Origin: Mycobacterium barrassiae
GTDB lineage: Bacteria > Actinomycetota > Actinomycetes > Mycobacteriales > Mycobacteriaceae
NCBI RefSeq assembly: GCF_025822765.1
Contig: NZ_JACKUK010000014.1
Location: 1-64,000 of the forward strand
Length of the DNA stretch: 64,000 nt
Direction: 5' to 3'
The stretch's first letter is position 1, and each line of letters starts with the position of its first letter. Below, one piece after another: positions 1 through 64,000 of the stretch. The translations under genes and the position numbers were made by a program. The notes below the pieces were generated by a model. The model was not told where the DNA came from. It saw only the letters and a program-made list of their open reading frames with translations, and ran no database searches.

Positions 1-24
1 CGGAGCGTGTCAGGAGAGGTCCAC

Positions 25-138
25 GTGCCACAACACACGGACCCCAAACAGGAATCAGTTACAGATCCCTTCCTGACACCTCCGGAGGCATTTGAGAAGG
101 ACCAACTCGATCTATATCAGCGCTCCTCGGCGAGGTAG
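25..138 (+). CDS. Possible small ORF at the left edge (37 codons)
   Basis: This frame is open from the first base of the window and contains a GTG at 25 preceded by AGGAGAGG at 12-19, a good ribosome binding site at 5 nt spacing. It ends at TAG 136-138, overlapping the 3' end of the convergent YjbR-like gene by about 22 nt. The predicted peptide is hydrophilic and Pro/Asp/Glu-rich with no motif I recognise. It could be a genuine small protein, the tail of a gene starting outside the window, or chance. The surrounding bases 1-116 hold nothing else except a 9-bp inverted repeat (7-15 and 71-79). Confidence 0.22.
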   Translation: MPQHTDPKQESVTDPFLTPPEAFEKDQLDLYQRSSAR

Positions 139-497
139 GCCTTCACGAGGGTCTTCGGTGCCTGCGCGAGCCAGGCTTCGGTGATGAGCTCGGTGAGTTC
201 GGGCACCGAGATCTCGGCCAGCCGGACGAGCAATATGGGATAGCCGTCGAAGTGCGGTGTGGTGAAGTACACATCGGGGGCGTCGGCAATGAGCGCAAAC
301 TTCACTCCTTCGTCCGGGACATGTGCCGCGAGGATGTCGCCGTCGGGTGCCTCATCGCCCAGCGCGGCATGGTCGGCCTTGCGTAACGGCCGCTCCCAGG
401 CCATGAGTTTCTTGCGGACCCGCCATGACCTCGGTGCCGTCTCTGACGCCTCAGGTAACTTGACGGCGATGCGCTCGACGTCCGCCCAGGTGGCCAC
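117..497 (-). CDS. MmcQ/YjbR family DNA-binding protein
   Basis: A 126-residue protein of the MmcQ/YjbR family, a CyaY-like fold annotated as DNA-binding but without an established cellular role. Visible family features are an N-terminal helix with ALxLPEA-like spacing (here AVKLPEASE), a central KLMAWERPLRK segment, and the YFTTPHFDGYPILLVRL core followed by a C-terminal helix ending in KAYL. I chose the GTG at 497 because it gives the usual family length. GTG 530 (137 aa) is possible, and longer starts would overlap the divergent gene at 550. It corresponds by position to M. tuberculosis Rv2570. It is divergent from the transglutaminase operon with only about 50 nt between starts, so it could share a promoter region with it. 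Function is not assignable from sequence. Confidence 0.8.
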   Translation of the reverse strand: MATWADVERIAVKLPEASETAPRSWRVRKKLMAWERPLRKADHAALGDEAPDGDILAAHVPDEGVKFALIADAPDVYFTTPHFDGYPILLVRLAEISVPELTELITEAWLAQAPKTLVKAYLAEER

Positions 498-549
498 GGA
501 CTCGATTGTGCGCCATGCATACCCGGCCACCGTGTGATGGGATCGTGCG

Positions 550-3500
550 ATGGGCATCAAGGTGGCGCTGGAGCACCGCACCAGCTACACATTCGACCGA
601 CTGGTGCAGCTGCACCCCCACGTCGTTCGGCTTCGCCCTGCCCCGCATTCCCGGACCCCGATCGAGGCCTACTCGTTCGCCGTCGAACCGGCTGACCACT
701 TCATCAACTGGCAGCAGGACGCCTTCGGCAACTTCCTCGCCCGGCTGGTTTTCCCGAACCGGGCACGGAGCCTGACGATCACCGTCGGCCTGATCGCCGA
801 CATGAAGGTGATCAACCCGTTCGACTTCTTCATCGAGGAGTACGCCGAGAAGTTCGGCTTCACCTACCCGAAGTCGCTCGCCGAAGACCTCAAGCCTTAC
901 CTGCGCCCGGTCGACGAGAACGGCGAGGGCAGCGGGCCCGGTGACCTCGTCAAGGCGTGGGTGGCCAACTTCTCCGTCCCGCCGGAGACCCGCACCATCG
1001 ACTTCCTCGTCGCCCTCAACCGCGCCATCAACGCCGACGTGGGCTACAGCCTGCGAATGGAACCCGGCGTGCAGACGCCCGACTACACCCTGCGCACCGG
1101 AATCGGCTCGTGCCGCGACTCGGCCTGGTTGCTGGTGTCGATCCTGCGCCAGCTGGGGCTGGCCGCCCGCTTCGTGTCCGGCTACCTCGTCCAGCTCACC
1201 TCCGACGTCGAGGCGCTCGACGGACCCTCTGGCCCGGCCGCCGACTTCACCGACCTGCACGCATGGACCGAGGTGTACATCCCCGGCGCGGGCTGGATCG
1301 GCCTCGATCCGACGTCGGGCCTGTTCGCCGGTGAGGGCCACATCCCGCTGTCGGCGACCCCGCATCCGGAGTCCGCGGCACCCATCACCGGCGCCACCGA
1401 GCCGTGTGAGACGACGCTGGACTTCACCAACACCGTCACCCGGATCCACGAGGATCCCCGGGTCACGCTGCCCTACACCGAGGCCGCCTGGGGTGCCATC
1501 TGTGACCTGGGTGCCCGCATCGACGCACGGTTGGCCGCTGGCGATGTGCGCCTGACGATGGGCGGCGAGCCCACGTTCGTCTCGATCGACAACCAGGTCG
1601 ACCCCGAGTGGACCACCGACGCCGACGGGCCGCACAAACGCCAACTGGCATCCGCGCTCGCGGCCCGCTTGAAGAAGGCGTGGGCGCCGCAGGGCGTGAT
1701 TCACCGCAACCAGGGCAAGTGGTATCCGGGGGAACCGTTGCCGCGCTGGCAGATCGGACTGTTCTGGCGCACCGACGGCGGGCCGTTGTGGCGCGACGAC
1801 TCAATGTTGGCCGACCCGTGGCCGTCGACGCCGGAGACCATCGAGGTCGCGCCCGACGCGGGACTGCAGTTCCTCGGCGCCCTCGCCGACGACCTCGGCC
1901 TGCCTGCGTCGCAGGTTCGACCCGCCTACGAGGATGCGTTGAGCCGCCTGGCCGAAGCGACCCGTCTGCCGCAGGGCGAACCCGTCAGCGCGGCAGACGA
2001 TTTGGAGACCGACACCCCCGACGCGCGTGCTGCATTGATGGCGCGGTTGGACGAGTCCGTCACCGAACCCGCCGCGTATGTGTTGCCGTTGCACCGCACC
2101 GACGACGGGTCGGGATGGGCGAGCGCCGACTGGCGACTGCGGCGCGGACGGATTGTCCTGCTGGAGGGCGACTCCCCGGCCGGGCTGCGGCTGCCGCTGA
2201 AATCGATCAGCTGGCAACCGCCGGAGCCGACGCACGGGGCCGATCCGTTGACCCACCGCGGGACGCTGCCCGACGAACCCGGCGCCGACGATGCGGAGGT
2301 CGTGGAGGCCGACGCTATGCCGACCACCGCGGTCGTGGCCGAGATCCGCGACGGGCTGCTCTACATCTACCTGCCGCCGACCGAGGACGCCGAGCACTTC
2401 GTCGACCTGATTCACCGAGTGGAGGCCGCGGCGGCCAAGATTTCCTGCCCGGTGGTCCTCGAAGGCTACGGACCGCCGCCCGATCCACGGATCACGTCGA
2501 TGACCGTCACCCCCGACCCCGGGGTCATCGAGGTCAACGTCGCGCCCACGGGAAGCTTCGCCGAACAGCGGAAGCAGCTGGAAACCCTTTACAGCGAGGC
2601 CCGGCTCGCCCGGCTGTCGACCGAATCCTTCGACGTCGACGGCACTCACGGCGGCACCGGCGGCGGTAACCACATCACCCTCGGCGGCATCACCCCCGCG
2701 GATTCGCCGCTGCTGCGCCGTCCCGACCTGCTGGTGTCGATGCTGACGTACTGGCAGCGCCACCCGGCGCTGTCCTACCTGTTCTCGGGGCGGTTCATCG
2801 GCACGACGTCGCAGGCACCCCGGGTCGACGAGGGCCGCGCCGAGGCGCTGTACGAGCTCGAGATCGCGTTCGCCGAGATCGCGCGGCTGTCGGCGGGCGA
2901 GGGCGGGCCTCGCCCGTGGATCGTCGACCGGGCGTTGCGGCACCTGCTGACCGACATCACCGGAAACACCCACCGGGCCGAATTCTGCATCGACAAGCTG
3001 TACAGCCCCGATGGTCCCCGCGGCCGGCTGGGACTGCTGGAGCTGCGCGGGTTCGAGATGCCGCCGCACTACCAGATGGCGATGGTGCAGTCACTGCTGG
3101 TGCGGTCGCTGGTCGCATGGTTCTGGGACGAGCCGCTGCGGGCGCCGCTCATCCGCCACGGTGCGAACTTGCACGGTCGATATCTGTTGCCGCACTTCCT
3201 GATTCACGATATCGCCGACGTCGCCGCCGATCTGCGGGCGCACGGCATCGATTTCGAGACCAGCTGGCTGGACCCGTTCACCGAGTTCCGGTTCCCACGC
3301 ATCGGTACAGCGGTGTTCGACGGTGTCGAGATCGAGCTACGCGGGGCGATCGAACCGTGGAATGTGTTGGGGGAGGAGTCGACCGCGGGCGGGACGGCGC
3401 GCTATGTCGACTCGTCGGTCGAGCGCATCCAGGTCCGGCTCATCGGCGCCGACCGGCAGCGCTACATCGTCACCGCCAACGGCTATCCCGTGCCCTTGTT

Positions 3501-3867
3501 GGCCACCGACAATCCCGACGTTCAGGTGGGCGGGGTGAGATACCGGGCGTGGCAGCCCCCGAGCGCGTTGCATCCCACCATCACCGTCGACGGCCCGCTG
3601 CGCTTCGAGTTGGTCGACATCGCTTCGGGCATGTCGCGCGGCGGCTGTACGTACCACGTCTCACATCCCGGTGGGCGGTCCTACGACACCCCACCCGTCA
3701 ACGCCGTAGAGGCCGAATCGCGACGCGGCCGCCGTTTCGAGACCACCGGTTTCACCCCGGGCAAGGTAGACATGTCCGATATCCGGGAGAAGCAGGCGCG
3801 GCAATCCACTGACGTGGGCGCGCCGGGGATCTTGGATCTGCGCCGGGTGCGTACCGTTCTGCAGTGA
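550..3867 (+). CDS. Transglutaminase-like domain fused to DUF2126 (predicted circularly permuted GS-like amidoligase)
   Basis: A 1105-residue protein, full length for the family (Rv2566-like). Residues 1-100 form the beta-rich transglutaminase N-terminal domain. Residues about 150-260 are the papain-fold transglutaminase core with the complete triad: Cys188 (GSCRDSAW), His237 (DLHAW) and Asp253 (GLDPTSG). The remaining 800 residues are DUF2126, with conserved MGGEPTFV (Glu340), GGGNH (Asn707/His708) and LLELRGFEMPPH (Glu831, Arg833, Glu836). DUF2126 has been proposed from comparative genomics to be a circularly permuted glutamine-synthetase-like ligase. That is family knowledge, not shown here. 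No signal peptide or membrane segment is seen, so it is predicted cytoplasmic. The ATG at 550 matches the MxIKVALEHRTSYTFDRL start of homologues. It is first in an operon; its stop overlaps the next start. Confidence 0.9.
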   Translation: MGIKVALEHRTSYTFDRLVQLHPHVVRLRPAPHSRTPIEAYSFAVEPADHFINWQQDAFGNFLARLVFPNRARSLTITVGLIADMKVINPFDFFIEEYAEKFGFTYPKSLAEDLKPYLRPVDENGEGSGPGDLVKAWVANFSVPPETRTIDFLVALNRAINADVGYSLRMEPGVQTPDYTLRTGIGSCRDSAWLLVSILRQLGLAARFVSGYLVQLTSDVEALDGPSGPAADFTDLHAWTEVYIPGAGWIGLDPTSGLFAGEGHIPLSATPHPESAAPITGATEPCETTLDFTNTVTRIHEDPRVTLPYTEAAWGAICDLGARIDARLAAGDVRLTMGGEPTFVSIDNQVDPEWTTDADGPHKRQLASALAARLKKAWAPQGVIHRNQGKWYPGEPLPRWQIGLFWRTDGGPLWRDDSMLADPWPSTPETIEVAPDAGLQFLGALADDLGLPASQVRPAYEDALSRLAEATRLPQGEPVSAADDLETDTPDARAALMARLDESVTEPAAYVLPLHRTDDGSGWASADWRLRRGRIVLLEGDSPAGLRLPLKSISWQPPEPTHGADPLTHRGTLPDEPGADDAEVVEADAMPTTAVVAEIRDGLLYIYLPPTEDAEHFVDLIHRVEAAAAKISCPVVLEGYGPPPDPRITSMTVTPDPGVIEVNVAPTGSFAEQRKQLETLYSEARLARLSTESFDVDGTHGGTGGGNHITLGGITPADSPLLRRPDLLVSMLTYWQRHPALSYLFSGRFIGTTSQAPRVDEGRAEALYELEIAFAEIARLSAGEGGPRPWIVDRALRHLLTDITGNTHRAEFCIDKLYSPDGPRGRLGLLELRGFEMPPHYQMAMVQSLLVRSLVAWFWDEPLRAPLIRHGANLHGRYLLPHFLIHDIADVAADLRAHGIDFETSWLDPFTEFRFPRIGTAVFDGVEIELRGAIEPWNVLGEESTAGGTARYVDSSVERIQVRLIGADRQRYIVTANGYPVPLLATDNPDVQVGGVRYRAWQPPSALHPTITVDGPLRFELVDIASGMSRGGCTYHVSHPGGRSYDTPPVNAVEAESRRGRRFETTGFTPGKVDMSDIREKQARQSTDVGAPGILDLRRVRTVLQ

Positions 3868-6530
3868 TGGTCCTACCCGCAGCGAGTCCTCAGGACATCG
3901 ACAACCTGCTGTCCCGGTATCGCACCGCGCGAGCCCAGCAGGCGCTGTTCGACGTCCGCGGTGGGGCAGGTACGGGCTACGACGAATTCGTCGACGCCGC
4001 AGGCAATATCCGGCCGGCCTGGCAGGAGCTGGCCGAGTGTGTCGGCGAGCGCGGCCGCGGCGGCCTGGACCACCTGCGGTCGACGGTGCGCAGCCTGGTC
4101 GACAACGACGGCATCACCTACGTCCAGGTCGACCGCCACGGTGACGCCGTCACCAACGGCAGCGGGGCCGCGGAGCCCGGCCCGTGGCACCTCGATGCGC
4201 TGCCGCTGGTGATCTCCTCGGCTGACTGGGACATCCTGGAAGCCGGTCTGCTGCAACGCTCCCGGCTGCTCGACGCGATACTGACCGACCTCTACGGCCC
4301 GCGGATGTCGGTGACCAGCGGCGTGCTGCCCGCGCCGCTACTCTTCGCCCATCCCGGCTACATCCGCGCTGCGCGCGGTATCGAGGTGCCCGGCCGGCAC
4401 CAGCTTTTCATGCACGGCTGCGACATCAGCCGCACCCGCGACGGCAGCTTCCAGGTCAACGCCGACTGGACCCAGGCGCCGTCAGGGGCGGGTTATGCGC
4501 TCGCCGACCGCCGGGTGGTGGCGCACGCCATCCCCGACCTGTACGAACGCATCGGTCCCCGGCCGGCATCGCCATGGGCACAGGCGCTTCGGCTCGCGCT
4601 GATCGACGCCGCGCCCGAGTCCGCGGAGGAACCGGTCGTGGTGGTTCTCAGCCCCGGTATCCACTCGGAGACGGCCTTCGACCAGGCCTACATCGCCAGC
4701 GTGCTGGGCTTCCCGCTGGTGGAGAGCGCCGACCTGGTGGTGCGTGACGGCAAGCTGTGGATGCGGTCGATGGGCACGCTCAAGCGCGTCGACGTCGTGC
4801 TGCGCAGGGTGGACGCCGATTACGCGGATCCTCTTGACCTGCGGGCGGATTCGCGCCTCGGCGTCGTCGGGCTCGTCGAGGCGCTACGGCGCGGCGCGGT
4901 GACGGTGGTGAACACGCTGGGCAGCGGAATTCTGGAAAGCCCTGGGGTGCTTCGCTTTCTGCCCGAACTCGCCGAGCGGCTGCTGGGGGAGACGCCGCTG
5001 CTGCGCACCGCGCCGATGTACTGGGGCGGCATCAACACCGAACGGTCGCATCTGTTGAGTAACCTGGGGTCGCTGCTGATCCGTCCGGTCACGGGCGGCG
5101 ACACCATCGTCGGGCCGGCGTTGACCTCTGCGCAACGCAAGGAACTCGGCGTCCGTATCGAAGCGACGCCATGGCAGTGGGTCGGCCAGGAGTTGCCGGA
5201 GTTCTCGTCGGCGCCCAGCGACTATTACCCGGGCGGGCTGTCGGCGGCCAATGTGGGTATGCGGTTGTTCACCGTGTCGCAGCGAAGCGGTTACGCACCG
5301 ATGATCGGCGGGCTGGGCTATCTCGTCGCGGCCGGAAGTGCCGGATTCCGGCTGAATAGTGTTGCCGCGAAGGATATCTGGGTACGCACGCCGACGAGGG
5401 TGACCGCCGAGCGCATCCCCACCGCGCCGCCGATGGAGCTGCCCGCCATCACATCGAGCCCCACCGGAGCGGTCAGCTCTCCGCGTGTGCTGTCGGATCT
5501 GTTCTGGATGGGCCGCTACGCCGAGCGCGCGGAGAGCATGGCCAGGCTGCTCACCGTGACTCGCGAGCGCCATCACGAGTTCCGTTACCGCAGAGAGTTG
5601 GCGGGCAGCGAATGTGTGCCGGTGCTGCTCACCGCGCTCGGCTCGATCACCGGAACCGGATCGGGCGACGGTGATCACGACGATCTGGTGGCCACCGCGC
5701 CGACCACGCTGTGGTCGCTGACCGCCGATCGGCACCGCTCGGGCTCGCTCGCCCAGTCCGTCGAACGTCTCAGCCTCGCCGCCCGCGCCGTGCGCGACCA
5801 GATGTCCAACGACACCTGGATGGTGCTCGCGGCGGTCGAGCGCGCGCTGCTGCACCCCGAGGACCAGCCTTCTGTCCGGTCGACTGACGAGCCGCCGCAG
5901 TCCAAGGCCGAGGGTGACGCCTACCTGTCGTCCACAAGTAACCTCACGCTGGCGGGCATGCTCGCGCTGTCGGGGGTGGCCGCCGAGTCCATGGTCCACG
6001 ACGTCGGCTGGACGATGATGGACATCGGCAAACGCATCGAACGTGGGTTGGGGTTGACGGCGTTGCTGCGTGCGACCCTCACCACCGTCCGCAGTCCCGG
6101 CGCCGAGCAAACCATCACGGAGTCCACGCTGGTGGTGTGTGAGTCGTCGGTCATCTACCGCCGGCGCAATCCCGGCACGGTTAGTGTTGCTGCCGTGGCC
6201 GACCTGGTTCTGTTCGACGCGGAGAACCCGCGGTCGCTGGCCTACCAGCTCGAGCGGCTCCGCACCGGGCTGAAGGCGCTGCCGGGGTCGTCGGGCTCGT
6301 CACGGCCCGAACGGCTGGTCGACGAGATCATCACCCGACTGCGCCGCGTCGAACCTGCCGACCTCGAGGAGACCACGCCGGAAGGCCACCGTGCCGAGCT
6401 CAGCGCGTTGCTCGACGATGTTCACTCCGAGCTGCGCGAGCTGTCCGTGGTCATCACCGCGACGCATCTGTCGCTGCCGGGCGGCATGCAGCCGCTGTGG
6501 GGACCCGACGAGCGCCGAGTGATGCCGTGA
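3864..6530 (+). CDS. Circularly permuted ATP-grasp / alpha-E domain fusion protein
   Basis: An 888-residue protein corresponding to Rv2567. Residues about 60-510 are the circularly permuted ATP-grasp type 2 module (old DUF404/DUF407), predicted to activate a carboxylate with ATP and form an amide bond. Recognisable segments include FAHPGYIRAARGIE, LFMHGCDISRTRDG, LWMRSMG and VVNTLGSGI. From about residue 539 (SPRVLSDLFWMGRYAERAE) to the C-terminus is an all-helical alpha-E domain (old DUF403); in many bacteria the two modules are separate genes. The start is GTG at 3864 or ATG at 3867, overlapping the upstream stop. No secretion signal is seen. The substrate is unknown; the neighbours suggest it works with the DUF2126 ligase in making or attaching a peptide. 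The fusion is usual in mycobacteria. Confidence 0.9.
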   Translation: MMVLPAASPQDIDNLLSRYRTARAQQALFDVRGGAGTGYDEFVDAAGNIRPAWQELAECVGERGRGGLDHLRSTVRSLVDNDGITYVQVDRHGDAVTNGSGAAEPGPWHLDALPLVISSADWDILEAGLLQRSRLLDAILTDLYGPRMSVTSGVLPAPLLFAHPGYIRAARGIEVPGRHQLFMHGCDISRTRDGSFQVNADWTQAPSGAGYALADRRVVAHAIPDLYERIGPRPASPWAQALRLALIDAAPESAEEPVVVVLSPGIHSETAFDQAYIASVLGFPLVESADLVVRDGKLWMRSMGTLKRVDVVLRRVDADYADPLDLRADSRLGVVGLVEALRRGAVTVVNTLGSGILESPGVLRFLPELAERLLGETPLLRTAPMYWGGINTERSHLLSNLGSLLIRPVTGGDTIVGPALTSAQRKELGVRIEATPWQWVGQELPEFSSAPSDYYPGGLSAANVGMRLFTVSQRSGYAPMIGGLGYLVAAGSAGFRLNSVAAKDIWVRTPTRVTAERIPTAPPMELPAITSSPTGAVSSPRVLSDLFWMGRYAERAESMARLLTVTRERHHEFRYRRELAGSECVPVLLTALGSITGTGSGDGDHDDLVATAPTTLWSLTADRHRSGSLAQSVERLSLAARAVRDQMSNDTWMVLAAVERALLHPEDQPSVRSTDEPPQSKAEGDAYLSSTSNLTLAGMLALSGVAAESMVHDVGWTMMDIGKRIERGLGLTALLRATLTTVRSPGAEQTITESTLVVCESSVIYRRRNPGTVSVAAVADLVLFDAENPRSLAYQLERLRTGLKALPGSSGSSRPERLVDEIITRLRRVEPADLEETTPEGHRAELSALLDDVHSELRELSVVITATHLSLPGGMQPLWGPDERRVMP

Positions 6531-7459
6531 CGGCCTTCCCCGACGGGCCGACGCCCTCGGTATCGAGCCGGTGCTACCAGGTGGCGCACCGCACGGTCTA
6601 CCACTACTCGGATGTCGTGACCAGCAGTTACGGCCGCGGTTTCCTCACCCCGCGCGATTCCGCGCGTCAGCGCTGCCTGTCCCACGAGTTGATCATCGAA
6701 CCGGAGGCTGCCGACAGCTCGACCAGCCGCGACGTCTACGGCAACATCAGCTCGTATTTCCATGTCACCGAGCGCCACCGGACCCTGTCGATCACCAGCA
6801 GGTCGGTGGTCGAAGTCGACCCGCCACCCGCGGACCTCTACGAGGGCGGCTCGGCGCGGGCACCGTGGGAGATCGCCAGGCCGGTCGGCACCGACGGCGC
6901 CCTGGCCACAGAGTTCACCCTGGATCTGCGACCGCCCGAGATCACCGACGAGGTACGTGAGTACGCCGCACCGAGCTTCGTTCCGGAGCGCCCACTGATC
7001 GAGGTGCTGCGCGATCTGTCGTCGCGCATCTTCAACGACTTCACCTACCGGTCCGGCTCTACGACGGTGTCTACTCAGGTGAGCGAGGTTTTGGCCGCGC
7101 GAGAGGGGGTATGTCAGGACTTCGCGCGGCTGGCGATCGCCTGCCTGCGTGCCAATGGGTTGGCTGCCAGCTACGTGTCCGGGTACTTGGCGACCGACCC
7201 GCCGCCCGGAAAGGAACGAATGGTGGGCATCGACGCCACCCACGCGTGGGCATCGGTATGGACGCCGCAGAACCAGTGGCTCGGTTTCGATCCCACCAAC
7301 GACCAGATGGTCGACGAACGCTACATCACCGTCGGATTCGGCCGCGACTACGCCGATGTGCCGCCGCTGCGCGGCATCATCTACACCGACTCCGAGAGCA
7401 GTGTGATCGATGTCGCGGTCGACGTCGCACCGTATGAGGGTGGCGTTTTAAATGCGTGA
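6527..7459 (+). CDS. Transglutaminase family protein (cysteine-protease-like)
   Basis: A 310-residue stand-alone transglutaminase-like protein (Rv2569c-like). The N-terminal about 150 residues are the beta-sandwich Transglut_N domain (RTVYHYSDVVTSSYGRG...). The core then carries a complete triad: Cys196 in GVCQDFARL, His239 in THAWASVW and Asp255 in GFDPTND. Bacterial members of this group are thought to act as peptidases or amidotransferases rather than protein cross-linkers. I use GTG 6527, which overlaps the previous stop by 4 nt (GTGA); an in-frame ATG 30 nt upstream lies inside the preceding gene. Third in the operon, it overlaps the next gene by 8 nt. In M. tuberculosis the counterpart lies on the opposite strand to Rv2566/Rv2567; here all four genes are co-directional. 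Confidence 0.88.
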   Translation: MTAFPDGPTPSVSSRCYQVAHRTVYHYSDVVTSSYGRGFLTPRDSARQRCLSHELIIEPEAADSSTSRDVYGNISSYFHVTERHRTLSITSRSVVEVDPPPADLYEGGSARAPWEIARPVGTDGALATEFTLDLRPPEITDEVREYAAPSFVPERPLIEVLRDLSSRIFNDFTYRSGSTTVSTQVSEVLAAREGVCQDFARLAIACLRANGLAASYVSGYLATDPPPGKERMVGIDATHAWASVWTPQNQWLGFDPTNDQMVDERYITVGFGRDYADVPPLRGIIYTDSESSVIDVAVDVAPYEGGVLNA

Positions 7460-8495
7460 CTTCACCTGCCCGAACTGCGGTCAGCGGTTGGCGTTCGAGA
7501 ACTCGCTTTGCCTGTCGTGCGGAAGTTCGTTGGGGTTCTCGCTAGAAGATATGGCGCTGTTGGTCATCGCACCCGACGACGAAAGCGACCATGCGGGTGC
7601 GGTGCCGTCCAGCGATTACCAGCTGTGCGCGAATCTATACGCCGCCCAGTGCAACTGGCTGGTCAAACGATCCCCGACGCGCCAGCTGTGCACGTCGTGC
7701 GCACTGACGCGGACGCGGCCCAACGACGCCGACACCAAGGCCATGGCGGCGTTCGCCGAAGCCGAGAAGGCCAAGCGCCGACTCATCGCCCAGCTGCACG
7801 AAATGAAGCTGCCCATCATCGGTCGTGACGAGGACCCTCAGTTCGGTCTCGCATTCGACCTGCTGTCCAGCGAGAACGAGAAGGTGTTCACCGGCCACGA
7901 GAACGGCGTGATCACACTCGATCTCGCCGAGGGCGACGACGTGCACCGCGAGCAGCTGCGGGTGTCGATGGAGGAGCCTTATCGCACGCTGCTCGGTCAT
8001 TTCCGGCACGAGATCGGGCATTACTACTACTACCGGCTGGTCGACCCGTCACCGGACTACAAGGCCCGGTTCCACGAGCTGTACGGCGACGCCGACGCCG
8101 ACTACCAGGCCGCGCTGGACCGGCACTACAGCGAGGGGCCTCCGACCGAATGGCAGAAGGACTACGTCTCCTCCTACGCCACGATGCACCCCGCCGAGGA
8201 CTGGGCCGAGACGTTCGCGCATTACCTTCACATCCGCGACACCTTGGACACCGCCGCGGCGTTCGGTCTGGCTCCGGCCAGCGCCACGTTCGAGCGGCGG
8301 GTGTTGGGCCCCAGCGGATTCGACACGACCATCGATATCTGGCTTCCGCTGACCTGGGCGCTGAACATGATCAACCGGTCGATGGGCAAGGACGATCTCT
8401 ACCCGTTCGTGCTGCCGGCGAAGGTGCTGGACAAGATGCGCCTGGTGCACACGATCATCGACGAGATCGTCTCGGACCCCGCGAAAGCCAGGTGA
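7452..8495 (+). CDS. Zinc-binding metallopeptidase with N-terminal zinc ribbon
   Basis: A 347-residue protein (Rv2568c-like). A zinc ribbon occupies the N-terminus with Cys6, Cys9, Cys20 and Cys23, and a second Cys cluster lies near residues 57-80 (AQCNWLV, LCTSCA). The peptidase motif is HEIGH (His186, Glu187, His190) followed by YYYYRL, with Glu249 or Glu253 in the HPAEDWAETFAHYLH segment as candidate third ligand or support. This is the pattern of the family annotated as putative zinc-binding metallopeptidase. The ATG at 7452 lies 8 nt inside the upstream gene, implying translational coupling. By context it may trim or remove whatever the ligases build; that is inference. No transmembrane segment is apparent. 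It is last gene of the operon and faces a convergent SDR gene 10 nt away. Confidence 0.85.
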   Translation: MRDFTCPNCGQRLAFENSLCLSCGSSLGFSLEDMALLVIAPDDESDHAGAVPSSDYQLCANLYAAQCNWLVKRSPTRQLCTSCALTRTRPNDADTKAMAAFAEAEKAKRRLIAQLHEMKLPIIGRDEDPQFGLAFDLLSSENEKVFTGHENGVITLDLAEGDDVHREQLRVSMEEPYRTLLGHFRHEIGHYYYYRLVDPSPDYKARFHELYGDADADYQAALDRHYSEGPPTEWQKDYVSSYATMHPAEDWAETFAHYLHIRDTLDTAAAFGLAPASATFERRVLGPSGFDTTIDIWLPLTWALNMINRSMGKDDLYPFVLPAKVLDKMRLVHTIIDEIVSDPAKAR

Positions 8496-8505
8496 GCAGC
8501 GCAGG

Positions 8506-9285
8506 CTAGTCGGCGTCGAGGTCGGGCGCCCACGGCGTGCCGTTGATGTGCCCTCCACCGTCGACGAACAGCGTGTTGCCGGTCAGGTACCGCGACCCGT
8601 CGCCCGCCAGGAACACCGCCACCGGCGCGATGTCTTCGTAGGGATCGCCCATGCGGCCCATCGGATTGGCCGCATCAGCCATCGCTTCCAGCTCGGGGTA
8701 GTCGCCGATGGCGCGGAAGAACGCCTGGCTCTTGGCCGCCGGGCAGATCGCGTTGACGGTGACTCCTGATGGCGCCCACTCGCGTGCCGCGGTACGGGTG
8801 AGCGCGCGCAACGCTTCCTTGGCCGCGTTGTACTCCAGCGTGCCCATGTGGGCGTTGACGCCGTTGAGGCTGCACATGTTGATGACGCGACCCCAGCCCT
8901 TGTCCTTCATGTGCGGGAAGGCGGCCCGCATCGCCCAGTACGGACCGTAGTAGCCGACGGCGATGCCCTGCGCCAGTTGTTCATCGGTCTTCGACTCGAC
9001 CCTGCCGATCGCCCCGCCGCCCCATGCGTTGTTGACCACGATGTCGATCGACCCATACGTCGACACCGCCGTCTGCACCGCCGACTCGACCTGTGCGCGA
9101 TCGGAGACGTCCACGCGGACAAACGTGCCGCCGACCGCATCGGCGACGGATTGGCCTGCCGCCGTGTCGATCTCCGCGATCACCACCTGTGCGCCCTCGT
9201 CGGCGAAGCGCCGCGCGATGCCCTCGCCGATGCCGGCCCCCGCCCCGGTCACCAACGCCACCTTGCCGTCCAGTTGGCCGCTCAT
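8506..9285 (-). CDS. SDR family NAD(P)-dependent oxidoreductase
   Basis: A 259-residue classical short-chain dehydrogenase/reductase. The Rossmann nucleotide-binding motif is TGAGAGIGEG (residues 13-22), an Asp after beta-2 (IAEID) favours NAD(H), and NNAWGGG and YNAAK (catalytic Tyr-x-x-x-Lys) follow. The C-terminus LTGNTLFVDGGG is typical. The start ATG at 9285 overlaps the upstream NTF2-like gene stop by 4 nt (ATGA), so the two are translationally coupled. It is the last gene of a four-gene minus-strand operon (11154 to 8506). Substrate is not predictable; pairing with an NTF2/SnoaL-like protein is common in lipid, steroid or xenobiotic catabolism of mycobacteria. Confidence 0.85.
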   Translation of the reverse strand: MSGQLDGKVALVTGAGAGIGEGIARRFADEGAQVVIAEIDTAAGQSVADAVGGTFVRVDVSDRAQVESAVQTAVSTYGSIDIVVNNAWGGGAIGRVESKTDEQLAQGIAVGYYGPYWAMRAAFPHMKDKGWGRVINMCSLNGVNAHMGTLEYNAAKEALRALTRTAAREWAPSGVTVNAICPAAKSQAFFRAIGDYPELEAMADAANPMGRMGDPYEDIAPVAVFLAGDGSRYLTGNTLFVDGGGHINGTPWAPDLDAD

Positions 9286-9761
9286 GCGCCGGCCACCCCT
9301 GACGCCAACAGCGCGCGCGCCTCGGGCTTGCCATCCAGAGTGCGCGTGGTGCGCTCGACGATCTGCCAGCGGTCGTCGATGTACTTCAGCCGAAAGTGGT
9401 TGGCGCCTGCACGCGCGACGACGAACCCGTCGCCGCGGTGCACCAACAGGATCGATTCGCACACCGCCACGGCGTCCGACCCGTTCACGGTCACCACGGC
9501 CGGGCCGAGAAAGTGGCTGGCGCCCCGGCCGATCAGACCCTGGTGGGCGTCGGAACGCACCATCGCGGCCACGTCGTCGCGGCTGCGCATGGGCCAGCCC
9601 TCGACGTCGTAGCTGCCGTCGGTCGCCCACAGTTGCGCGGCGGCGTCCGCCTCGCCCGCGTCGACAAGAGGGCCGTAGGACGCGATGATCCGCTCGATCG
9701 CGCGCTCAGCCTCTATGCGCTCCAGGCGGCGCTCCAGCTCGGTTAGTCGCTCGTCGGTCAT
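9282..9761 (-). CDS. Nuclear transport factor 2 (SnoaL)-like protein
   Basis: A 159-residue protein. An N-terminal amphipathic coiled helix (ELERRLERIEAERAIERI) leads into a SnoaL_4-type cone fold: IASYGPLVDAGEADAAAQLW, then YDVEGWPMRSRDDVAAM and the closing strands FRLKYIDDRWQIVERTTR. Proteins of this family act as small-molecule isomerases, cyclases or dehydratases, or as binding subunits. ATG 9761 is preceded by AGGA. It lies 15 nt downstream of one SDR gene and overlaps another by 4 nt, so it probably works on the same substrate as the two dehydrogenases. The specific reaction is unknown. Confidence 0.8.
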   Translation of the reverse strand: MTDERLTELERRLERIEAERAIERIIASYGPLVDAGEADAAAQLWATDGSYDVEGWPMRSRDDVAAMVRSDAHQGLIGRGASHFLGPAVVTVNGSDAVAVCESILLVHRGDGFVVARAGANHFRLKYIDDRWQIVERTTRTLDGKPEARALLASGVAGA

Positions 9762-9776
9762 CGGAAGTCCTTTTGG

Positions 9777-10568
9777 CTAGCGGGATCCCATCAACTTCTC
9801 CATGAACTTGTGCGTGCCGAGCACCACCTTGGCGCGGTCGGGATCGTTGCGCCGCGCGACGTCGTCGCCGTTGCCGCCCGCGATGTGGACGGGGCCGTGG
9901 GGGAGCCGTTCGAGACCCTCGCGCGCGACGTCCTCAGGCTGGGCGACCCGCATACCCGGCACGTCGAAGTTCAGGCCGACGCGCTCCATCGCGGGGGTGC
10001 GGGTCACGCCCAGCACGAGCTCGAGCACGTCGACGTCGTAGTCACGCAGTTCGAGCCACAGGCTTTCGGCGAAGATGCGGCCGAATGCCTTGACGCCGCC
10101 GTACACCGTGTGCCGCATCGAGCCGAGGTAGCCCGCCATCGAGCCGACCATCAGGATGCCGCCGCGTCGGCGCTCGCGCATCGGCCTGCCGAAGTGCTGT
10201 ACGAGCGCCAGCATCGTGTTGATGTTCAGGTCGATCACCCTGCCGAACTCGCTCAACTCACCGTCGAGGAAGTGCTCGCTGCAGGTGTTGGCGCCTGCGT
10301 TGTAGATCAACAGGCCGACCTCGAGGTCTGCTGTGGCGTCGGCAATCTGATCCACGGCATCGCCAGACACCAGATCCAGTGCGAGAGTACGGACTTCGAC
10401 ACCGAGCGCGCGGCACGAGTCCGCGGTATCGGTCAGCGGTCCCGGCTTGCGGGCGATCAGCACGAGGTTGATCCGGGCGGTGGCCAACTGCCGCGCGAAC
10501 TCCGCGCCGACACCCTCCGACCCGCCGGCCACCACTGCCCACGGCCCGTATTTGGATAGATCCGTCAC
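9777..10568 (-). CDS. SDR family NAD(P)-dependent oxidoreductase
   Basis: A 263-residue short-chain dehydrogenase with GGSEGVGAEFA as nucleotide-binding motif, IARK after beta-2, YNAGAN, a catalytic YGGVK (Tyr-x-x-x-Lys) and a downstream LGVTRTPAM region. I chose GTG 10568, which has GAGGA at good spacing and begins 4 nt after the upstream ASCH gene ends. An ATG at 10637 would overlap that gene by 65 nt. It belongs to the minus-strand operon with an NTF2-like protein and a second SDR. The two SDRs are clearly different subfamilies, suggesting two consecutive redox steps rather than a duplication. Substrate unknown. Confidence 0.83.
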   Translation of the reverse strand: MTDLSKYGPWAVVAGGSEGVGAEFARQLATARINLVLIARKPGPLTDTADSCRALGVEVRTLALDLVSGDAVDQIADATADLEVGLLIYNAGANTCSEHFLDGELSEFGRVIDLNINTMLALVQHFGRPMRERRRGGILMVGSMAGYLGSMRHTVYGGVKAFGRIFAESLWLELRDYDVDVLELVLGVTRTPAMERVGLNFDVPGMRVAQPEDVAREGLERLPHGPVHIAGGNGDDVARRNDPDRAKVVLGTHKFMEKLMGSR

Positions 10569-10572
10569 CGTT

Positions 10573-11154
10573 TCATCCTCGCTCAGACTTTCGTAGGAAC
10601 GCCCGCCCGCGTGGGGACAGGCGGTAGCCGACGTCAAGGCTGATCGTCAGCCCGAGGGACTTGAGCTGTCGAACTCGCCTCTTGAACCGCGGCACATCCA
10701 GTCCGATGCGCTCCGCCAGATCCGGTGCGCGCACCGCCTCGTTGGCACCGATCATCGTCAGGTACTGCCTCGTCCACGGTTCGGTGGCGTCATCCCACCG
10801 GTTCAGTCGCGCGGCGATCGCGTCCACGTCGGCGGCCGACAGGCGGTCATCGGCGGCGAGTTCGGGACGTTCGTCGGGGCCCAGGTAGGACACCGCGATC
10901 GCATACGTGTGCCGCGCCGGTCTGCGGTCGAGATCCTTCTGCGCGGTTGCGGCGTCCGGATAGCCGGCGGCGCTTGCCTGCGCGGCGGTGACTCGGTGAT
11001 CGCCGGGGTACTCGGTGACGTCGTCGATGCGGATGGTGCCCGCCGAGGTGCGTTGCGTGCCGCCCGCCTTGGCCCTCGGCGCGTCCCACCGGCGAAGCAC
11101 GAGTGTGATGCTGCCGTTAGCGATTCCCTCGGCCGTGTCGCGGTTCAGCAGCAC
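10573..11154 (-). CDS. ASCH-domain-containing protein with C-terminal winged-helix-like region
   Basis: A 193-residue protein. The N-terminal half looks like an ASCH/PUA-like beta-barrel (VLLNRDTAEGIANGSITL followed by LRRWDAPRAK and GTIRIDDVTEY), a fold usually associated with RNA or modified-nucleic-acid binding. The C-terminal part (residues about 125-190) resembles a small helix-turn-helix: APDLAERIGLDVPRFKRRVRQLKSLGL. GTG 11154 has AGGG upstream; longer readings would run into the divergent DUF3097 start at 11178. It heads the minus-strand SDR operon, so it may regulate it, but that is inference. Family assignment is by pattern only. Confidence 0.65.
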   Translation of the reverse strand: MLLNRDTAEGIANGSITLVLRRWDAPRAKAGGTQRTSAGTIRIDDVTEYPGDHRVTAAQASAAGYPDAATAQKDLDRRPARHTYAIAVSYLGPDERPELAADDRLSAADVDAIAARLNRWDDATEPWTRQYLTMIGANEAVRAPDLAERIGLDVPRFKRRVRQLKSLGLTISLDVGYRLSPRGRAFLRKSERG

Positions 11155-11177
11155 GGTGCTGACCCTACGATCACCCG

Positions 11178-12014
11178 GTGGCTGACCGCTATGGCTCCGA
11201 TGTTCTCGCATCCAATCCGCATCGCAAGGCTCCGCGTTCCGTCGAAGTGCCTGCAGAGATCGGGATGGTCATCGAGGACGCCCAAACAGGCTTCGTCGGC
11301 GCCGTCGTGCGCATCGAATACGGCCGGATGGAACTCGAGGACCGCCACGGCCGCAGGAAGCCGTTCCCCGTCGGCCCCGGCTACCTCATCGACGGCCGGC
11401 CGGTCAACCTGACCCCGCCGAAACGGGCCGCGCCGATAGCGTCGCGCACCGCGTCCGGTTCGGTGGCGGTGCCCGGCGCCCGCGCGAAGGTCGCGTTACC
11501 GAGCCGCATCTACGTCGAGGGCCGTCACGACGCCGAACTCGTCGAACAGGTCTGGGGCGACGACCTGCGCATCGAGGGCGTCGTCGTCGAATACCTCGGC
11601 GGCGTCGACGATCTCACCGCGATCGTCGAGGAGTTCGGCCCGGAGCCCGGTCGGCGGCTGGGCGTGCTCGTCGACCATCTGGTCGCCGGTTCGAAGGAGG
11701 CGCGCATCGCCGAAGCGGTGCGCCGGGGGCCCGGCGGCGAGCACACGCTGGTGGTCGGTCATCCGTTCATCGACATCTGGCAGGCGGTCAAACCCGGCCG
11801 GATCGGGCTGCAGGCCTGGCCCGTCATCCCCAAGGGCATGGACTGGAAGAAGGGCGTGTGCCGCAAGCTGGGGTGGCCGCACACCGAGCAGGCCGACATC
11901 GCCAGAGCGTGGCAGCGGATCAGGAGCCGGGTGCGCGACTGGAACGACCTCGAGCCGGCGCTGATCGGGCGGGTCGAGGAACTGATCGACTTCGTGACGG
12001 CGCCGGCGTCATAG
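11178..12014 (+). CDS. DUF3097 family protein (TOPRIM-like)
   Basis: A 278-residue actinobacterial protein. The N-terminal about 80 residues form a small beta domain (MVIEDAQTGFVGAVVRIEYG, then LEDRHGRRKPFPVGPGYLIDG). From residue about 110 there is a TOPRIM-like pattern, RIYVEGRHDAELVEQVWGDD followed by GVLVDHLVAGSKE, reminiscent of primase and RNase M5 nucleotidyl-transfer or hydrolase domains (conserved Glu, then an Asp with nearby His). Function is undetermined in the family. The GTG start is divergent from the ASCH gene by 23 nt. It is followed after 20 nt by rarA, which suggests a nucleic-acid role. Confidence is high for the family and low for any activity. Confidence 0.78.
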   Translation: MADRYGSDVLASNPHRKAPRSVEVPAEIGMVIEDAQTGFVGAVVRIEYGRMELEDRHGRRKPFPVGPGYLIDGRPVNLTPPKRAAPIASRTASGSVAVPGARAKVALPSRIYVEGRHDAELVEQVWGDDLRIEGVVVEYLGGVDDLTAIVEEFGPEPGRRLGVLVDHLVAGSKEARIAEAVRRGPGGEHTLVVGHPFIDIWQAVKPGRIGLQAWPVIPKGMDWKKGVCRKLGWPHTEQADIARAWQRIRSRVRDWNDLEPALIGRVEELIDFVTAPAS

Positions 12015-12034
12015 CGCCGTGGTAAAGAGGGTGC

Positions 12035-13363
12035 GTGGCCGACGGTCTGTTTGACGTCCCCGGCGACGAACTGTCGTCGGGGGTGGCACCCGTCGGCGCG
12101 TCGACCCCGCTGGCCGTACGGATGCGGCCCGCCACCCTCGACGAGGTCGTCGGACAGGACCACTTGCTGCAGCCTGGTTCGCCGATGCGCCGCATGGTCG
12201 AGGGTTCCGGCGCGGCGTCGGTCATCCTGTACGGCCCGCCCGGGACCGGCAAGACGACGCTGGCGTCGCTGATCTCGCAGGCGACGGGCCGCCGGTTCGA
12301 GGCGCTGTCGGCGCTGTCGGCCGGCGTGAAAGAGGTCCGCGCCGTCATCGACGTAGCCAGGCGCGCGGCCGCCCACGGCGAGCAGACCGTGTTGTTCATC
12401 GACGAGGTGCACCGGTTCTCCAAGACGCAACAGGACGCCCTGCTGTCCGCCGTCGAGAACCGCGTGGTGCTCCTGGTGGCGGCCACTACCGAGAACCCGT
12501 CGTTCTCGGTCGTCGCACCCCTGCTGTCGCGATCGCTGATCCTGCAGTTGCAGCCGCTGGACGCCGACGCCGTGCGCACTGTGGTGCGTAGGGCGATCGA
12601 CGACGAGCGCGGGCTCGGCGGCAAGGTCAAGGTCACCGAGGACGCGATCGAGCTGCTTGTGCAGCTGTCAGCAGGCGACGCCCGGCGGGCGTTGACGGCA
12701 CTCGAGGTCGCGGCCGAGGCGGGGGAGGACGTGACCGTCGAGGTCATCGAGCAGTCGCTGGACAAGGCCGCCGTGCGCTACGACCGCGACGGCGATCAGC
12801 ACTACGACGTGATCAGTGCGTTCATCAAGTCGGTCCGCGGCTCCGACGTCGACGCCGCACTGCACTACCTGTCCCGGATGCTGGTCGCGGGGGAGGACCC
12901 GCGTTTCGTCGCCAGGCGGCTGATGATCCTGGCCAGCGAGGACATCGGCATGGCGGATCCGTCGGCGCTGCAGACGGCCGTCGCCGCGGCGCAGACCGTG
13001 CAACTGATCGGTATGCCCGAAGCGCAGCTCACGCTCGCCCATGCCACGGTGCATTTGGCGACGGCACCGAAGTCGAATGCGGTCACCACGGCGCTGGGGT
13101 CCGCGATGGCCGATATCAGGGCAGGCAAGGCGGGGTTGGTGCCCGCCCATCTGCGCGACGGCCACTACTCGGGCGCCGAGAAGCTGGGCAATGCGATCGG
13201 CTACAAGTACGCGCACGATCACCCCGATGGTGTTGTGCCCCAGCAGTATCCGCCCGACGAGCTCGTCGGCGTCGACTACTATCACCCGACCACGCACGGC
13301 GCGGAACGTGAGATCGCGACCCGATTGGACAAGCTGCGCGCGATCATTCGCCGGAAACGCTGA
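12035..13363 (+). CDS. rarA: Replication-associated recombination protein A (RarA/MgsA), AAA+ ATPase
   Basis: A 442-residue clamp-loader-like AAA+ ATPase acting at stalled replication forks. Walker A GPPGTGKT (Gly67-Thr74, Lys73), Walker [10 protein letters not shown], sensor 1 TTENPSF, and the C-terminal tetramerisation domain with SEDIGMADP and [14 protein letters not shown] are all present. Length matches the family (Rv2559). GTG 12035 is chosen; it follows the DUF3097 stop by 20 nt. Nothing is unusual or missing. It is followed by about 140 nt before a divergent-looking operator and an ArsR gene in the same direction. Confidence 0.93.
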
Positions 13364-13463
13364 CGACGCTATCCACGATCTGCAGGCCGCTACTCCCACT
13401 TTCGCTGCAATTCGTCGAAAGCGATGTGATCCACCCCTTGACACCCCTGGCCAACCCTCCTAC

Positions 13464-13504
13464 GGTTGTAATCAACCAGAGTATTGATCAAATAAAAGGT
13501 TGAT
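13464..13504. promoter_or_regulatory. Putative ArsR operator: repeated GGTTG/CAACC half sites
   Basis: Directly upstream of the ArsR-type gene, three half sites occur: GGTTG at 13464, ATCAACC at 13471-13477 and GGTTGAT at 13498-13504. The last two form a perfect 7-bp inverted repeat. A further palindrome TTGATCAA lies between them at 13484-13491. The region is AT-rich against a GC-rich background and the rightmost half site runs into the ribosome binding site and start of the ArsR gene. This is what an autorepressor operator would look like. The sequence pattern is direct observation; its use is inferred. Confidence 0.5.
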
Positions 13505-13505
13505 A

Positions 13506-13868
13506 ATGGGGAGTGGTGACGATGAGGATGCGCGACTCGACCGCGCCTTCCTGGCGCTCGCGGACCCGGTTCGACGCGCCATCGTGGCGCGGCTTTCCAG
13601 GGGTCCGGCCACTGTCAACGAGCTCGCCGCACCGTTCGACATCACCAAACAGGCGGTGTCCAAGCACATTCAGGTGCTCGAGCACGCGGGTCTGGTCACG
13701 CGAACCCGCGACGCACAGCGACGGCCCGTCCATCTCGACGCCGCCGCGCTGGAAAGGCTGACCGCATGGATCGACCGGTATCGGCTTGACGCCGAACGCA
13801 GTTACCGCCGGCTGGATGTCCTACTGGCCGACCTGACCGACACATCGGAGAAGGGGCAACAGAAATGA
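13506..13868 (+). CDS. ArsR/SmtB-family winged-helix transcriptional regulator
   Basis: A 120-residue regulator. The winged helix spans residues about 10-85: RAFLALADPVRRAIVARL, then TVNELAAPFDITKQAVSKHIQVLEHAGLV as helix-turn-helix, then the wing RTRDAQRRPVHLD. There are no Cys-based metal sites, so it belongs to the metal-independent subgroup that commonly pairs with SRPBCC/AHSA1 genes. ATG 13506 has AAAAGG upstream; TTG 13500 is an alternative. It overlaps the next gene by 4 nt (ATGA). The inverted repeats just upstream (13464-13504) suggest autoregulation of the pair. Confidence 0.87.
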   Translation: MGSGDDEDARLDRAFLALADPVRRAIVARLSRGPATVNELAAPFDITKQAVSKHIQVLEHAGLVTRTRDAQRRPVHLDAAALERLTAWIDRYRLDAERSYRRLDVLLADLTDTSEKGQQK

Positions 13869-14338
13869 CGAACGCATTGGACCTCAAGGCCCCGGTGGAC
13901 ACCCTGGCCATGGAATTCACCCGGGAATTCGACGCACCCGTCGAGGCGCTGTTCCGCGCGCACGCCGAGCCCGAGCTGGTGAAGCAGTGGCTGGGTCCGC
14001 ACGGCCTCGAGATGAACATCAGCGAGTGGAACTTCAAAAGCCATGGCGGATACCGCTATACCCACTCCAACGAGGAGGGGACGTTCGGTTTCAACGGCAC
14101 CTTCCACACCGTGCGCGACAACGAGTTCATCCTCCAGACCTTCGAATTCGAGGGCGCACCGGACATGGTGAACATCGAGTACTTGTGGTTCGAGGACCTC
14201 GGCAACGGCCGTTCCCGGCTGCGGGGCCGTTCGATCTGCCCCAACACCGATGCCCGCGACGCCCTGCTCTCTTCGGGCATGGAAGGCGGCATGACCGAGG
14301 GCTACGAGAAGCTCGACGTGCTCCTCAAAAGCCTCTAG
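13865..14338 (+). CDS. SRPBCC / AHSA1-like domain protein
   Basis: A 157-residue START-like hydrophobic-ligand-binding protein of the Activator of Hsp90 ATPase 1-like group. Typical features are TREFDAPVEALFRAHAEPEL, VKQWLGPHG, the GGYRYTHSNEEGTFGFNGTF strands and the C-terminal helix GMEGGMTEGYEKLDVLL. It is coupled by a 4-nt overlap to the ArsR gene. Such pairs are widespread in actinobacteria; the ligand is usually unknown and a role in small-molecule sensing or detoxification is inferred. It is followed by a strong bidirectional hairpin. Confidence 0.88.
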   Translation: MTNALDLKAPVDTLAMEFTREFDAPVEALFRAHAEPELVKQWLGPHGLEMNISEWNFKSHGGYRYTHSNEEGTFGFNGTFHTVRDNEFILQTFEFEGAPDMVNIEYLWFEDLGNGRSRLRGRSICPNTDARDALLSSGMEGGMTEGYEKLDVLLKSL

Positions 14339-14343
14339 ACAGG

Positions 14344-14380
14344 GGCGATCCCGGCCGCAGGGGTCTCAGCCGGGATCGCC
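14344..14380. terminator. Bidirectional hairpin terminator between convergent genes
   Basis: A perfect 12-bp inverted repeat, GGCGATCCCGGC (14344-14355) and GCCGGGATCGCC (14369-14380), with a 13-nt loop, lies between the SRPBCC gene stop (14338) and the convergent GlsB-like gene stop (14396). No U-tract follows, which is usual for mycobacterial intrinsic terminators. Confidence 0.7.
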
Positions 14381-14395
14381 ATCGGGGGTATGAGG

Positions 14396-14704
14396 TCAGC
14401 GCAACAGCCCTGAGCGCCTGCGGCCCATGAGTCCGGTGCGCCTGCGTCCCATCAGGGCCGCCACCAGGGCGACGCCCAACGCGGCGACGACGACCTGAAC
14501 CAGTAACTCCATCCAGTCCACGCCATTTGTCGCGGTGGGGATTCCGATCGCCCTGGCGAGCGCGGTACCGATGAACGCGGCCACGATGCCGACGAGGACC
14601 GTCAGCACCATGCCGATGGGTTGCTTGCCCGGCACCACCAGGCGGCCGAGGACGCCGACCACGATGCCGATGAGAATTGCGGTGATAACGCTGGTGATGG
14701 TCAC
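14396..14704 (-). CDS. GlsB/YeaQ/YmgE family small membrane protein
   Basis: A 102-residue integral membrane protein. Three hydrophobic segments are visible: residues about 3-24 (ITAILIGIVVGVLGRLVV), 30-50 (GMVLTVLVGIVAAFIGTAL) and 68-90 (LLVQVVVAALGVALVAALMG). The PGKQPIGM turn and a basic RRRTGLMGRRR tail follow. It resembles the transglycosylase-associated protein (GlsB/YeaQ) family, often stress-induced, with no known biochemical activity. GTG 14704 is chosen because GGAGG precedes it at 5 nt; a longer reading adds 25 unlikely residues. It is monocistronic, with a terminator hairpin at its 3' side. Confidence 0.8.
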   Translation of the reverse strand: MTITSVITAILIGIVVGVLGRLVVPGKQPIGMVLTVLVGIVAAFIGTALARAIGIPTATNGVDWMELLVQVVVAALGVALVAALMGRRRTGLMGRRRSGLLR

Positions 14705-14815
14705 GATGCCTCCAAGGTCTTGGGGTGGATCACCCTTGTGATGCAGGACATACCCTCGGCCCGGACGCAATAAACGCACGCGTCAATCAATGCGGACGCT
14801 CGTAGGCTCGGTGAG

Positions 14816-15217
14816 GTGGACACCGACGTGCTCGATATCGACACCGCCCGCCGCCGCATCGTCGACCTCACCGACGCAGTGCGCTCCTTCTGCAGTGGCC
14901 ACGACGACGGCCTGTGCAATGTGTTCGTCCCGCACGCCACCGCCGGTGTGGCGATCATCGAGACCGGCGCCGGATCCGACGACGACCTGCTCGACACGCT
15001 CGAACGCCTGCTGCCCCGCGACGACCGCTACCGGCACTCCCACGGATCGCCGGGCCACGGTGCCGATCATGTGATGCCCGCGCTGATCGCCCCGTCGGTG
15101 ACGGTGCCCGTTCAAGGCGGGAAACCGCTGCTTGGGACCTGGCAGAGCGTGGTGCTGGTCGATCTCAACCGCGATAACCCGCAGCGCAAGGTGCGGCTGA
15201 GCTTCATTTCCGGGTAA
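14816..15217 (+). CDS. YjbQ family protein (secondary thiamine-phosphate synthase-like)
   Basis: A 133-residue UPF0047/YjbQ protein (Rv2556c-like), a compact beta-sandwich. Recognisable segments are NVFVPHATAGVAIIE, SPGHGADHVMPAL (conserved His residues of the putative active site), VPVQGGKPLLGTWQ and VDLNRDNPQRKV near the C-terminus. Some members have thiamine-phosphate-synthase activity, but the physiological role is unsettled. The GTG at 14816 is the start giving normal family length. It sits 123 nt upstream of alaS, as in M. tuberculosis, and is divergent from the GlsB-like gene. Confidence 0.88.
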   Translation: MDTDVLDIDTARRRIVDLTDAVRSFCSGHDDGLCNVFVPHATAGVAIIETGAGSDDDLLDTLERLLPRDDRYRHSHGSPGHGADHVMPALIAPSVTVPVQGGKPLLGTWQSVVLVDLNRDNPQRKVRLSFISG

Positions 15218-15340
15218 CCGGCACCGGACGGCCCGCCGGTTCGTTGGGCTTTCAGGTGCGACAACCGCGACCGGTACTGTAGTGCGGTCGAATAGTCGCA
15301 GGTAATTGCAGACCACTCCCAGTGCAAGGAACAGTAGATC

Positions 15341-18031
15341 GTGCAGACACATGAGATCAGGAAGCGTTTCCTTGATCACTACGTGAAGGCGGGTCACACC
15401 GAGGTGCCCAGCGCCTCGGTGATCCTGGACGACCCCAATCTGCTGTTCGTCAACGCCGGCATGGTGCAGTTCGTGCCCTACTTCCTCGGGCAGCGCACAC
15501 CGCCATGGAAGCGCGCCGTCAGTGTCCAGAAGTGCATCCGCACTCCGGACATCGACGAGGTCGGCATCACTACCCGCCACAACACCTTCTTCCAGATGGC
15601 GGGCAACTTCAGCTTCGGCGACTACTTCAAGAAGGGCGCCATCGAATACGCCTGGAGCCTGCTGACCAACTCCATCGAGGAGGGCGGCTACGGTCTGGAC
15701 CCCGAAAGGCTATGGGCGACGGTCTATCTCGACGACGACGAAGCGATCGGCCTGTGGCAGGAAGTCGCCGGGATGCCGATGGAACGCATACAGCGCCGAG
15801 GCATGGCCGACAACTACTGGTCGATGGGCATCCCCGGGCCGTGCGGGCCGTCCTCGGAGATCTACTACGACCGCGGGCCCGAGTACGGCGTCGACGGCGG
15901 GCCGGTCGCCAACGAGGACCGCTACATCGAGATCTGGAACCTCGTGTTCATGCAGAACGAGCGCGGCGAAGGCACCTCGAAGGAGAACTTCGAGATCCTC
16001 GGCCCGCTGCCCCGCAAGAACATCGACACCGGCATGGGCATCGAGCGGGTGGCCTGCATCCTGCAGGGCGTCGACAACGTCTACGAGACCGATCTGCTGC
16101 GGCCGGTCATCGACCTGGTGGCGTCCGTCGCGCCGCGCGGATACGCCCAGGGCAACCACGAGGACGACGTCCGTTACCGCATCATCGCTGATCACAGCCG
16201 GTCTTCGGCGATCATCATCGGCGACGGCGTCAGTCCCGGTAACGAGGGCCGCGGCTATGTCCTGCGCCGGTTGCTGCGCCGGATCATCCGCTCGGCCAAG
16301 CTGCTGGGCGTCGAGGAACCGATCATGAGCCGGCTGATGGCGACGGTGCGCGACACCATGGGGCCGTCGTACCCGGAACTGGTCGACGACTTCGAGCGCA
16401 TCGAACGCATCGCGGTCGCCGAGGAGACCGCGTTCAACCGCACCCTCGCCTCGGGTTCGCGGCTGTTCGAGGAGGCCGCGGGCGCGACCAAAGCGGCGGG
16501 CGCCAAGGTGCTGTCCGGGAGCGACGCGTTCACCCTGCACGACACGTACGGCTTCCCGCTGGAGCTGACGCTGGAGATGGCGGCCGAGGCAGGCCTGTCC
16601 GTCGACGAAGAGGGCTTCCGCAGTTTGATGGCCGAGCAACGGCAGCGCGCCAAGGCCGATGCGGCCGCCCGTAAGCAGGCGCACTCCGATCTGTCGGCCT
16701 ACCGCGAACTCGTCGACACCGCACCCACCGAGTTCACGGGTTTCGACGAATTGACCTCCGAGGCGCGGATTCTCGGCATCTTCGTCGACGGCAAGCGGGT
16801 ACCGGTCATCGGCCACGGAGCCCAGGACGCCGACCGCATCGAGATCGTCCTCGACCGCAGTCCGTTCTATGCCGAGTCCGGCGGACAGATCGCCGACGAG
16901 GGCTCGATCTCCGGCACCGGCGCATCCGCGGCGGCCAAGGCGGCGGTGACCGATGTGCAGAAGATCGCGAAAACCCTGTGGGCACACCGTGTCAACGTCG
17001 AGTCCGGCGAGTTCGTCGAGGGCGACACCGTGGTGGCCGCGGTGGATCCGAAGTGGCGCCACGGCGCGACCCAGGGACATTCGGGTACCCACATGGTGCA
17101 CGCCGCGCTGCGGCAGGTGTTGGGCCCCAACGCCGTTCAGGCGGGTTCGCTGAACCGTCCCGGATACCTGCGGTTCGACTTCAACTGGCAGGGCTCCCTC
17201 ACGGAGGACCAGCGCACCCAGATCGAAGAGGTCACCAACGAGGCGGTCGAGGCCGACTTCGAGGTGCACAGCTTCACCACCGAGCTGGAGAAGGCCAAGG
17301 CGATGGGTGCGATGGCGCTCTTCGGCGAGGCCTATCCCGACGAGGTGCGGGTGGTCGAGATCGGCGGCCCGTTCTCCCTGGAACTCTGTGGTGGCACCCA
17401 CGTGCGCAGTTCGGCGCAGATCGGACCCGTCACGATTCTCGGCGAATCGTCGATCGGCTCCGGCGTGCGACGGGTGGAGGCCTACGTCGGCCTGGACTCG
17501 TTCCGTCACCTGGCCAAGGAACGCGCTCTGATGGCCGGGCTGGCGTCGACGCTGAAGGTGCCGTCCGAGGAGGTGCCCGCTCGCGTCGCCAACCTCGTCG
17601 AACGGTTGCGCGCCGCCGAGAAGGAACTCGACCGGATGCGGTTGGCGAATGCGCGCGCCGCGGCCGCTAATGCCGCCGCAGGCGCCGAACGGGTCGGTAA
17701 GGTCCACCTCGTGGCGCAGCGGATGGCCGGCGGGATGTCGGCGGCGGATCTGCGCACGCTCGTCGGCGATATCAAGGGCAGGCTGGGCAGTGAACCCGCC
17801 GTCGTCGCGTTGATCGCCGAAGGCGAGGGTGACGCGGTTCCGTACGTCGTCGCCGTCAATGCGGCGGCGCAGGACCTCGGCCTGAGCGCCAACGAGCTGG
17901 TGAAGAAATTGGGAGCGCCGGTGAACGGCCGCGGGGGCGGCAAGGCTGACCTGGCACAGGGCTCCGGAAAAGGGGCGGCGGGGATCGACGCGGCGTTGGC
18001 CGCGCTGCGCGCCGAACTGGACCGGAGCTGA
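15341..18031 (+). CDS. alaS: Alanyl-tRNA synthetase
   Basis: An 896-residue class II synthetase of full length, charging tRNA-Ala. The N-terminal catalytic core begins [14 protein letters not shown] and includes [28 protein letters not shown] (motif 2 region) and [15 protein letters not shown]. The editing domain has [14 protein letters not shown] and CGGTH (zinc and editing ligands); the C-Ala domain ends with [18 protein letters not shown] 15341 is preceded by AAGGAA. The 123-nt leader contains a nested inverted repeat at 15258-15299. It is followed after 4 nt by ruvX, forming an alaS-ruvX-mltG-aroE operon. Confidence 0.97.
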
Positions 18032-18035
18032 CCGC

Positions 18036-18572
18036 GTGACCAAAACCGACGACCGTCTGCCGGATCGGCCGGGTCCAACGCTGGCTCCGCCCGATCCCGG
18101 CCGCGGCCGACGGTTGGGCATCGACGCGGGCAGCGTCCGCATCGGGGTGGCGGTCAGCGACCCGGACGGAATACTGGCGACGCCGGTGGAAACGGTCGCC
18201 CGCGACCGCAGGAAAGGTTCGGACAAACACCTGCGTCGTTTGGCGGCGTTGGTCGACGAATACGGGATCGTGGAAGCCGTCGTCGGCCTGCCGCGGACCT
18301 TGGCCGACCGGTCGGGCTCAGCCGCGCAGGACGCGATCGCGCTCGCCGATGAATTGGCGGCGCGCATCGCGCCGGTACCGGTGCGACTGGCCGATGAGCG
18401 GCTGACCACCGTCGCGGCCCAGCGGTCGCTGCGAGAGGCCGGAATACGCGCAAAGGGGCAGCGATCGATGATCGACCAGGCGGCCGCGGTCGGCATCCTG
18501 CAGAACTGGCTGGACCAACGCCGTGCGGTGGCCGCGCACGGCGACGCCGAGGGCGTGGTCTCCGATGTCTGA
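18036..18572 (+). CDS. ruvX: Holliday junction resolvase-like protein RuvX/YqgF
   Basis: A 178-residue RNase H-fold nuclease of the YqgF family. RuvX-type proteins are implicated in pre-16S rRNA processing and junction resolution. The first catalytic Asp is in [15 protein letters not shown]; then [13 protein letters not shown], the Glu-bearing [11 protein letters not shown] and the last acidic motif [10 protein letters not shown] are present. The N-terminus has an extra Pro-rich 25 residues before the domain, common in actinobacteria. GTG 18036 starts 4 nt after alaS and the end overlaps mltG by 8 nt. Confidence 0.92.
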
Positions 18573-19836
18573 CGACTGGGGCCGAGAGCGCGTGGAGTCC
18601 GACTGGCGCCGCGAACGGGTGGAGCCCATGGCCGTCGGCCCACCCCGGCATCGAAGGAGTCGAGCGGACCGGATACGGGAGGCGCGCAACCGTCGTCGGC
18701 GCCGCTTGGCCGGCGGTTTGGCGCTCGGCATCCTGGTCGTGGTCGTGATCGGGGCGGTCTTCCTCGGATCGAAACTGTGGCACAGCATGTTCGGCGCGGG
18801 TAACGACTTCACCGGTGACGGCGTCGCCGATGTGGTGATCCAGATCCATGACGGCGATTCCACGACCGCGATCGGACAGACCCTTCAGGAACAGAACGTG
18901 GTCGCCACCTCGGGCGCCTTCGTCGACGCCGCGCAGGGCAACGCCGCGATCTCGTCGATCCAGCCCGGCTTCTACAAGGTGCGCACCGAGATCCCGGCCG
19001 CCAACGCCGTTGAGCGGCTTGCCGATCCGCAGAACCGCGTCGGCAAGCTGGTGATCCCCGAAGGTCGCCAGCTCGACGACGTCCAGGACGTCAACACCGA
19101 CGCCGTCACCGACGGCATCCTCACCCTGATCTCCAAGGCGACGTGTGTGGACCTCGACGGTGAGCGCAAGTGCGTCGCCGCGGATGCGCTCAAGGAGGCG
19201 GCGGGCACGGCTGACCCGTCGGCTCTTTCGGTTCCGGAATGGGCGCTCGGACCGGTCAAGGCGATGGGCACCGACCACCGCAGGCTGGAGGGACTCATCG
19301 CCCCGGGGTCGTGGAACATCGACCCGTCGGCCACGCCGCAGGAAATCTTGTCGACGCTGATCGGCGCCAGCGCAACCCAATACGCGCAGGGCGGGTTGCT
19401 CGACACCGCGCAGGCGATGAACATGTCGCCCTATCAGATCCTGACCGTCGGGTCGCTCGTGCAGCGCGAGGCCACACCCGAGGACTTCGCCAAGGTGGCG
19501 CGGGTGATCTACAACCGTCTCGGTGAGAAGCGCACGCTCGAGTTCGACTCGACGGTGAACTATCCGCTCGACCGCATCGAAGTGGCGACCACCGACGCCG
19601 ACCGCGCGCAGCGCACGCCGTGGAACACCTATGTGCGGCCGGGACTCCCGGCCACGCCGATCTGCTCGCCCGGACAGCCGGCGCTTGCGGCGGCGGAACA
19701 GCCGGAGCCGGGGGACTGGCTGTACTTCGTGACGATCGACAAGCAGGGCACCACCCTGTTCACGCGGGACTACGAGCAGCATCTGGCGAACATCGAGCTC
19801 GCGATGCACAACGGTGTCCTCGATTCCGGACGGTAG
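18565..19836 (+). CDS. mltG: Endolytic transglycosylase MltG
   Basis: A 423-residue membrane-anchored murein transglycosylase (YceG family) that cleaves nascent glycan strands and sets their length. It has an Arg-rich cytoplasmic N-terminus, one transmembrane segment at residues about 48-70, then an extracytoplasmic LysM-like subdomain and the YceG domain. The catalytic Glu302 lies in LVQREAT, and FDSTVNYPL and [17 protein letters not shown] are typical. The ATG at 18565 overlaps ruvX by 8 nt; earlier in-frame starts lie deep in ruvX. Length matches Rv2553c. It is third in the alaS-ruvX-mltG-aroE operon. Confidence 0.93.
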
Positions 19837-19838
19837 CG

Positions 19839-20630
19839 ATGGCTGCGGGTCCGCGTAAGGCCGCGGTTCTCGGCTCTCCCATCGCCCATTCGCGTTCCCC
19901 GCAGCTGCACCTCGCCGCGTATCGCGCGCTGGGTCTGGACGACTGGACCTACGAACGGATCGAGTGCACAGCCGAGCAGTTACCCGTCGTGGTGGGCCGA
20001 TTCGGGCCCGAATGGGTCGGCGTATCGGTGACGATGCCGGGCAAGTTCGCGGCCCTGCAATTCGCCGACGAACGCACCGCCCGCGCCGAGCTGGTGGGCT
20101 CGGCCAACACGTTGGTGCGGACCGCCACGGGGTGGCGCGCCGACAACACCGACGTCGACGGCGTCATCGGGGCGTTGGGCCGGGTGTCGGGCAGGGCCGC
20201 GGTGCTGGGGTCGGGCGGTACCGCTCCCGCCGCCGTCGTCGGGCTGGCAGAGCTTGGCGTGCAGGACATTTCGATCGTCGCGCGCAACAGGGACAAGGCC
20301 GAGCCGCTGGTGGCGCTCGCGGCGCGAGTCGGTGCGCAGGCCCGCTGGATCGAGCTGGGCTCACCGCTGGCCGACATCGACGTGGTCGTGAGCACCATCC
20401 CCGCCGACGTCGCGGCCGCCCATGTCGCCACGCTGGCCGCGACACCTGTCCTACTCGACGCGATTTATGACCCGTGGCCCACGCCGCTGGCGGCGACCGT
20501 CGAATCCGCGGGCGGCCGGGTGATCAGCGGTCTGGAGATGCTGTTGAACCAGGCCTTCGCCCAGGTCGAGCAGTTCACGGGGCTGCCTGCACCCAAGGAA
20601 GCGATGAGGGCGGCGATCGCCGACCGCTAG
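19839..20630 (+). CDS. aroE: Shikimate dehydrogenase
   Basis: A 263-residue NADP-dependent enzyme reducing 3-dehydroshikimate to shikimate. Shikimate-binding SPIAHSRSPQLH is near the N-terminus, the catalytic Lys69 is in TMPGK and Asp105 in NTDVDG. The Rossmann motif GSGGTAPA and the C-terminal GLEMLLNQA are present. ATG 19839 starts 2 nt after the mltG stop. Its last 56 nt overlap the convergent EamA gene. It supplies the same pathway as aroC-aroK-aroB-aroQ 3 kb downstream. Confidence 0.94.
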   Translation: MAAGPRKAAVLGSPIAHSRSPQLHLAAYRALGLDDWTYERIECTAEQLPVVVGRFGPEWVGVSVTMPGKFAALQFADERTARAELVGSANTLVRTATGWRADNTDVDGVIGALGRVSGRAAVLGSGGTAPAAVVGLAELGVQDISIVARNRDKAEPLVALAARVGAQARWIELGSPLADIDVVVSTIPADVAAAHVATLAATPVLLDAIYDPWPTPLAATVESAGGRVISGLEMLLNQAFAQVEQFTGLPAPKEAMRAAIADR

Positions 20631-21477
20631 TCGAGCGCACCGCGCCGATGCTCGCCACCGTCACCAACACGATTGCGACGTACCCGGTGACCGCGAGGTG
20701 CTGACCGAGGACCACCCAGCCGGCGAGCGCGGCGATCACCGGCGACAGACACGTCACCACCGCGAAGGTTTCCGGCGGCAGATGTCGCAGTGAGATCAGC
20801 TCGAGTGAGTACGGGATCACCGAGGACATCATGCCCACCGTGACCCCGAGCCCCAACACCTCCCACCGCAACGCGGCGTGCGGATCGACGGACATCACCG
20901 CAAACGGTGCGGTGGCGAGGGCACCCAACATCGTGGCGATGGCCAGCGCATCGAGGCTCGGAAAACTGGCCGCCGCGCGCGACGAGGCGATGATGTAACC
21001 CGCCCATCCGAGCGCGGCGCCCGCGGCGAACAGCAGACCGATCAGGTCCGGGCGGCCGAACCTCACTCCGGTGAGGCTGAGCAGGGCAACGCCGGCCAAT
21101 GCGAGTCCGGCCCACAACCATGCGCTGGCGCGCTTGCTTACCACCACCGAAAGTGTCAGCGGGCCAAGCACTTCCACCGTGACAGCGACCCCGAGCGGAA
21201 TCCGCGTCAGCGCGAAGTAGAAGCACACGTTCATCGCGGTCAGGGTGAACGCGAGAGCCGATACGGACAACCACGCGCTCGACGTCAGGCCCCGAACGCG
21301 AGGCCGGACGAAAGCGCCGAGGAGCACTCCGGCGAGCAGAAATCGTGCGAACACCGCGCCGACTGCCCCCAAGGCCGCGAACAGGCCGACCGCGAACGCG
21401 GCGCCCACTTCCTGGCTCACCGCGGCAGCCGCCACCAGCAGCGCGGGTCCGACAGGCGATCGGGCGGCGGCGAGCAC
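20575..21477 (-). CDS. EamA/RhtA-type DMT superfamily exporter
   Basis: A 300-residue drug/metabolite-transporter family protein with ten predicted helices in two EamA repeats. The first runs from LLVAAAAVSQEVGAAFAVGL to about residue 135; the second starts near GLLFAAGAALGWAGYIIAS and ends near VAIVLVTVASIG. LPPETFAVVTCLSPVIAAL near the end resembles RhtA threonine/homoserine exporters. The GTG at 21477 is the likely start. Its 3' end overlaps aroE by 56 nt in antisense. Substrate cannot be read from the sequence; amino acid or metabolite export is likely. Confidence 0.85.
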   Translation of the reverse strand: MLAAARSPVGPALLVAAAAVSQEVGAAFAVGLFAALGAVGAVFARFLLAGVLLGAFVRPRVRGLTSSAWLSVSALAFTLTAMNVCFYFALTRIPLGVAVTVEVLGPLTLSVVVSKRASAWLWAGLALAGVALLSLTGVRFGRPDLIGLLFAAGAALGWAGYIIASSRAAASFPSLDALAIATMLGALATAPFAVMSVDPHAALRWEVLGLGVTVGMMSSVIPYSLELISLRHLPPETFAVVTCLSPVIAALAGWVVLGQHLAVTGYVAIVLVTVASIGAVRSTSGRRSPPSSLPWVQAAP

Positions 21478-21545
21478 GTTCTCGACTATGCCGCACTGCG
21501 AAAGTGGTGCCGACGGCCACCGATCAGCGGACTTAATCTCGACGT

Positions 21546-21977
21546 GTGGGGGCGGGGGCGGCCGGTGTCTGCGTGCTGGCCTGGTTCGTCGGGTTGAGTT
21601 GGTACGACGTGCGGGAGCGCCGGCTGCCCAACTGGCTGACGATCCCCGGCGCGGCCGCGATCCTGGTGGGTGCGGCAGTTTCCGGCCACGGCGTGTCCGC
21701 CGCGGTCGGCGCCGTAACGCTGTTCGCGATCTATCTCGCGCTGTCCCTGATGGCTCCCGCGGCCATGGGTGGCGGCGACGTCAAGCTCGCGATCGGGATC
21801 GGCGCGCTGACCGGGGCGTTCGGCGTCGACGTCTGGTCACTGGCCGCGTTGGGTGCGCCGCTGCTGACCGCGGTGGTAGCGGTGATCGCCGGGCTCGGCA
21901 GCGCAGCACGCACCGTGCCGCACGGCCCTTCGATGTGCGTGACAGCGGCGGCGGCGTCCGCGCTGGCGATCCTCTGA
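21546..21977 (+). CDS. Prepilin peptidase, A24 family (catalytic domain only)
   Basis: A 143-residue membrane protease (Rv2551c-like) related to TadV/PilD. It contains only the membrane aspartyl protease domain and lacks the N-terminal methyltransferase domain of PilD. The first catalytic Asp is in WYDVRERRLPNWLT and the second in the GxGD motif MGGGDVKLAIG. Four to five hydrophobic segments are visible. GTG 21546 follows the divergent EamA gene by 68 nt. It would process Flp/Tad-type prepilins; no pilin gene is in this window. The small size is normal for this subgroup. Confidence 0.85.
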   Translation: MGAGAAGVCVLAWFVGLSWYDVRERRLPNWLTIPGAAAILVGAAVSGHGVSAAVGAVTLFAIYLALSLMAPAAMGGGDVKLAIGIGALTGAFGVDVWSLAALGAPLLTAVVAVIAGLGSAARTVPHGPSMCVTAAAASALAIL

Positions 21978-21985
21978 TTCGGCTA

Positions 21986-22027
21986 TTGCATACCGACAGT
22001 AGGTTAATGCATACTCGGGGTATGCAA
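21986..22027. promoter_or_regulatory. TGCATAC repeats with a 9-bp inverted repeat upstream of the NTF2-like gene
   Basis: TTGCATACC (21986-21994) and GGTATGCAA (22019-22027) form a perfect 9-bp inverted repeat. A third copy, TGCATAC, lies between them at 22008-22014. The rightmost arm ends exactly before the ATG at 22028. Such spacing suggests a repressor operator, or an RNA hairpin that hides the start. The TetR gene 0.9 kb downstream is a candidate binder. Function is inferred. Confidence 0.45.
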
Positions 22028-22404
22028 ATGACCGAGCAGGACCTCAAATCACTTTCCGAGCGTTATTTCGCGGCGTGGGCTGCGCACGATCCGGACGCGA
22101 TCGTGGCGCTGCATACGCCGGACACTCGATTTTGGACACACATGGGCGGTGAGCCCGTCGTCGGACGTGATGCCGTGCGCGCTGCCTTCGCTGAAATCTT
22201 TACGCAGTTCCCCGATTTCACCTGGGAGACCTACCGCGTGCTCTACGGCGAGAATCACTGGATTCTCGACTGGGCGCTCATCTCCGGCGATATCCGGTTC
22301 GACTGTCTCGACGTCGTGAGCATCTCGCCGGACGGGCTGTCGCACGTAAGGACACCTTCATCGACGCGACGCAACTGCAGGCGGCGTTGGGGGTGGTCGC
22401 GTGA
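22028..22404 (+). pseudogene. Frameshifted SnoaL/NTF2-like protein
   Basis: From ATG 22028 (GGGG 7 nt upstream) the frame encodes a clear NTF2-like domain: SERYFAAWAAHDPDAIVALH, then FAEIFTQFPDFTWETYRVLY and WILDWALISGDI. At about 22339-22340 the expected DGLVARKDTFIDATQLQAALGVVA continues only in another frame, because one base is missing (ctg-tcgca where ctg-gtcgca is expected). With one base restored the gene ends at TGA 22402-22404, with a 4-nt GTGA overlap to the DUF3237 gene, as an intact operon would. Without the repair, translation runs about 50 nt into the next gene in the wrong frame. Either a real inactivating indel or an assembly error. Confidence 0.7.
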
Positions 22405-22892
22405 CCACCGCGACTCCGGTGGATCAGCTTCCGCTCGTCGATGCGTTGCCGGTTGAGCACCTCTTCGATATGCACGTCGATCTTGCTTCCGCACAACCGA
22501 TCACGACTCCGGTCGGCACGAGGATGACGTTCGTCACGACCGGCGGCGTCATCGACGGGCCGAAGCTGACCGGCGAGATCCTGCCCGGCGGGGGAGACTG
22601 GCTGCTCGTCGGAGAAGACGGCGCGGGCCGCGTGGATGTGCGCGCGACCCTGCAGACCCACGACGGTGTGCTCATCCACTACGAGGCACGCGGCATCATC
22701 AAGATTCCTGCCGACGGCATCGCGCGGCTCGCCGCGGGCGAGGTGCTGCCGTTCGAGGAGACGTACGTGCGGACCACTCCGACCTTCGAGACCTCCGACG
22801 AGCGCTACGCGTGGCTGTCCGATCTCGTGGCGGTCGGCTATAACATCCTGTCGCCCAACCACATCGACTACCGCATCTATCGGCTGCTGTGA
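22401..22892 (+). CDS. DUF3237 domain-containing protein
   Basis: A 163-residue single-domain DUF3237 protein, a beta-barrel family of unknown function often found near NTF2-like and oxidoreductase genes. Conserved segments are TRMTFVTTGGVIDGPKLTGEILPGG (partial citation), GAGRVDVRATLQTHDG, IHYEARG and the C-terminal YNILSPNHIDYRIYRLL. GTG 22401 overlaps the restored stop of the frameshifted NTF2-like gene. The two likely formed an operon under the TGCATAC element. No catalytic residues can be named. Confidence 0.82.
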   Translation: MTTATPVDQLPLVDALPVEHLFDMHVDLASAQPITTPVGTRMTFVTTGGVIDGPKLTGEILPGGGDWLLVGEDGAGRVDVRATLQTHDGVLIHYEARGIIKIPADGIARLAAGEVLPFEETYVRTTPTFETSDERYAWLSDLVAVGYNILSPNHIDYRIYRLL

Positions 22893-22923
22893 ACTCGCCT
22901 TGATGTTCGGCTATGGTCGGCCC

Positions 22924-23556
22924 GTGGCGACACGGGTGGCCAGACGATCCCAGGCGGAGCGCACCGAGGCGACGACGACCGCACTCGTCGACGCCGCACG
23001 CGAACTGTTCGCCCGCGACGGCTACGACGCGACCTCTCTCGACGCGGTGGCGGCGCGCGCAGGCGTGACGAAGGGCGCCGTCTACCACCACTTCGACGGT
23101 AAGCGGCAACTGTTCGAGGCCGTCTTCAGCCGTGAGATCGAGCGCATGATCACGCCTCTCGCGGCGGCCTACACCCGTAAGAAGGACCCGTGGGACGCGT
23201 TCAAGGCGGCCACGCGCGCGTTCCTCGAGGAGTGCCTGGACCCGGGAGTGCAGCGGATCGTCCTGCTCGATGCGAACGCCGCGATCGGCTGGGAGGGCGT
23301 GCGCCGGCTCGAGGCGCCGCTGCTGGAGATGATGGAGCTGGCGATCTCACGCGCGGTCGAAGCCGGACGCATCGCTCGGAGACCGCCTGGCCCGCTCGCG
23401 CACTTCCTGTTCGGCGCGACCTGCGAGGTGGCGATGGTCGTCGCTCGCGCCGACGACCAGAAGGCGGCGCAACGGCAGGCGGTCGCCGAGATCGTGCGGG
23501 TTCTGGACAGCCTCACCAGCGATTTGTGTGCAAAACCGAGCGCTCAGCGCTCCTAG
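22924..23556 (+). CDS. TetR family transcriptional regulator
   Basis: A 210-residue regulator. The N-terminal helix-turn-helix covers residues about 10-60: TTALVDAARELFARDGYD, TSLDAVAARAGVTKGAVYHHF, DGKRQLFEAVF. The C-terminal ligand domain resembles the TetR_C group with LLDANAAIGWEGVRRL. GTG 22924 is chosen; ATG 22903 adds seven residues. The last 12 codons lie inside a palindromic repeat element (23520-23570) and so may be acquired rather than ancestral. It may control the upstream NTF2/DUF3237 genes, as it follows them by only 31 nt; this is inference. Confidence 0.85.
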   Translation: MATRVARRSQAERTEATTTALVDAARELFARDGYDATSLDAVAARAGVTKGAVYHHFDGKRQLFEAVFSREIERMITPLAAAYTRKKDPWDAFKAATRAFLEECLDPGVQRIVLLDANAAIGWEGVRRLEAPLLEMMELAISRAVEAGRIARRPPGPLAHFLFGATCEVAMVVARADDQKAAQRQAVAEIVRVLDSLTSDLCAKPSAQRS

Positions 23557-23570
23557 ACGCACACAAATCG
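23520..23570. repeat. Palindromic intergenic element, copy 1
   Basis: CGATTTGTGTGC (23520-23531) and GCACACAAATCG (23559-23570) are perfect 12-bp arms. The interior contains a second palindrome, GAGCGCT-c-AGCGCTC. The tetR stop codon lies inside. A near-identical element with longer 16-bp arms sits at 47904-47956. It may act as a transcription terminator, but its recurrence suggests a dispersed palindromic repeat. Confidence 0.8.
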
Positions 23571-23603
23571 GTCCTGTGAGCGCGACATGGGAAGATGGGA
23601 CGC

Positions 23604-24814
23604 GTGTTGCGATGGACTACAGCTGGTGAATCCCACGGCCGCGCCCTGGTGGCGGTGGTCGAAGGCATGATCGCCGGCGTCCACGTCACCTCCGAGGACA
23701 TCGCCGGCCAGCTGGCCCGACGCCGCCTGGGCTATGGCCGCGGCGCCCGGATGAAGTTCGAGCAGGACCAGGTCACGATGCTGGCCGGGGTCCGCCACGG
23801 CGTCACGCTCGGCGGGCCGATCGCGATCGAGGTCGGCAACACCGAATGGCCGAAGTGGGAGACGGTGATGGCGCCGGATCCCGTCGACCCGGCCGTGCTC
23901 GCCGAGAGCGCCCGCAATGCGCCGCTGACGAGGCCGCGGCCCGGCCACGCCGACTATGCGGGCATGCTCAAGTACGGCTTCGACGACGCACGACCGGTGC
24001 TCGAGCGGGCCAGCGCCCGCGAGACCGCGGCCCGCGTCGCCGCGGGCACCTTCGCCAGGGCGCTGCTGCGCGAGGCGCTCGGCGTCGAGGTGCTGTCGCA
24101 TGTCATCTCCATCGGCGCCTCCAAGCCCTACGATGGGCCGCCGCCGCAGTTCTCCGATCTGGCGGCCATCGACGAGAGTCCCGTGCGCGCGTTCGACGAG
24201 GCCGCCGCGCAGTCGATGATCGCCGAGATCGAGGCTGCCAAGAAGGACGGCGACACCCTCGGCGGGATCGTCGAGGTGGTGGTCCACGGATTGCCCGTCG
24301 GGCTCGGCTCGTTCACGAGTGGCGACAACCGCCTCGACAGCCAACTGGCGGGCGCGGTGATGGGCATCCAGGCGATCAAGGGTGTCGAGATCGGCGACGG
24401 GTTCGAGACGGCTCGCCGCCGCGGCAGCGTCGCCCATGACGAGATGTATCCCGGCGCCGACGGCGTGATGCGCTCGACGAACCGGGCCGGCGGTCTCGAA
24501 GGTGGGATGACCAACGGTCAGCCGCTGCGCGTGCGGGCGGCGATGAAGCCGATCTCGACGGTGCCGCGGGCGTTGGCCACGGTCGACATGGCCACCGGCG
24601 AGGAGGCCGTCGCGATCCATCAGCGTTCCGACGTCTGCGCGGTGCCCGCCGCCGGCGTGGTCGTCGAGACCATGGTCGCGCTGGTCCTGGCGCGCGCGAC
24701 CCTGGAGAAGTTCGGCGGCGACTCGCTGTCGGAGACCCGCGCCAACGTCGACAACTACCTGCGGGCGGTCGCAGAGCGCGAACCGTCGTCGCAGCCCGTT
24801 CAGGCGTCGCGCTG

Positions 24815-24815
<1 letters not shown>
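23604..24815 (+). CDS. aroC: Chorismate synthase
   Basis: A 403-residue FMN-dependent lyase converting EPSP to chorismate. Family signatures are all visible: [16 protein letters not shown] at the N-terminus, [47 protein letters not shown] and the long [17 protein letters not shown] and MKPISTVP segments. The GTG at 23604 gives the [12 protein letters not shown] start of other mycobacteria; ATG 23595 would add three residues. Its stop overlaps aroK by 1 nt (TGATG). It is the first gene of aroC-aroK-aroB-aroQ. Confidence 0.96.
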
Positions 24816-26534
<1,719 letters not shown>

Positions 26535-26536
26535 CG

Positions 26537-26968
26537 ATGACGACCGTGCTGGTTCTCAACGGGCCCAACCTCGGCCGGCTCGGCAAGCGTGAGCCGGAGG
26601 TCTACGGCAGCACGACCTACGAGGATCTGGTGGCGCTGATCGAAAGCGAAGCCGAGGACCTCGGTCTCACCGCGGTGGTGCGGCAGAGCGACAGCGAAGC
26701 GGAACTGCTGAACTTCATCCACGCCGCCGCCGACGCAGGCGATCCCGTCATCCTCAACGCCGGTGCGCTGACCCACACCTCGATCGCACTGCGCGACGCA
26801 TGCGCCGAACTGACCGGCCCGCTGATCGAGGTGCACATCTCGAATGTGCACAAGCGCGAGGAGTTTCGGCACCACTCCTACATCAGCGCGGTGGCGTCCG
26901 GAGTCATCGTCGGCCTCGGCGTGCAGGGCTACGTCCTGGCCCTGCGCTACCTCGCCAGCCTCGGATAG
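26537..26968 (+). CDS. aroQ: Type II 3-dehydroquinate dehydratase
   Basis: A 143-residue dodecameric-type enzyme (annotated aroD in M. tuberculosis) converting 3-dehydroquinate to 3-dehydroshikimate. The flavodoxin-like fold starts [20 protein letters not shown] with catalytic Tyr23. NAGALTHTS and the [18 protein letters not shown] region carry the substrate-binding and catalytic His. It follows aroB by 2 nt. Its last 65 nt overlap in antisense with a minus-strand membrane protein gene. Confidence 0.96.
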
Positions 26969-27839
26969 AGATGCGCTCGTCGGTGCTCGCCACCGAGTAG
27001 CAGATCGCGGTCGACACGACCGTCGGCAGCACAAAGGTGAGGATCAGGACGAACACGACGAGCCCGAGGTTCGGATCGATCAGCCACGGCTTGGGGAATC
27101 GGGCCAGACTCATCGCCAGCCAGGACGCGACGATCGCGAGGCCGAGGGTGCTCACGGTGGCGACCTTGATGGACCGTAGCGCCAGCCGCGTCGGCTCGTC
27201 CGGGTCGGCCAGTGACTTGCGCAGGGTCCTCGTTCGCACGTACACCAGGACGAAATTCACGAAGATGATCACCGCGGCGCTCGTGACGATCAGGCCGGTG
27301 ACCCATATCTCGGGGCGACGGCCGTACATGAAATGCAAGTAGTCGACCGATGTTTCGGACAGAATCAGCGTGGCCGCCATCGTCGCGGCGAACGTCAGCC
27401 AGCCCCCGAGGTCGGCGAGGAAGCTGTAGGCGCCGGCGTCCTCGGCCTCCTCTTCCGAAATCTTCCTGACGGCGTGACTGGCGAGCATCCAGCCCAGGCC
27501 CCCGAACAACGCGACCGCGCCCGCGGCGAGCATCCCCGTCGACACGGCGCCCTGAGTCCACGCGATCGCGCAGATCCCTCGCCGGTCGCCGTCGGAGGGC
27601 ACCTGGGTGCCGGTGATCAAGCTGAACAGGAAGCTGTCCAGCATGAGGATCAGCACCGCGGAGGAGAACAGCGCAAGCGTGTGCACGCTTTCGCGGCTGT
27701 TCCTGTCCATCAGTAGGGCGATCGCAGTGATCAGAAACCCGCCGAGGACACCGGCGAACTGGGAATGTGACGCCGCTGATGTCAGCGCGCTCCACTGGTC
27801 GGACGTACAGAATTCGTCGGGGTTCATGTCGGGATTCAT
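26904..27839 (-). CDS. Multi-pass membrane protein of unknown function
   Basis: A 311-residue protein that I do not recognise. About seven hydrophobic segments are visible: [108 protein letters not shown] and [20 protein letters not shown]. An acidic loop ([13 protein letters not shown]) and a basic C-terminal tail follow. The start is ATG 27839 or 27827. Its 3' end overlaps aroQ by 65 nt in antisense. Its upstream neighbour on the same strand is a B-4DMT protein 42 nt away, so they may be co-transcribed. Confidence 0.65.
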
Positions 27840-27881
27840 GAGGCCCGATGCTCAGGTGCGCGACGTCAGGAGGCGGCGGAT

Positions 27882-28433
27882 CTAGTTTTCGCGGTTGCCT
27901 TCGGTCGTCTCGTACTCGACCGTCTGGTCGCCGTCTGACTGCCGGACGGCGGCGAACACATCCGTGTCGGCTCGCTCGTCGTCATACGCATGGCCGTGGT
28001 GGGGGACCTCGGGCGCCTTACGGTCGACCAGATAGCGGCCGAGCGCGACGCCCGCGAGAGCCATCAGGAACGTCAGCAGCGCGGTGAACGCGGCGAACGT
28101 CGTCAGCTCGTTGATCAGGCCCTCGACGTAGAGGCTCTTGTAGAAGAGGTGGATGAACCAGGCGACGGCGCCGCTGACGATGCCGGCGAACAGACCGGCC
28201 AGCAGCCATGTCATCGCCAGGTCGCCGCGGCGGTCGGGATCCGGGTTGGCGCGAGCGTCGGCGCGGCCGTCGGCCAGTCCCCACAAAAAGACCGCGATGG
28301 CGTAGAGCGCCACGAGAATGATGCTGATCAGCCCGGCCCTGGTCTCCCAGGTGTTGATCAACGCCCCCTGCAGCAGTCGCACGATGACCATCAGGGCCGC
28401 GAACACCAGTCCGCGCAGCAACCACTTACTCAT
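27882..28433 (-). CDS. B-4DMT family membrane protein
   Basis: A 183-residue mycobacterial membrane protein in the position of Rv2536. Four transmembrane segments: residues about 5-25 (LLRGLVFAALMVIVRLL), 33-52 (LISIILVALYAIAVFLWGL), 73-95 (WLLAGLFAGIVSGAVAWFI) and 108-130 (TFAAFTALLTFLMALAGVALG). A hydrophilic acidic/His-rich C-terminal tail follows (PHHGHAYDDERADTD). The family is annotated as a putative transporter but no substrate is known. ATG 28433 is divergent from pepQ by 33 nt. Confidence 0.8.
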   Translation of the reverse strand: MSKWLLRGLVFAALMVIVRLLQGALINTWETRAGLISIILVALYAIAVFLWGLADGRADARANPDPDRRGDLAMTWLLAGLFAGIVSGAVAWFIHLFYKSLYVEGLINELTTFAAFTALLTFLMALAGVALGRYLVDRKAPEVPHHGHAYDDERADTDVFAAVRQSDGDQTVEYETTEGNREN

Positions 28434-28466
28434 GGGGCCTCACCTTAGCGAGTAGGTTCATCAACC

Positions 28467-29561
28467 GTGACTATTTCACAGCGTCGGGAGCGGCTCCGTC
28501 AGCGGCTTGTCGACGCCGATCTCGATGCGATGTTGGTGTCGGACCTGGTCAACGTCCGATATCTCTCGGGGTTCACGGGGTCGAACGCTGCGCTGCTGAT
28601 CCGCGCGGAGGACCCGACACCCGTGCTCGCCACCGACGGGCGGTACCGCACCCAGGCCGCGCAGCAGGCACCCGACGCCGAGCTCGTCATCGAGCGGGCC
28701 TGCGGACCGCATCTGGTCGCCCGCGCGGCGGCAGACGGCGTTCTGCGGTTGGGCTTCGAGAGCAACGTGGTGACCGTCGACGCCTTCAGCGCGCTGACCA
28801 AGGCCGCCGGTGATCGGACCGAACTGGTCCGCGCCTCCGGCACGGTGGAGGCGTTGCGTGAGGTCAAGGACGCCGGCGAGATCGCGCTGCTGCGGTTGGC
28901 CTGCGAGGCCGCCGACGCGGCCCTGCACGACCTGGTGGAGCGAGGCGGGCTGCGGCCGGGACGTACCGAAAAAGAGGTGGGCCGCGAACTCGAGGCGCTG
29001 ATGCTCGATCACGGTGCCGACGGCGTCTCGTTCGAGACGATCGTGGCGGCCGGGCCCAACTCGGCGATTCCCCACCATCGACCCACCGATGCGGTGTTGG
29101 CCGCCGGGGACTTCGTCAAGATCGACTTCGGCGCGCTGGTGTGCGGCTACCACTCCGATATGACGCGCACATTCGTGCTCTCGCCTGCCGCGCAGTGGCA
29201 GATCGACATCTATGACCTGGTGGCGACCGCTCAGCGCGCGGGCAGGGAGGCGTTGGCGCCCGGGGCCTCGCTCAAGGACGTCGACGCGGCGTCGCGACAG
29301 ATCATCGCCGACGCGGGATATGCCGAGAACTTCAGTCACGGCCTGGGGCACGGTGTCGGTTTGCAGATTCATGAAGCGCCGGGAATCAGCGCGTCATCCG
29401 CCGGTACACTGCTTGCTGGCTCTGCGGTGACCGTGGAACCCGGTGTCTATCTGCCAGACCGCGGCGGTGTCCGAATCGAGGACACGCTGGTCGTCGGTAG
29501 TGACTCGCACCCGAACCCTGACTTACTCACCCGGTTCCCCAAGGAACTGGCGATCCTCTGA
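28467..29561 (+). CDS. pepQ: Xaa-Pro dipeptidase/aminopeptidase (creatinase-like N-terminus, M24 family)
   Basis: A 364-residue cytoplasmic metallopeptidase cleaving Xaa-Pro bonds. The N-terminal creatinase-like domain covers residues 1-125; the pita-bread M24 domain follows. All five metal ligands are present: Asp220 (KIDFG), Asp231 (HSDMTRTF), His295 (GLGHGVGL), Glu324 (VEPGVYLP) and Glu338 (VRIEDTL). The GTG at 28467 is used. It is immediately upstream of efp, a conserved arrangement in actinobacteria, possibly because both concern proline-rich peptides. Confidence 0.93.
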   Translation: MTISQRRERLRQRLVDADLDAMLVSDLVNVRYLSGFTGSNAALLIRAEDPTPVLATDGRYRTQAAQQAPDAELVIERACGPHLVARAAADGVLRLGFESNVVTVDAFSALTKAAGDRTELVRASGTVEALREVKDAGEIALLRLACEAADAALHDLVERGGLRPGRTEKEVGRELEALMLDHGADGVSFETIVAAGPNSAIPHHRPTDAVLAAGDFVKIDFGALVCGYHSDMTRTFVLSPAAQWQIDIYDLVATAQRAGREALAPGASLKDVDAASRQIIADAGYAENFSHGLGHGVGLQIHEAPGISASSAGTLLAGSAVTVEPGVYLPDRGGVRIEDTLVVGSDSHPNPDLLTRFPKELAIL

Positions 29562-29579
29562 ACAGGAGAACAACCGACC

Positions 29580-30143
29580 GTGGCATCGACCGCCGACTTC
29601 AAGAACGGGCTCGTCCTTCAGATTGACGGCCAACTGTGGCAGATCGTGGAATTCCAGCACGTCAAGCCCGGTAAAGGCCCGGCCTTCGTTCGGACCAAGC
29701 TCAAGAACGTGATCTCGGGCAAGGTCGTCGACAAGACCTACAACGCGGGCGTCAAGGTCGAGACCGCGACCGTCGACCGCCGCGATGCCACCTATCTGTA
29801 CCGCGACGGCTCCGACTTCGTGTTCATGGACTCCGAGGATTACGAGCAGCATGCGCTGCCGGAGTCGTTGGTGGGCGACGCCGCCAAGTTCCTGCTCGAG
29901 AGCCTGCCGGTGCAGATCGCGTTCCACAACGGCACGCCGCTGTACCTGGAGTTGCCGGTCACCGTCGAGCTCGAGGTCACTCACACCGAGCCCGGCCTGC
30001 AGGGCGACCGTTCCAACGCAGGCACCAAGCCGGCCACCGTGGAGACCGGCGCCGAGATTCAGGTGCCGTTGTTCATCAACACCGGCGACAAGCTGAAGGT
30101 CGATTCGCGCGATGGCAGCTACCTGGGAAGGGTGAATGCCTAA
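29580..30143 (+). CDS. efp: Translation elongation factor P
   Basis: A 187-residue three-domain EF-P that rescues ribosomes stalled at polyproline. Domain I carries Lys32 in the loop KPGKGPAF, flanked by Pro30 and Pro34; in actinobacteria this palindromic Pro loop is thought to work with unmodified Lys. No EpmA/EpmB/EarP gene is in the window, consistent with that. The C-terminal [19 protein letters not shown] matches the family. GTG 29580 has AGGAGAAC upstream. It overlaps nusB by 8 nt. Confidence 0.96.
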
Positions 30144-30645
30144 TCCCCGGGGCGACGGGAAGAACCGTCGGCCCGACAAGGGCCGTCACCAGGCCCGCAA
30201 GCGGGCCGTCGACCTGCTCTTCGAGGCCGAGGCACGCGGGCTCACCGCCGCCGAGGTAGCGCACGCACGAAATGAGCTGGCGCAGAAGCAGTCCGACGTA
30301 TCGCCGCTGAATCCGTACACGGTGACGGTCGCGCAGGGGGTGACCGATCACATCGCGCACATCGATGATCTGATTTCGGCTCACCTTCAGGGCTGGACAC
30401 TGGACCGGCTGCCTGCCGTCGACCGGGCGGTCCTGCGGGTGGCGGTGTGGGAACTGTTGCACGCTGACGACGTTCCCGAACCCGTCGCTGTCGACGAAGC
30501 CGTCGAATTGGCCAAACAGTTGTCCACCGACGACTCACCTGGTTTCGTCAACGGCGTGCTGGGCCAGGTGATGTTGGTGACCCCGCAGATTCGGGCTGCC
30601 GCCCAAGCGGTGCGGGGGGCCGGTGATTCAGGCGCGGACACCTGA
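30136..30645 (+). CDS. nusB: Transcription antitermination protein NusB
   Basis: A 169-residue all-helical RNA-binding protein that joins NusE on boxA of rRNA leaders. The core spans residues about 15-150: [50 protein letters not shown] and [10 protein letters not shown] are diagnostic. The short basic N-terminus ([20 protein letters not shown]) is consistent with RNA binding. ATG 30136 lies within the end of efp; the stop overlaps the following gene by 1 nt. Confidence 0.95.
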
Positions 30646-31199
30646 TGGGAGTGCCGCAGGATTGGGCCCCGTACTCGAACCTCGACGAGGCGGCCAAGGT
30701 CTACTTGCGCGATCCCGAGCTGGCGCTGGACCAATTGCGTTCAGTGATCGGCTTTCCCGAAATCAAGTCGTTCGTCATGTCGCGGGGCACCAGCGAGGGC
30801 TCCTGGGGCGACTCCGACGAGAATCCGCTGTGGCAGGAGATCGTGCTCACCGACGGCCACCGGCTGATCATCTGGCGCGCTGACGACGAGACCTCGACCG
30901 TCGACGACCGTGAGCGCCGGGTACTGAACGCCGCGGTCCGCACCATCCTGTTGTCGACGATCACCGACCACGTGCTCACCACCGAATACGAGGTATTCGA
31001 CGACGGCACCCGCCGGCTCTCCGAGGTCCGGCTGCGGATGTACACCCAACTCATCACGCGGTCTCGCCAGAAGTCGGTCACCGAGACCGACATCTTCTGC
31101 GAGTCGTTTCGCTACTACAAGTCCGTCGACAACGGCGGTCTGGCGCAAATGCAGCGGCTGCTGCAGTTCGGTCGCGTGCTCTCGCGCAGTATGCAGTGA
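30645..31199 (+). CDS. Conserved mycobacterial protein of unknown function (Rv2532c-like)
   Basis: A 184-residue soluble protein fixed downstream of nusB in mycobacteria. No catalytic motif is recognised. It starts with an aromatic segment (WAPYSNLDEAAKVYL), followed by alternating strands and helices ([26 protein letters not shown] is split between a strand and a helix) and ends with LAQMQRLLQFGRVLSRSM. ATG 30645 overlaps the nusB stop in TGATG. The tight coupling suggests a role linked to the pepQ-efp-nusB unit, but nothing more specific can be said. Confidence 0.8.
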   Translation: MGVPQDWAPYSNLDEAAKVYLRDPELALDQLRSVIGFPEIKSFVMSRGTSEGSWGDSDENPLWQEIVLTDGHRLIIWRADDETSTVDDRERRVLNAAVRTILLSTITDHVLTTEYEVFDDGTRRLSEVRLRMYTQLITRSRQKSVTETDIFCESFRYYKSVDNGGLAQMQRLLQFGRVLSRSMQ

Positions 31200-31200
31200 C

Positions 31201-32418
31201 TCACCGGTCGGCTGACGCGTAGTCCGGCAAGTCGATCGAGTCTGCAGTCTTGAACCAGAGCCTGGCGGCCACCGGCCGGAACGGCCAGCGCTGCATCCAC
31301 TTCATCACGAACGCGTTGGCCGCGATATCGGACGCCGTCTTGGGGGCGTACCGGTCGATGGAGTTGGGCAGATCCTGGCATTTGTCGACATACGGCCGCA
31401 TGACCGTCTCGTACCGCGCCAGCTTCTTCGAAAGCTGTTCGGCTTCAAACGAATCCGCGGGTCCGAGCTCACCGGCGAGAATGTAGGCGCCGACTAGCGC
31501 CAGGCTGGTTCCCATCCCGGACAGCGGCGACGCGCAGTAACCCGCGTCACCCACCAGCGTGACGCATCCCGACGACCAGGTCGGCATGTGCACCTGGGCG
31601 AAGGAGTCGAAGTAGAAGTCGTCGGCCTCCTTCGCCGCGGCCAGCAGGGCGTCGCATTCCCACCCCGCGCCCGCGAAACGTTCGGCGAGGATTTGGCGCT
31701 GTTCGTCGAGGTTGTGCCGGTCGTAGACGATGGGTTCGGATTGAAACGCCAAGCCCGCCTTGGCGATCGAAGGATCATGCGACGGCCGCATCGAGGCATT
31801 CAGGCCGCCGGGCGCCTGATAGAGCAGATACCAGCCGTCCAGGCCGACGGTGTCAGGAGCCGAGAACCAGGCGTTGTAACCGCCGATGGGCTTGACGAAC
31901 TGCTCCTCGGGTCCGAAGACCAACCGCCGCACGCCCGAGTGCGGGCCGTCGGCGCCGACGACGAGGTCGGCCTGCAGCACGGTGCCGTCGGCGAGCGTGA
32001 CCTCGGCGCCGTCTCCGTTCTGCGTCACATTCGAAACGCTGGTTCCGAAGCGGTATTCGGTGGTGTCCTTGGTGGTTTGGTACAGCACGTCGACGAGATC
32101 GCCGCGCAGAATCTCCAGTTTGGACACCAGACCGTTGCCGTCGAACGCTGTCACCGGCATCTCGGCGCGCCTGCTGCCGTCGGAGCGGACCCATGCCGCG
32201 CCGCGTTGTTCCAGGGCCCGGTCGCGCATCTGGTCGATCAGGCCCATGCGCTCGACGACGTCGCCGCCGGCGCCGCGCAGGTCGACCGTCTGTCCGCCGG
32301 GCCGGATGCCGGGTCCGATCTCCACCACGATGACCCGGTATCCGTTGCGCGACAGCCAGAACGCCAACGTGGGCCCGGCAATTCCGGCGCCGCTGATCAC
32401 CACCGTCCGTTGTGTCAT
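31201..32418 (-). CDS. FAD-dependent monooxygenase (PHBH-type)
   Basis: A 405-residue flavoprotein hydroxylase. The FAD-binding Rossmann motif is SGAGIAGPTLAFWL (Gly10-x-Gly12-x-x-Gly15), followed by VVGADGPHSGVRRLVF (the DG motif) and VGDAGYCASPLSGMGTSLAL (the GD motif). These three are typical of class A flavin monooxygenases such as p-hydroxybenzoate hydroxylase and TetX-like enzymes. It is downstream of a beta-lactamase-fold hydrolase on the same strand with a 16-nt gap, so the two probably form an operon. Its stop is 1 nt from the convergent Rv2532c-like gene. Substrate is unknown. Confidence 0.87.
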   Translation of the reverse strand: MTQRTVVISGAGIAGPTLAFWLSRNGYRVIVVEIGPGIRPGGQTVDLRGAGGDVVERMGLIDQMRDRALEQRGAAWVRSDGSRRAEMPVTAFDGNGLVSKLEILRGDLVDVLYQTTKDTTEYRFGTSVSNVTQNGDGAEVTLADGTVLQADLVVGADGPHSGVRRLVFGPEEQFVKPIGGYNAWFSAPDTVGLDGWYLLYQAPGGLNASMRPSHDPSIAKAGLAFQSEPIVYDRHNLDEQRQILAERFAGAGWECDALLAAAKEADDFYFDSFAQVHMPTWSSGCVTLVGDAGYCASPLSGMGTSLALVGAYILAGELGPADSFEAEQLSKKLARYETVMRPYVDKCQDLPNSIDRYAPKTASDIAANAFVMKWMQRWPFRPVAARLWFKTADSIDLPDYASADR

Positions 32419-32434
32419 GGCGTCACCGTAGCGG

Positions 32435-33640
32435 CTAGATGTCGAGAGCCTGGTAGGTTCGCCGGACGAATTTGGGCTGGGCGCTTTGCAGTTTCGCCAG
32501 CGAGGTGTTGCCCGCGATGGCCGCTGCCGCGTCGACGCTCAGGTCGGGGAGGTTCTGGATCAGGTAGATGAGAATGAGATCGGCGCTCGGATCCGCCTGC
32601 CACCAGGTGCCGTACGCGCCCGGCCAGCCGAAGGTGCCGACACCGCCGGGACCGAACAGTTGCCGCGATTTGGCCGGGTCGGTGACGACCGAGAGGTTGA
32701 GTCCGAAACCCCTGCCGACCCAGAACGGTGCCCCGAGAAACTGGTGCCGCTTCTGTTCGTCGGTCAATCGATCGGTGCGCATCTGTCGCACGGACTGTTC
32801 CGACAGCACGCGCACACCGTCGAGAGTGCCGCCCGCCAGCAGCATCCGGGCGAATTTGAGGTAGTCGTCGACGGTCGACCACAGCCCGCCGCCGCCCATG
32901 CAGAACGGGGGATCGGTGATCGGGGCGGGGCCCATCACGTCGTGCTGGAGCGTCATGTCCGCGTCGAGTTTGTACATCGTCGCGGCGCGACGCCGCCCTG
33001 CGACGCCGACCGAGAAGCCGGTGTCGGTCATTCCCAGCGGATCGAAGATCCGCTCGGACAGCACGTCGGCCAACGACTTGCCCTCGATCCGGGACAGCGC
33101 GATGCCGAGCACATCGGTGGAGTGGCTGTAGGTGAGGCGGTCACCGGGCTGGTGCACCAGCGGCAGTGTCGCCAGTTCCGCGAGCCAGCGGTCCTGGTCC
33201 TGTCGCACGGACATCCGGCCGTACGCCTTACTCAGCGGACCGGCGATGAAGAAGGGGTAGGCCAGACCGGCGCGGTGGGTCATCAGATCCTCGATCGTGA
33301 TCTGGCGCTGGGCCGGCGTCGTCTTGTCGAGCGGGCCGAGCGGATCGACGAGGACCCGCATGTCCGACAGCTCGGGCAGCCACGCCGCCACGGGGTCGGT
33401 CAAGGCGAGCTTGCCTTCCTCCACCATGCTCATCGCGGCGGCGATGGTGACGGGTTTGGTCATGGAGGCGATGCGGAAGATGGTTTCGCGGTCCATCGGC
33501 ACGCCCGCGTCGACGTCCCGGTATCCGAGTTCGTTGACCTGCAGGACCTCGCCGCCCCGGTACACCAGGGTGACGGCGCCTGCGAGCAGTCCGTGGTCGA
33601 TGGCCTCTTGGATGGACGCGTGGTTTCCGTCGAGCTTCAT
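32435..33640 (-). CDS. Serine hydrolase of the beta-lactamase/EstB family
   Basis: A 401-residue penicillin-binding-protein-fold esterase (class C beta-lactamase-like, COG1680). The nucleophile motif is Ser59-Met-Thr-Lys62 in IASMTKPV, and the Tyr motif is YSHSTDVLG, where the second conserved position is Ser rather than Asn as in many esterases of this group. MGGGGLWSTVDDYLKFARMLL and FGPGGVGTFGWPGAYGTWW are typical. No signal peptide is seen, so it is likely a cytoplasmic esterase rather than a secreted beta-lactamase. It is transcribed ahead of the monooxygenase, divergently from pyrR. Confidence 0.86.
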   Translation of the reverse strand: MKLDGNHASIQEAIDHGLLAGAVTLVYRGGEVLQVNELGYRDVDAGVPMDRETIFRIASMTKPVTIAAAMSMVEEGKLALTDPVAAWLPELSDMRVLVDPLGPLDKTTPAQRQITIEDLMTHRAGLAYPFFIAGPLSKAYGRMSVRQDQDRWLAELATLPLVHQPGDRLTYSHSTDVLGIALSRIEGKSLADVLSERIFDPLGMTDTGFSVGVAGRRRAATMYKLDADMTLQHDVMGPAPITDPPFCMGGGGLWSTVDDYLKFARMLLAGGTLDGVRVLSEQSVRQMRTDRLTDEQKRHQFLGAPFWVGRGFGLNLSVVTDPAKSRQLFGPGGVGTFGWPGAYGTWWQADPSADLILIYLIQNLPDLSVDAAAAIAGNTSLAKLQSAQPKFVRRTYQALDI

Positions 33641-33728
33641 CGGCGTCAGCGTACTGAAGCGCGAGGTCGATCGGTGTCGCGTGTAGCGGGTCCCGCGCCT
33701 GGTGCTAAGCTCGCCGCAGTTTCGACGT

Positions 33729-33767
33729 CCTTTAAAGAGCCGTCCAGAGAGGCGGAGAAGGAGGTCA
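33729..33767 (+). promoter_or_regulatory. PyrR-binding RNA element in the pyr leader
   Basis: The leader contains CTTTAAAGAG, then GTCCAGAGAGGC, then GGAGAAGG within 33731-33762. This is the consensus of the PyrR-binding loop known from Bacillus attenuators (TTTAA, GTCCAGAGAGGCTGAGAAGG). Here it merges directly into the pyrR ribosome binding site GGAGG (33761-33765). In mycobacteria PyrR represses translation from such a site, so UMP-bound PyrR should block its own ribosome access and, by coupling, the operon. Confidence 0.85.
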
Positions 33768-33774
33768 GGGTCAC

Positions 33775-34347
33775 TTGGGCGCGCCTGGCACCGACCGGGA
33801 ACTGATGTCCGCAGCGGACGTCAGCCGGACCATCTCCCGCATTGCCCATCAGATCATCGAGAAGACCGCCCTCGACGGTCCTGATGCCCCGCGCGTGATC
33901 CTGCTCGGCATCCCCACCCGCGGCGTCACGCTGGCCGCCCGGCTCGCGGAGAAGATCAAGGAGTTCTCCGGCGTCACGGTTGCGCGGGGCGCACTGGACA
34001 TCACGCTGTACCGCGACGATCTCGACAGCAAGCCACCGCGGCCGCTGGAGGACACCTCGATCCCTGAGGGCGGCATCGACGGCGCCCTCGTGATCCTGGT
34101 CGACGACGTGCTCTACACCGGTCGCTCCGTCCGCTCGGCGCTCGACGCGTTGCGGGACATCGGCAGGCCGCGCGCCGTCCAACTCGCCGTCCTGGTCGAC
34201 CGCGGCCACCGCGAGTTGCCGCTGCGGGCGGATTACGTCGGCAAGAACGTGCCGACGTCGCGCAGTGAGAACGTCAAGGTGCGGCTCACCGAGGACGACG
34301 AAATCGAGGGGATCTGGATCGCACCGCAGGGAGGCCCGCCACGATGA
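33775..34347 (+). CDS. pyrR: Bifunctional pyr operon regulator / uracil phosphoribosyltransferase PyrR
   Basis: A 190-residue PRTase-fold RNA-binding regulator. The PRPP loop is [22 protein letters not shown] (cited in part: [10 protein letters not shown]), and [15 protein letters not shown] and [20 protein letters not shown] are diagnostic. TTG 33775 is chosen because it sits 9 nt after GGAGG and matches the MGAxG...RELMSAADV start of M. tuberculosis PyrR; ATG 33805 is the alternative. It overlaps pyrB by 4 nt. It senses UMP and binds the RNA element at 33729-33767. Confidence 0.95.
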
Positions 34348-35291
34348 AGCACCTGCTCTCGGCAGCCGATCTGTCGCGCGAAGACGCGGTGGCGATCCTC
34401 GACAACGCCGACCGGTTCAGCCAGGCGCTGCTGGGCCGTGAGGTCAAGAAGCTCCCGACGCTGCGCGGCCGCACCATCATCACGATGTTCTACGAGAACT
34501 CCACCCGTACCCGGGTGTCGTTCGAGGTGGCGGGCAAGTGGATGAGCGCGGACGTCATCAACGTCAGCGCCTCGGGATCCTCTGTCTCCAAGGGTGAGTC
34601 GCTTCGCGACACCGCGCTCACCCTGCGCGCCGCGGGCGCCGACGCGCTGATCATCCGTCACCCCGCGTCGGGGGCGGCTCAGCAGCTTGCGGAATGGACG
34701 GTCACCGAACACGGCGGCCCCGCGGTCATCAACGCCGGCGACGGCACCCACGAGCACCCGACGCAGGCGCTGCTCGATGCGCTCACCATCCGCCAGCGGC
34801 TCGGCGACATCGAGGGCAAGCGCGTGGTCATCGTCGGCGACGTCCTGCACAGCCGTGTCGCGCGCTCCAACGTGCTGTTGCTCCACACGCTCGGTGCCGA
34901 GGTGGTGCTCGTCGCTCCGCCCACCCTGCTTCCGGTTGGGGTGGCCGACTGGCCGGTCACCGTCTCGCACGACCTCGACGCGGAACTGCCCATCGCCGAC
35001 GCGGTGCTGATGCTGCGCGTGCAGGCCGAGCGGATGAACGGCGGGTTCTTCCCGTCCCCGCGCGAGTACTCGGTGCTCTACGGACTCTCGGAGAAACGGC
35101 AGGCCATGCTTCCCGGCAATGCGGTGGTGCTGCACCCCGGCCCGATGGTGCGCGGGATGGAGATCGCGTTCTCGGTCGCCGATTCCTCCCAATCAGCTGT
35201 GCTGCAACAGGTTTCCAACGGTGTGCATGTCCGAATGGCGGTTCTGTTCCACCTGCTGGTGGGCACTGAGCAGGAAGCGATCAGCGCATGA
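34344..35291 (+). CDS. pyrB: Aspartate carbamoyltransferase catalytic subunit
   Basis: A 315-residue enzyme joining carbamoyl phosphate and aspartate, the first committed step of pyrimidine synthesis. The carbamoyl-phosphate loop [34 protein letters not shown] and the aspartate-domain RVQAERM are present. No regulatory subunit PyrI is found, as normal for actinobacteria. Starts ATG 34344 with a 4-nt overlap to pyrR and 4 nt to pyrC. Confidence 0.96.
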
Positions 35292-36580
35292 CCGTCTTGA
35301 TCCGCGGGGTGCGGCTCTACGGCGAGGGGGACCGCGTCGACGTCCTGGTGTCGGACGGGCAGATCGCCGACATCGGAGCAGGCCTCGCCGTGCCGGAGGA
35401 CGCCGATGTGGTCGACGCCACCGGTCAAATCCTGCTGCCCGGTTTCGTCGACCTGCACACCCACCTGCGCGAACCCGGCCGCGAATACGCCGAGGACATC
35501 GAAACCGGCTCGGCTGCAGCGGCTTTGGGCGGATACACCGCGGTGTTCGCGATGGCCAACACCAATCCGGTCGCCGACAGCCCGGTTGTCACCGACCACG
35601 TCTGGCACCGCGGCCAGCAGGTCGGCCTCGTCGACGTCCATCCGGTCGGCGCCGTGACGATGGGGCTGGCCGGTACTCAGCTCACCGAGATGGGCATGAT
35701 GGCCGCGGGCGCCGGCCAGGTCCGGATGTTCTCCGACGACGGCATCTGCGTGCACGATCCGCTGATCATGCGCCGCGCGCTCGAATACGCCACCGGCCTC
35801 GGGGTGCTCATCGCCCAGCACGCCGAGGAGCCACGGTTGACCGTCGGCGCCGTCGCCCATGAGGGACCCAACGCCGCGCGGCTGGGACTGGCGGGCTGGC
35901 CCCGCGCCGCCGAGGAATCCATCGTCGCCAGGGACGCGCTCCTGGCCCGCGACGCCGGAGCCCGCGTGCACATCTGCCACGCGTCCACTGCGGGCACCGT
36001 CGAGATCGTCAGATGGGCCAAGGAGCAAGGCATTTCGATCACCGCCGAGGTGACGCCGCACCATCTCCTGCTCGACGACGGACGGCTGGCCACCTACGAC
36101 GGCCGCAACCGGGTGAACCCGCCGCTTCGTGAGGCGTCCGACGCCGAGGCGCTGCGCCAGGCACTCGCCGACGGCGTCGTCGACTGTGTGGCCACCGACC
36201 ATGCTCCGCACGCCGAGCACGAGAAGTTCTGCGAGTTCTCCCTTGCCAGGCCGGGCATGCTGGGCTTGCAGACCGCACTGTCCGTCGTCGTGGAGACGAT
36301 GGTGCGGCCCGGCCTGCTGACCTGGCGCGACGTGGCACGGGTGATGAGCGAGAAGCCCGCAGAGATCGTGGGACTGCCGGATCAGGGCCGTCCACTGGAG
36401 ATCGGTGAGCCGGCCAACCTCACCGTCGTGGATCCCGACGCCACCTGGACGGTCGAGGGTTCGGCGCTGGCGAGCCGATCCGACAACACCCCCTACGAGT
36501 CGATGACGTTGCCCGCGACGGTGACGCTGACGTTGTTGCGCGGCAAGGTCACCGCCCGCGACGGTAAGAGCCCGGCATGA
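35288..36580 (+). CDS. pyrC: Dihydroorotase
   Basis: A 430-residue amidohydrolase (class I) cyclising carbamoyl aspartate to dihydroorotate. The metal-binding motif [10 protein letters not shown], the [14 protein letters not shown] loop, the later His residues in HICHAST and the Asp in VATDHAPH are all present, so the enzyme is catalytically complete, unlike pseudo-dihydroorotases. It overlaps pyrB and the next gene by 4 nt each (ATGA). Confidence 0.96.
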
Positions 36581-37074
36581 ACACCGGAACCCTGGTCGGG
36601 TCGCTGATCATGGCGGTGGTGGTGGTCGTGCTCATCGCTGTCATCATCCAGGCGATGCTGCGCGGCTGGCGTCGCCGCGCGGAGCGTCAGGCCGAACTGA
36701 TCGGCGCCCTGCCGCCCCTGCCCGACACCGTGGGACCGGCGATCATCCACGCCACCAAAGGCCTCTACGTCGGCAGCACGCTCGTGCCCAATTGGAACGA
36801 TCGCGTCGCGGTCGGCGATCTCGGGTTCCGCCACAAGGCAGTCCTGACCCGTTACCCCGAAGGAATCATGTTGCAGCGCAATGGCGCAGGGCCGATCTGG
36901 ATACCCGACGAATCGATCACCAGCATCCGAACGGAACGCGGCATCGCCGGCAAGGCGCTGACGCACGAGGGCATCCTGGCGATCAGGTGGCGCCTACCCT
37001 CGGGCACCGAGATCGACACGGGCTTCCGCGCCGACAATCGCGCCGCATACGAGCCCTGGCTGGAGGTGGCGTGA
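36577..37074 (+). CDS. PH-like domain membrane-anchored protein (Rv1382-like)
   Basis: A 165-residue protein embedded in the pyr operon. One N-terminal transmembrane helix, residues about 7-28 ([20 protein letters not shown]), is followed by a basic stretch ([10 protein letters not shown]) and a C-terminal PH-like beta domain from about residue 55 ([16 protein letters not shown], ...[16 protein letters not shown]). The fixed position between pyrC and carA across mycobacteria suggests co-regulation, perhaps membrane tethering; no direct link to pyrimidine synthesis is known. It overlaps pyrC by 4 nt and carA by 4 nt. Confidence 0.82.
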
Positions 37075-38188
37075 GCAAGGCAGTGCTGGTCCTCGAAGAC
37101 GGCCGCATCTTCACCGGGACCGAGTTCGGGGCCGTCGGCCAGACGCTCGGCGAGGCGGTCTTCTCCACCGGCATGTCCGGTTACCAGGAGACGCTGACCG
37201 ATCCGAGCTATCACGGCCAGATCGTGGTGGCCACCGCGCCGCAGATCGGCAACACCGGCTGGAATCAAGAGGACGCCGAGAGTCGCGGCGACAAAATCTG
37301 GGTGGCGGGCTACGCGGTGCGCGACCCGTCGCCACGGGCGTCGAACTGGCGCGCGACGGGGACTCTCGAGGACGAGCTCGTGCGGCAGGGCATCGTGGGG
37401 ATCGCCGGGATCGACACCCGCGCCGTGGTGCGCCACCTGCGCAACGTCGGCTCGATGAAGGCCGGCGTCTTCTCCGGACCCGCCCTGGCGCATGCCGACG
37501 AACTGCTGGCACGGGTTCGGGCCCAGTCGTCGATGCTGGGTGCCAACCTGGCGGGCGAGGTAAGCACCGACTCCGGCTACATCGTCGAACCCGATGGGCC
37601 GCAACGCTTCACGGTCGCGGCCATCGACCTCGGCATCAAGACCAACACGCCACGCAACTTCGCCCGCCGCGGTATCCGCAGCCACGTCCTGCCGTCGTCG
37701 GTCACCTTCGATCAGATCGCCGACATCAAGCCCGACGGGGTGTTCCTGTCGAACGGTCCAGGCGATCCCGCCACCGCGGACCACATCGTCGGGGTGACGC
37801 GCGAAGTCCTCGGCGCGGGGATTCCGCTGTTCGGGATCTGCTTCGGCAACCAGATCCTCGGCCGCGCGCTGGGCCGGTCGACCTACAAGATGGTGTTCGG
37901 CCACCGCGGGATCAACGTGCCCGTCATCGACCACGCCACCGGACGCGTCGCGGTGACCGCGCAGAATCACGGCTTCGCACTCGAGGGCGAAGCCGGTGAG
38001 CGGTTCGACACCCCGTTCGGAACCGCGATCGTCAGTCACACCTGCGCCAACGACGGCGTCGTCGAGGGCATCAAACTGGTTGATGGGAGAGCCTTTTCGG
38101 TGCAGTACCACCCCGAGGCCGCCGCGGGCCCGCACGATGCGAACTACCTGTTCGACCAGTTCATCGACCTGATGGACGGGGGTCGCTG

Positions 38189-38189
<1 letters not shown>
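37071..38189 (+). CDS. carA: Carbamoyl-phosphate synthase small chain (glutaminase)
   Basis: A 372-residue subunit that hydrolyses glutamine and channels ammonia to CarB. The N-terminal CPSase_sm domain starts [18 protein letters not shown]; the class I GATase domain has the complete triad Cys257 (GICFGNQ), His347 and Glu349 (QYHPEA). GTG 37071 overlaps the preceding stop by 4 nt (GTGA). The stop overlaps carB by 1 nt (TGATG). Length is as expected. Confidence 0.96.
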
Positions 38190-41523
<3,334 letters not shown>

Positions 41524-41527
<4 letters not shown>

Positions 41528-42336
41528 CCGGTTTCGGTACACGCCTGGCCGAGGCGGTCGAATCCCGTGGCCCGCTGTGCCCCGGTATCGATCCCCATCC
41601 CGAGCTGCTGAGCGCCTGGGGGTTGACCGTCGACGCCGATGGGTTGGCCCGGTTCTGCGAAACCTGCGTCGAGGCGTTCTCCGGCTTCGCCATCGTCAAA
41701 CCGCAGGTGGCGTTCTTTGAGGCCTACGGCGCAGCGGGATACACGGTGCTGGAACACACGATTCGGGCGCTGCGGGACGCCGGGGTGTTGGTGCTGGCCG
41801 ACGCCAAGCGCGGTGACATCGGCTCGACGATGGCCGCCTACGCCCAGGCGTGGGCGGGTGATTCTCCGTTGGCCGCCGACGCCGTCACCGCATCGCCGTA
41901 TCTGGGGTTCGGGTCGCTGCAACCGCTGCTCGACACCGCGCACGCCAACAACCGCGGTGTCTTCGTTCTCGCCGCCACGTCCAACCCGGAGGGCGGCACC
42001 GTCCAGCGCGCCGCGACCGGGGGGCGGACCGTCGCGCAGGCGATCGTCGACGCGGCCGCCGCGGTCAACCGTGACCACCCGCCCGGCGCGGTCGGCGTCG
42101 TCGTCGGCGCGACGCTCGCGGAGCCGCCGGATGTCAGCGGCCTCGGCGGACCGGTTCTGGTTCCCGGTGTCGGGGCGCAGGGCGGTCGTCCAGAGGCGCT
42201 CGGAGGCCTCGGTGGCGCCCACCGCGGGCAGATCTTGCCCGCGGTGTCGCGTGAGGTGTTGCGCGCCGGACCAGGCGTCGATGCGGTGCGCGCAGCGGCG
42301 GAGAAGTTCCGCGACGCGGTCGCCTATCTGGTGTAG
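41524..42336 (+). CDS. pyrF: Orotidine 5'-phosphate decarboxylase, type 2
   Basis: A 270-residue TIM-barrel decarboxylase making UMP, longer than type 1 enzymes as expected for the mycobacterial subgroup. The active-site motif is [11 protein letters not shown] with Asp93, Lys95 and Asp98; [11 protein letters not shown] and VPGVGAQGG form the phosphate-binding end. GTG 41524 overlaps the carB stop. It is the last gene of the pyr operon and converges with the DUF2330 gene only 3 nt away. pyrD and pyrE are not in the window. Confidence 0.95.
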
Positions 42337-42339
42337 CCG

Positions 42340-43404
42340 CTACCGACGCGACGGTTTCTTGGGAAGAAGCCGCAGCAGCACCACGATCGCCACGATGCCG
42401 GCCGAGGCCAACGCGGCAAGCAGGATCCGCGCTGTCACTTCGCCCCGGTCGCGCGTGCGGTAGATGACCTGCTGGAAGGGCGTATCCGAGGCCGCCTGCT
42501 CGAATACGTAGTCACCCTCGATTGCCGACGGGTCGAGGATCGTGTTCTTCCAGCGCGTGAGGAATGCGCCATCGCCGACATAGTCGGCCAGCGCGGGGGA
42601 GTCGCCCGGTTCGAGGCGTCCGGCGAACTCCAGCGTCGGCTTGTCGGCGGCGACGGGAACCGCGGTCGGGTCCATCCGATGGTCGGCAAGCACGTACAGG
42701 TCGATGTACTGCGACACCGTCGCCGATCGCGACAGTCGCATCGGGTAGACGACGGTGTCGGAGGCGAACGACATGCGCAGCGGTTGAAGAGGTCCTGACA
42801 GCGAGCCGTCCGCTTCTGCCGGAATCAGTTGCACCGCAATGATTTCCCAGCCATCCTCGACGTACGGCGCCAGGTTCTCGTCGAGCCCGTCGGGATGGGG
42901 AAACCCGTTGTCCCGCAACCAATTCGCCAGCGCGGTGGGGTCATTGGCCGCCAGTCGAGTGACGTCGAACGGCCCCAGGCGTTGACGGCCGAGCACGTTG
43001 ACCGCACCGCCGGGGGCACCTGCGGTCTCCGGTTCCGCCCCGGCCCAGACCAGCCACGGCAGAGTCGGCCACCACGAGTCGCGGTATTCGATGCGCGGCG
43101 CGGTCAGCTTGCCGAGCTCCTCGAACACCGCGGTGTCGCCGAGGGTGACATCGGCGGCCGACGGCACCGGCATCACCCACGCGGCCCGGTCCGAACTGCC
43201 CATCACCGACAGCGACATCAGGATGTCCTCGGTGGTGCCATCCCAGGCGATCAGTGCGCGCTCGTCGGCGATCGTCGAGCCGGGATTGTCGGGGACGTAG
43301 GCGCCGCAGCCGCAGGCCCAAGCCGGGCTCGCGATGCTGAACAGCACCGCCCCGGTCAACACGGCGAGCACCAGGGCGATCGACTGACAGGCGCGAGCGA
43401 CCAC
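42340..43404 (-). CDS. DUF2330 domain-containing exported, C-terminally membrane-anchored protein
   Basis: A 354-residue protein. A signal peptide covers about residues 1-30 (ACQSIALVLAVLTGAVLFSI, then ASPAWA before CGCGAYVP). The DUF2330 domain follows (WDGTTEDILMSLSVMG, AAWVMPVPSAADVTLGD), and a single helix near the C-terminus (ILLAALASAGIVAIVVLLRLL) plus KKPSRR anchors it, so the domain should face the outside. GTG 43404 is chosen because GAGGAGG lies 6 nt upstream. Cys-rich CGCG at the mature N-terminus may form disulfides. Family function is unknown. Confidence 0.83.
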   Translation of the reverse strand: MVARACQSIALVLAVLTGAVLFSIASPAWACGCGAYVPDNPGSTIADERALIAWDGTTEDILMSLSVMGSSDRAAWVMPVPSAADVTLGDTAVFEELGKLTAPRIEYRDSWWPTLPWLVWAGAEPETAGAPGGAVNVLGRQRLGPFDVTRLAANDPTALANWLRDNGFPHPDGLDENLAPYVEDGWEIIAVQLIPAEADGSLSGPLQPLRMSFASDTVVYPMRLSRSATVSQYIDLYVLADHRMDPTAVPVAADKPTLEFAGRLEPGDSPALADYVGDGAFLTRWKNTILDPSAIEGDYVFEQAASDTPFQQVIYRTRDRGEVTARILLAALASAGIVAIVVLLRLLPKKPSRR

Positions 43405-43971
43405 GAGCACCTCCTCGCGGGAAATCCTAGGTTCGCGCTGGCTGCGATCAGATGCTTTGACCGCCGATGAAACCGCGGCAATTGAACACATGCGTCTCGC
43501 CAATAACTTTTGTCACACCAGCCCCGTCTGGCACGGCGAAAACAGGCCGCGACCTGGGCGTTTTTTGAATTCAACGGGACATCGAGGCGCGCAGTGTCTC
43601 GTCTACTGGCGTGCTCGGCGGCTGCGACACGCCCGACACGCGGTGACCAGGAAAAATCTTAGTTTTTGAGCTTTCGACGCCCTCCAGGTGTGGTCCAGGC
43701 CACATGGAAAGCCGCTTCATGAGCCGTGCGCCGGGGCTCGAAATGCCTTGATATGCAGGTAAATCCGGCGGCGGCCGAGCCGAAAGCGCGGCCGACGAGC
43801 CTGCTGTGAAGCGTCGGCGCGGAGCGCGCCTCCGCCTTACACGCTGGGCTTTTGACCCCGGAACCAGGGGGTGGGGTTCGCTTTCATCAGGTTGCGTGGG
43901 TACGGTCGTCGTCGCTGGCTGTTCTGCATCAGCCCAGACAAAATATTGAATGGTGAGAGACGGAGGAACCC
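43405..43971 (+). other. Long intergenic region and probable structured 5' leader of mihF
   Basis: This 0.57-kb region has no convincing gene. The first part (43405-43600) holds the DUF2330 ribosome binding site and an AT-rich patch around 43558-43572 (GTTTTTTGAATTC). The 43670-43960 part is rich in inverted repeats: TGTGG/CCACA near 43690, AGCGT/ACGCT enclosing GGCGCG/GCGCGCC near 43810-43845, and ACCCC/GGGGT near 43855-43875. An AAAATATTGAAT patch lies at 43939-43950, just before the mihF ribosome binding site. A long structured leader, possibly with a small RNA, would fit; this is inference. Confidence 0.4.
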
Positions 43972-44286
43972 GTGGCCCTTCCCCAGTTGACCGACGAACA
44001 GCGCGCGGCAGCGTTGGAGAAGGCTGCTGCCGCTCGTCGAGCGCGAGCTGAGCTCAAGGATCGGCTCAAGCGTGGCGGCACCAACCTCAAGCAGGTCCTC
44101 AAGGACGCCGAGTCCGACGAGGTCCTGGGCAAGATGAAGGTTTCTGCCCTGCTGGAAGCCCTGCCCAAGGTCGGCAAGGTCAAGGCGCAGGAGATCATGA
44201 CCGAACTCGAGATCGCCCCCACCCGCCGCCTGCGCGGTCTGGGCGATCGCCAGCGCAAAGCGCTGCTGGAAAAGTTCGACCAGTAA
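43972..44286 (+). CDS. mihF: Integration host factor, actinobacterial type (mIHF)
   Basis: A 104-residue nucleoid-associated protein unrelated to E. coli IHF. The N-terminal long basic helix (AALEKAAAARRARAELKDRL) is followed by the helix-two-turn-helix core (KVSALLEALPKVGKVKAQEIM) and the C-terminal RRLRGLGDRQRKALLEKF. It binds and bends DNA and is essential in M. tuberculosis (Rv1388). GTG 43972 has GGAGG 6 nt upstream. gmk follows after 15 nt. Length equals the usual short form. Confidence 0.95.
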   Translation: MALPQLTDEQRAAALEKAAAARRARAELKDRLKRGGTNLKQVLKDAESDEVLGKMKVSALLEALPKVGKVKAQEIMTELEIAPTRRLRGLGDRQRKALLEKFDQ

Positions 44287-44301
44287 TCCCGGGCGCGTAA
44301 G

Positions 44302-44877
44302 TTGAGCGCCGGCCGGGGGGCCGGCCGGGTATTGGTGCTGTCCGGCCCCTCAGCCGTCGGGAAATCGAGCGTGGTCCGCTGCCTGCGTGAACGCATTCCC
44401 GACCTGCACTTCAGCGTGTCCGTCACCACCCGGGCCCCGCGTCCGGGCGAGGTCGACGGCGTCGACTATTCGTTTGTCAACCCCGAGCGGTTCCAAGAGC
44501 TGATCGATCGCGGCGCCCTCCTGGAGTGGGCCGAGATCCATGGCGGCCTGCACCGCTCCGGCACTCCCGCTGACCCCATCCGCGAGGCCACCCAGGCCGG
44601 TCGGCCCGTACTCATCGAGGTGGATCTGGCCGGGGCCCGCGCCGTCAAGAAGTCCATGCCGGAAGCCCTCACGGTGTTCCTCGCGCCGCCCAGCTGGGAG
44701 GCGTTGGAGAGCCGGCTGATCGGGCGCGGCACCGAAAGCCCAGAGGCGATGGCCCGTCGGCTTGCCACAGCGCGCGACGAACTGGCAGCTCAGGGCGACT
44801 TCGACGTCGTCGTCGTGAACAGCGAATTGGAGTCTGCGTGCTCCGAATTGGTATCCTTGCTGGTGGCCCACGGATAA
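44302..44877 (+). CDS. gmk: Guanylate kinase
   Basis: A 191-residue NMP kinase phosphorylating GMP. The P-loop is [10 protein letters not shown] (residues 14-23, Lys21), followed by [18 protein letters not shown] (GMP binding), [21 protein letters not shown] and [23 protein letters not shown] 44302 is the likely start, giving the short N-terminus before VLVLSGPS. It lies between mihF and rpoZ, as in M. tuberculosis (Rv1389). Confidence 0.95.
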
Positions 44878-44960
44878 ACCCAGCGCCGGGGACGGTGCGA
44901 TCAGGCCAAGATCTATCTCAGAGCCACCACATTTCACGCAAACCGCAGGAGATCTTCTAC

Positions 44961-45275
44961 GTGAGCACCCCTCATGCCGACACCCAGCTGAGCGCTGTCG
45001 ACGACCTCGAGTCCGGCGCCGGCGCCTACGACACGCCGCTGGGTATCACCAATCCGCCCATCGACGAGCTGCTCGACCGGGCGTCCAGCAAGTACGCGCT
45101 GGTGATCTACGCGGCCAAGCGCGCGCGGCAGATCAACGACTACTACAACCAACTCGGCGACGGCATCCTCGAGTACGTCGGCCCGCTGGTGGAGCCCGGC
45201 CTGCAGGAGAAGCCGCTGTCCATCGCGCTGCGCGAGATCCACGCAGACCTTCTCGAACACACCGAAGGCGAGTAG
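44961..45275 (+). CDS. rpoZ: DNA-directed RNA polymerase omega subunit
   Basis: A 104-residue omega subunit that stabilises beta-prime folding. The conserved core is [21 protein letters not shown] (in part), [13 protein letters not shown] and [17 protein letters not shown]. The about 30-residue acidic N-terminal extension is usual in mycobacteria. GTG 44961 follows AGGAGATC at 44947-44954; an earlier GTG-less reading from 44838 overlaps gmk and is not needed. Confidence 0.94.
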
Positions 45276-45319
45276 CGGAGGAGACCCGGTCGCGATGAGC
45301 CTCGAGGGCGAAAGCTGAA

Positions 45320-46573
45320 GTGACCGAACGCAAGCGGATCGTCGTCGGCGTCGCCGGCGGCATCGCCGCGTACAAGGCGGCCACCGTCGTCCGTCAGCTG
45401 ACCGAGGCCGGCCATTCCGTTCGGGTCGTCCCCACCGAATCGGCTCTGCGATTCGTCGGCGCCGCCACATTCGAAGCGCTCTCCGGCAACCCGGTCCACA
45501 CCGGCGTCTGGGATGACGTCCACGAGGTGCCCCATGTCCGGATCGGGCAGGAGGCCGACCTCGTCGTGGTGGCCCCCGCGACCGCTGACCTGTTGGCACG
45601 GGCCGTCGCTGGCCGGGCCGATGACCTGCTGACCGCCACCCTGCTCACCGCCCGATGTCCGGTGCTCTTCGCGCCCGCGATGCACACCGAGATGTGGTTT
45701 CACCCAGCCACCGTCGAGAACGTGGCCACGCTGCGCCGCCGGGGCGTGGTGGTACTGGAGCCGGCCTCGGGGCGGCTCACCGGGGCAGACAGCGGCGCGG
45801 GCCGGCTACCCGAGGCCGAAGAGATCTCCACGCTCGCCCACCTGCTGCTGGAACGCGGCGACGCACTGCCATATGACCTGGCCGGAGTTCGGGCCCTGGT
45901 CACCGCGGGTGGCACCCGCGAGCCGATCGACCCGGTGCGGTTCATCGGCAACCGGAGTTCGGGTAAACAGGGCTACGCGATGGCCAGGGTGATGGCCCAG
46001 CGTGGGGCGGACGTCACGCTGATCGCGGGAAACACCGCAGGACTCGTCGATCCGGCAGGGGTCGACGTGGTCCACATCGGCTCGGCCGCTCAACTCAAGG
46101 ACGCCGTCTCGAAGCACGCGCCCGACGCGCATGTGCTGGTCATGGCCGCCGCGGTCGCCGATTTCCGGCCCACCCAGTTCCAGAGCAGCAAGATCAAGAA
46201 GTCCGCCGATCCCAACGCCGCGACACCGATCATCGAACTCAGCCGCACCGATGACGTGCTGGCGGGTACCGTGCGGGCACGCCGGGACGGCCAGCTGCCC
46301 AATATGCGCGCCATCGTCGGGTTCGCCGCCGAGACAGGCGATGCGAACGGAGACGTCCTCTTCCACGCCCGGGCCAAATTGCAGCGCAAGGGCTGCGATT
46401 TGCTCGTGGTCAACGCCGTCGGCGAGAATCGGGCGTTCGAAGTGGACAACAACGACGGATGGCTGCTTGCGGCCGACGGCGCCGAGTCTGCCCTTGAGCA
46501 CGGTTCGAAAACTCTGATGGCCAGCCGTATCGTTGACGCGATCGCGGCGATCCTGCAGAGCGGCGGAGTGTAA
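45320..46573 (+). CDS. coaBC: Bifunctional phosphopantothenoylcysteine decarboxylase / phosphopantothenate-cysteine ligase
   Basis: A 417-residue CoA-biosynthesis enzyme. The N-terminal FMN-dependent CoaC domain (residues 1-185) has GVAGGIAAYKA, ATADLLARAVAG and PAMHTEMWFHPA; the C-terminal CTP-dependent CoaB domain from about 190 has VTAGGTREPIDPVRFIGNRSSGKQGYAMA (in part) and VMAAAVADFRP. Both halves look complete. The GTG at 45320 follows rpoZ by 44 nt (TGAAGTGACC context). Corresponds to dfp, Rv1391. Confidence 0.95.
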   Translation: MTERKRIVVGVAGGIAAYKAATVVRQLTEAGHSVRVVPTESALRFVGAATFEALSGNPVHTGVWDDVHEVPHVRIGQEADLVVVAPATADLLARAVAGRADDLLTATLLTARCPVLFAPAMHTEMWFHPATVENVATLRRRGVVVLEPASGRLTGADSGAGRLPEAEEISTLAHLLLERGDALPYDLAGVRALVTAGGTREPIDPVRFIGNRSSGKQGYAMARVMAQRGADVTLIAGNTAGLVDPAGVDVVHIGSAAQLKDAVSKHAPDAHVLVMAAAVADFRPTQFQSSKIKKSADPNAATPIIELSRTDDVLAGTVRARRDGQLPNMRAIVGFAAETGDANGDVLFHARAKLQRKGCDLLVVNAVGENRAFEVDNNDGWLLAADGAESALEHGSKTLMASRIVDAIAAILQSGGV

Positions 46574-46627
46574 CGCGAATTACATGCCCGGCCGCGTGAA
46601 AGGGTTGTGCGAATCGGACGCACACGC

Positions 46628-46654
46628 TTGGGTGCACCTGGGCACGCATATAAT
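46628..46654 (+). promoter_or_regulatory. metK: Predicted SigA-type promoter of metK
   Basis: A perfect TATAAT lies at 46649-46654 with TTGGGT at 46628-46633 as a weak -35 (15-nt spacer, slightly short). The predicted start would be near 46661, leaving a leader of about 25 nt before GTG 46687. That is too short for a SAM riboswitch. Confidence 0.6.
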
Positions 46655-46686
46655 TTGACTACCTAAGTTTTGAGAGGATCAACACC

Positions 46687-47895
<1,209 letters not shown>

Positions 47896-47903
47896 TTTCC
47901 CTT

Positions 47904-47956
47904 GCGATTTGTGTGCGTTCAGGAGCGGTGAGCGCGCCGAAACGCACACAAATCGC
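47904..47956. repeat. Palindromic intergenic element, copy 2
   Basis: GCGATTTGTGTGCGTT (47904-47919) and AACGCACACAAATCGC (47941-47956) are perfect 16-bp arms around a 21-nt GC-rich interior. It fills the space between convergent metK and the monooxygenase, whose TAG codon begins at the last base of the element. The same arm core, CGATTTGTGTGC/GCACACAAATCG, occurs at 23520-23570. It would form a strong bidirectional terminator. Confidence 0.85.
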
Positions 47957-49437
47957 TATGGCGTGAACGCGTAATCGTCGATCGGGAATCGGCGGGCTCG
48001 CCAGTATGTGTGCAGCGTGGTGGCCGGCCGTAGCGGCACATCGCCGTTTTTGTCGAAGTAGTAGCTCCTGGCGTCCTTGCAGGTGTCCTGCCAGAAGATC
48101 TGCCGGTGCCGCTTGCGCATCATCTCGGCGAAGTAGCGGTCGTTGGCCTCCTGCTTGACCTCGACGCGGCGTGCACCCCTGCGGCGCGCGTGTCTGAGGC
48201 AGCGCACGATGTGGTGCGTCTGCGCCTCGATCAACGCGAAGTAGGAGTTGCCGACGTAGCCGTAGGGGCCGAACACCGTGAAGAAGTTGGGGAAGCCAGG
48301 CACGGAGACACCTTCGTAGGACTGCAGCCGCCGCTCACTGAAGTACTCGCTCCACGACCGGCCGCCCGACCCGGTCACCGGATAGGTCGGATTGTCCTCG
48401 ACGTCCATCACCTTGAAACCCGTTGCGAGGATGAGCACGTCGACGTCGCGGGTCTCGCCGTCGGTGGTCGCCACCCCCGAACCGGTGATCTTGTCGATCG
48501 GCTCGGTCACCAATTCGACGTTGTCGCGGTTGAACGTCGACAGATACGTGTTGTGGAAGCCGGGGCGCTTACAGCCGACCGCGTAGCGCGGGGTCAGCTT
48601 GTCGCGCACCTCCGGATCGTGGACCTCCTTGCGCAGGTACGACTCACCGAACTTCGCCATGTTCTTGGCCATCGGATTCAGGGTGAAGTACTGCGCGGGC
48701 AGGGTGAACGTGAGCTCGACGTAGATCTGACTGAGCACGCGCTGCACCGCGTGGCCACCGGGCAATCGCATCAGGCGCCGCGCCATCGGCGACAACGGCA
48801 TATCGGGTTTGGGCAGACACCAGATCGGGGTGCGCTGAAAAACACTGAGCCGCTCCACAATTGGCGCGATCTCGGGTATGACCTGCACCGCGGACGCGCC
48901 CGTGCCGATGATGGCCACCCGCTTACCGGTCAGGTCCTGCTCGTGGTCCCACCGCGCGGTGTGCATTGTGATGCCCGCGAACGAGTCGACGCCGTCGATG
49001 TCGGGATAGTTCGGCGTGATCAGCACACCGCTGGCGTTGACGAGGAATCGCGCGGTGACCGACTCGCCGGTGTCGAGCTCGACGCGCCACAGGCTGTCGT
49101 CATCGTCGAAGTTCGCGCCAAGCACCTTGGTGTTGAAGCGGATCTTCGGGCGCAGGCCGTACTTGTCGACGCAGTGCTCGGCATAGGCCTTCAGCTCCTG
49201 CCCAGGTGCGTAGGTGCGCGTCCAATTCGGGCTTTTCTCAAACGAGAACTGGTAGGAGAACGACGGAATGTCCACGGCGATACCGGGATAGGTGTTCCAG
49301 TACCAGGTGCCGCCGGGGCCGGCGCCCGCCTCGACGACGAGGTAGTCACCCATCCCGGACTTGTCCAACTTGATCGCGGTGCCGATTCCGGAGAATCCGG
49401 CGCCGACGATGACGGTGTCGTAGTCGGGTGCTGTCAT
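47956..49437 (-). CDS. Flavin-containing monooxygenase, Baeyer-Villiger type
   Basis: A 493-residue NAD(P)/FAD-dependent monooxygenase (Rv1393c-like). The FAD motif IVGAGFSGIGTAIKL is at the N-terminus and GPGGTWYWNTYPGIAVDIP follows. The second, NADPH-binding Rossmann is IGTGASAVQVIPEIA, and LATGFK is the late FAD motif. ATG 49437 is chosen because GGGAGGAG lies 8 nt upstream; GTG 49446 would have no spacing. Its stop adjoins the palindromic element. Substrates are probably ketones, steroids or thioethers; not assignable. Confidence 0.9.
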   Translation of the reverse strand: MTAPDYDTVIVGAGFSGIGTAIKLDKSGMGDYLVVEAGAGPGGTWYWNTYPGIAVDIPSFSYQFSFEKSPNWTRTYAPGQELKAYAEHCVDKYGLRPKIRFNTKVLGANFDDDDSLWRVELDTGESVTARFLVNASGVLITPNYPDIDGVDSFAGITMHTARWDHEQDLTGKRVAIIGTGASAVQVIPEIAPIVERLSVFQRTPIWCLPKPDMPLSPMARRLMRLPGGHAVQRVLSQIYVELTFTLPAQYFTLNPMAKNMAKFGESYLRKEVHDPEVRDKLTPRYAVGCKRPGFHNTYLSTFNRDNVELVTEPIDKITGSGVATTDGETRDVDVLILATGFKVMDVEDNPTYPVTGSGGRSWSEYFSERRLQSYEGVSVPGFPNFFTVFGPYGYVGNSYFALIEAQTHHIVRCLRHARRRGARRVEVKQEANDRYFAEMMRKRHRQIFWQDTCKDARSYYFDKNGDVPLRPATTLHTYWRARRFPIDDYAFTP

Positions 49438-49567
49438 GGCGGGCACTCCTCCCGTCGTTGGGCGATGACGTGCACGCGCGCGGTCAGTACCGTGCGGCCG
49501 GCGCGGCTATGACCCCACGCTAAACGGCCGGCTCGTGGTCCGGTAGTCCCGAGCCGTGCCCCGCCTA

Positions 49568-49972
49568 TCAGACACTCAGGCGCTGGAATTGCTCCAACGC
49601 GGCCCGCTCGACGTGGTTGCTCAGCAGCTTTCCGTCCTCGCGTACCGCCCATACCGCCGTGCCCGTCAACTCGATCGGCTGCTGGTCGGGCGCGGTGCCC
49701 GCGAAGCCGTTGTTGCGGCCGGTGAGCAGCCACCTCGAGGCGACCCTGCTGCCGTCGGCGTTCTGAAACGATTCGATGACCTCCAGATGGAGATCGTCGA
49801 TCGTCGCGAGGAATCCGTCGATCCACTCCTTGAAGTTCTCGCGACCGGTGACCGTCTGGCCGCCGGTGACGATCACGAAATCGTCGACCACGAACCGGTC
49901 CGCCGCCGACGGGTCGTGGGCGTTCCACACCTCGTCCCAGAAGCGGTGCACGACGTCGACGGAATCGCTCAT
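49568..49972 (-). CDS. SnoaL/NTF2-like family protein
   Basis: A 134-residue cone-fold protein: VVHRFWDEVWNAHDPSAADRF, then VDDFVIVTGGQTVTGRENFKEWI, and closing strands with TGRNNGFAGTAP and TGTAVWAVREDGKL. Typical of SnoaL-like polyketide cyclases or ester-handling proteins of unknown substrate. The ATG at 49972 overlaps the upstream esterase stop by 4 nt, so the two are coupled. It is separated from the downstream monooxygenase by about 130 nt that includes a possible promoter for it. Confidence 0.84.
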   Translation of the reverse strand: MSDSVDVVHRFWDEVWNAHDPSAADRFVVDDFVIVTGGQTVTGRENFKEWIDGFLATIDDLHLEVIESFQNADGSRVASRWLLTGRNNGFAGTAPDQQPIELTGTAVWAVREDGKLLSNHVERAALEQFQRLSV

Positions 49973-50919
49973 GTGGAGTGCAACGCCGCGCGCAGGGCGT
50001 TCATGCCCCGCTCGACGGCCTCGGTGGCCGCTGGCACCACGCCGTCATAGCCGGCGTAGCCGTGAATGAGCGTCTCGGCATTGTGCAGCTCGACGGGCAC
50101 ACCAGCGGCGGAGAGCAATTCGGCGTATCGCACACCGTCGTCGCGCAGCGGATCGTGGCCCGCGACCGCGATATAGGCGGGCGGTAAGCCGGTCAGGTCG
50201 TCGGCACGCGCGGGTGCCAGCGTCGCGGGAATCTCGGTCATATCGAGATCGCCGATGTACCAACGGGTGCAGCCCTTGCAGCCCTCGACGTCGAGGACCG
50301 GCGCGTTGGCATTCTCCGTGAACGAGGGCAGCGACGTATCAAAGGTCGTCGCGGGATACCACAACAGCTGGAACACAATTCGCGGGCCGCCGGCATCGCG
50401 TGCCAGCTGAGACACCACCGCGGCCAGGTTGCCGCCCGCGGAGTCGCCTGCGACCGCCAACCGATCGGGGTCCCCACCCAGCTCCGCGGCGTGCTCGGCC
50501 ACCCATTGCGTTGCCGCCCAGGCGTCGTCGACGGCAGCGGGGTAGGGGTGCTCGGGGGCCAGCCGGTAGTCGATCGACGCGACGATCGCGTCCGCGCCGA
50601 CCACGTGTCGCCGCGCGATGCCGTCGTAGGTGTCCAGGTCGCCGACAGACCATCCGCCACCGTGGATGAACAGCACGACAGGCAATGGGGTGTCGCTGTC
50701 GGCGGCGGGACGGTACACCCGGGCCGGAATCGGACCGCCGGGTCCGTCGATGGCGATGTCCTCGCTGCGCACCTCGGTATGCACCTCGGGACGAGGAATG
50801 TCGCGGAACCGCCTGCGCGCCTCCTCGACGCCTCCGTCGGTTGTCAACTGAAACGGGACGGCTTCTATTACCTTCAGCAGAATGGCGTCGACGGCCGGCT
50901 TTTCCTCAGCGATGGACAT
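49969..50919 (-). CDS. Alpha/beta hydrolase, hormone-sensitive lipase family (NlhH/LipH-like)
   Basis: A 316-residue esterase. The oxyanion-hole motif HGGGW and the nucleophile elbow GDSAGGN are diagnostic of the HSL family; the Asp is in [11 protein letters not shown] and the His in [26 protein letters not shown] is also a family hallmark. In M. tuberculosis lipH/nlhH lies at the equivalent place (Rv1399c). It probably hydrolyses short-chain esters in the cytoplasm. Its ATG (50917-50919) overlaps the start of the divergent lysoplasmalogenase-like gene. Confidence 0.88.
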
Positions 50920-51646
50920 GGGGACACGGTACGCACACCCGCGAACCAGGCTTCTGTGGGTCGCGGCCGCGGTCGTCGGCGCCTGTTACGGCATATTCCT
51001 GATCGTCACGGCACTCCGTCTGCCGTCCGGCGCCGAGCTGACCGGCCAGTTCGCGCTGCAGCCAGCGGTCAAGGCCGCGGCGGCGGTGCTGCTCGCCGTC
51101 GCCGCGTTGACGCATCCGATCGCCCGCGAGCGGCGCTGGCTCGTTGCGGCGCTCATCTTCTCGGCCGCGGGCGACTACCTGCTGGCGATGCCGTGGTGGG
51201 AGCCGTCGTTCGTGCTGGGTCTCGGTGCATTCCTGGTGGCGCATCTGTGCTTTTTGGCCGCGCTCATTCCGTTGGTGCAACGGTCGACGCCCCGGCTGGC
51301 GGCCGCAGCGGTCATCGTCGCCGCCTGCATCGCTCTGCTCGTGTGGTTCTGGCCGCGGCTGATCGCCGACGGGATGGCGATACCGGTCACGCTCTACATC
51401 GCGGTCCTCGGCGCGATGGTGTGCGCGGCGCTGATGGCCCGGCTGCCCACCCCGTGGACCGCACTCGGTGCCGTGTGTTTCGCGGTGTCCGACTCCATGA
51501 TCGGCATCTCGAAGTTCGTGTTGGGTAACGAGGTGCTCGCGGTGCCGATCTGGTGGGCCTATGCGACGTCACTGGTGCTCATCACCGCCGGCTTCTTCTT
51601 CGGCCGCGCTGCATCGCCGTCAGTGCAGTCTGCTACCACTTCGTAG
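50912..51646 (+). CDS. Lysoplasmalogenase-like YhhN family membrane protein
   Basis: A 244-residue protein with about eight transmembrane helices ([51 protein letters not shown] and others). Conserved Asp residues in SAAGDYLL and AVSDSMIG are those associated with vinyl-ether (lysoplasmalogen) hydrolysis in TMEM86/YhhN proteins. Mycobacterial substrates are unknown. The start is ATG 50912 or 50918; both overlap the divergent esterase start. The stop TAG at 51644 is immediately followed by the priA start. Confidence 0.82.
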
Positions 51647-53647
51647 GTGGTCACCGACCGGCAGCAGGCCGAGCACGAGCCGATTGCGCGCGTGCTCCCG
51701 ATGCTGACAGTGCCGCACCTCGACCGCGAGTTCGACTATCTCGTGTCCGCGGATCAGTCCGACGACGCGCAGCCCGGCGTGCGGGTGCGGGTGCGGTTCC
51801 ACGGTCGGTTGGTGGATGCCTTCGTACTCGAAAGACGCTCGGACACAGACCATGTCGGAAAGCTCGGGTGGCTGGACCGCGTCGTGTCGGCGGAGCCGGT
51901 GCTCACGCCCGACGTGCGCAGGCTGGCCGACGCCGTCGCTGCGCGCTACGCGGGCACCCGCGCCGACGTCCTGCGGCTGGCCATCCCGCCACGGCATGCC
52001 AACGTCGAGAAGCAGCCGCCGCCCGAGCAGACGCCGCCGGCGGCAGCTCCCGTCGACACTTCGGCGTGGCTGGCCTACCGGGGCGGGGAGCAGTACGTCG
52101 CCGCCCTGTGCGACGGGCGCGCCGCGCGAGCGGTGTGGCAGGCGTTGCCGGGGGAGCGATGGGCGCACCGCCTCGCTGAGCTGGCCGCCGTGACGGCCGA
52201 CTCCGGCCGGTCCGCGTTGGTGATAGTGCCGGATCAACGCGATGTCGACGCCGTGCGCGCCGCCGCCATCGAGCGATACGACGAGTCTCATGTGGTGGCG
52301 TTGTCCGCCGGTCTCGGTCCCGCGCAGCGCTACCGGCGATGGCTGGCGGTGCTGCGAGGCGCCGCCCGCATCGTGATCGGCACCCGCAGCGCGGCGTTCG
52401 CCCCGGTGGCCAATCTCGGCCTGGTGATGGTGTGGGACGACGGCGACGACACGCTCGCCGAGCCACGCGCGCCCTACCCGCACGCCAGGGAGGTGGCGAT
52501 GCTGCGCGCCCACCAGGTGCGCTGTGCCGCCCTCGTCGGTGGCTTCGCCCGCACCGCTGAGGCGCAGGCGCTGGTCCGTTCCGGCTGGGCGCACGACCTG
52601 GTTGCCACCCGGCAGGAGGTGCGCGCGCGGTCGCCCCGCATCGTCGCGCTCGACGACAGCGGATTCGAGCAGGAACGCGACCCAGCGGCGCGCTCCGCGC
52701 GGCTGCCGTCGATGGCGCTGCAGGCCGCCCGCACGGCGCTGGGGTCCGGTCGGCCCGTGCTCGTCCAGGTGCCCCGCCGCGGCTACGTTCCCGCGCTGGC
52801 GTGCGGCCGCTGCCGCAACATCGCGCGCTGCCGCCATTGCACCGGTCCGCTGTCGCTGCCCGCACGGGACACCGCGGGGGCGGTGTGCCGCTGGTGTGGC
52901 CGCGAAGAGCCCGCGCTGCGGTGCACCCGCTGTGGCTCCGACGCCGTCCGCGCCGTCGTCATCGGGGCCAGGCGAACCGCTGAGGAACTGGGCCGCGCGT
53001 TCCCCGGCGTGCCTGTGGTGACATCGGGCGGCGACGCGATGGTCGCCGCGGTGCCGGCAGAAGCCGCCGTCGTGGTGTCGACACCGGGCGCCGAACCGGC
53101 CGCCGCGGGCGGATACGGCGCCGCGCTGTTGCTGGACACCTGGGCGCTGCTCGGACGCCAGGATCTGCGGGCCTCCGAGGATGCACTGCGCCGCTGGATG
53201 GCCGCCGCCGCGCTGGTCTGCAGCCGCACCGACGGCGGGGTGGTGGCCGTCGTCGCCGATTCGGCGATCCCCACCGTGCAGTCGCTGATCCGCTGGGACC
53301 CCGCGGGCCATGCCGATGCCGAACTCGATTCGCGCGCCGAGGTCGGGTTGCCTCCTGCGGTGCACATGGCGGCCATCGACGGCTCGCCCGACGCCGTGCA
53401 CGCCATGGTCGAAACCGCGGACCTCCCTGTCGGTGCAGAGCCCCTAGGGCCCGTCGACTTGCCGCCCGGTGTGCGTCGACCGCCGGGTACGGCGCCGGAA
53501 AAACCGGTCGTGCGGATGCTGGTGCGGGTGCCGCGCGACGCCGGACTACCCCTCGCGGCGGCGCTGCGACGCGCGGCGGGCGTCCTGAGCGCGCGACGCG
53601 ATAACGAGCCAGTTCGTGTGCAAATCGACCCGTTGCACATAGGGTAA
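51647..53647 (+). CDS. priA: Primosomal protein PriA homologue lacking helicase motifs
   Basis: A 666-residue PriA-like replication-restart protein. The N-terminal 3'-end-binding domain (residues about 10-110, LPMLTVPHLDREFDYLV) and the zinc-binding region with eight Cys (CGRC, CRHC, CRWC, CTRC between residues about 385 and 435) are intact. The helicase core is not: where GxTGSGKT is expected the sequence reads AAVTADSGRSALVIV, and the DEEH box is DDGDD. So no ATPase is predicted, as known for actinobacterial PriA. GTG 51647 follows the previous stop directly. Confidence 0.92.
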   Translation: MVTDRQQAEHEPIARVLPMLTVPHLDREFDYLVSADQSDDAQPGVRVRVRFHGRLVDAFVLERRSDTDHVGKLGWLDRVVSAEPVLTPDVRRLADAVAARYAGTRADVLRLAIPPRHANVEKQPPPEQTPPAAAPVDTSAWLAYRGGEQYVAALCDGRAARAVWQALPGERWAHRLAELAAVTADSGRSALVIVPDQRDVDAVRAAAIERYDESHVVALSAGLGPAQRYRRWLAVLRGAARIVIGTRSAAFAPVANLGLVMVWDDGDDTLAEPRAPYPHAREVAMLRAHQVRCAALVGGFARTAEAQALVRSGWAHDLVATRQEVRARSPRIVALDDSGFEQERDPAARSARLPSMALQAARTALGSGRPVLVQVPRRGYVPALACGRCRNIARCRHCTGPLSLPARDTAGAVCRWCGREEPALRCTRCGSDAVRAVVIGARRTAEELGRAFPGVPVVTSGGDAMVAAVPAEAAVVVSTPGAEPAAAGGYGAALLLDTWALLGRQDLRASEDALRRWMAAAALVCSRTDGGVVAVVADSAIPTVQSLIRWDPAGHADAELDSRAEVGLPPAVHMAAIDGSPDAVHAMVETADLPVGAEPLGPVDLPPGVRRPPGTAPEKPVVRMLVRVPRDAGLPLAAALRRAAGVLSARRDNEPVRVQIDPLHIG

Positions 53648-53684
53648 TCCGGGCACCTATCGGCGCATCGGACAGGAGGTCGGC

Positions 53685-55505
53685 GTGCGGCGGTTCTTCT
53701 CGATGCTGTTTCCGTTGGCGCTCATCGCCATTGGCGTGCTGTGGCCGGTGGTGTTCCGGCCCGGTTCGGATGCGTCAGAGGTTTCTGACCCAGTGGTTTT
53801 CAGTCATTACGAGGTCGACTTGATCGTCAGCGCGGGCGGTCGCCTCGATGCGGTGGAGACGATCACGGCCGAATTTCCGAGCGGACGGCACGGGCTCTTC
53901 AAGTACTGGGCGGTCGACAATCCGAACGATCCCGGCGTGCGACAGATACCGGAGGTGACCTCGATCCTGCTCGACGGGAAACCGGCGCCCTACCAGATGC
54001 TTTGGGAGGGCGGCGAACGATTCCGGGTGGCAAAGATCGGCGATCCGGACGAGTACCTGAGCTACGGCACGCACGTCTTCGAGATCCGCTACAACATCGA
54101 CGGGGTGCTCGACCCCGGAAGCACCGGCGCCGGAAAGACGTTCGCCGCGTCGACCGGGCAGGCCACCGATTCTCCGTCGGTCTTCTTCTGGAACGTCATC
54201 GCGCAGGCGTGGAACAACGAGATCGAGCGCGCCGACGTCACGGTCACCCTGCCCGGCACGGTCGACCGCGCCGAGTGCTCGGTGGGCTTCGGCGTCGGCA
54301 GGGCCTGCGAGGACCTGAGCATCAATGGAAACAGGGTTACGCTGTCGGCGACGAATCTGCCGCCGCGAACACCGGTGACGGTGCGCGCCGGCGTCGATGT
54401 GCCGACCCCGCCGAGGGACACGGTGCCGTGGTCCTACGTGTGGGACCGGGTTCTCGGACAGTCGGTGTCAGGCGTGCTGTGGGTGCTCGCGCTCACCGTC
54501 GCGGGTGCGATCGGCGGAATCCTGTACTACCGCACCACCGTTGAACCGTCACCGGGATTCCCCTTGCAGTACGCGCCGCCGCCGGGTCTGGGGCCCGTGC
54601 AGACCGAGTACATCCGCACTGAGAGCGTTCCGAAGAAGGGTCTGACCGCCACGCTGTTCTACCTCGCCGAACGCGGACTGATCGACATGCGGCAGGTCAG
54701 CGAGAAGCGCTGGAAGATCCGCAGCAACGTCACGGAGTGGGGGCCATGGGCCGATGTCGACCCAGTCAGCAATGCCGTCGCGTCGGCGCTCAACGTGCAA
54801 GGCCCGGGCAGAGACTTCGATGCCAAGCCGACCGCCAAGGCCGGCAAGAAGCTCAATCGAGCGAAGACGGATATGGCCGCGGCGGTGACCAAGTGGGCCT
54901 TCGGCGACGGGCTGATGGTCAAGCGCAAGAAGGAACTCTGGGTGCGCACCGCGAATGCGATCGCCTTCATCCTCATGCTGTTCGGCTTCTTCCGCTGGGG
55001 TTTTCCCACCACGATGTGGGCGCTGCCCTTCGCGGCGTTCTTCCTGTTCTCGGCGGCGTCATGGCGGGACGGTGTGGGCACCCGGCGAACCGAGACCGGC
55101 CGCGAATTGTGGTCGCGCGCGGGCGGATTCCACCGGATGCTGACCACCGACTCGGCCGAGGCCCGCTTTGATTTCGGTGCCCGCAAGGACCTTTACTCGG
55201 CCTACGTCCCGTTCGCAGTGGCGGCGGGGGCGGCCGCGCTGTGGGCGAAGAAGTACGAGGCCGCAACGGGCACCCCGCCGCCGCATCCGGATTGGTATCA
55301 CTCGACGACCTCCCACACGGGAGCGGCCTTCGTCGGCAGTTCCGGCGGGCCGGACTTCGACAGCTTCGAGTCGGCATTGACATCGTCGATCGGCGCGTAC
55401 ACCGCATCGCAGGCGTCGTCCTCCAGCGGCGGCAGCAGTGGCAGCAGCTTCAGCAGCGGCGGTGGTGGGGGCGGCGGTGGCGGAGGAGGAGGCGGATCAT
55501 GGTGA
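53685..55505 (+). CDS. DUF2207 membrane protein with polyglycine tail
   Basis: A 606-residue YciQ-like protein. A signal-anchor (FFSMLFPLALIAIGVLWPVVF) precedes an extracytoplasmic beta-rich DUF2207 domain (residues about 30-235: ETITAEFPSGRHGLFKYWAVD is inside it). Further helices occur at about 260-285 and 425-455. The cytoplasmic C-terminus ends in Ser/Gly repeats and a run of about a dozen glycines plus Ser-Trp (55455-55502). The Gly-rich tail is shared with other DUF2207 and TPM proteins. It overlaps lemA by 7 nt; the pairing is widespread but unexplained. GTG 53685 has GGAGG upstream. Confidence 0.85.
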   Translation: MRRFFSMLFPLALIAIGVLWPVVFRPGSDASEVSDPVVFSHYEVDLIVSAGGRLDAVETITAEFPSGRHGLFKYWAVDNPNDPGVRQIPEVTSILLDGKPAPYQMLWEGGERFRVAKIGDPDEYLSYGTHVFEIRYNIDGVLDPGSTGAGKTFAASTGQATDSPSVFFWNVIAQAWNNEIERADVTVTLPGTVDRAECSVGFGVGRACEDLSINGNRVTLSATNLPPRTPVTVRAGVDVPTPPRDTVPWSYVWDRVLGQSVSGVLWVLALTVAGAIGGILYYRTTVEPSPGFPLQYAPPPGLGPVQTEYIRTESVPKKGLTATLFYLAERGLIDMRQVSEKRWKIRSNVTEWGPWADVDPVSNAVASALNVQGPGRDFDAKPTAKAGKKLNRAKTDMAAAVTKWAFGDGLMVKRKKELWVRTANAIAFILMLFGFFRWGFPTTMWALPFAAFFLFSAASWRDGVGTRRTETGRELWSRAGGFHRMLTTDSAEARFDFGARKDLYSAYVPFAVAAGAAALWAKKYEAATGTPPPHPDWYHSTTSHTGAAFVGSSGGPDFDSFESALTSSIGAYTASQASSSSGGSSGSSFSSGGGGGGGGGGGGGSW

Positions 55506-56035
55506 GATTGCTGCTCGTTATCGTGCTGGTGCTCGCGCTGGCGGCGCTGATCGTGTTCGTGCTGGGCTACAACAAGATTCGGTCAGCCGAGGTGCGGGTC
55601 GCCGAGGCGCTGTCGGGCATCGACGTCGAGCTGACGCGGCGGGCCTCGCTGATCCCCAGCCTGGTGCACACGGTGCAGACGTTCGCCTCGCACGAGAAGG
55701 GCATCCTCGATCACGTCACCAATGCCCGCGCCGCGCTGACGTCGGCCACCAGTGGCAAGTCGGTGGCGCAGCGCAGCGCCGCCGAGAAGGAGCTGGACAG
55801 CGCCTTGGTGCCGCTGCTGGCGCTCGGCCAGAACTATCCGCAGCTCAACTCATCGAACAATTTCCTCAATCTGCAGGACAATTTGGCCGATACCGAGAAC
55901 AAGCTGGCGTTCGCCCGGCAGTACTACAACGATTCCGTGGCGACCCTGAACCGGCTGATCAGCTCCATCCCGTGGATGTTCGTCGCACCGATGACCGGCG
56001 TGCACGAGCACGAGTACTACCAGACCCCGAAATAA
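55499..56035 (+). CDS. LemA family protein
   Basis: A 178-residue LemA-type protein. A single N-terminal transmembrane helix (residues about 3-24) is followed by a coiled helical bundle with the family motifs EALSGIDVELTRRASLIPSL (in part), NYPQLNSSNNFLNLQDNLADTENKLAFARQYYND (in part) and the final FVAPMTGVHEHEYYQTP. ATG 55499 overlaps DUF2207 by 7 nt; GTG 55502 is an alternative. LemA proteins have no known enzymatic function; co-occurrence with DUF2207 suggests a membrane complex. Confidence 0.92.
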   Translation: MVRLLLVIVLVLALAALIVFVLGYNKIRSAEVRVAEALSGIDVELTRRASLIPSLVHTVQTFASHEKGILDHVTNARAALTSATSGKSVAQRSAAEKELDSALVPLLALGQNYPQLNSSNNFLNLQDNLADTENKLAFARQYYNDSVATLNRLISSIPWMFVAPMTGVHEHEYYQTPK

Positions 56036-56054
56036 GCGCTTCTAGACTGGCGCG

Positions 56055-56984
56055 GTGCGCCTCGTCTTCGCCGGTACCCCCGAACCCGCCGTGCCCTCGC
56101 TGGCGCGGCTCGTCGAGTCGCCACGTCACGACGTCGTCGCCGTGCTGACCCGCCCTGATGCCGCCTCGGGCCGCCGAGGCAAGCCGTCGCCGTCACCCGT
56201 GGCCCGGTTCGCGCTCGAGCACGACATCCCGCTGCTGCGCCCGAGCAGGCCCAACTCCGAGGAGTTCGTCGCCGAGCTGGCCGCGCTGGCGCCCGAGTGC
56301 TGTGCCGTCGTCGCCTACGGCGCGCTGCTGAAAGAGCCACTGCTCGCCGTGCCGGAACGCGGTTGGATCAATCTGCATTTCTCACTCCTGCCCGCCTGGC
56401 GCGGTGCGGCGCCGGTGCAGGCGGCCATCGCCGCAGGTGACACGGTGACCGGTGCCACGACGTTCCAGATCGAGCCGGCACTCGATTCCGGGCCGGTGTA
56501 CGGCGTGGTGACCGAGACCGTCCGGCCTACCGACACCGCAGGTGAACTCCTTGAGCGGCTGTCCATTTCGGGTGCACAGCTCTTGGCGACGACCCTCGAC
56601 GGCATCGCCGACGGGACGCTGACACCCGTGCCGCAGCCTCCCGACGGGGTGACCATCGCACCGAAGATCACCGTCGAGGAGGCCCGGGTGCGGTGGGATC
56701 TGCCCGCCCACGTCGTCGAGCGCCGGATCCGCGCGGTCACGCCCAATCCCGGCGCGTGGACCATGATCGGCGATCTGCGCGTCAAGCTCGGGCCTGTGAC
56801 CCTCGATGAGTCTGCGGACCCGCTGCCGCCCGGCGCGGTCCAGGTGGGGCGAAAAGACGTGCGCGTCGGCACCGGATCGCACCCGGTGGTGCTCGGCGTC
56901 GTCCAGGCCCCGGGAAAGAAGCCGATGAACGCCGCCGACTGGGCCCGCGGCGCTCGGCTCGACGGATCTGAGCGAGCCGAATGA
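56055..56984 (+). CDS. fmt: Methionyl-tRNA formyltransferase
   Basis: A 309-residue enzyme formylating initiator Met-tRNA with 10-formyl-THF. The catalytic Asn-His and formyl-binding segment are [21 protein letters not shown] (in part), followed by [23 protein letters not shown]. The C-terminal tRNA-binding barrel begins near residue 205. GTG 56055 starts 19 nt after lemA. Overlap with rsmB is 4 nt (ATGA). Confidence 0.95.
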
Positions 56985-58372
56985 CCCCGAAGACCAACAA
57001 GCCACAGAAGAATCGGCGACCGCCGCGGCGCAAGCAACTCGACCCGGCCCGGCGCGCCGCGTTCGACGTCCTGCGCGCGGTCTCGGAGAAGGACGCGTAC
57101 GCCAACCTTGCACTGCCCGCGGTGCTGCGCGATCGCGGAATCAGCGGCCGCGACGCCGCTTTCGCGACCGAGCTCACCTACGGCACCTGTCGCACCCGCG
57201 GTCTGTTGGACGCGATCATCGGTGCGGCAGCGGGACGTTCGACGGACAAGATCGATCCCGTGCTGCTCGATCTGCTGCGCCTCGGCACCTATCAGCTGCT
57301 GCGGACCCGGGTCGAACAACATGCCGCCGTGTCCACCACCGTCGAGCAGGCCGGTATCGAATTCGACTCGGCGCGAGCGGGTTTCGTCAACGGTGTGTTG
57401 CGCACCATCGCCGGCCGCGATGAGCAGTCCTGGGTCGACGAACTGGCGCCGGATGCCGTGACCGATCCCGTCGGTCACGCGGCGTTCGTCCACGCTCATC
57501 CGCGCTGGATCGCGCAGGCGTTCGCCGATGCCCTCGGCGCCGACGCCGGGCAGCTGGACGCGCTGCTCGCCAGCGACGACGAGCGGCCGTCCGTGCATCT
57601 GGCCGCGCGGCCCGGTGTGCTCACCGCGGAGCAGTTGGCCGAGCAGGTCGACGGCACCGTGGGCCGGTACTCGCCGTACGCGGTGTATCTCTCCGGCGGT
57701 GACCCCGGTCAGCTCGCCCCGATCCGTGACGGTGCCGCGCTCGTGCAGGACGAGGGCAGCCAGTTGGTGGCCCGAGCGCTGACGTTGGCCGAACTGGACG
57801 GCCCGGATTCGGGACGCTGGCTCGACCTCTGCGCCGGGCCGGGCGGCAAGACCGCGCTGTTGGCGGCACTCGTCGGGGAGGGGCGGGTCACGGCGGTCGA
57901 ACCCGCCGCGCGACGCGCCGACTACGTCGAGCAGAACACCGCCGGCCTACCGGTCGACGTGCTCCGCGTCGATGGCCGGGACCCCGGGTTGGATTCCGGC
58001 TTCGACCGTGTCCTGGTCGACGCACCGTGCACCGGACTGGGGGCATTGCGGCGCAGGCCTGAAGCGCGCTGGCGTCGGGTGCCCGCCGATGTCCCTCAGC
58101 TGGCCAAGCTGCAGCGTGAGCTGTTGGCCTCGGCGATCCGACTGACGCGACCCGGCGGTGTGGTGCTCTACGCGACCTGCTCGCCGCATCTTGCCGAGAC
58201 CGTGGGCATCGTCGCCGATGCGCTGCGCAGGCATCCGGTGGCTGCGATGGACACCCGGGAACTCTTCGCCCCGGTGGACGGGCTCGGTGACGGACCGTAC
58301 GTGCAGCTGTGGCCGCACCGGCATGGCACCGATGCGATGTTCGCGGCCGCCCTCAAAGTGCTCGAAGTGTGA
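56981..58372 (+). CDS. rsmB: 16S rRNA (cytosine-967-C5)-methyltransferase (RsmB/Sun/Fmu)
   Basis: A 463-residue enzyme with an N-terminal NusB-like RNA-binding domain (residues about 25-165: [25 protein letters not shown] in part, [14 protein letters not shown]) and a C-terminal SAM-dependent methyltransferase. The SAM motif is [17 protein letters not shown]; the catalytic Cys motifs are [18 protein letters not shown] and [14 protein letters not shown] 56981 overlaps fmt by 4 nt. The N-terminus is Lys/Arg-rich. Confidence 0.94.
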
Positions 58373-58412
58373 TGAGCGCTCGCGCGAAGAGCCAACAGAT
58401 AGGGTGAGGCGC

Positions 58413-59090
58413 ATGTCGAAGCCGTTGATTGCGCCGTCGATTCTGGCCGCCGACTTCGCCGAGCTGGCCGACGAGGCCGCCGCGGTGTCCGGCGCGGACT
58501 GGCTGCACGTCGATGTCATGGACAACCACTTCGTGCCCAATCTGACGATCGGGTTGCCGGTCGTCGAGGCTCTGCTCAAACGGACCGACATCCCGATGGA
58601 CTGCCATCTGATGATCGACAACCCCGACCGGTGGGCGCCGCCGTACGCCGAGGCGGGCGCCTACAACGTCACCTTCCACGCCGAGGCGACCGACAATCCG
58701 GTCGGGGTGGCACGCGACATCCGCGCCGCGGGTGCGAAGGCGGGCCTGTCCGTGAAGCCCGGTACGCCCATCGAGCCCTATCTGGAGATCCTGCCGGAGT
58801 TCGACACGGTCCTGATCATGTCCGTGGAACCGGGATTCGGCGGCCAGAAGTTCATCCCCGAGGTGTTGCCGAAGGTCGGCATTGTGCGCCGCCTGGTCGA
58901 CTCGGGTGAGCTGACGATCGTGGTGGAGATCGATGGCGGCATCAACGCGGACACCATCGAGCAGGCGGCTCTGGCCGGCGTGGACTGCTTCGTGGCCGGT
59001 TCGGCGGTCTACAGCGCCGAGGACCCCGCCGCCGCCGTCGAGTCGCTGCGGCGCCAGGCGGGTGCGGCGTCCAAGCATCTGTGCCTATGA
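58413..59090 (+). CDS. rpe: Ribulose-phosphate 3-epimerase
   Basis: A 225-residue TIM-barrel epimerase of the pentose phosphate pathway. Motifs are [40 protein letters not shown] and [11 protein letters not shown], including the catalytic Asp and His metal ligands. ATG 58413 is the start giving normal length; a GGGTGAGG upstream sequence can act as ribosome binding site. It overlaps ribD by 4 nt (ATGA). It supplies ribulose 5-phosphate, a precursor of riboflavin, next to ribD. Confidence 0.95.
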
Positions 59091-60088
59091 ACCTCGAGAC
59101 CGCGATGCGGCTGGCGATCGAACAGTCCGAACGGGTCAAAGGCGCTACCTATCCCAACCCGCCGGTCGGCGCGGTGATCCTGGACAGCGACAACGAGGTC
59201 GCCGGCGTCGGGGCGACCGAACCGCCCGGGGGACCGCACGCCGAGGTGCTCGCCCTGCGCCGAGCGGGGCAGCGTGCCGTCGGCGGCACGGCGGTGGTGA
59301 CCCTGGAGCCGTGCAATCACCACGGCCGCACCCCGCCGTGCGTGGACGCGCTTGTCGCGGCGGGCATTTCGGCGGTGGCGTACGCGGTCACCGATCCGAA
59401 CCCGGTGGCCGCAGGCGGTGCGGCGCGGCTGGGCGAGCTCGGACTCGAGGTGGTGGCCGGTGTGCTGGCCGACGAGGTTTCGCGCGGGCCGTTGCGCGAA
59501 TGGCTGCACAAGCAGCGCACCGGGATGCCGCACGTGACTTGGAAATTCGCCACCAGCGTCGACGGCCGCAGCGCCGCAGCAGACGGTTCCAGTCAGTGGA
59601 TCACCAGCGAGGCTGCGCGCGCCGACGTCCACCGCAGGCGTGCCGTGGCGGACGCGGTGCTGGTCGGGACGGGCACGGTGTTCACCGATGACCCCTTGCT
59701 CACCGCGCGGCTACCCGACGGATCCCTCGCGGAACGCCAGCCGTTGCGCGTCGTGGTGGGCGAGCGCGAGATACCGCCCGAGGCCAAGATTTTGAACGAC
59801 GACTCCCGAACGATGGTGATTCGGACCCGGGATCCGCACGAGGTGATCAAGGCGCTGTCGGACCGCACCGATCTGCTGCTCGAGGGCGGGCCGACGCTCG
59901 CGGGTGCGTTTCTGCGCGCCGGGGTGATCGACAGGATCCTGGCCTACATCGGGCCGATTCTGCTGGGCGGCCCGATCACCGCGGTCGACGACGTCGGCGT
60001 GCTGTCGATCGCGCACGCGCAGCGCTGGCGTTTCGACGGCGTCGAGTCGATCGGTCCGGACGTGCTGCTCAGTCTGGTACCGAACTAG
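59087..60088 (+). CDS. ribD: Bifunctional riboflavin deaminase/reductase
   Basis: A 333-residue RibD (ribG in M. tuberculosis, Rv1409). The N-terminal deaminase zinc site is complete: His51-Ala-Glu53 and Cys76 ([11 protein letters not shown]) and Cys85. The C-terminal reductase domain begins near residue 145 ([16 protein letters not shown]) with [13 protein letters not shown] near the end. ATG 59087 overlaps rpe by 4 nt; GTG 59081 would add two residues. The 3' end overlaps the convergent ABC ATPase gene by 20 nt. Confidence 0.94.
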
Positions 60089-61076
60089 TCGGTTTCAGCG
60101 GCCGGTGTTCGATCAGGTCGCGAATGCCGTTGGCGCCGAGGCGTTCCCGGAAGGCGCGCACGGTGTAGCCGATGACCGTCGCGTCGGTGCGTGCCCGCAC
60201 CGTCGCCGAGCGCGGCAGGTGGAACACCGGGCCGATCTCGCCGAGGTAGTCGCCGGCCTTGGCGACCTTCTGGAGTTCCTCACCGCCGGTGGGTAATTCG
60301 CGGATGATCTCTAGCTCGCCATCGGCGACGACGTAGATCAGGTCACCCATCGTGCCCTGTTCGAACAACACCTCGCCGGCTTCCAATTCGACGGTGTCGG
60401 GGGGCCGCTCCGTCGAGGCGAACTCGGGAACGAGCTCGACGACACGGTCGGCCAACGGCAGAATCCTGCTGTCGTGGGTCGCCACCACCACCATCCGATC
60501 GCCGCTGGCGAGTTCCCGGATGAGGCGCAGCACCTCCTCGACCTGGATGAAATCGAGGTGCGCGGTGGGCTCATCGGCCAAGATCAGCGGGGGATCGAGC
60601 GCAATCGCACGCGCGACCGCGACCCGTTGCTGTTGGCCGCCGCTGAGATCGCCCGGCCGATGAGATACCCGGTCCTCCAGCCCGACGCGCGAAAGCAGCT
60701 GTCCCGCGCGTTTGCGTGCCGCGCGCCGGGGTTGGCCCGCCGCCAGCAGCGGCACCATGACGTTCTCCAGTGCGGTCAGGCTCGGCACGAGATTGAACGC
60801 CTGAAAGACGATGCCGACGGTCTCGCGGCGGTATTTCGACAGCTCGTGTCCCGTCAGCGACGTCACATCGACATCGCCGAATTTGATTGCGCCCGAGGTG
60901 GGCTTCAAGATGCCGCCGAGACACGACAACAGCGTCGTCTTTCCGCACCCGCTGGGCCCCATCAGAATCACGAGCGAGCCGGCGGACACATCGAGGTTGA
61001 AACCGTTGATGGGGCGGACGGTGTCGGCGCGACCCTTGTACTCAACCACCAGGTTCTGAATGCTGAGATCGCCCAC
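60069..61076 (-). CDS. ABC transporter ATP-binding protein fused to a cyclic-nucleotide-binding domain
   Basis: A 335-residue protein (Rv0073-like). Residues 1 to about 220 form a MacB/LolD-type ATPase with Walker A GPSGCGKT (Gly40-Thr47), the signature LSGGQQQR, Walker B LILADEPTAHLD and the H-loop ATHD. Residues about 228-325 are a cNMP-binding-like domain (EAGEVLFEQGTMGDLIYVVADGELEII in part, GDYLGEIGPVFHLPRSATVRARTDA). This suggests control of transport by a nucleotide or related ligand. ATG 61076 is 3 nt from the upstream permease gene. The substrate is unknown; the glutamine label in databases is not supported by the sequence. Confidence 0.88.
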   Translation of the reverse strand: MGDLSIQNLVVEYKGRADTVRPINGFNLDVSAGSLVILMGPSGCGKTTLLSCLGGILKPTSGAIKFGDVDVTSLTGHELSKYRRETVGIVFQAFNLVPSLTALENVMVPLLAAGQPRRAARKRAGQLLSRVGLEDRVSHRPGDLSGGQQQRVAVARAIALDPPLILADEPTAHLDFIQVEEVLRLIRELASGDRMVVVATHDSRILPLADRVVELVPEFASTERPPDTVELEAGEVLFEQGTMGDLIYVVADGELEIIRELPTGGEELQKVAKAGDYLGEIGPVFHLPRSATVRARTDATVIGYTVRAFRERLGANGIRDLIEHRPLKPTSSVPD

Positions 61077-61079
61077 GGC

Positions 61080-62129
61080 TCAGGGACCTCCGAACGCGAT
61101 GGCCGGGTCGACCGAGACCGCCCGGTGCAGCCCTGTCGCGCTGGCAATGAGGCCGATCACGATGGCGAGCACGGGAAGCGCGATGAACGCCTGGACGGGA
61201 ATGATGACCTGCATCGGGAACAGCGGCCCGAGCAACAGCGAAAGTCCGGCCCCCACAAGCGCCGCCAGCAGCGCAACGATGACCGCCTGCAGCGCGAGCC
61301 CGGCGGCGATGCTCTTGGTGGAGACTCCAATCGCCTTGAACACCGCGAAATCTCGCAGCCGCTCGAGCGCCGACAGATAGATCACCGATCCCACAACCAG
61401 AGCAGCGACCACCCACAGCAGAATGGCCACGATCGTGATCGAGTTCACGGCAACTTTCAACGGGCGCAACAGATCTTCGACCGCGCCCGCACGGTCGATC
61501 ACGCGGTAGCCGGCGGGCGGCTGCTCGAGCGTGCCGCGCAGCCCGATGGATGCCACCAGCGGCTCGCCACCGTAGACAAGCTGCTGTGCGCCCTCGGTGG
61601 TGAGGAACACGTTGGGCAGGTTGGCCAGCGCAGTGGAGTTCTCCACGATGCCGACGATACGCAGCGTGCGCGAGGCGATCTCGACCTCCTCGCCGATCCC
61701 TCGGCCGAGGGTGCTCGACACCGCCACCTCGTCACGCGTCGACGGTGGGCGCCCCTCGGTCACCTCGGGCATGCCGGGCCCGTTCTCGGGAGCGCCGAAG
61801 ATGTCCACGTTGCGCGTCGAGCCGTCCAGTGTGGCGGTACCGCCCGCGTAGGCCAGGGGAGCGGCCGCGTCCACCCCGGGAGCCTGCGCGACTCTGCGCA
61901 ACTCCACCGGGGCGAACGGCGTCGCCCCGACAAACGGACCCGACGCACCAGCCTTGACGAGAAACAGGTCGACACCGAGGGAGTCGACGGTCTTGTCCGC
62001 TTCGACCCGGAACCCGTTGGCCAGACCGGTCAGAACGAGGGTCATCGCGAAGATGATGGCGGTGGACAGGATCGCGATGACGAATCGCCGTCGTCGCCAC
62101 TGCATGTCGCGCAGCGCGGCCATCAGCAT
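61080..62129 (-). CDS. FtsX-family ABC transporter permease
   Basis: A 349-residue permease (Rv0072-like) with four transmembrane segments: residues about 16-40 (FVIAILSTAIIFAMTLVLTGL), about 220-250 (ITIVAILLWVVAALVVGSVI), about 270-300 ([22 protein letters not shown]) and about 310-335. A large extracytoplasmic MacB-type domain (residues about 45-215) lies between the first and second. It forms an operon with the ATPase 3 nt downstream. Such transporters move lipids, lipoproteins or peptides or act as mechanotransmitters. The start is ATG 62129 or 62123. Confidence 0.87.
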   Translation of the reverse strand: MLMAALRDMQWRRRRFVIAILSTAIIFAMTLVLTGLANGFRVEADKTVDSLGVDLFLVKAGASGPFVGATPFAPVELRRVAQAPGVDAAAPLAYAGGTATLDGSTRNVDIFGAPENGPGMPEVTEGRPPSTRDEVAVSSTLGRGIGEEVEIASRTLRIVGIVENSTALANLPNVFLTTEGAQQLVYGGEPLVASIGLRGTLEQPPAGYRVIDRAGAVEDLLRPLKVAVNSITIVAILLWVVAALVVGSVIYLSALERLRDFAVFKAIGVSTKSIAAGLALQAVIVALLAALVGAGLSLLLGPLFPMQVIIPVQAFIALPVLAIVIGLIASATGLHRAVSVDPAIAFGGP

Positions 62130-62203
62130 GGCGGCGACGTTACCGACGCCGACACGTTCGCGGGACAGGTTTGGCTTGGATGTGACCTTCTACGCCGTGA
62201 CTT

Positions 62204-62767
62204 CTACGCTGTGACCCTGCCGACGACCTCGACCAACGCATTACAGAATGCGGGCAGATCATCGGGCTTACGGCTGGAAACCAATGTGTTTGGGCCGCGC
62301 GAGCATTCGACGACTTCGTTGTCGACCCAATTCGCACCGGCATTGACGAGGTCGGTCTTGACGCTGGGCCACGAGGTCATCGTCCGCCCGCGCACCACGT
62401 CGGCCTCCACCAGCGTCCAAGGCCCGTGGCAGATGACCGCGACGGGTTTGCCCGTGTCGAAGAAGCTCTTGGCGAAGGCGACAGCGTCGGCGTTCGTGCG
62501 CAGAAAGTCCGGATTGGCAACGCCGCCCGGGAGCACCAACGCCGCGTAATCCGATGCGGAAACGGCGTTGGCGGCCTTGTCGGCCTCAAACGTGTCGGCG
62601 GGAGTGAGGTGGTTGAACGCCTGAACCTTGCCGACTTCCGTCGACACGAGTTCGGGTGTGCCGCCCGCGTCCTGTACGGCCTTCCACGGTTCGGTCAGCT
62701 CGACCTGTTCGACGCCCTCGGTGGCCACCAAAAACGCTATTTTCTTGCCACTCAGTGAACTTGCCAT
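62204..62767 (-). CDS. DJ-1/PfpI family protein (type 1 GATase-like)
   Basis: A 187-residue PfpI/YhbO-type protein. The nucleophile Cys113 is in VICHGPW with His114 next to it, and the partner Glu17 is in FLVATEGVEQVE. LVLPGGVANPDFLR and TSWPSVKTDLVNAGA are family segments. Proteins of this type act as stress-related hydrolases, deglycases or chaperone-like proteins; the exact reaction is disputed. ATG 62767 has a GAGGA box upstream. It appears monocistronic. Confidence 0.88.
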   Translation of the reverse strand: MASSLSGKKIAFLVATEGVEQVELTEPWKAVQDAGGTPELVSTEVGKVQAFNHLTPADTFEADKAANAVSASDYAALVLPGGVANPDFLRTNADAVAFAKSFFDTGKPVAVICHGPWTLVEADVVRGRTMTSWPSVKTDLVNAGANWVDNEVVECSRGPNTLVSSRKPDDLPAFCNALVEVVGRVTA

Positions 62768-62953
62768 TGATTATCGTCCTCCGAAATTGTTGCCTTCCTC
62801 ACGCGCATACCCGGCGTAGTGAGCAGCAAACCGGGGACCCTACGTCGGTACACTCGTACCAGAGTCAGCCACCGTGGCCTGACGTTTGTTATCGCCGTAT
62901 CGCGCTTTCACCGACGAGCTGCGCGTGTGAGCACGAAACGAAGGACGACGAGC

Positions 62954-63115
62954 ATGACTGCATTGCAGGACTGGCTCAGCGAGCGCCCCGTGAATCCGCT
63001 GAATCCGCGAAATCTCAAGGCGTTGATTCGCGACGCCTTGCGGGGCGGTCCCAGCGACGAGCCTGAAATCCGTACCGAACCCACCCTGATGGGGCGGGGC
63101 CGAGAGCGCTGCTGA
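62954..63115 (+). CDS. Small hypothetical protein (53 aa)
   Basis: A 53-residue ORF from ATG 62954 with AAGGA about 10 nt upstream, giving MTALQDWLSERPVNPLNPRN then a basic helix (LKALIRDALRGG) and a polar C-terminus. No family is recognised. Codon choice is GC-rich at third positions, like its neighbours. It fills the gap between the PfpI gene and the convergent P55 gene with 9 nt to spare. An upstream in-frame GTG (62927) is possible. It may be real but needs support from other species. Confidence 0.45.
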   Translation: MTALQDWLSERPVNPLNPRNLKALIRDALRGGPSDEPEIRTEPTLMGRGRERC

Positions 63116-63124
63116 GCTCCGGTG

Positions 63125-64000
63125 TCAGTCTGGGCGGTGGTGGCCGCGCGGCTGCTCCAGCCGGGCCGTCTCGTCGGCGGCCTGACCCGATATCGCCTGG
63201 GTAGGCGCCTCGAAGGCCCGTGTCGGGTTGTCGTCGGCGGGTGAGCCGACGGCTGCCCGGTGCGGGGTGGCGTCCACCGCTTCGGTCATCGGCTCATCGG
63301 CGTGCTCATGGCGGCCGCTGATCAGCAGCGCGAGCAGCGCACCGATCACGCACACAACCGCCGTGATCTTGAAGATTTCTCCGTACTGCATCACGTAGGC
63401 CTCGACGGAGGCCTGCGCGAGCCGCGTGGTCTCGGCAGCAAATCGGCCAGCGGGGGTGTCGGCGTTGGCGGGCGGCAGCGCCGCCAGGCGTTCCTGCAGG
63501 TACTGGTTGAACTTGTAGAGTCCCCACGCCGAGAGTGCCGCGAGACCGATCAGCATGCCGATCATGCGCGCGACCACGACCGCAGCGGACGCGATGCCGT
63601 GCTGAGCGGCAGGCACCACCCGCAGGGTCGCCGACGTCAATGGGCCGATGACCAGGCCAAGACCCAGGCCGGCGATCACAAGGTCGGTATCCAGCATGGG
63701 CAACGTGATGAATCCGAGGTCGTGATGGGAGGACAGCACATCGGCACGCCACCCCGCGACCAGGTAGTAGCCGCCGGCAGCGATCAGCAGTCCCGCACAC
63801 GCGACGATCCGGTCGCCGACCTTGGTGGCGATCCAACCGCCAAGCAGGGCACCGATCGGGAGCGCGACCAGGAAGCGCAGGAGGAGGAAGGCGGCCTGGT
63901 TCTGGTCCTGGTTGAGTACGCCCTGGCCGAACAGCTCGACGTTCACCAGGGTCACCATCAGCGCCGCGCCCGCGACCAGGGAGGCACCCAGGGCGGCGAG
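63125..64000 (-). CDS. MFS efflux pump P55 (C-terminal part, runs off the window)
   Basis: The C-terminal about 290 residues of a DHA2/EmrB-type multidrug transporter; the frame stays open to the right edge. About six helices are visible ([90 protein letters not shown]). The [12 protein letters not shown] and [19 protein letters not shown] segments closely match M. tuberculosis P55 (Rv1410c), which lies next to ribG there. A hydrophilic tail of about 65 residues follows. In other mycobacteria lprG precedes P55 in an operon; that gene would be just outside this window. Confidence 0.88.

What the first reader, a model, noticed from the sequence alone, without database searches (positions are those of the whole stretch)
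550..8495. Compact four-gene transglutaminase / ligase / metallopeptidase operon: a possible peptide-tagging or peptide-synthesis system
Four overlapping co-directional genes encode a transglutaminase-DUF2126 fusion, a circularly permuted ATP-grasp/alpha-E fusion, a stand-alone transglutaminase and an HEIGH metallopeptidase. Published comparative genomics (Iyer, Aravind and co-workers) predicted that permuted ATP-grasp plus permuted GS-like ligases with alpha-E domains form a peptide-tagging or peptide-synthesis pathway. Both papain-fold triads and the HExxH motif are intact here. Two ligases and three peptidase-like domains in one coupled unit suggest a make-and-remove cycle. No substrate or product is known.
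Basis: partly seen in the sequence, partly recalled or inferred. Interest (0 to 1): 0.8.

Follow-up and report, generated by a model that had tools for sequence, protein, structure and literature searches.

The report
Half of a two-locus peptide-ligase system
A mycobacterial four-gene operon, predicted to join and cut peptide-like bonds, looks like only one half of its system: its ATP-grasp ligase seems to be a dead copy, and an intact copy sits elsewhere in the same genome.

Summary
The operon is real: TG-DUF2126, CP-ATP-grasp/alpha-E fusion, stand-alone TG, and zinc-ribbon/Peptidase_Mx. It recurs in the genus and, varied, in other phyla. The general idea, a peptide-ligation/hydrolysis pathway, is already in print. 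'Two ligases in one unit' is not supported: gene 2's ATP-grasp belongs to a class in which 48 of 48 sampled rows keep at most 2 of 6 residues that 41 of 41 intact-class rows keep, yet it is under purifying selection. An intact ATP-grasp with its own alpha-E and TG lies at contig C37; intact-class copies occur in 54 of 56 DUF2126 genomes examined. TG triads and HExxH are invariant in all sampled copies. DUF2126 models with a glutamine-synthetase-like fold (modest scores). Sampled Actinomycetota mostly carry Peptidase_Mx, many Pseudomonadota Anbu. Published data tie proteobacterial relatives to nitrogen control; no such signal was found in mycobacteria. Best reading: accessory module, built around a pseudo-ATP-grasp, of a split amide-ligation/hydrolysis cycle. 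Substrate unknown.

The parts
550..3867 (+). Gene 1: TG-DUF2126 fusion, 1105 aa
   Evidence: DUF2126 in 6 of 119 sampled genomes of the phylum
568..1401 (+). Transglutaminase-like (papain-fold) domain; triad Cys188/His237/Asp253
   Evidence: triad invariant in 86 of 86 rows; end set at the start of DUF2126
1402..3846 (+). DUF2126, predicted GS-superfamily carboxylate-amine ligase
   Evidence: Pfam, profile range; AlphaFold model; fold matches to GS, GMAS, YbdK, Dop
3864..6530 (+). Gene 2: circularly permuted ATP-grasp fused to alpha-E, 888 aa; predicted pseudo-ATP-grasp
4182..5318 (+). CP-ATP-grasp domain (residues 107-485)
   Evidence: profile hit; 217-bit match to 3n6x
4461..4469 (+). Ala200-Asp201-Trp202, where all 41 intact-class rows have Glu-Asp-Asn
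4941..4943 (+). Pro360, where all 41 intact-class rows have Lys
5082..5102 (+). Degenerate Lys/Gly-rich loop (residues 407-413, RPVTGGD; KxxxxSGGYG-type in the intact class)
5256..5258 (+). Gly465, where all 41 intact-class rows have Asp (RHxDLRPF motif)
5481..6464 (+). Alpha-E domain; conserved W548, R551, E554, R555 and E726-R727
   Evidence: conserved in fused and unfused copies; helical model pLDDT 91.5
6497..7459 (+). Gene 3: stand-alone transglutaminase-like protein; triad Cys206/His249/Asp265; no obvious signal peptide (by eye)
   Evidence: triad 81 of 81
7452..8495 (+). Gene 4: N-terminal zinc ribbon + Peptidase_Mx metallopeptidase
8007..8021 (+). HEIGH zinc-binding motif (186-190); invariant Glu249, Asp250, Glu253 downstream
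   Evidence: 37 of 37 rows

Best explanation
The window operon is the accessory module of a widespread cytosolic amide-bond-making and amide-bond-cutting system that in mycobacteria is split over two loci. Ligation is done by the intact circularly permuted ATP-grasp at the second locus (C37, next to its own alpha-E and TG genes) and by the GS-superfamily DUF2126 domain of gene 1. Each would activate a carboxylate as an acyl phosphate and join it to an amine (inferred). The ATP-grasp half of gene 2 has lost the presumed ATP/Mg-site residues and most likely acts as a pseudoenzyme: a substrate-holding or regulatory partner that carries an alpha-E adaptor domain (inferred). The two papain-type Cys-His-Asp domains and the zinc peptidase Mx cut or transfer the product, so the bond is reversible, by analogy with ligase/amidase pairs such as glutathionylspermidine synthetase/amidase (inferred). 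In some proteobacteria relatives are under nitrogen control (published); for mycobacteria this is not shown. Shown here: gene content, conservation, residue loss in the fused ATP-grasp, presence of the intact paralogue, invariant hydrolase sites, GS-like fold of the DUF2126 model. Not shown: any activity, the substrate, cytosolic location, or physical association of the two loci's products.
Confidence: 0.6

Rival explanations
1. The operon is a self-contained two-ligase peptide-tagging unit: the fused ATP-grasp is active through a different set of residues.
For: CP_ATPgrasp Pfam scores are high; fold-core residues (R132, D142, Y144, R314, R315, D322, G353) persist in 92-100% of fused rows; the domain is under purifying selection.
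Against: Glu and Asn lost in 48 of 48, Lys284-column in 48 of 48 and Asp405-column in 48 of 48 fused rows; an intact-class paralogue in 54 of 56 genomes.
Confidence: 0.15
2. The operon breaks down or scavenges an amide/peptide nitrogen source: conjugation makes an activated intermediate (as in gamma-glutamylation of amines by PuuA or GMAS-type GS homologues, recalled), and the hydrolases release the nitrogen.
For: NtrC/sigma54 and nitrogen control of proteobacterial relatives; association of DUF403/404/407 and Bact_transglu_N with urea-metabolism domains in marine metagenomes (PMC3597751, passages); sigma54-like sites: strict 4 of 64 first-gene upstreams against 2 of 499 background ORFs, relaxed 6 of 20 intact-ATP-grasp-first against 15 of 499 (the 20-gene subset was chosen afterwards); GMAS among the fold matches.
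Against: No nitrogen-type box stands out in mycobacteria. Of the recurrent neighbour families only eight representatives were run against Pfam; one is an ABC-transporter ATPase family in 10 loci, too common a type to weigh either way, and no amine oxidase was among them.
Confidence: 0.25
3. Gene 3 and its mycobacterial orthologues are secreted serine proteases, and the operon serves proteolysis outside the cell.
For: PMC11081392 reports protease activity and cell-wall association for the M. tuberculosis protein Rv2569c (abstract and passages).
Against: Gene 3 is a papain-fold TG with invariant Cys-His-Asp (81 of 81) and no obvious signal peptide (by eye). The reported insensitivity to E-64 and N-ethylmaleimide does not fit a Cys nucleophile and could reflect a contaminating protease (inference). 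That Rv2569c is the orthologue of gene 3 rests on recalled synteny.
Confidence: 0.05

Closest known systems
Predicted peptide-tagging/peptide-synthesis system of Iyer, Aravind and co-workers 2009 (PMC3268129 not held; content recalled, and as cited in PMC6376114 and PMC5666114, passages)
   Same: Permuted ATP-grasp, GS-like ligase, alpha-E, TG-like papain-fold protein and a peptidase in one neighbourhood
   Different: In the window the ATP-grasp is the fused, residue-depleted paralogue; the intact ligase is at another locus; the peptidase is Peptidase_Mx, not Anbu
Rv2566-type family (Iyer et al. 2008, PMC2588565, passage)
   Same: Gene 1 has the same make-up, N-terminal TG-like papain fold + C-terminal carboxylate-amine ligase; Rv2566 is the example named there
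   Different: The ATP-grasp, TG and peptidase neighbours do not appear in the passage seen
Anbu operon (PMC6376114, PMC5666114, passages)
   Same: ATP-grasp, alpha-E, TG; the Yersinia ATP-grasp releases phosphate from ATP
   Different: No Anbu match in this genome; the window has DUF2126 and Mx instead
Glutathionylspermidine synthetase/amidase (E. coli Gss; function recalled, annotation)
   Same: ATP-grasp ligase paired with a papain-like amidase; motif-level match of the ATP/Mg residues to the intact paralogue
   Different: No profile similarity found; ligase and amidase are separate proteins, and the window ATP-grasp lacks those residues
PafA/Dop pupylation enzymes
   Same: Dop is among the top Foldseek rows for the DUF2126 model (7oyh rank 6, E 0.058)
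   Different: Match weak; no Pup-like ORF was looked for here; Iyer et al. 2008 report no such small conserved ORF

Membership tests
Permuted ATP-grasp / GS-like / alpha-E system (Iyer 2009, features recalled) | GS-superfamily ligase domain | tested here: met
   Pfam DUF2126 and predicted-fold matches to GS, YbdK, GMAS (modest scores). Permutation itself not tested
Permuted ATP-grasp / GS-like / alpha-E system (Iyer 2009, features recalled) | Catalytically competent circularly permuted ATP-grasp in the operon | tested here: not met
   By sequence: window copy keeps 1 of 6 diagnostic residues; an intact copy exists at C37. Activity itself not testable here
Permuted ATP-grasp / GS-like / alpha-E system (Iyer 2009, features recalled) | Alpha-E domain | tested here: met
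   PF04168; conserved ER motifs
Permuted ATP-grasp / GS-like / alpha-E system (Iyer 2009, features recalled) | NTN-hydrolase peptidase (Anbu) | tested here: not met
   No Anbu match in G000; Peptidase_Mx instead
Anbu operon | ATP-grasp, alpha-E, TG and Anbu adjacent | tested here: not met
   Window has no Anbu; C37 has ATP-grasp, alpha-E and TG
Rv2566-type TG-ligase family | N-terminal TG-like papain fold fused to a carboxylate-amine ligase domain | tested here: met
   Domain order by Pfam, triad 86 of 86, GS-like fold
Pupylation | Pup-like small protein partner | not tested
   Iyer et al. 2008 state that none is encoded nearby

The most novel reading that the evidence does not exclude
Gene 2 belongs to a clade of conserved pseudo-ATP-grasp/alpha-E proteins that serve as dedicated partners or regulators of an intact ATP-grasp encoded elsewhere. 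Together with the GS-like TG-DUF2126 ligase they run a reversible peptide- or amide-conjugation cycle tied to nitrogen starvation, in which Actinomycetota use a zinc peptidase (Mx) where many Pseudomonadota use the proteasome-like Anbu.
Probability: 0.25. Interest if true: 0.75.

Novelty: new variant of a known kind. Interest (0 to 1): 0.5.

Why it matters
The predicted pathway is widespread and I know of no product for it. Showing that the mycobacterial operon is only half of it, that its ATP-grasp is probably non-catalytic, and that an intact ligase lies at a named second locus tells experimenters which protein to assay, which two loci to delete together, and which growth condition (nitrogen starvation) to try first.

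Full report
What is there. The four ORFs are as described: 550-3867, 3864-6530, 6497-7459 and 7452-8495, all + strand and overlapping. Pfam gives TG-like N and core domains plus DUF2126; CP_ATPgrasp_1/2 plus Alpha-E; TG-like N and core; zinc ribbon plus Peptidase_Mx. Upstream, a divergent gene with a YjbR match below cut-off lies 52 bases away if it starts at 497. Downstream, an SDR gene is convergent. The window is the start of contig C14 of a 5.9-Mb genome. The nearest named relatives are Mycolicibacterium; M. stellerae TG-DUF2126 is 85% identical.

Conservation. The whole set recurs in the three other genomes of the genus in the phylum sample, G038, G071 and G093. Of the 51 loci with at least 8 kb on both sides, 50 hold a CP-ATP-grasp, 43 a fused ATP-grasp/alpha-E, 43 a further TG, 21 an unfused ATP-grasp, 23 Mx and 13 Anbu. 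Among the 15 mycobacterial ones the counts are 15 for fused, TG and Mx, and 0 for the unfused ATP-grasp. The unfused set (TG, alpha-E, ATP-grasp) is at another place in the same genome, C37:38179-41707 (L019:8180-11708), and likewise in G038, G071 and G093. In seven sampled mycobacterial loci (L016, L033, L035, L037-L040) the TG-Mx pair is inverted relative to the first two genes.

The ATP-grasp in the window looks dead. In a tree of 89 ATP-grasp domains the unfused class forms one clade (support 99) and 46 fused rows another (93); two long-branched fused rows of family f26 fall outside both and their place is unsure; one alpha-E-fused protein, L088_7485, sits inside the unfused class and was counted there. 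Residues found in all 41 intact-class rows are lost in the fused class: Glu and Asn of LEDNxRxPSG (Ala200, Trp202 in the window), Lys of GDDK/ADDK (Pro360), the Gly-rich loop after the second Lys (Arg407...), and Asp of RHxDLRPF (Gly465). Scoring six residues gives 6 of 6 in 41 of 41 intact-class rows, and 2, 1 or 0 of 6 in 19, 17 and 12 of 48 fused-class rows; the window keeps one, a Gly. The second Lys survives as Lys in 31 of 48 and the Gly in 24 of 48. The solved relative 3n6x has the intact forms. In E. coli Gss a like motif context holds R316-x-D318, E330-x-N332, K498 and K533 (letters read). That these bind Mg and ATP is recalled, and the correspondence is by eye, not by a profile match. 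The fused ATP-grasp is still constrained: dN/dS 0.09-0.22 against eight mycobacterial orthologues, 0.12-0.22 for the unfused one against three. The core ER motifs of alpha-E are kept in both classes.

Dependence on the intact ligase. The DNA pattern for EDNxRxPSG occurs in 54 of 56 DUF2126-bearing genomes examined and in none when read backwards; in this genome its single site is C37:41109-41134. A profile search of the same 56 genomes confirms it: the same 54 have a match of 658 bits or more, and every other match scores 459 bits or less. Forty-four genomes have both kinds of match, 10 only the high-scoring kind and 2 (G125, G159) only the low-scoring kind; those 12 are all MAGs, so both kinds of absence may be incompleteness. 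In the 119-genome phylum sample the signature occurs in 23 genomes, including all 6 with DUF2126, so in 17 of the 113 others. So the intact ATP-grasp often occurs without DUF2126, but DUF2126 was hardly found without it.

Hydrolases. The Cys-His-Asp triads are invariant in 86 of 86 TG-DUF2126 and 81 of 81 other TG rows, and the H-E-H of HExxH in 37 of 37 Mx rows. In the 119-genome sample Mx over cut-off is in 7 genomes, 6 of them the DUF2126 genomes. Of 51 DUF2126 genomes, 24 have Anbu and 16 a full-length Mx match, 2 both, 13 neither; among the 15 Actinomycetota, 11 have Mx and none Anbu. An Anbu does occur in one Actinomycetota genome without DUF2126 (G100). The Anbu family was recognised from its sequence (recalled signature), not by Pfam, which gave no match. 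The Mx/Anbu exclusion is not significant within the non-actinobacterial genomes (p 0.31).

Regulation. Published passages: four adjacent B. cenocepacia genes (DUF404/407, DUF403, TG, large TG) change by log2 -8.2, -9.4, -9.4 and -6.0 in an ntrC mutant under nitrogen limitation (PMC5491218); that the large protein is TG-DUF2126 is my inference. P. putida PP_2685 and PP_2688 rise by log2 4.44 and 3.99 on nitrate against ammonium (PMC8050072), and PP2685-2687 by 11.1, 6.6 and 7.1 in the first column of a nutrient-limitation table (N vs C by its footnote; PMC3325844). The domains associate with urea metabolism in marine metagenomes (PMC3597751). In the 37 fetched proteobacterial loci a strict sigma54-like site is upstream of 4 of 64 first genes against 2 of 499 background ORFs, and a relaxed site upstream of 6 of 20 intact-ATP-grasp-first genes against 15 of 499. 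In mycobacteria a strict GlnR-like box was found in 1 of 31 upstream regions, background 7 of 755.

Interpretation. The pathway class is known as a prediction (Iyer et al. 2008, passage; Iyer et al. 2009, not held, recalled). What this work adds is that the window holds the accessory half, with a probable pseudo-ATP-grasp and a zinc peptidase in place of Anbu, and that an intact ATP-grasp is at a second locus. Chemistry and substrate remain inferred. I did not see the residue loss described in what I could search, but the main earlier paper was not readable here, so priority is open.

Noticed in passing
gene 3, 6497-7459 (orthologue class of M. tuberculosis Rv2569c, by recalled synteny): PMC11081392 calls Rv2569c a cell-wall-associated serine protease insensitive to E-64 and N-ethylmaleimide; the family here is a TG-like papain fold with an invariant Cys (81 of 81), which does not fit.
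   Followed up: partly
L016, L033, L035, L037-L040: TG and Mx genes lie convergent to TG-DUF2126/ATP-grasp, unlike the co-directional layout of the window.
   Followed up: partly
G000:C44:19252-19983 (L117): A second Peptidase_Mx gene in the same genome, with no other core gene found within the 15 kb fetched.
   Followed up: no
L138:2748-5342 (G119, M. stellerae): A third, divergent CP-ATP-grasp in an 864-aa frame with all six diagnostic residues and no alpha-E; the first 450 residues were not identified.
   Followed up: partly
L017:12856-15081 and L018:2585-4810: Very divergent 741-aa fused ATP-grasp/alpha-E proteins; L018 is gapped across the C-terminal Lys and Gly-loop columns, as if further reduced.
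   Followed up: no
L058, L060, L066, L070, L072, L081, L089: A citrate synthase gene follows TG-DUF2126 in these Methylococcales loci (Pfam run on L089 only, the others by clustering).
   Followed up: no
L069:8710-9969 and 8 other loci: A conserved protein of about 420 aa without a Pfam match recurs beside TG-DUF2126 in methylotrophs and other proteobacteria.
   Followed up: no
alpha-E model m5dddcf231b29: Weak fold resemblance to the nitrate-sensing antiterminator NasR (Foldseek probability 0.97-0.98, E 0.14-0.18); may be noise.
   Followed up: no
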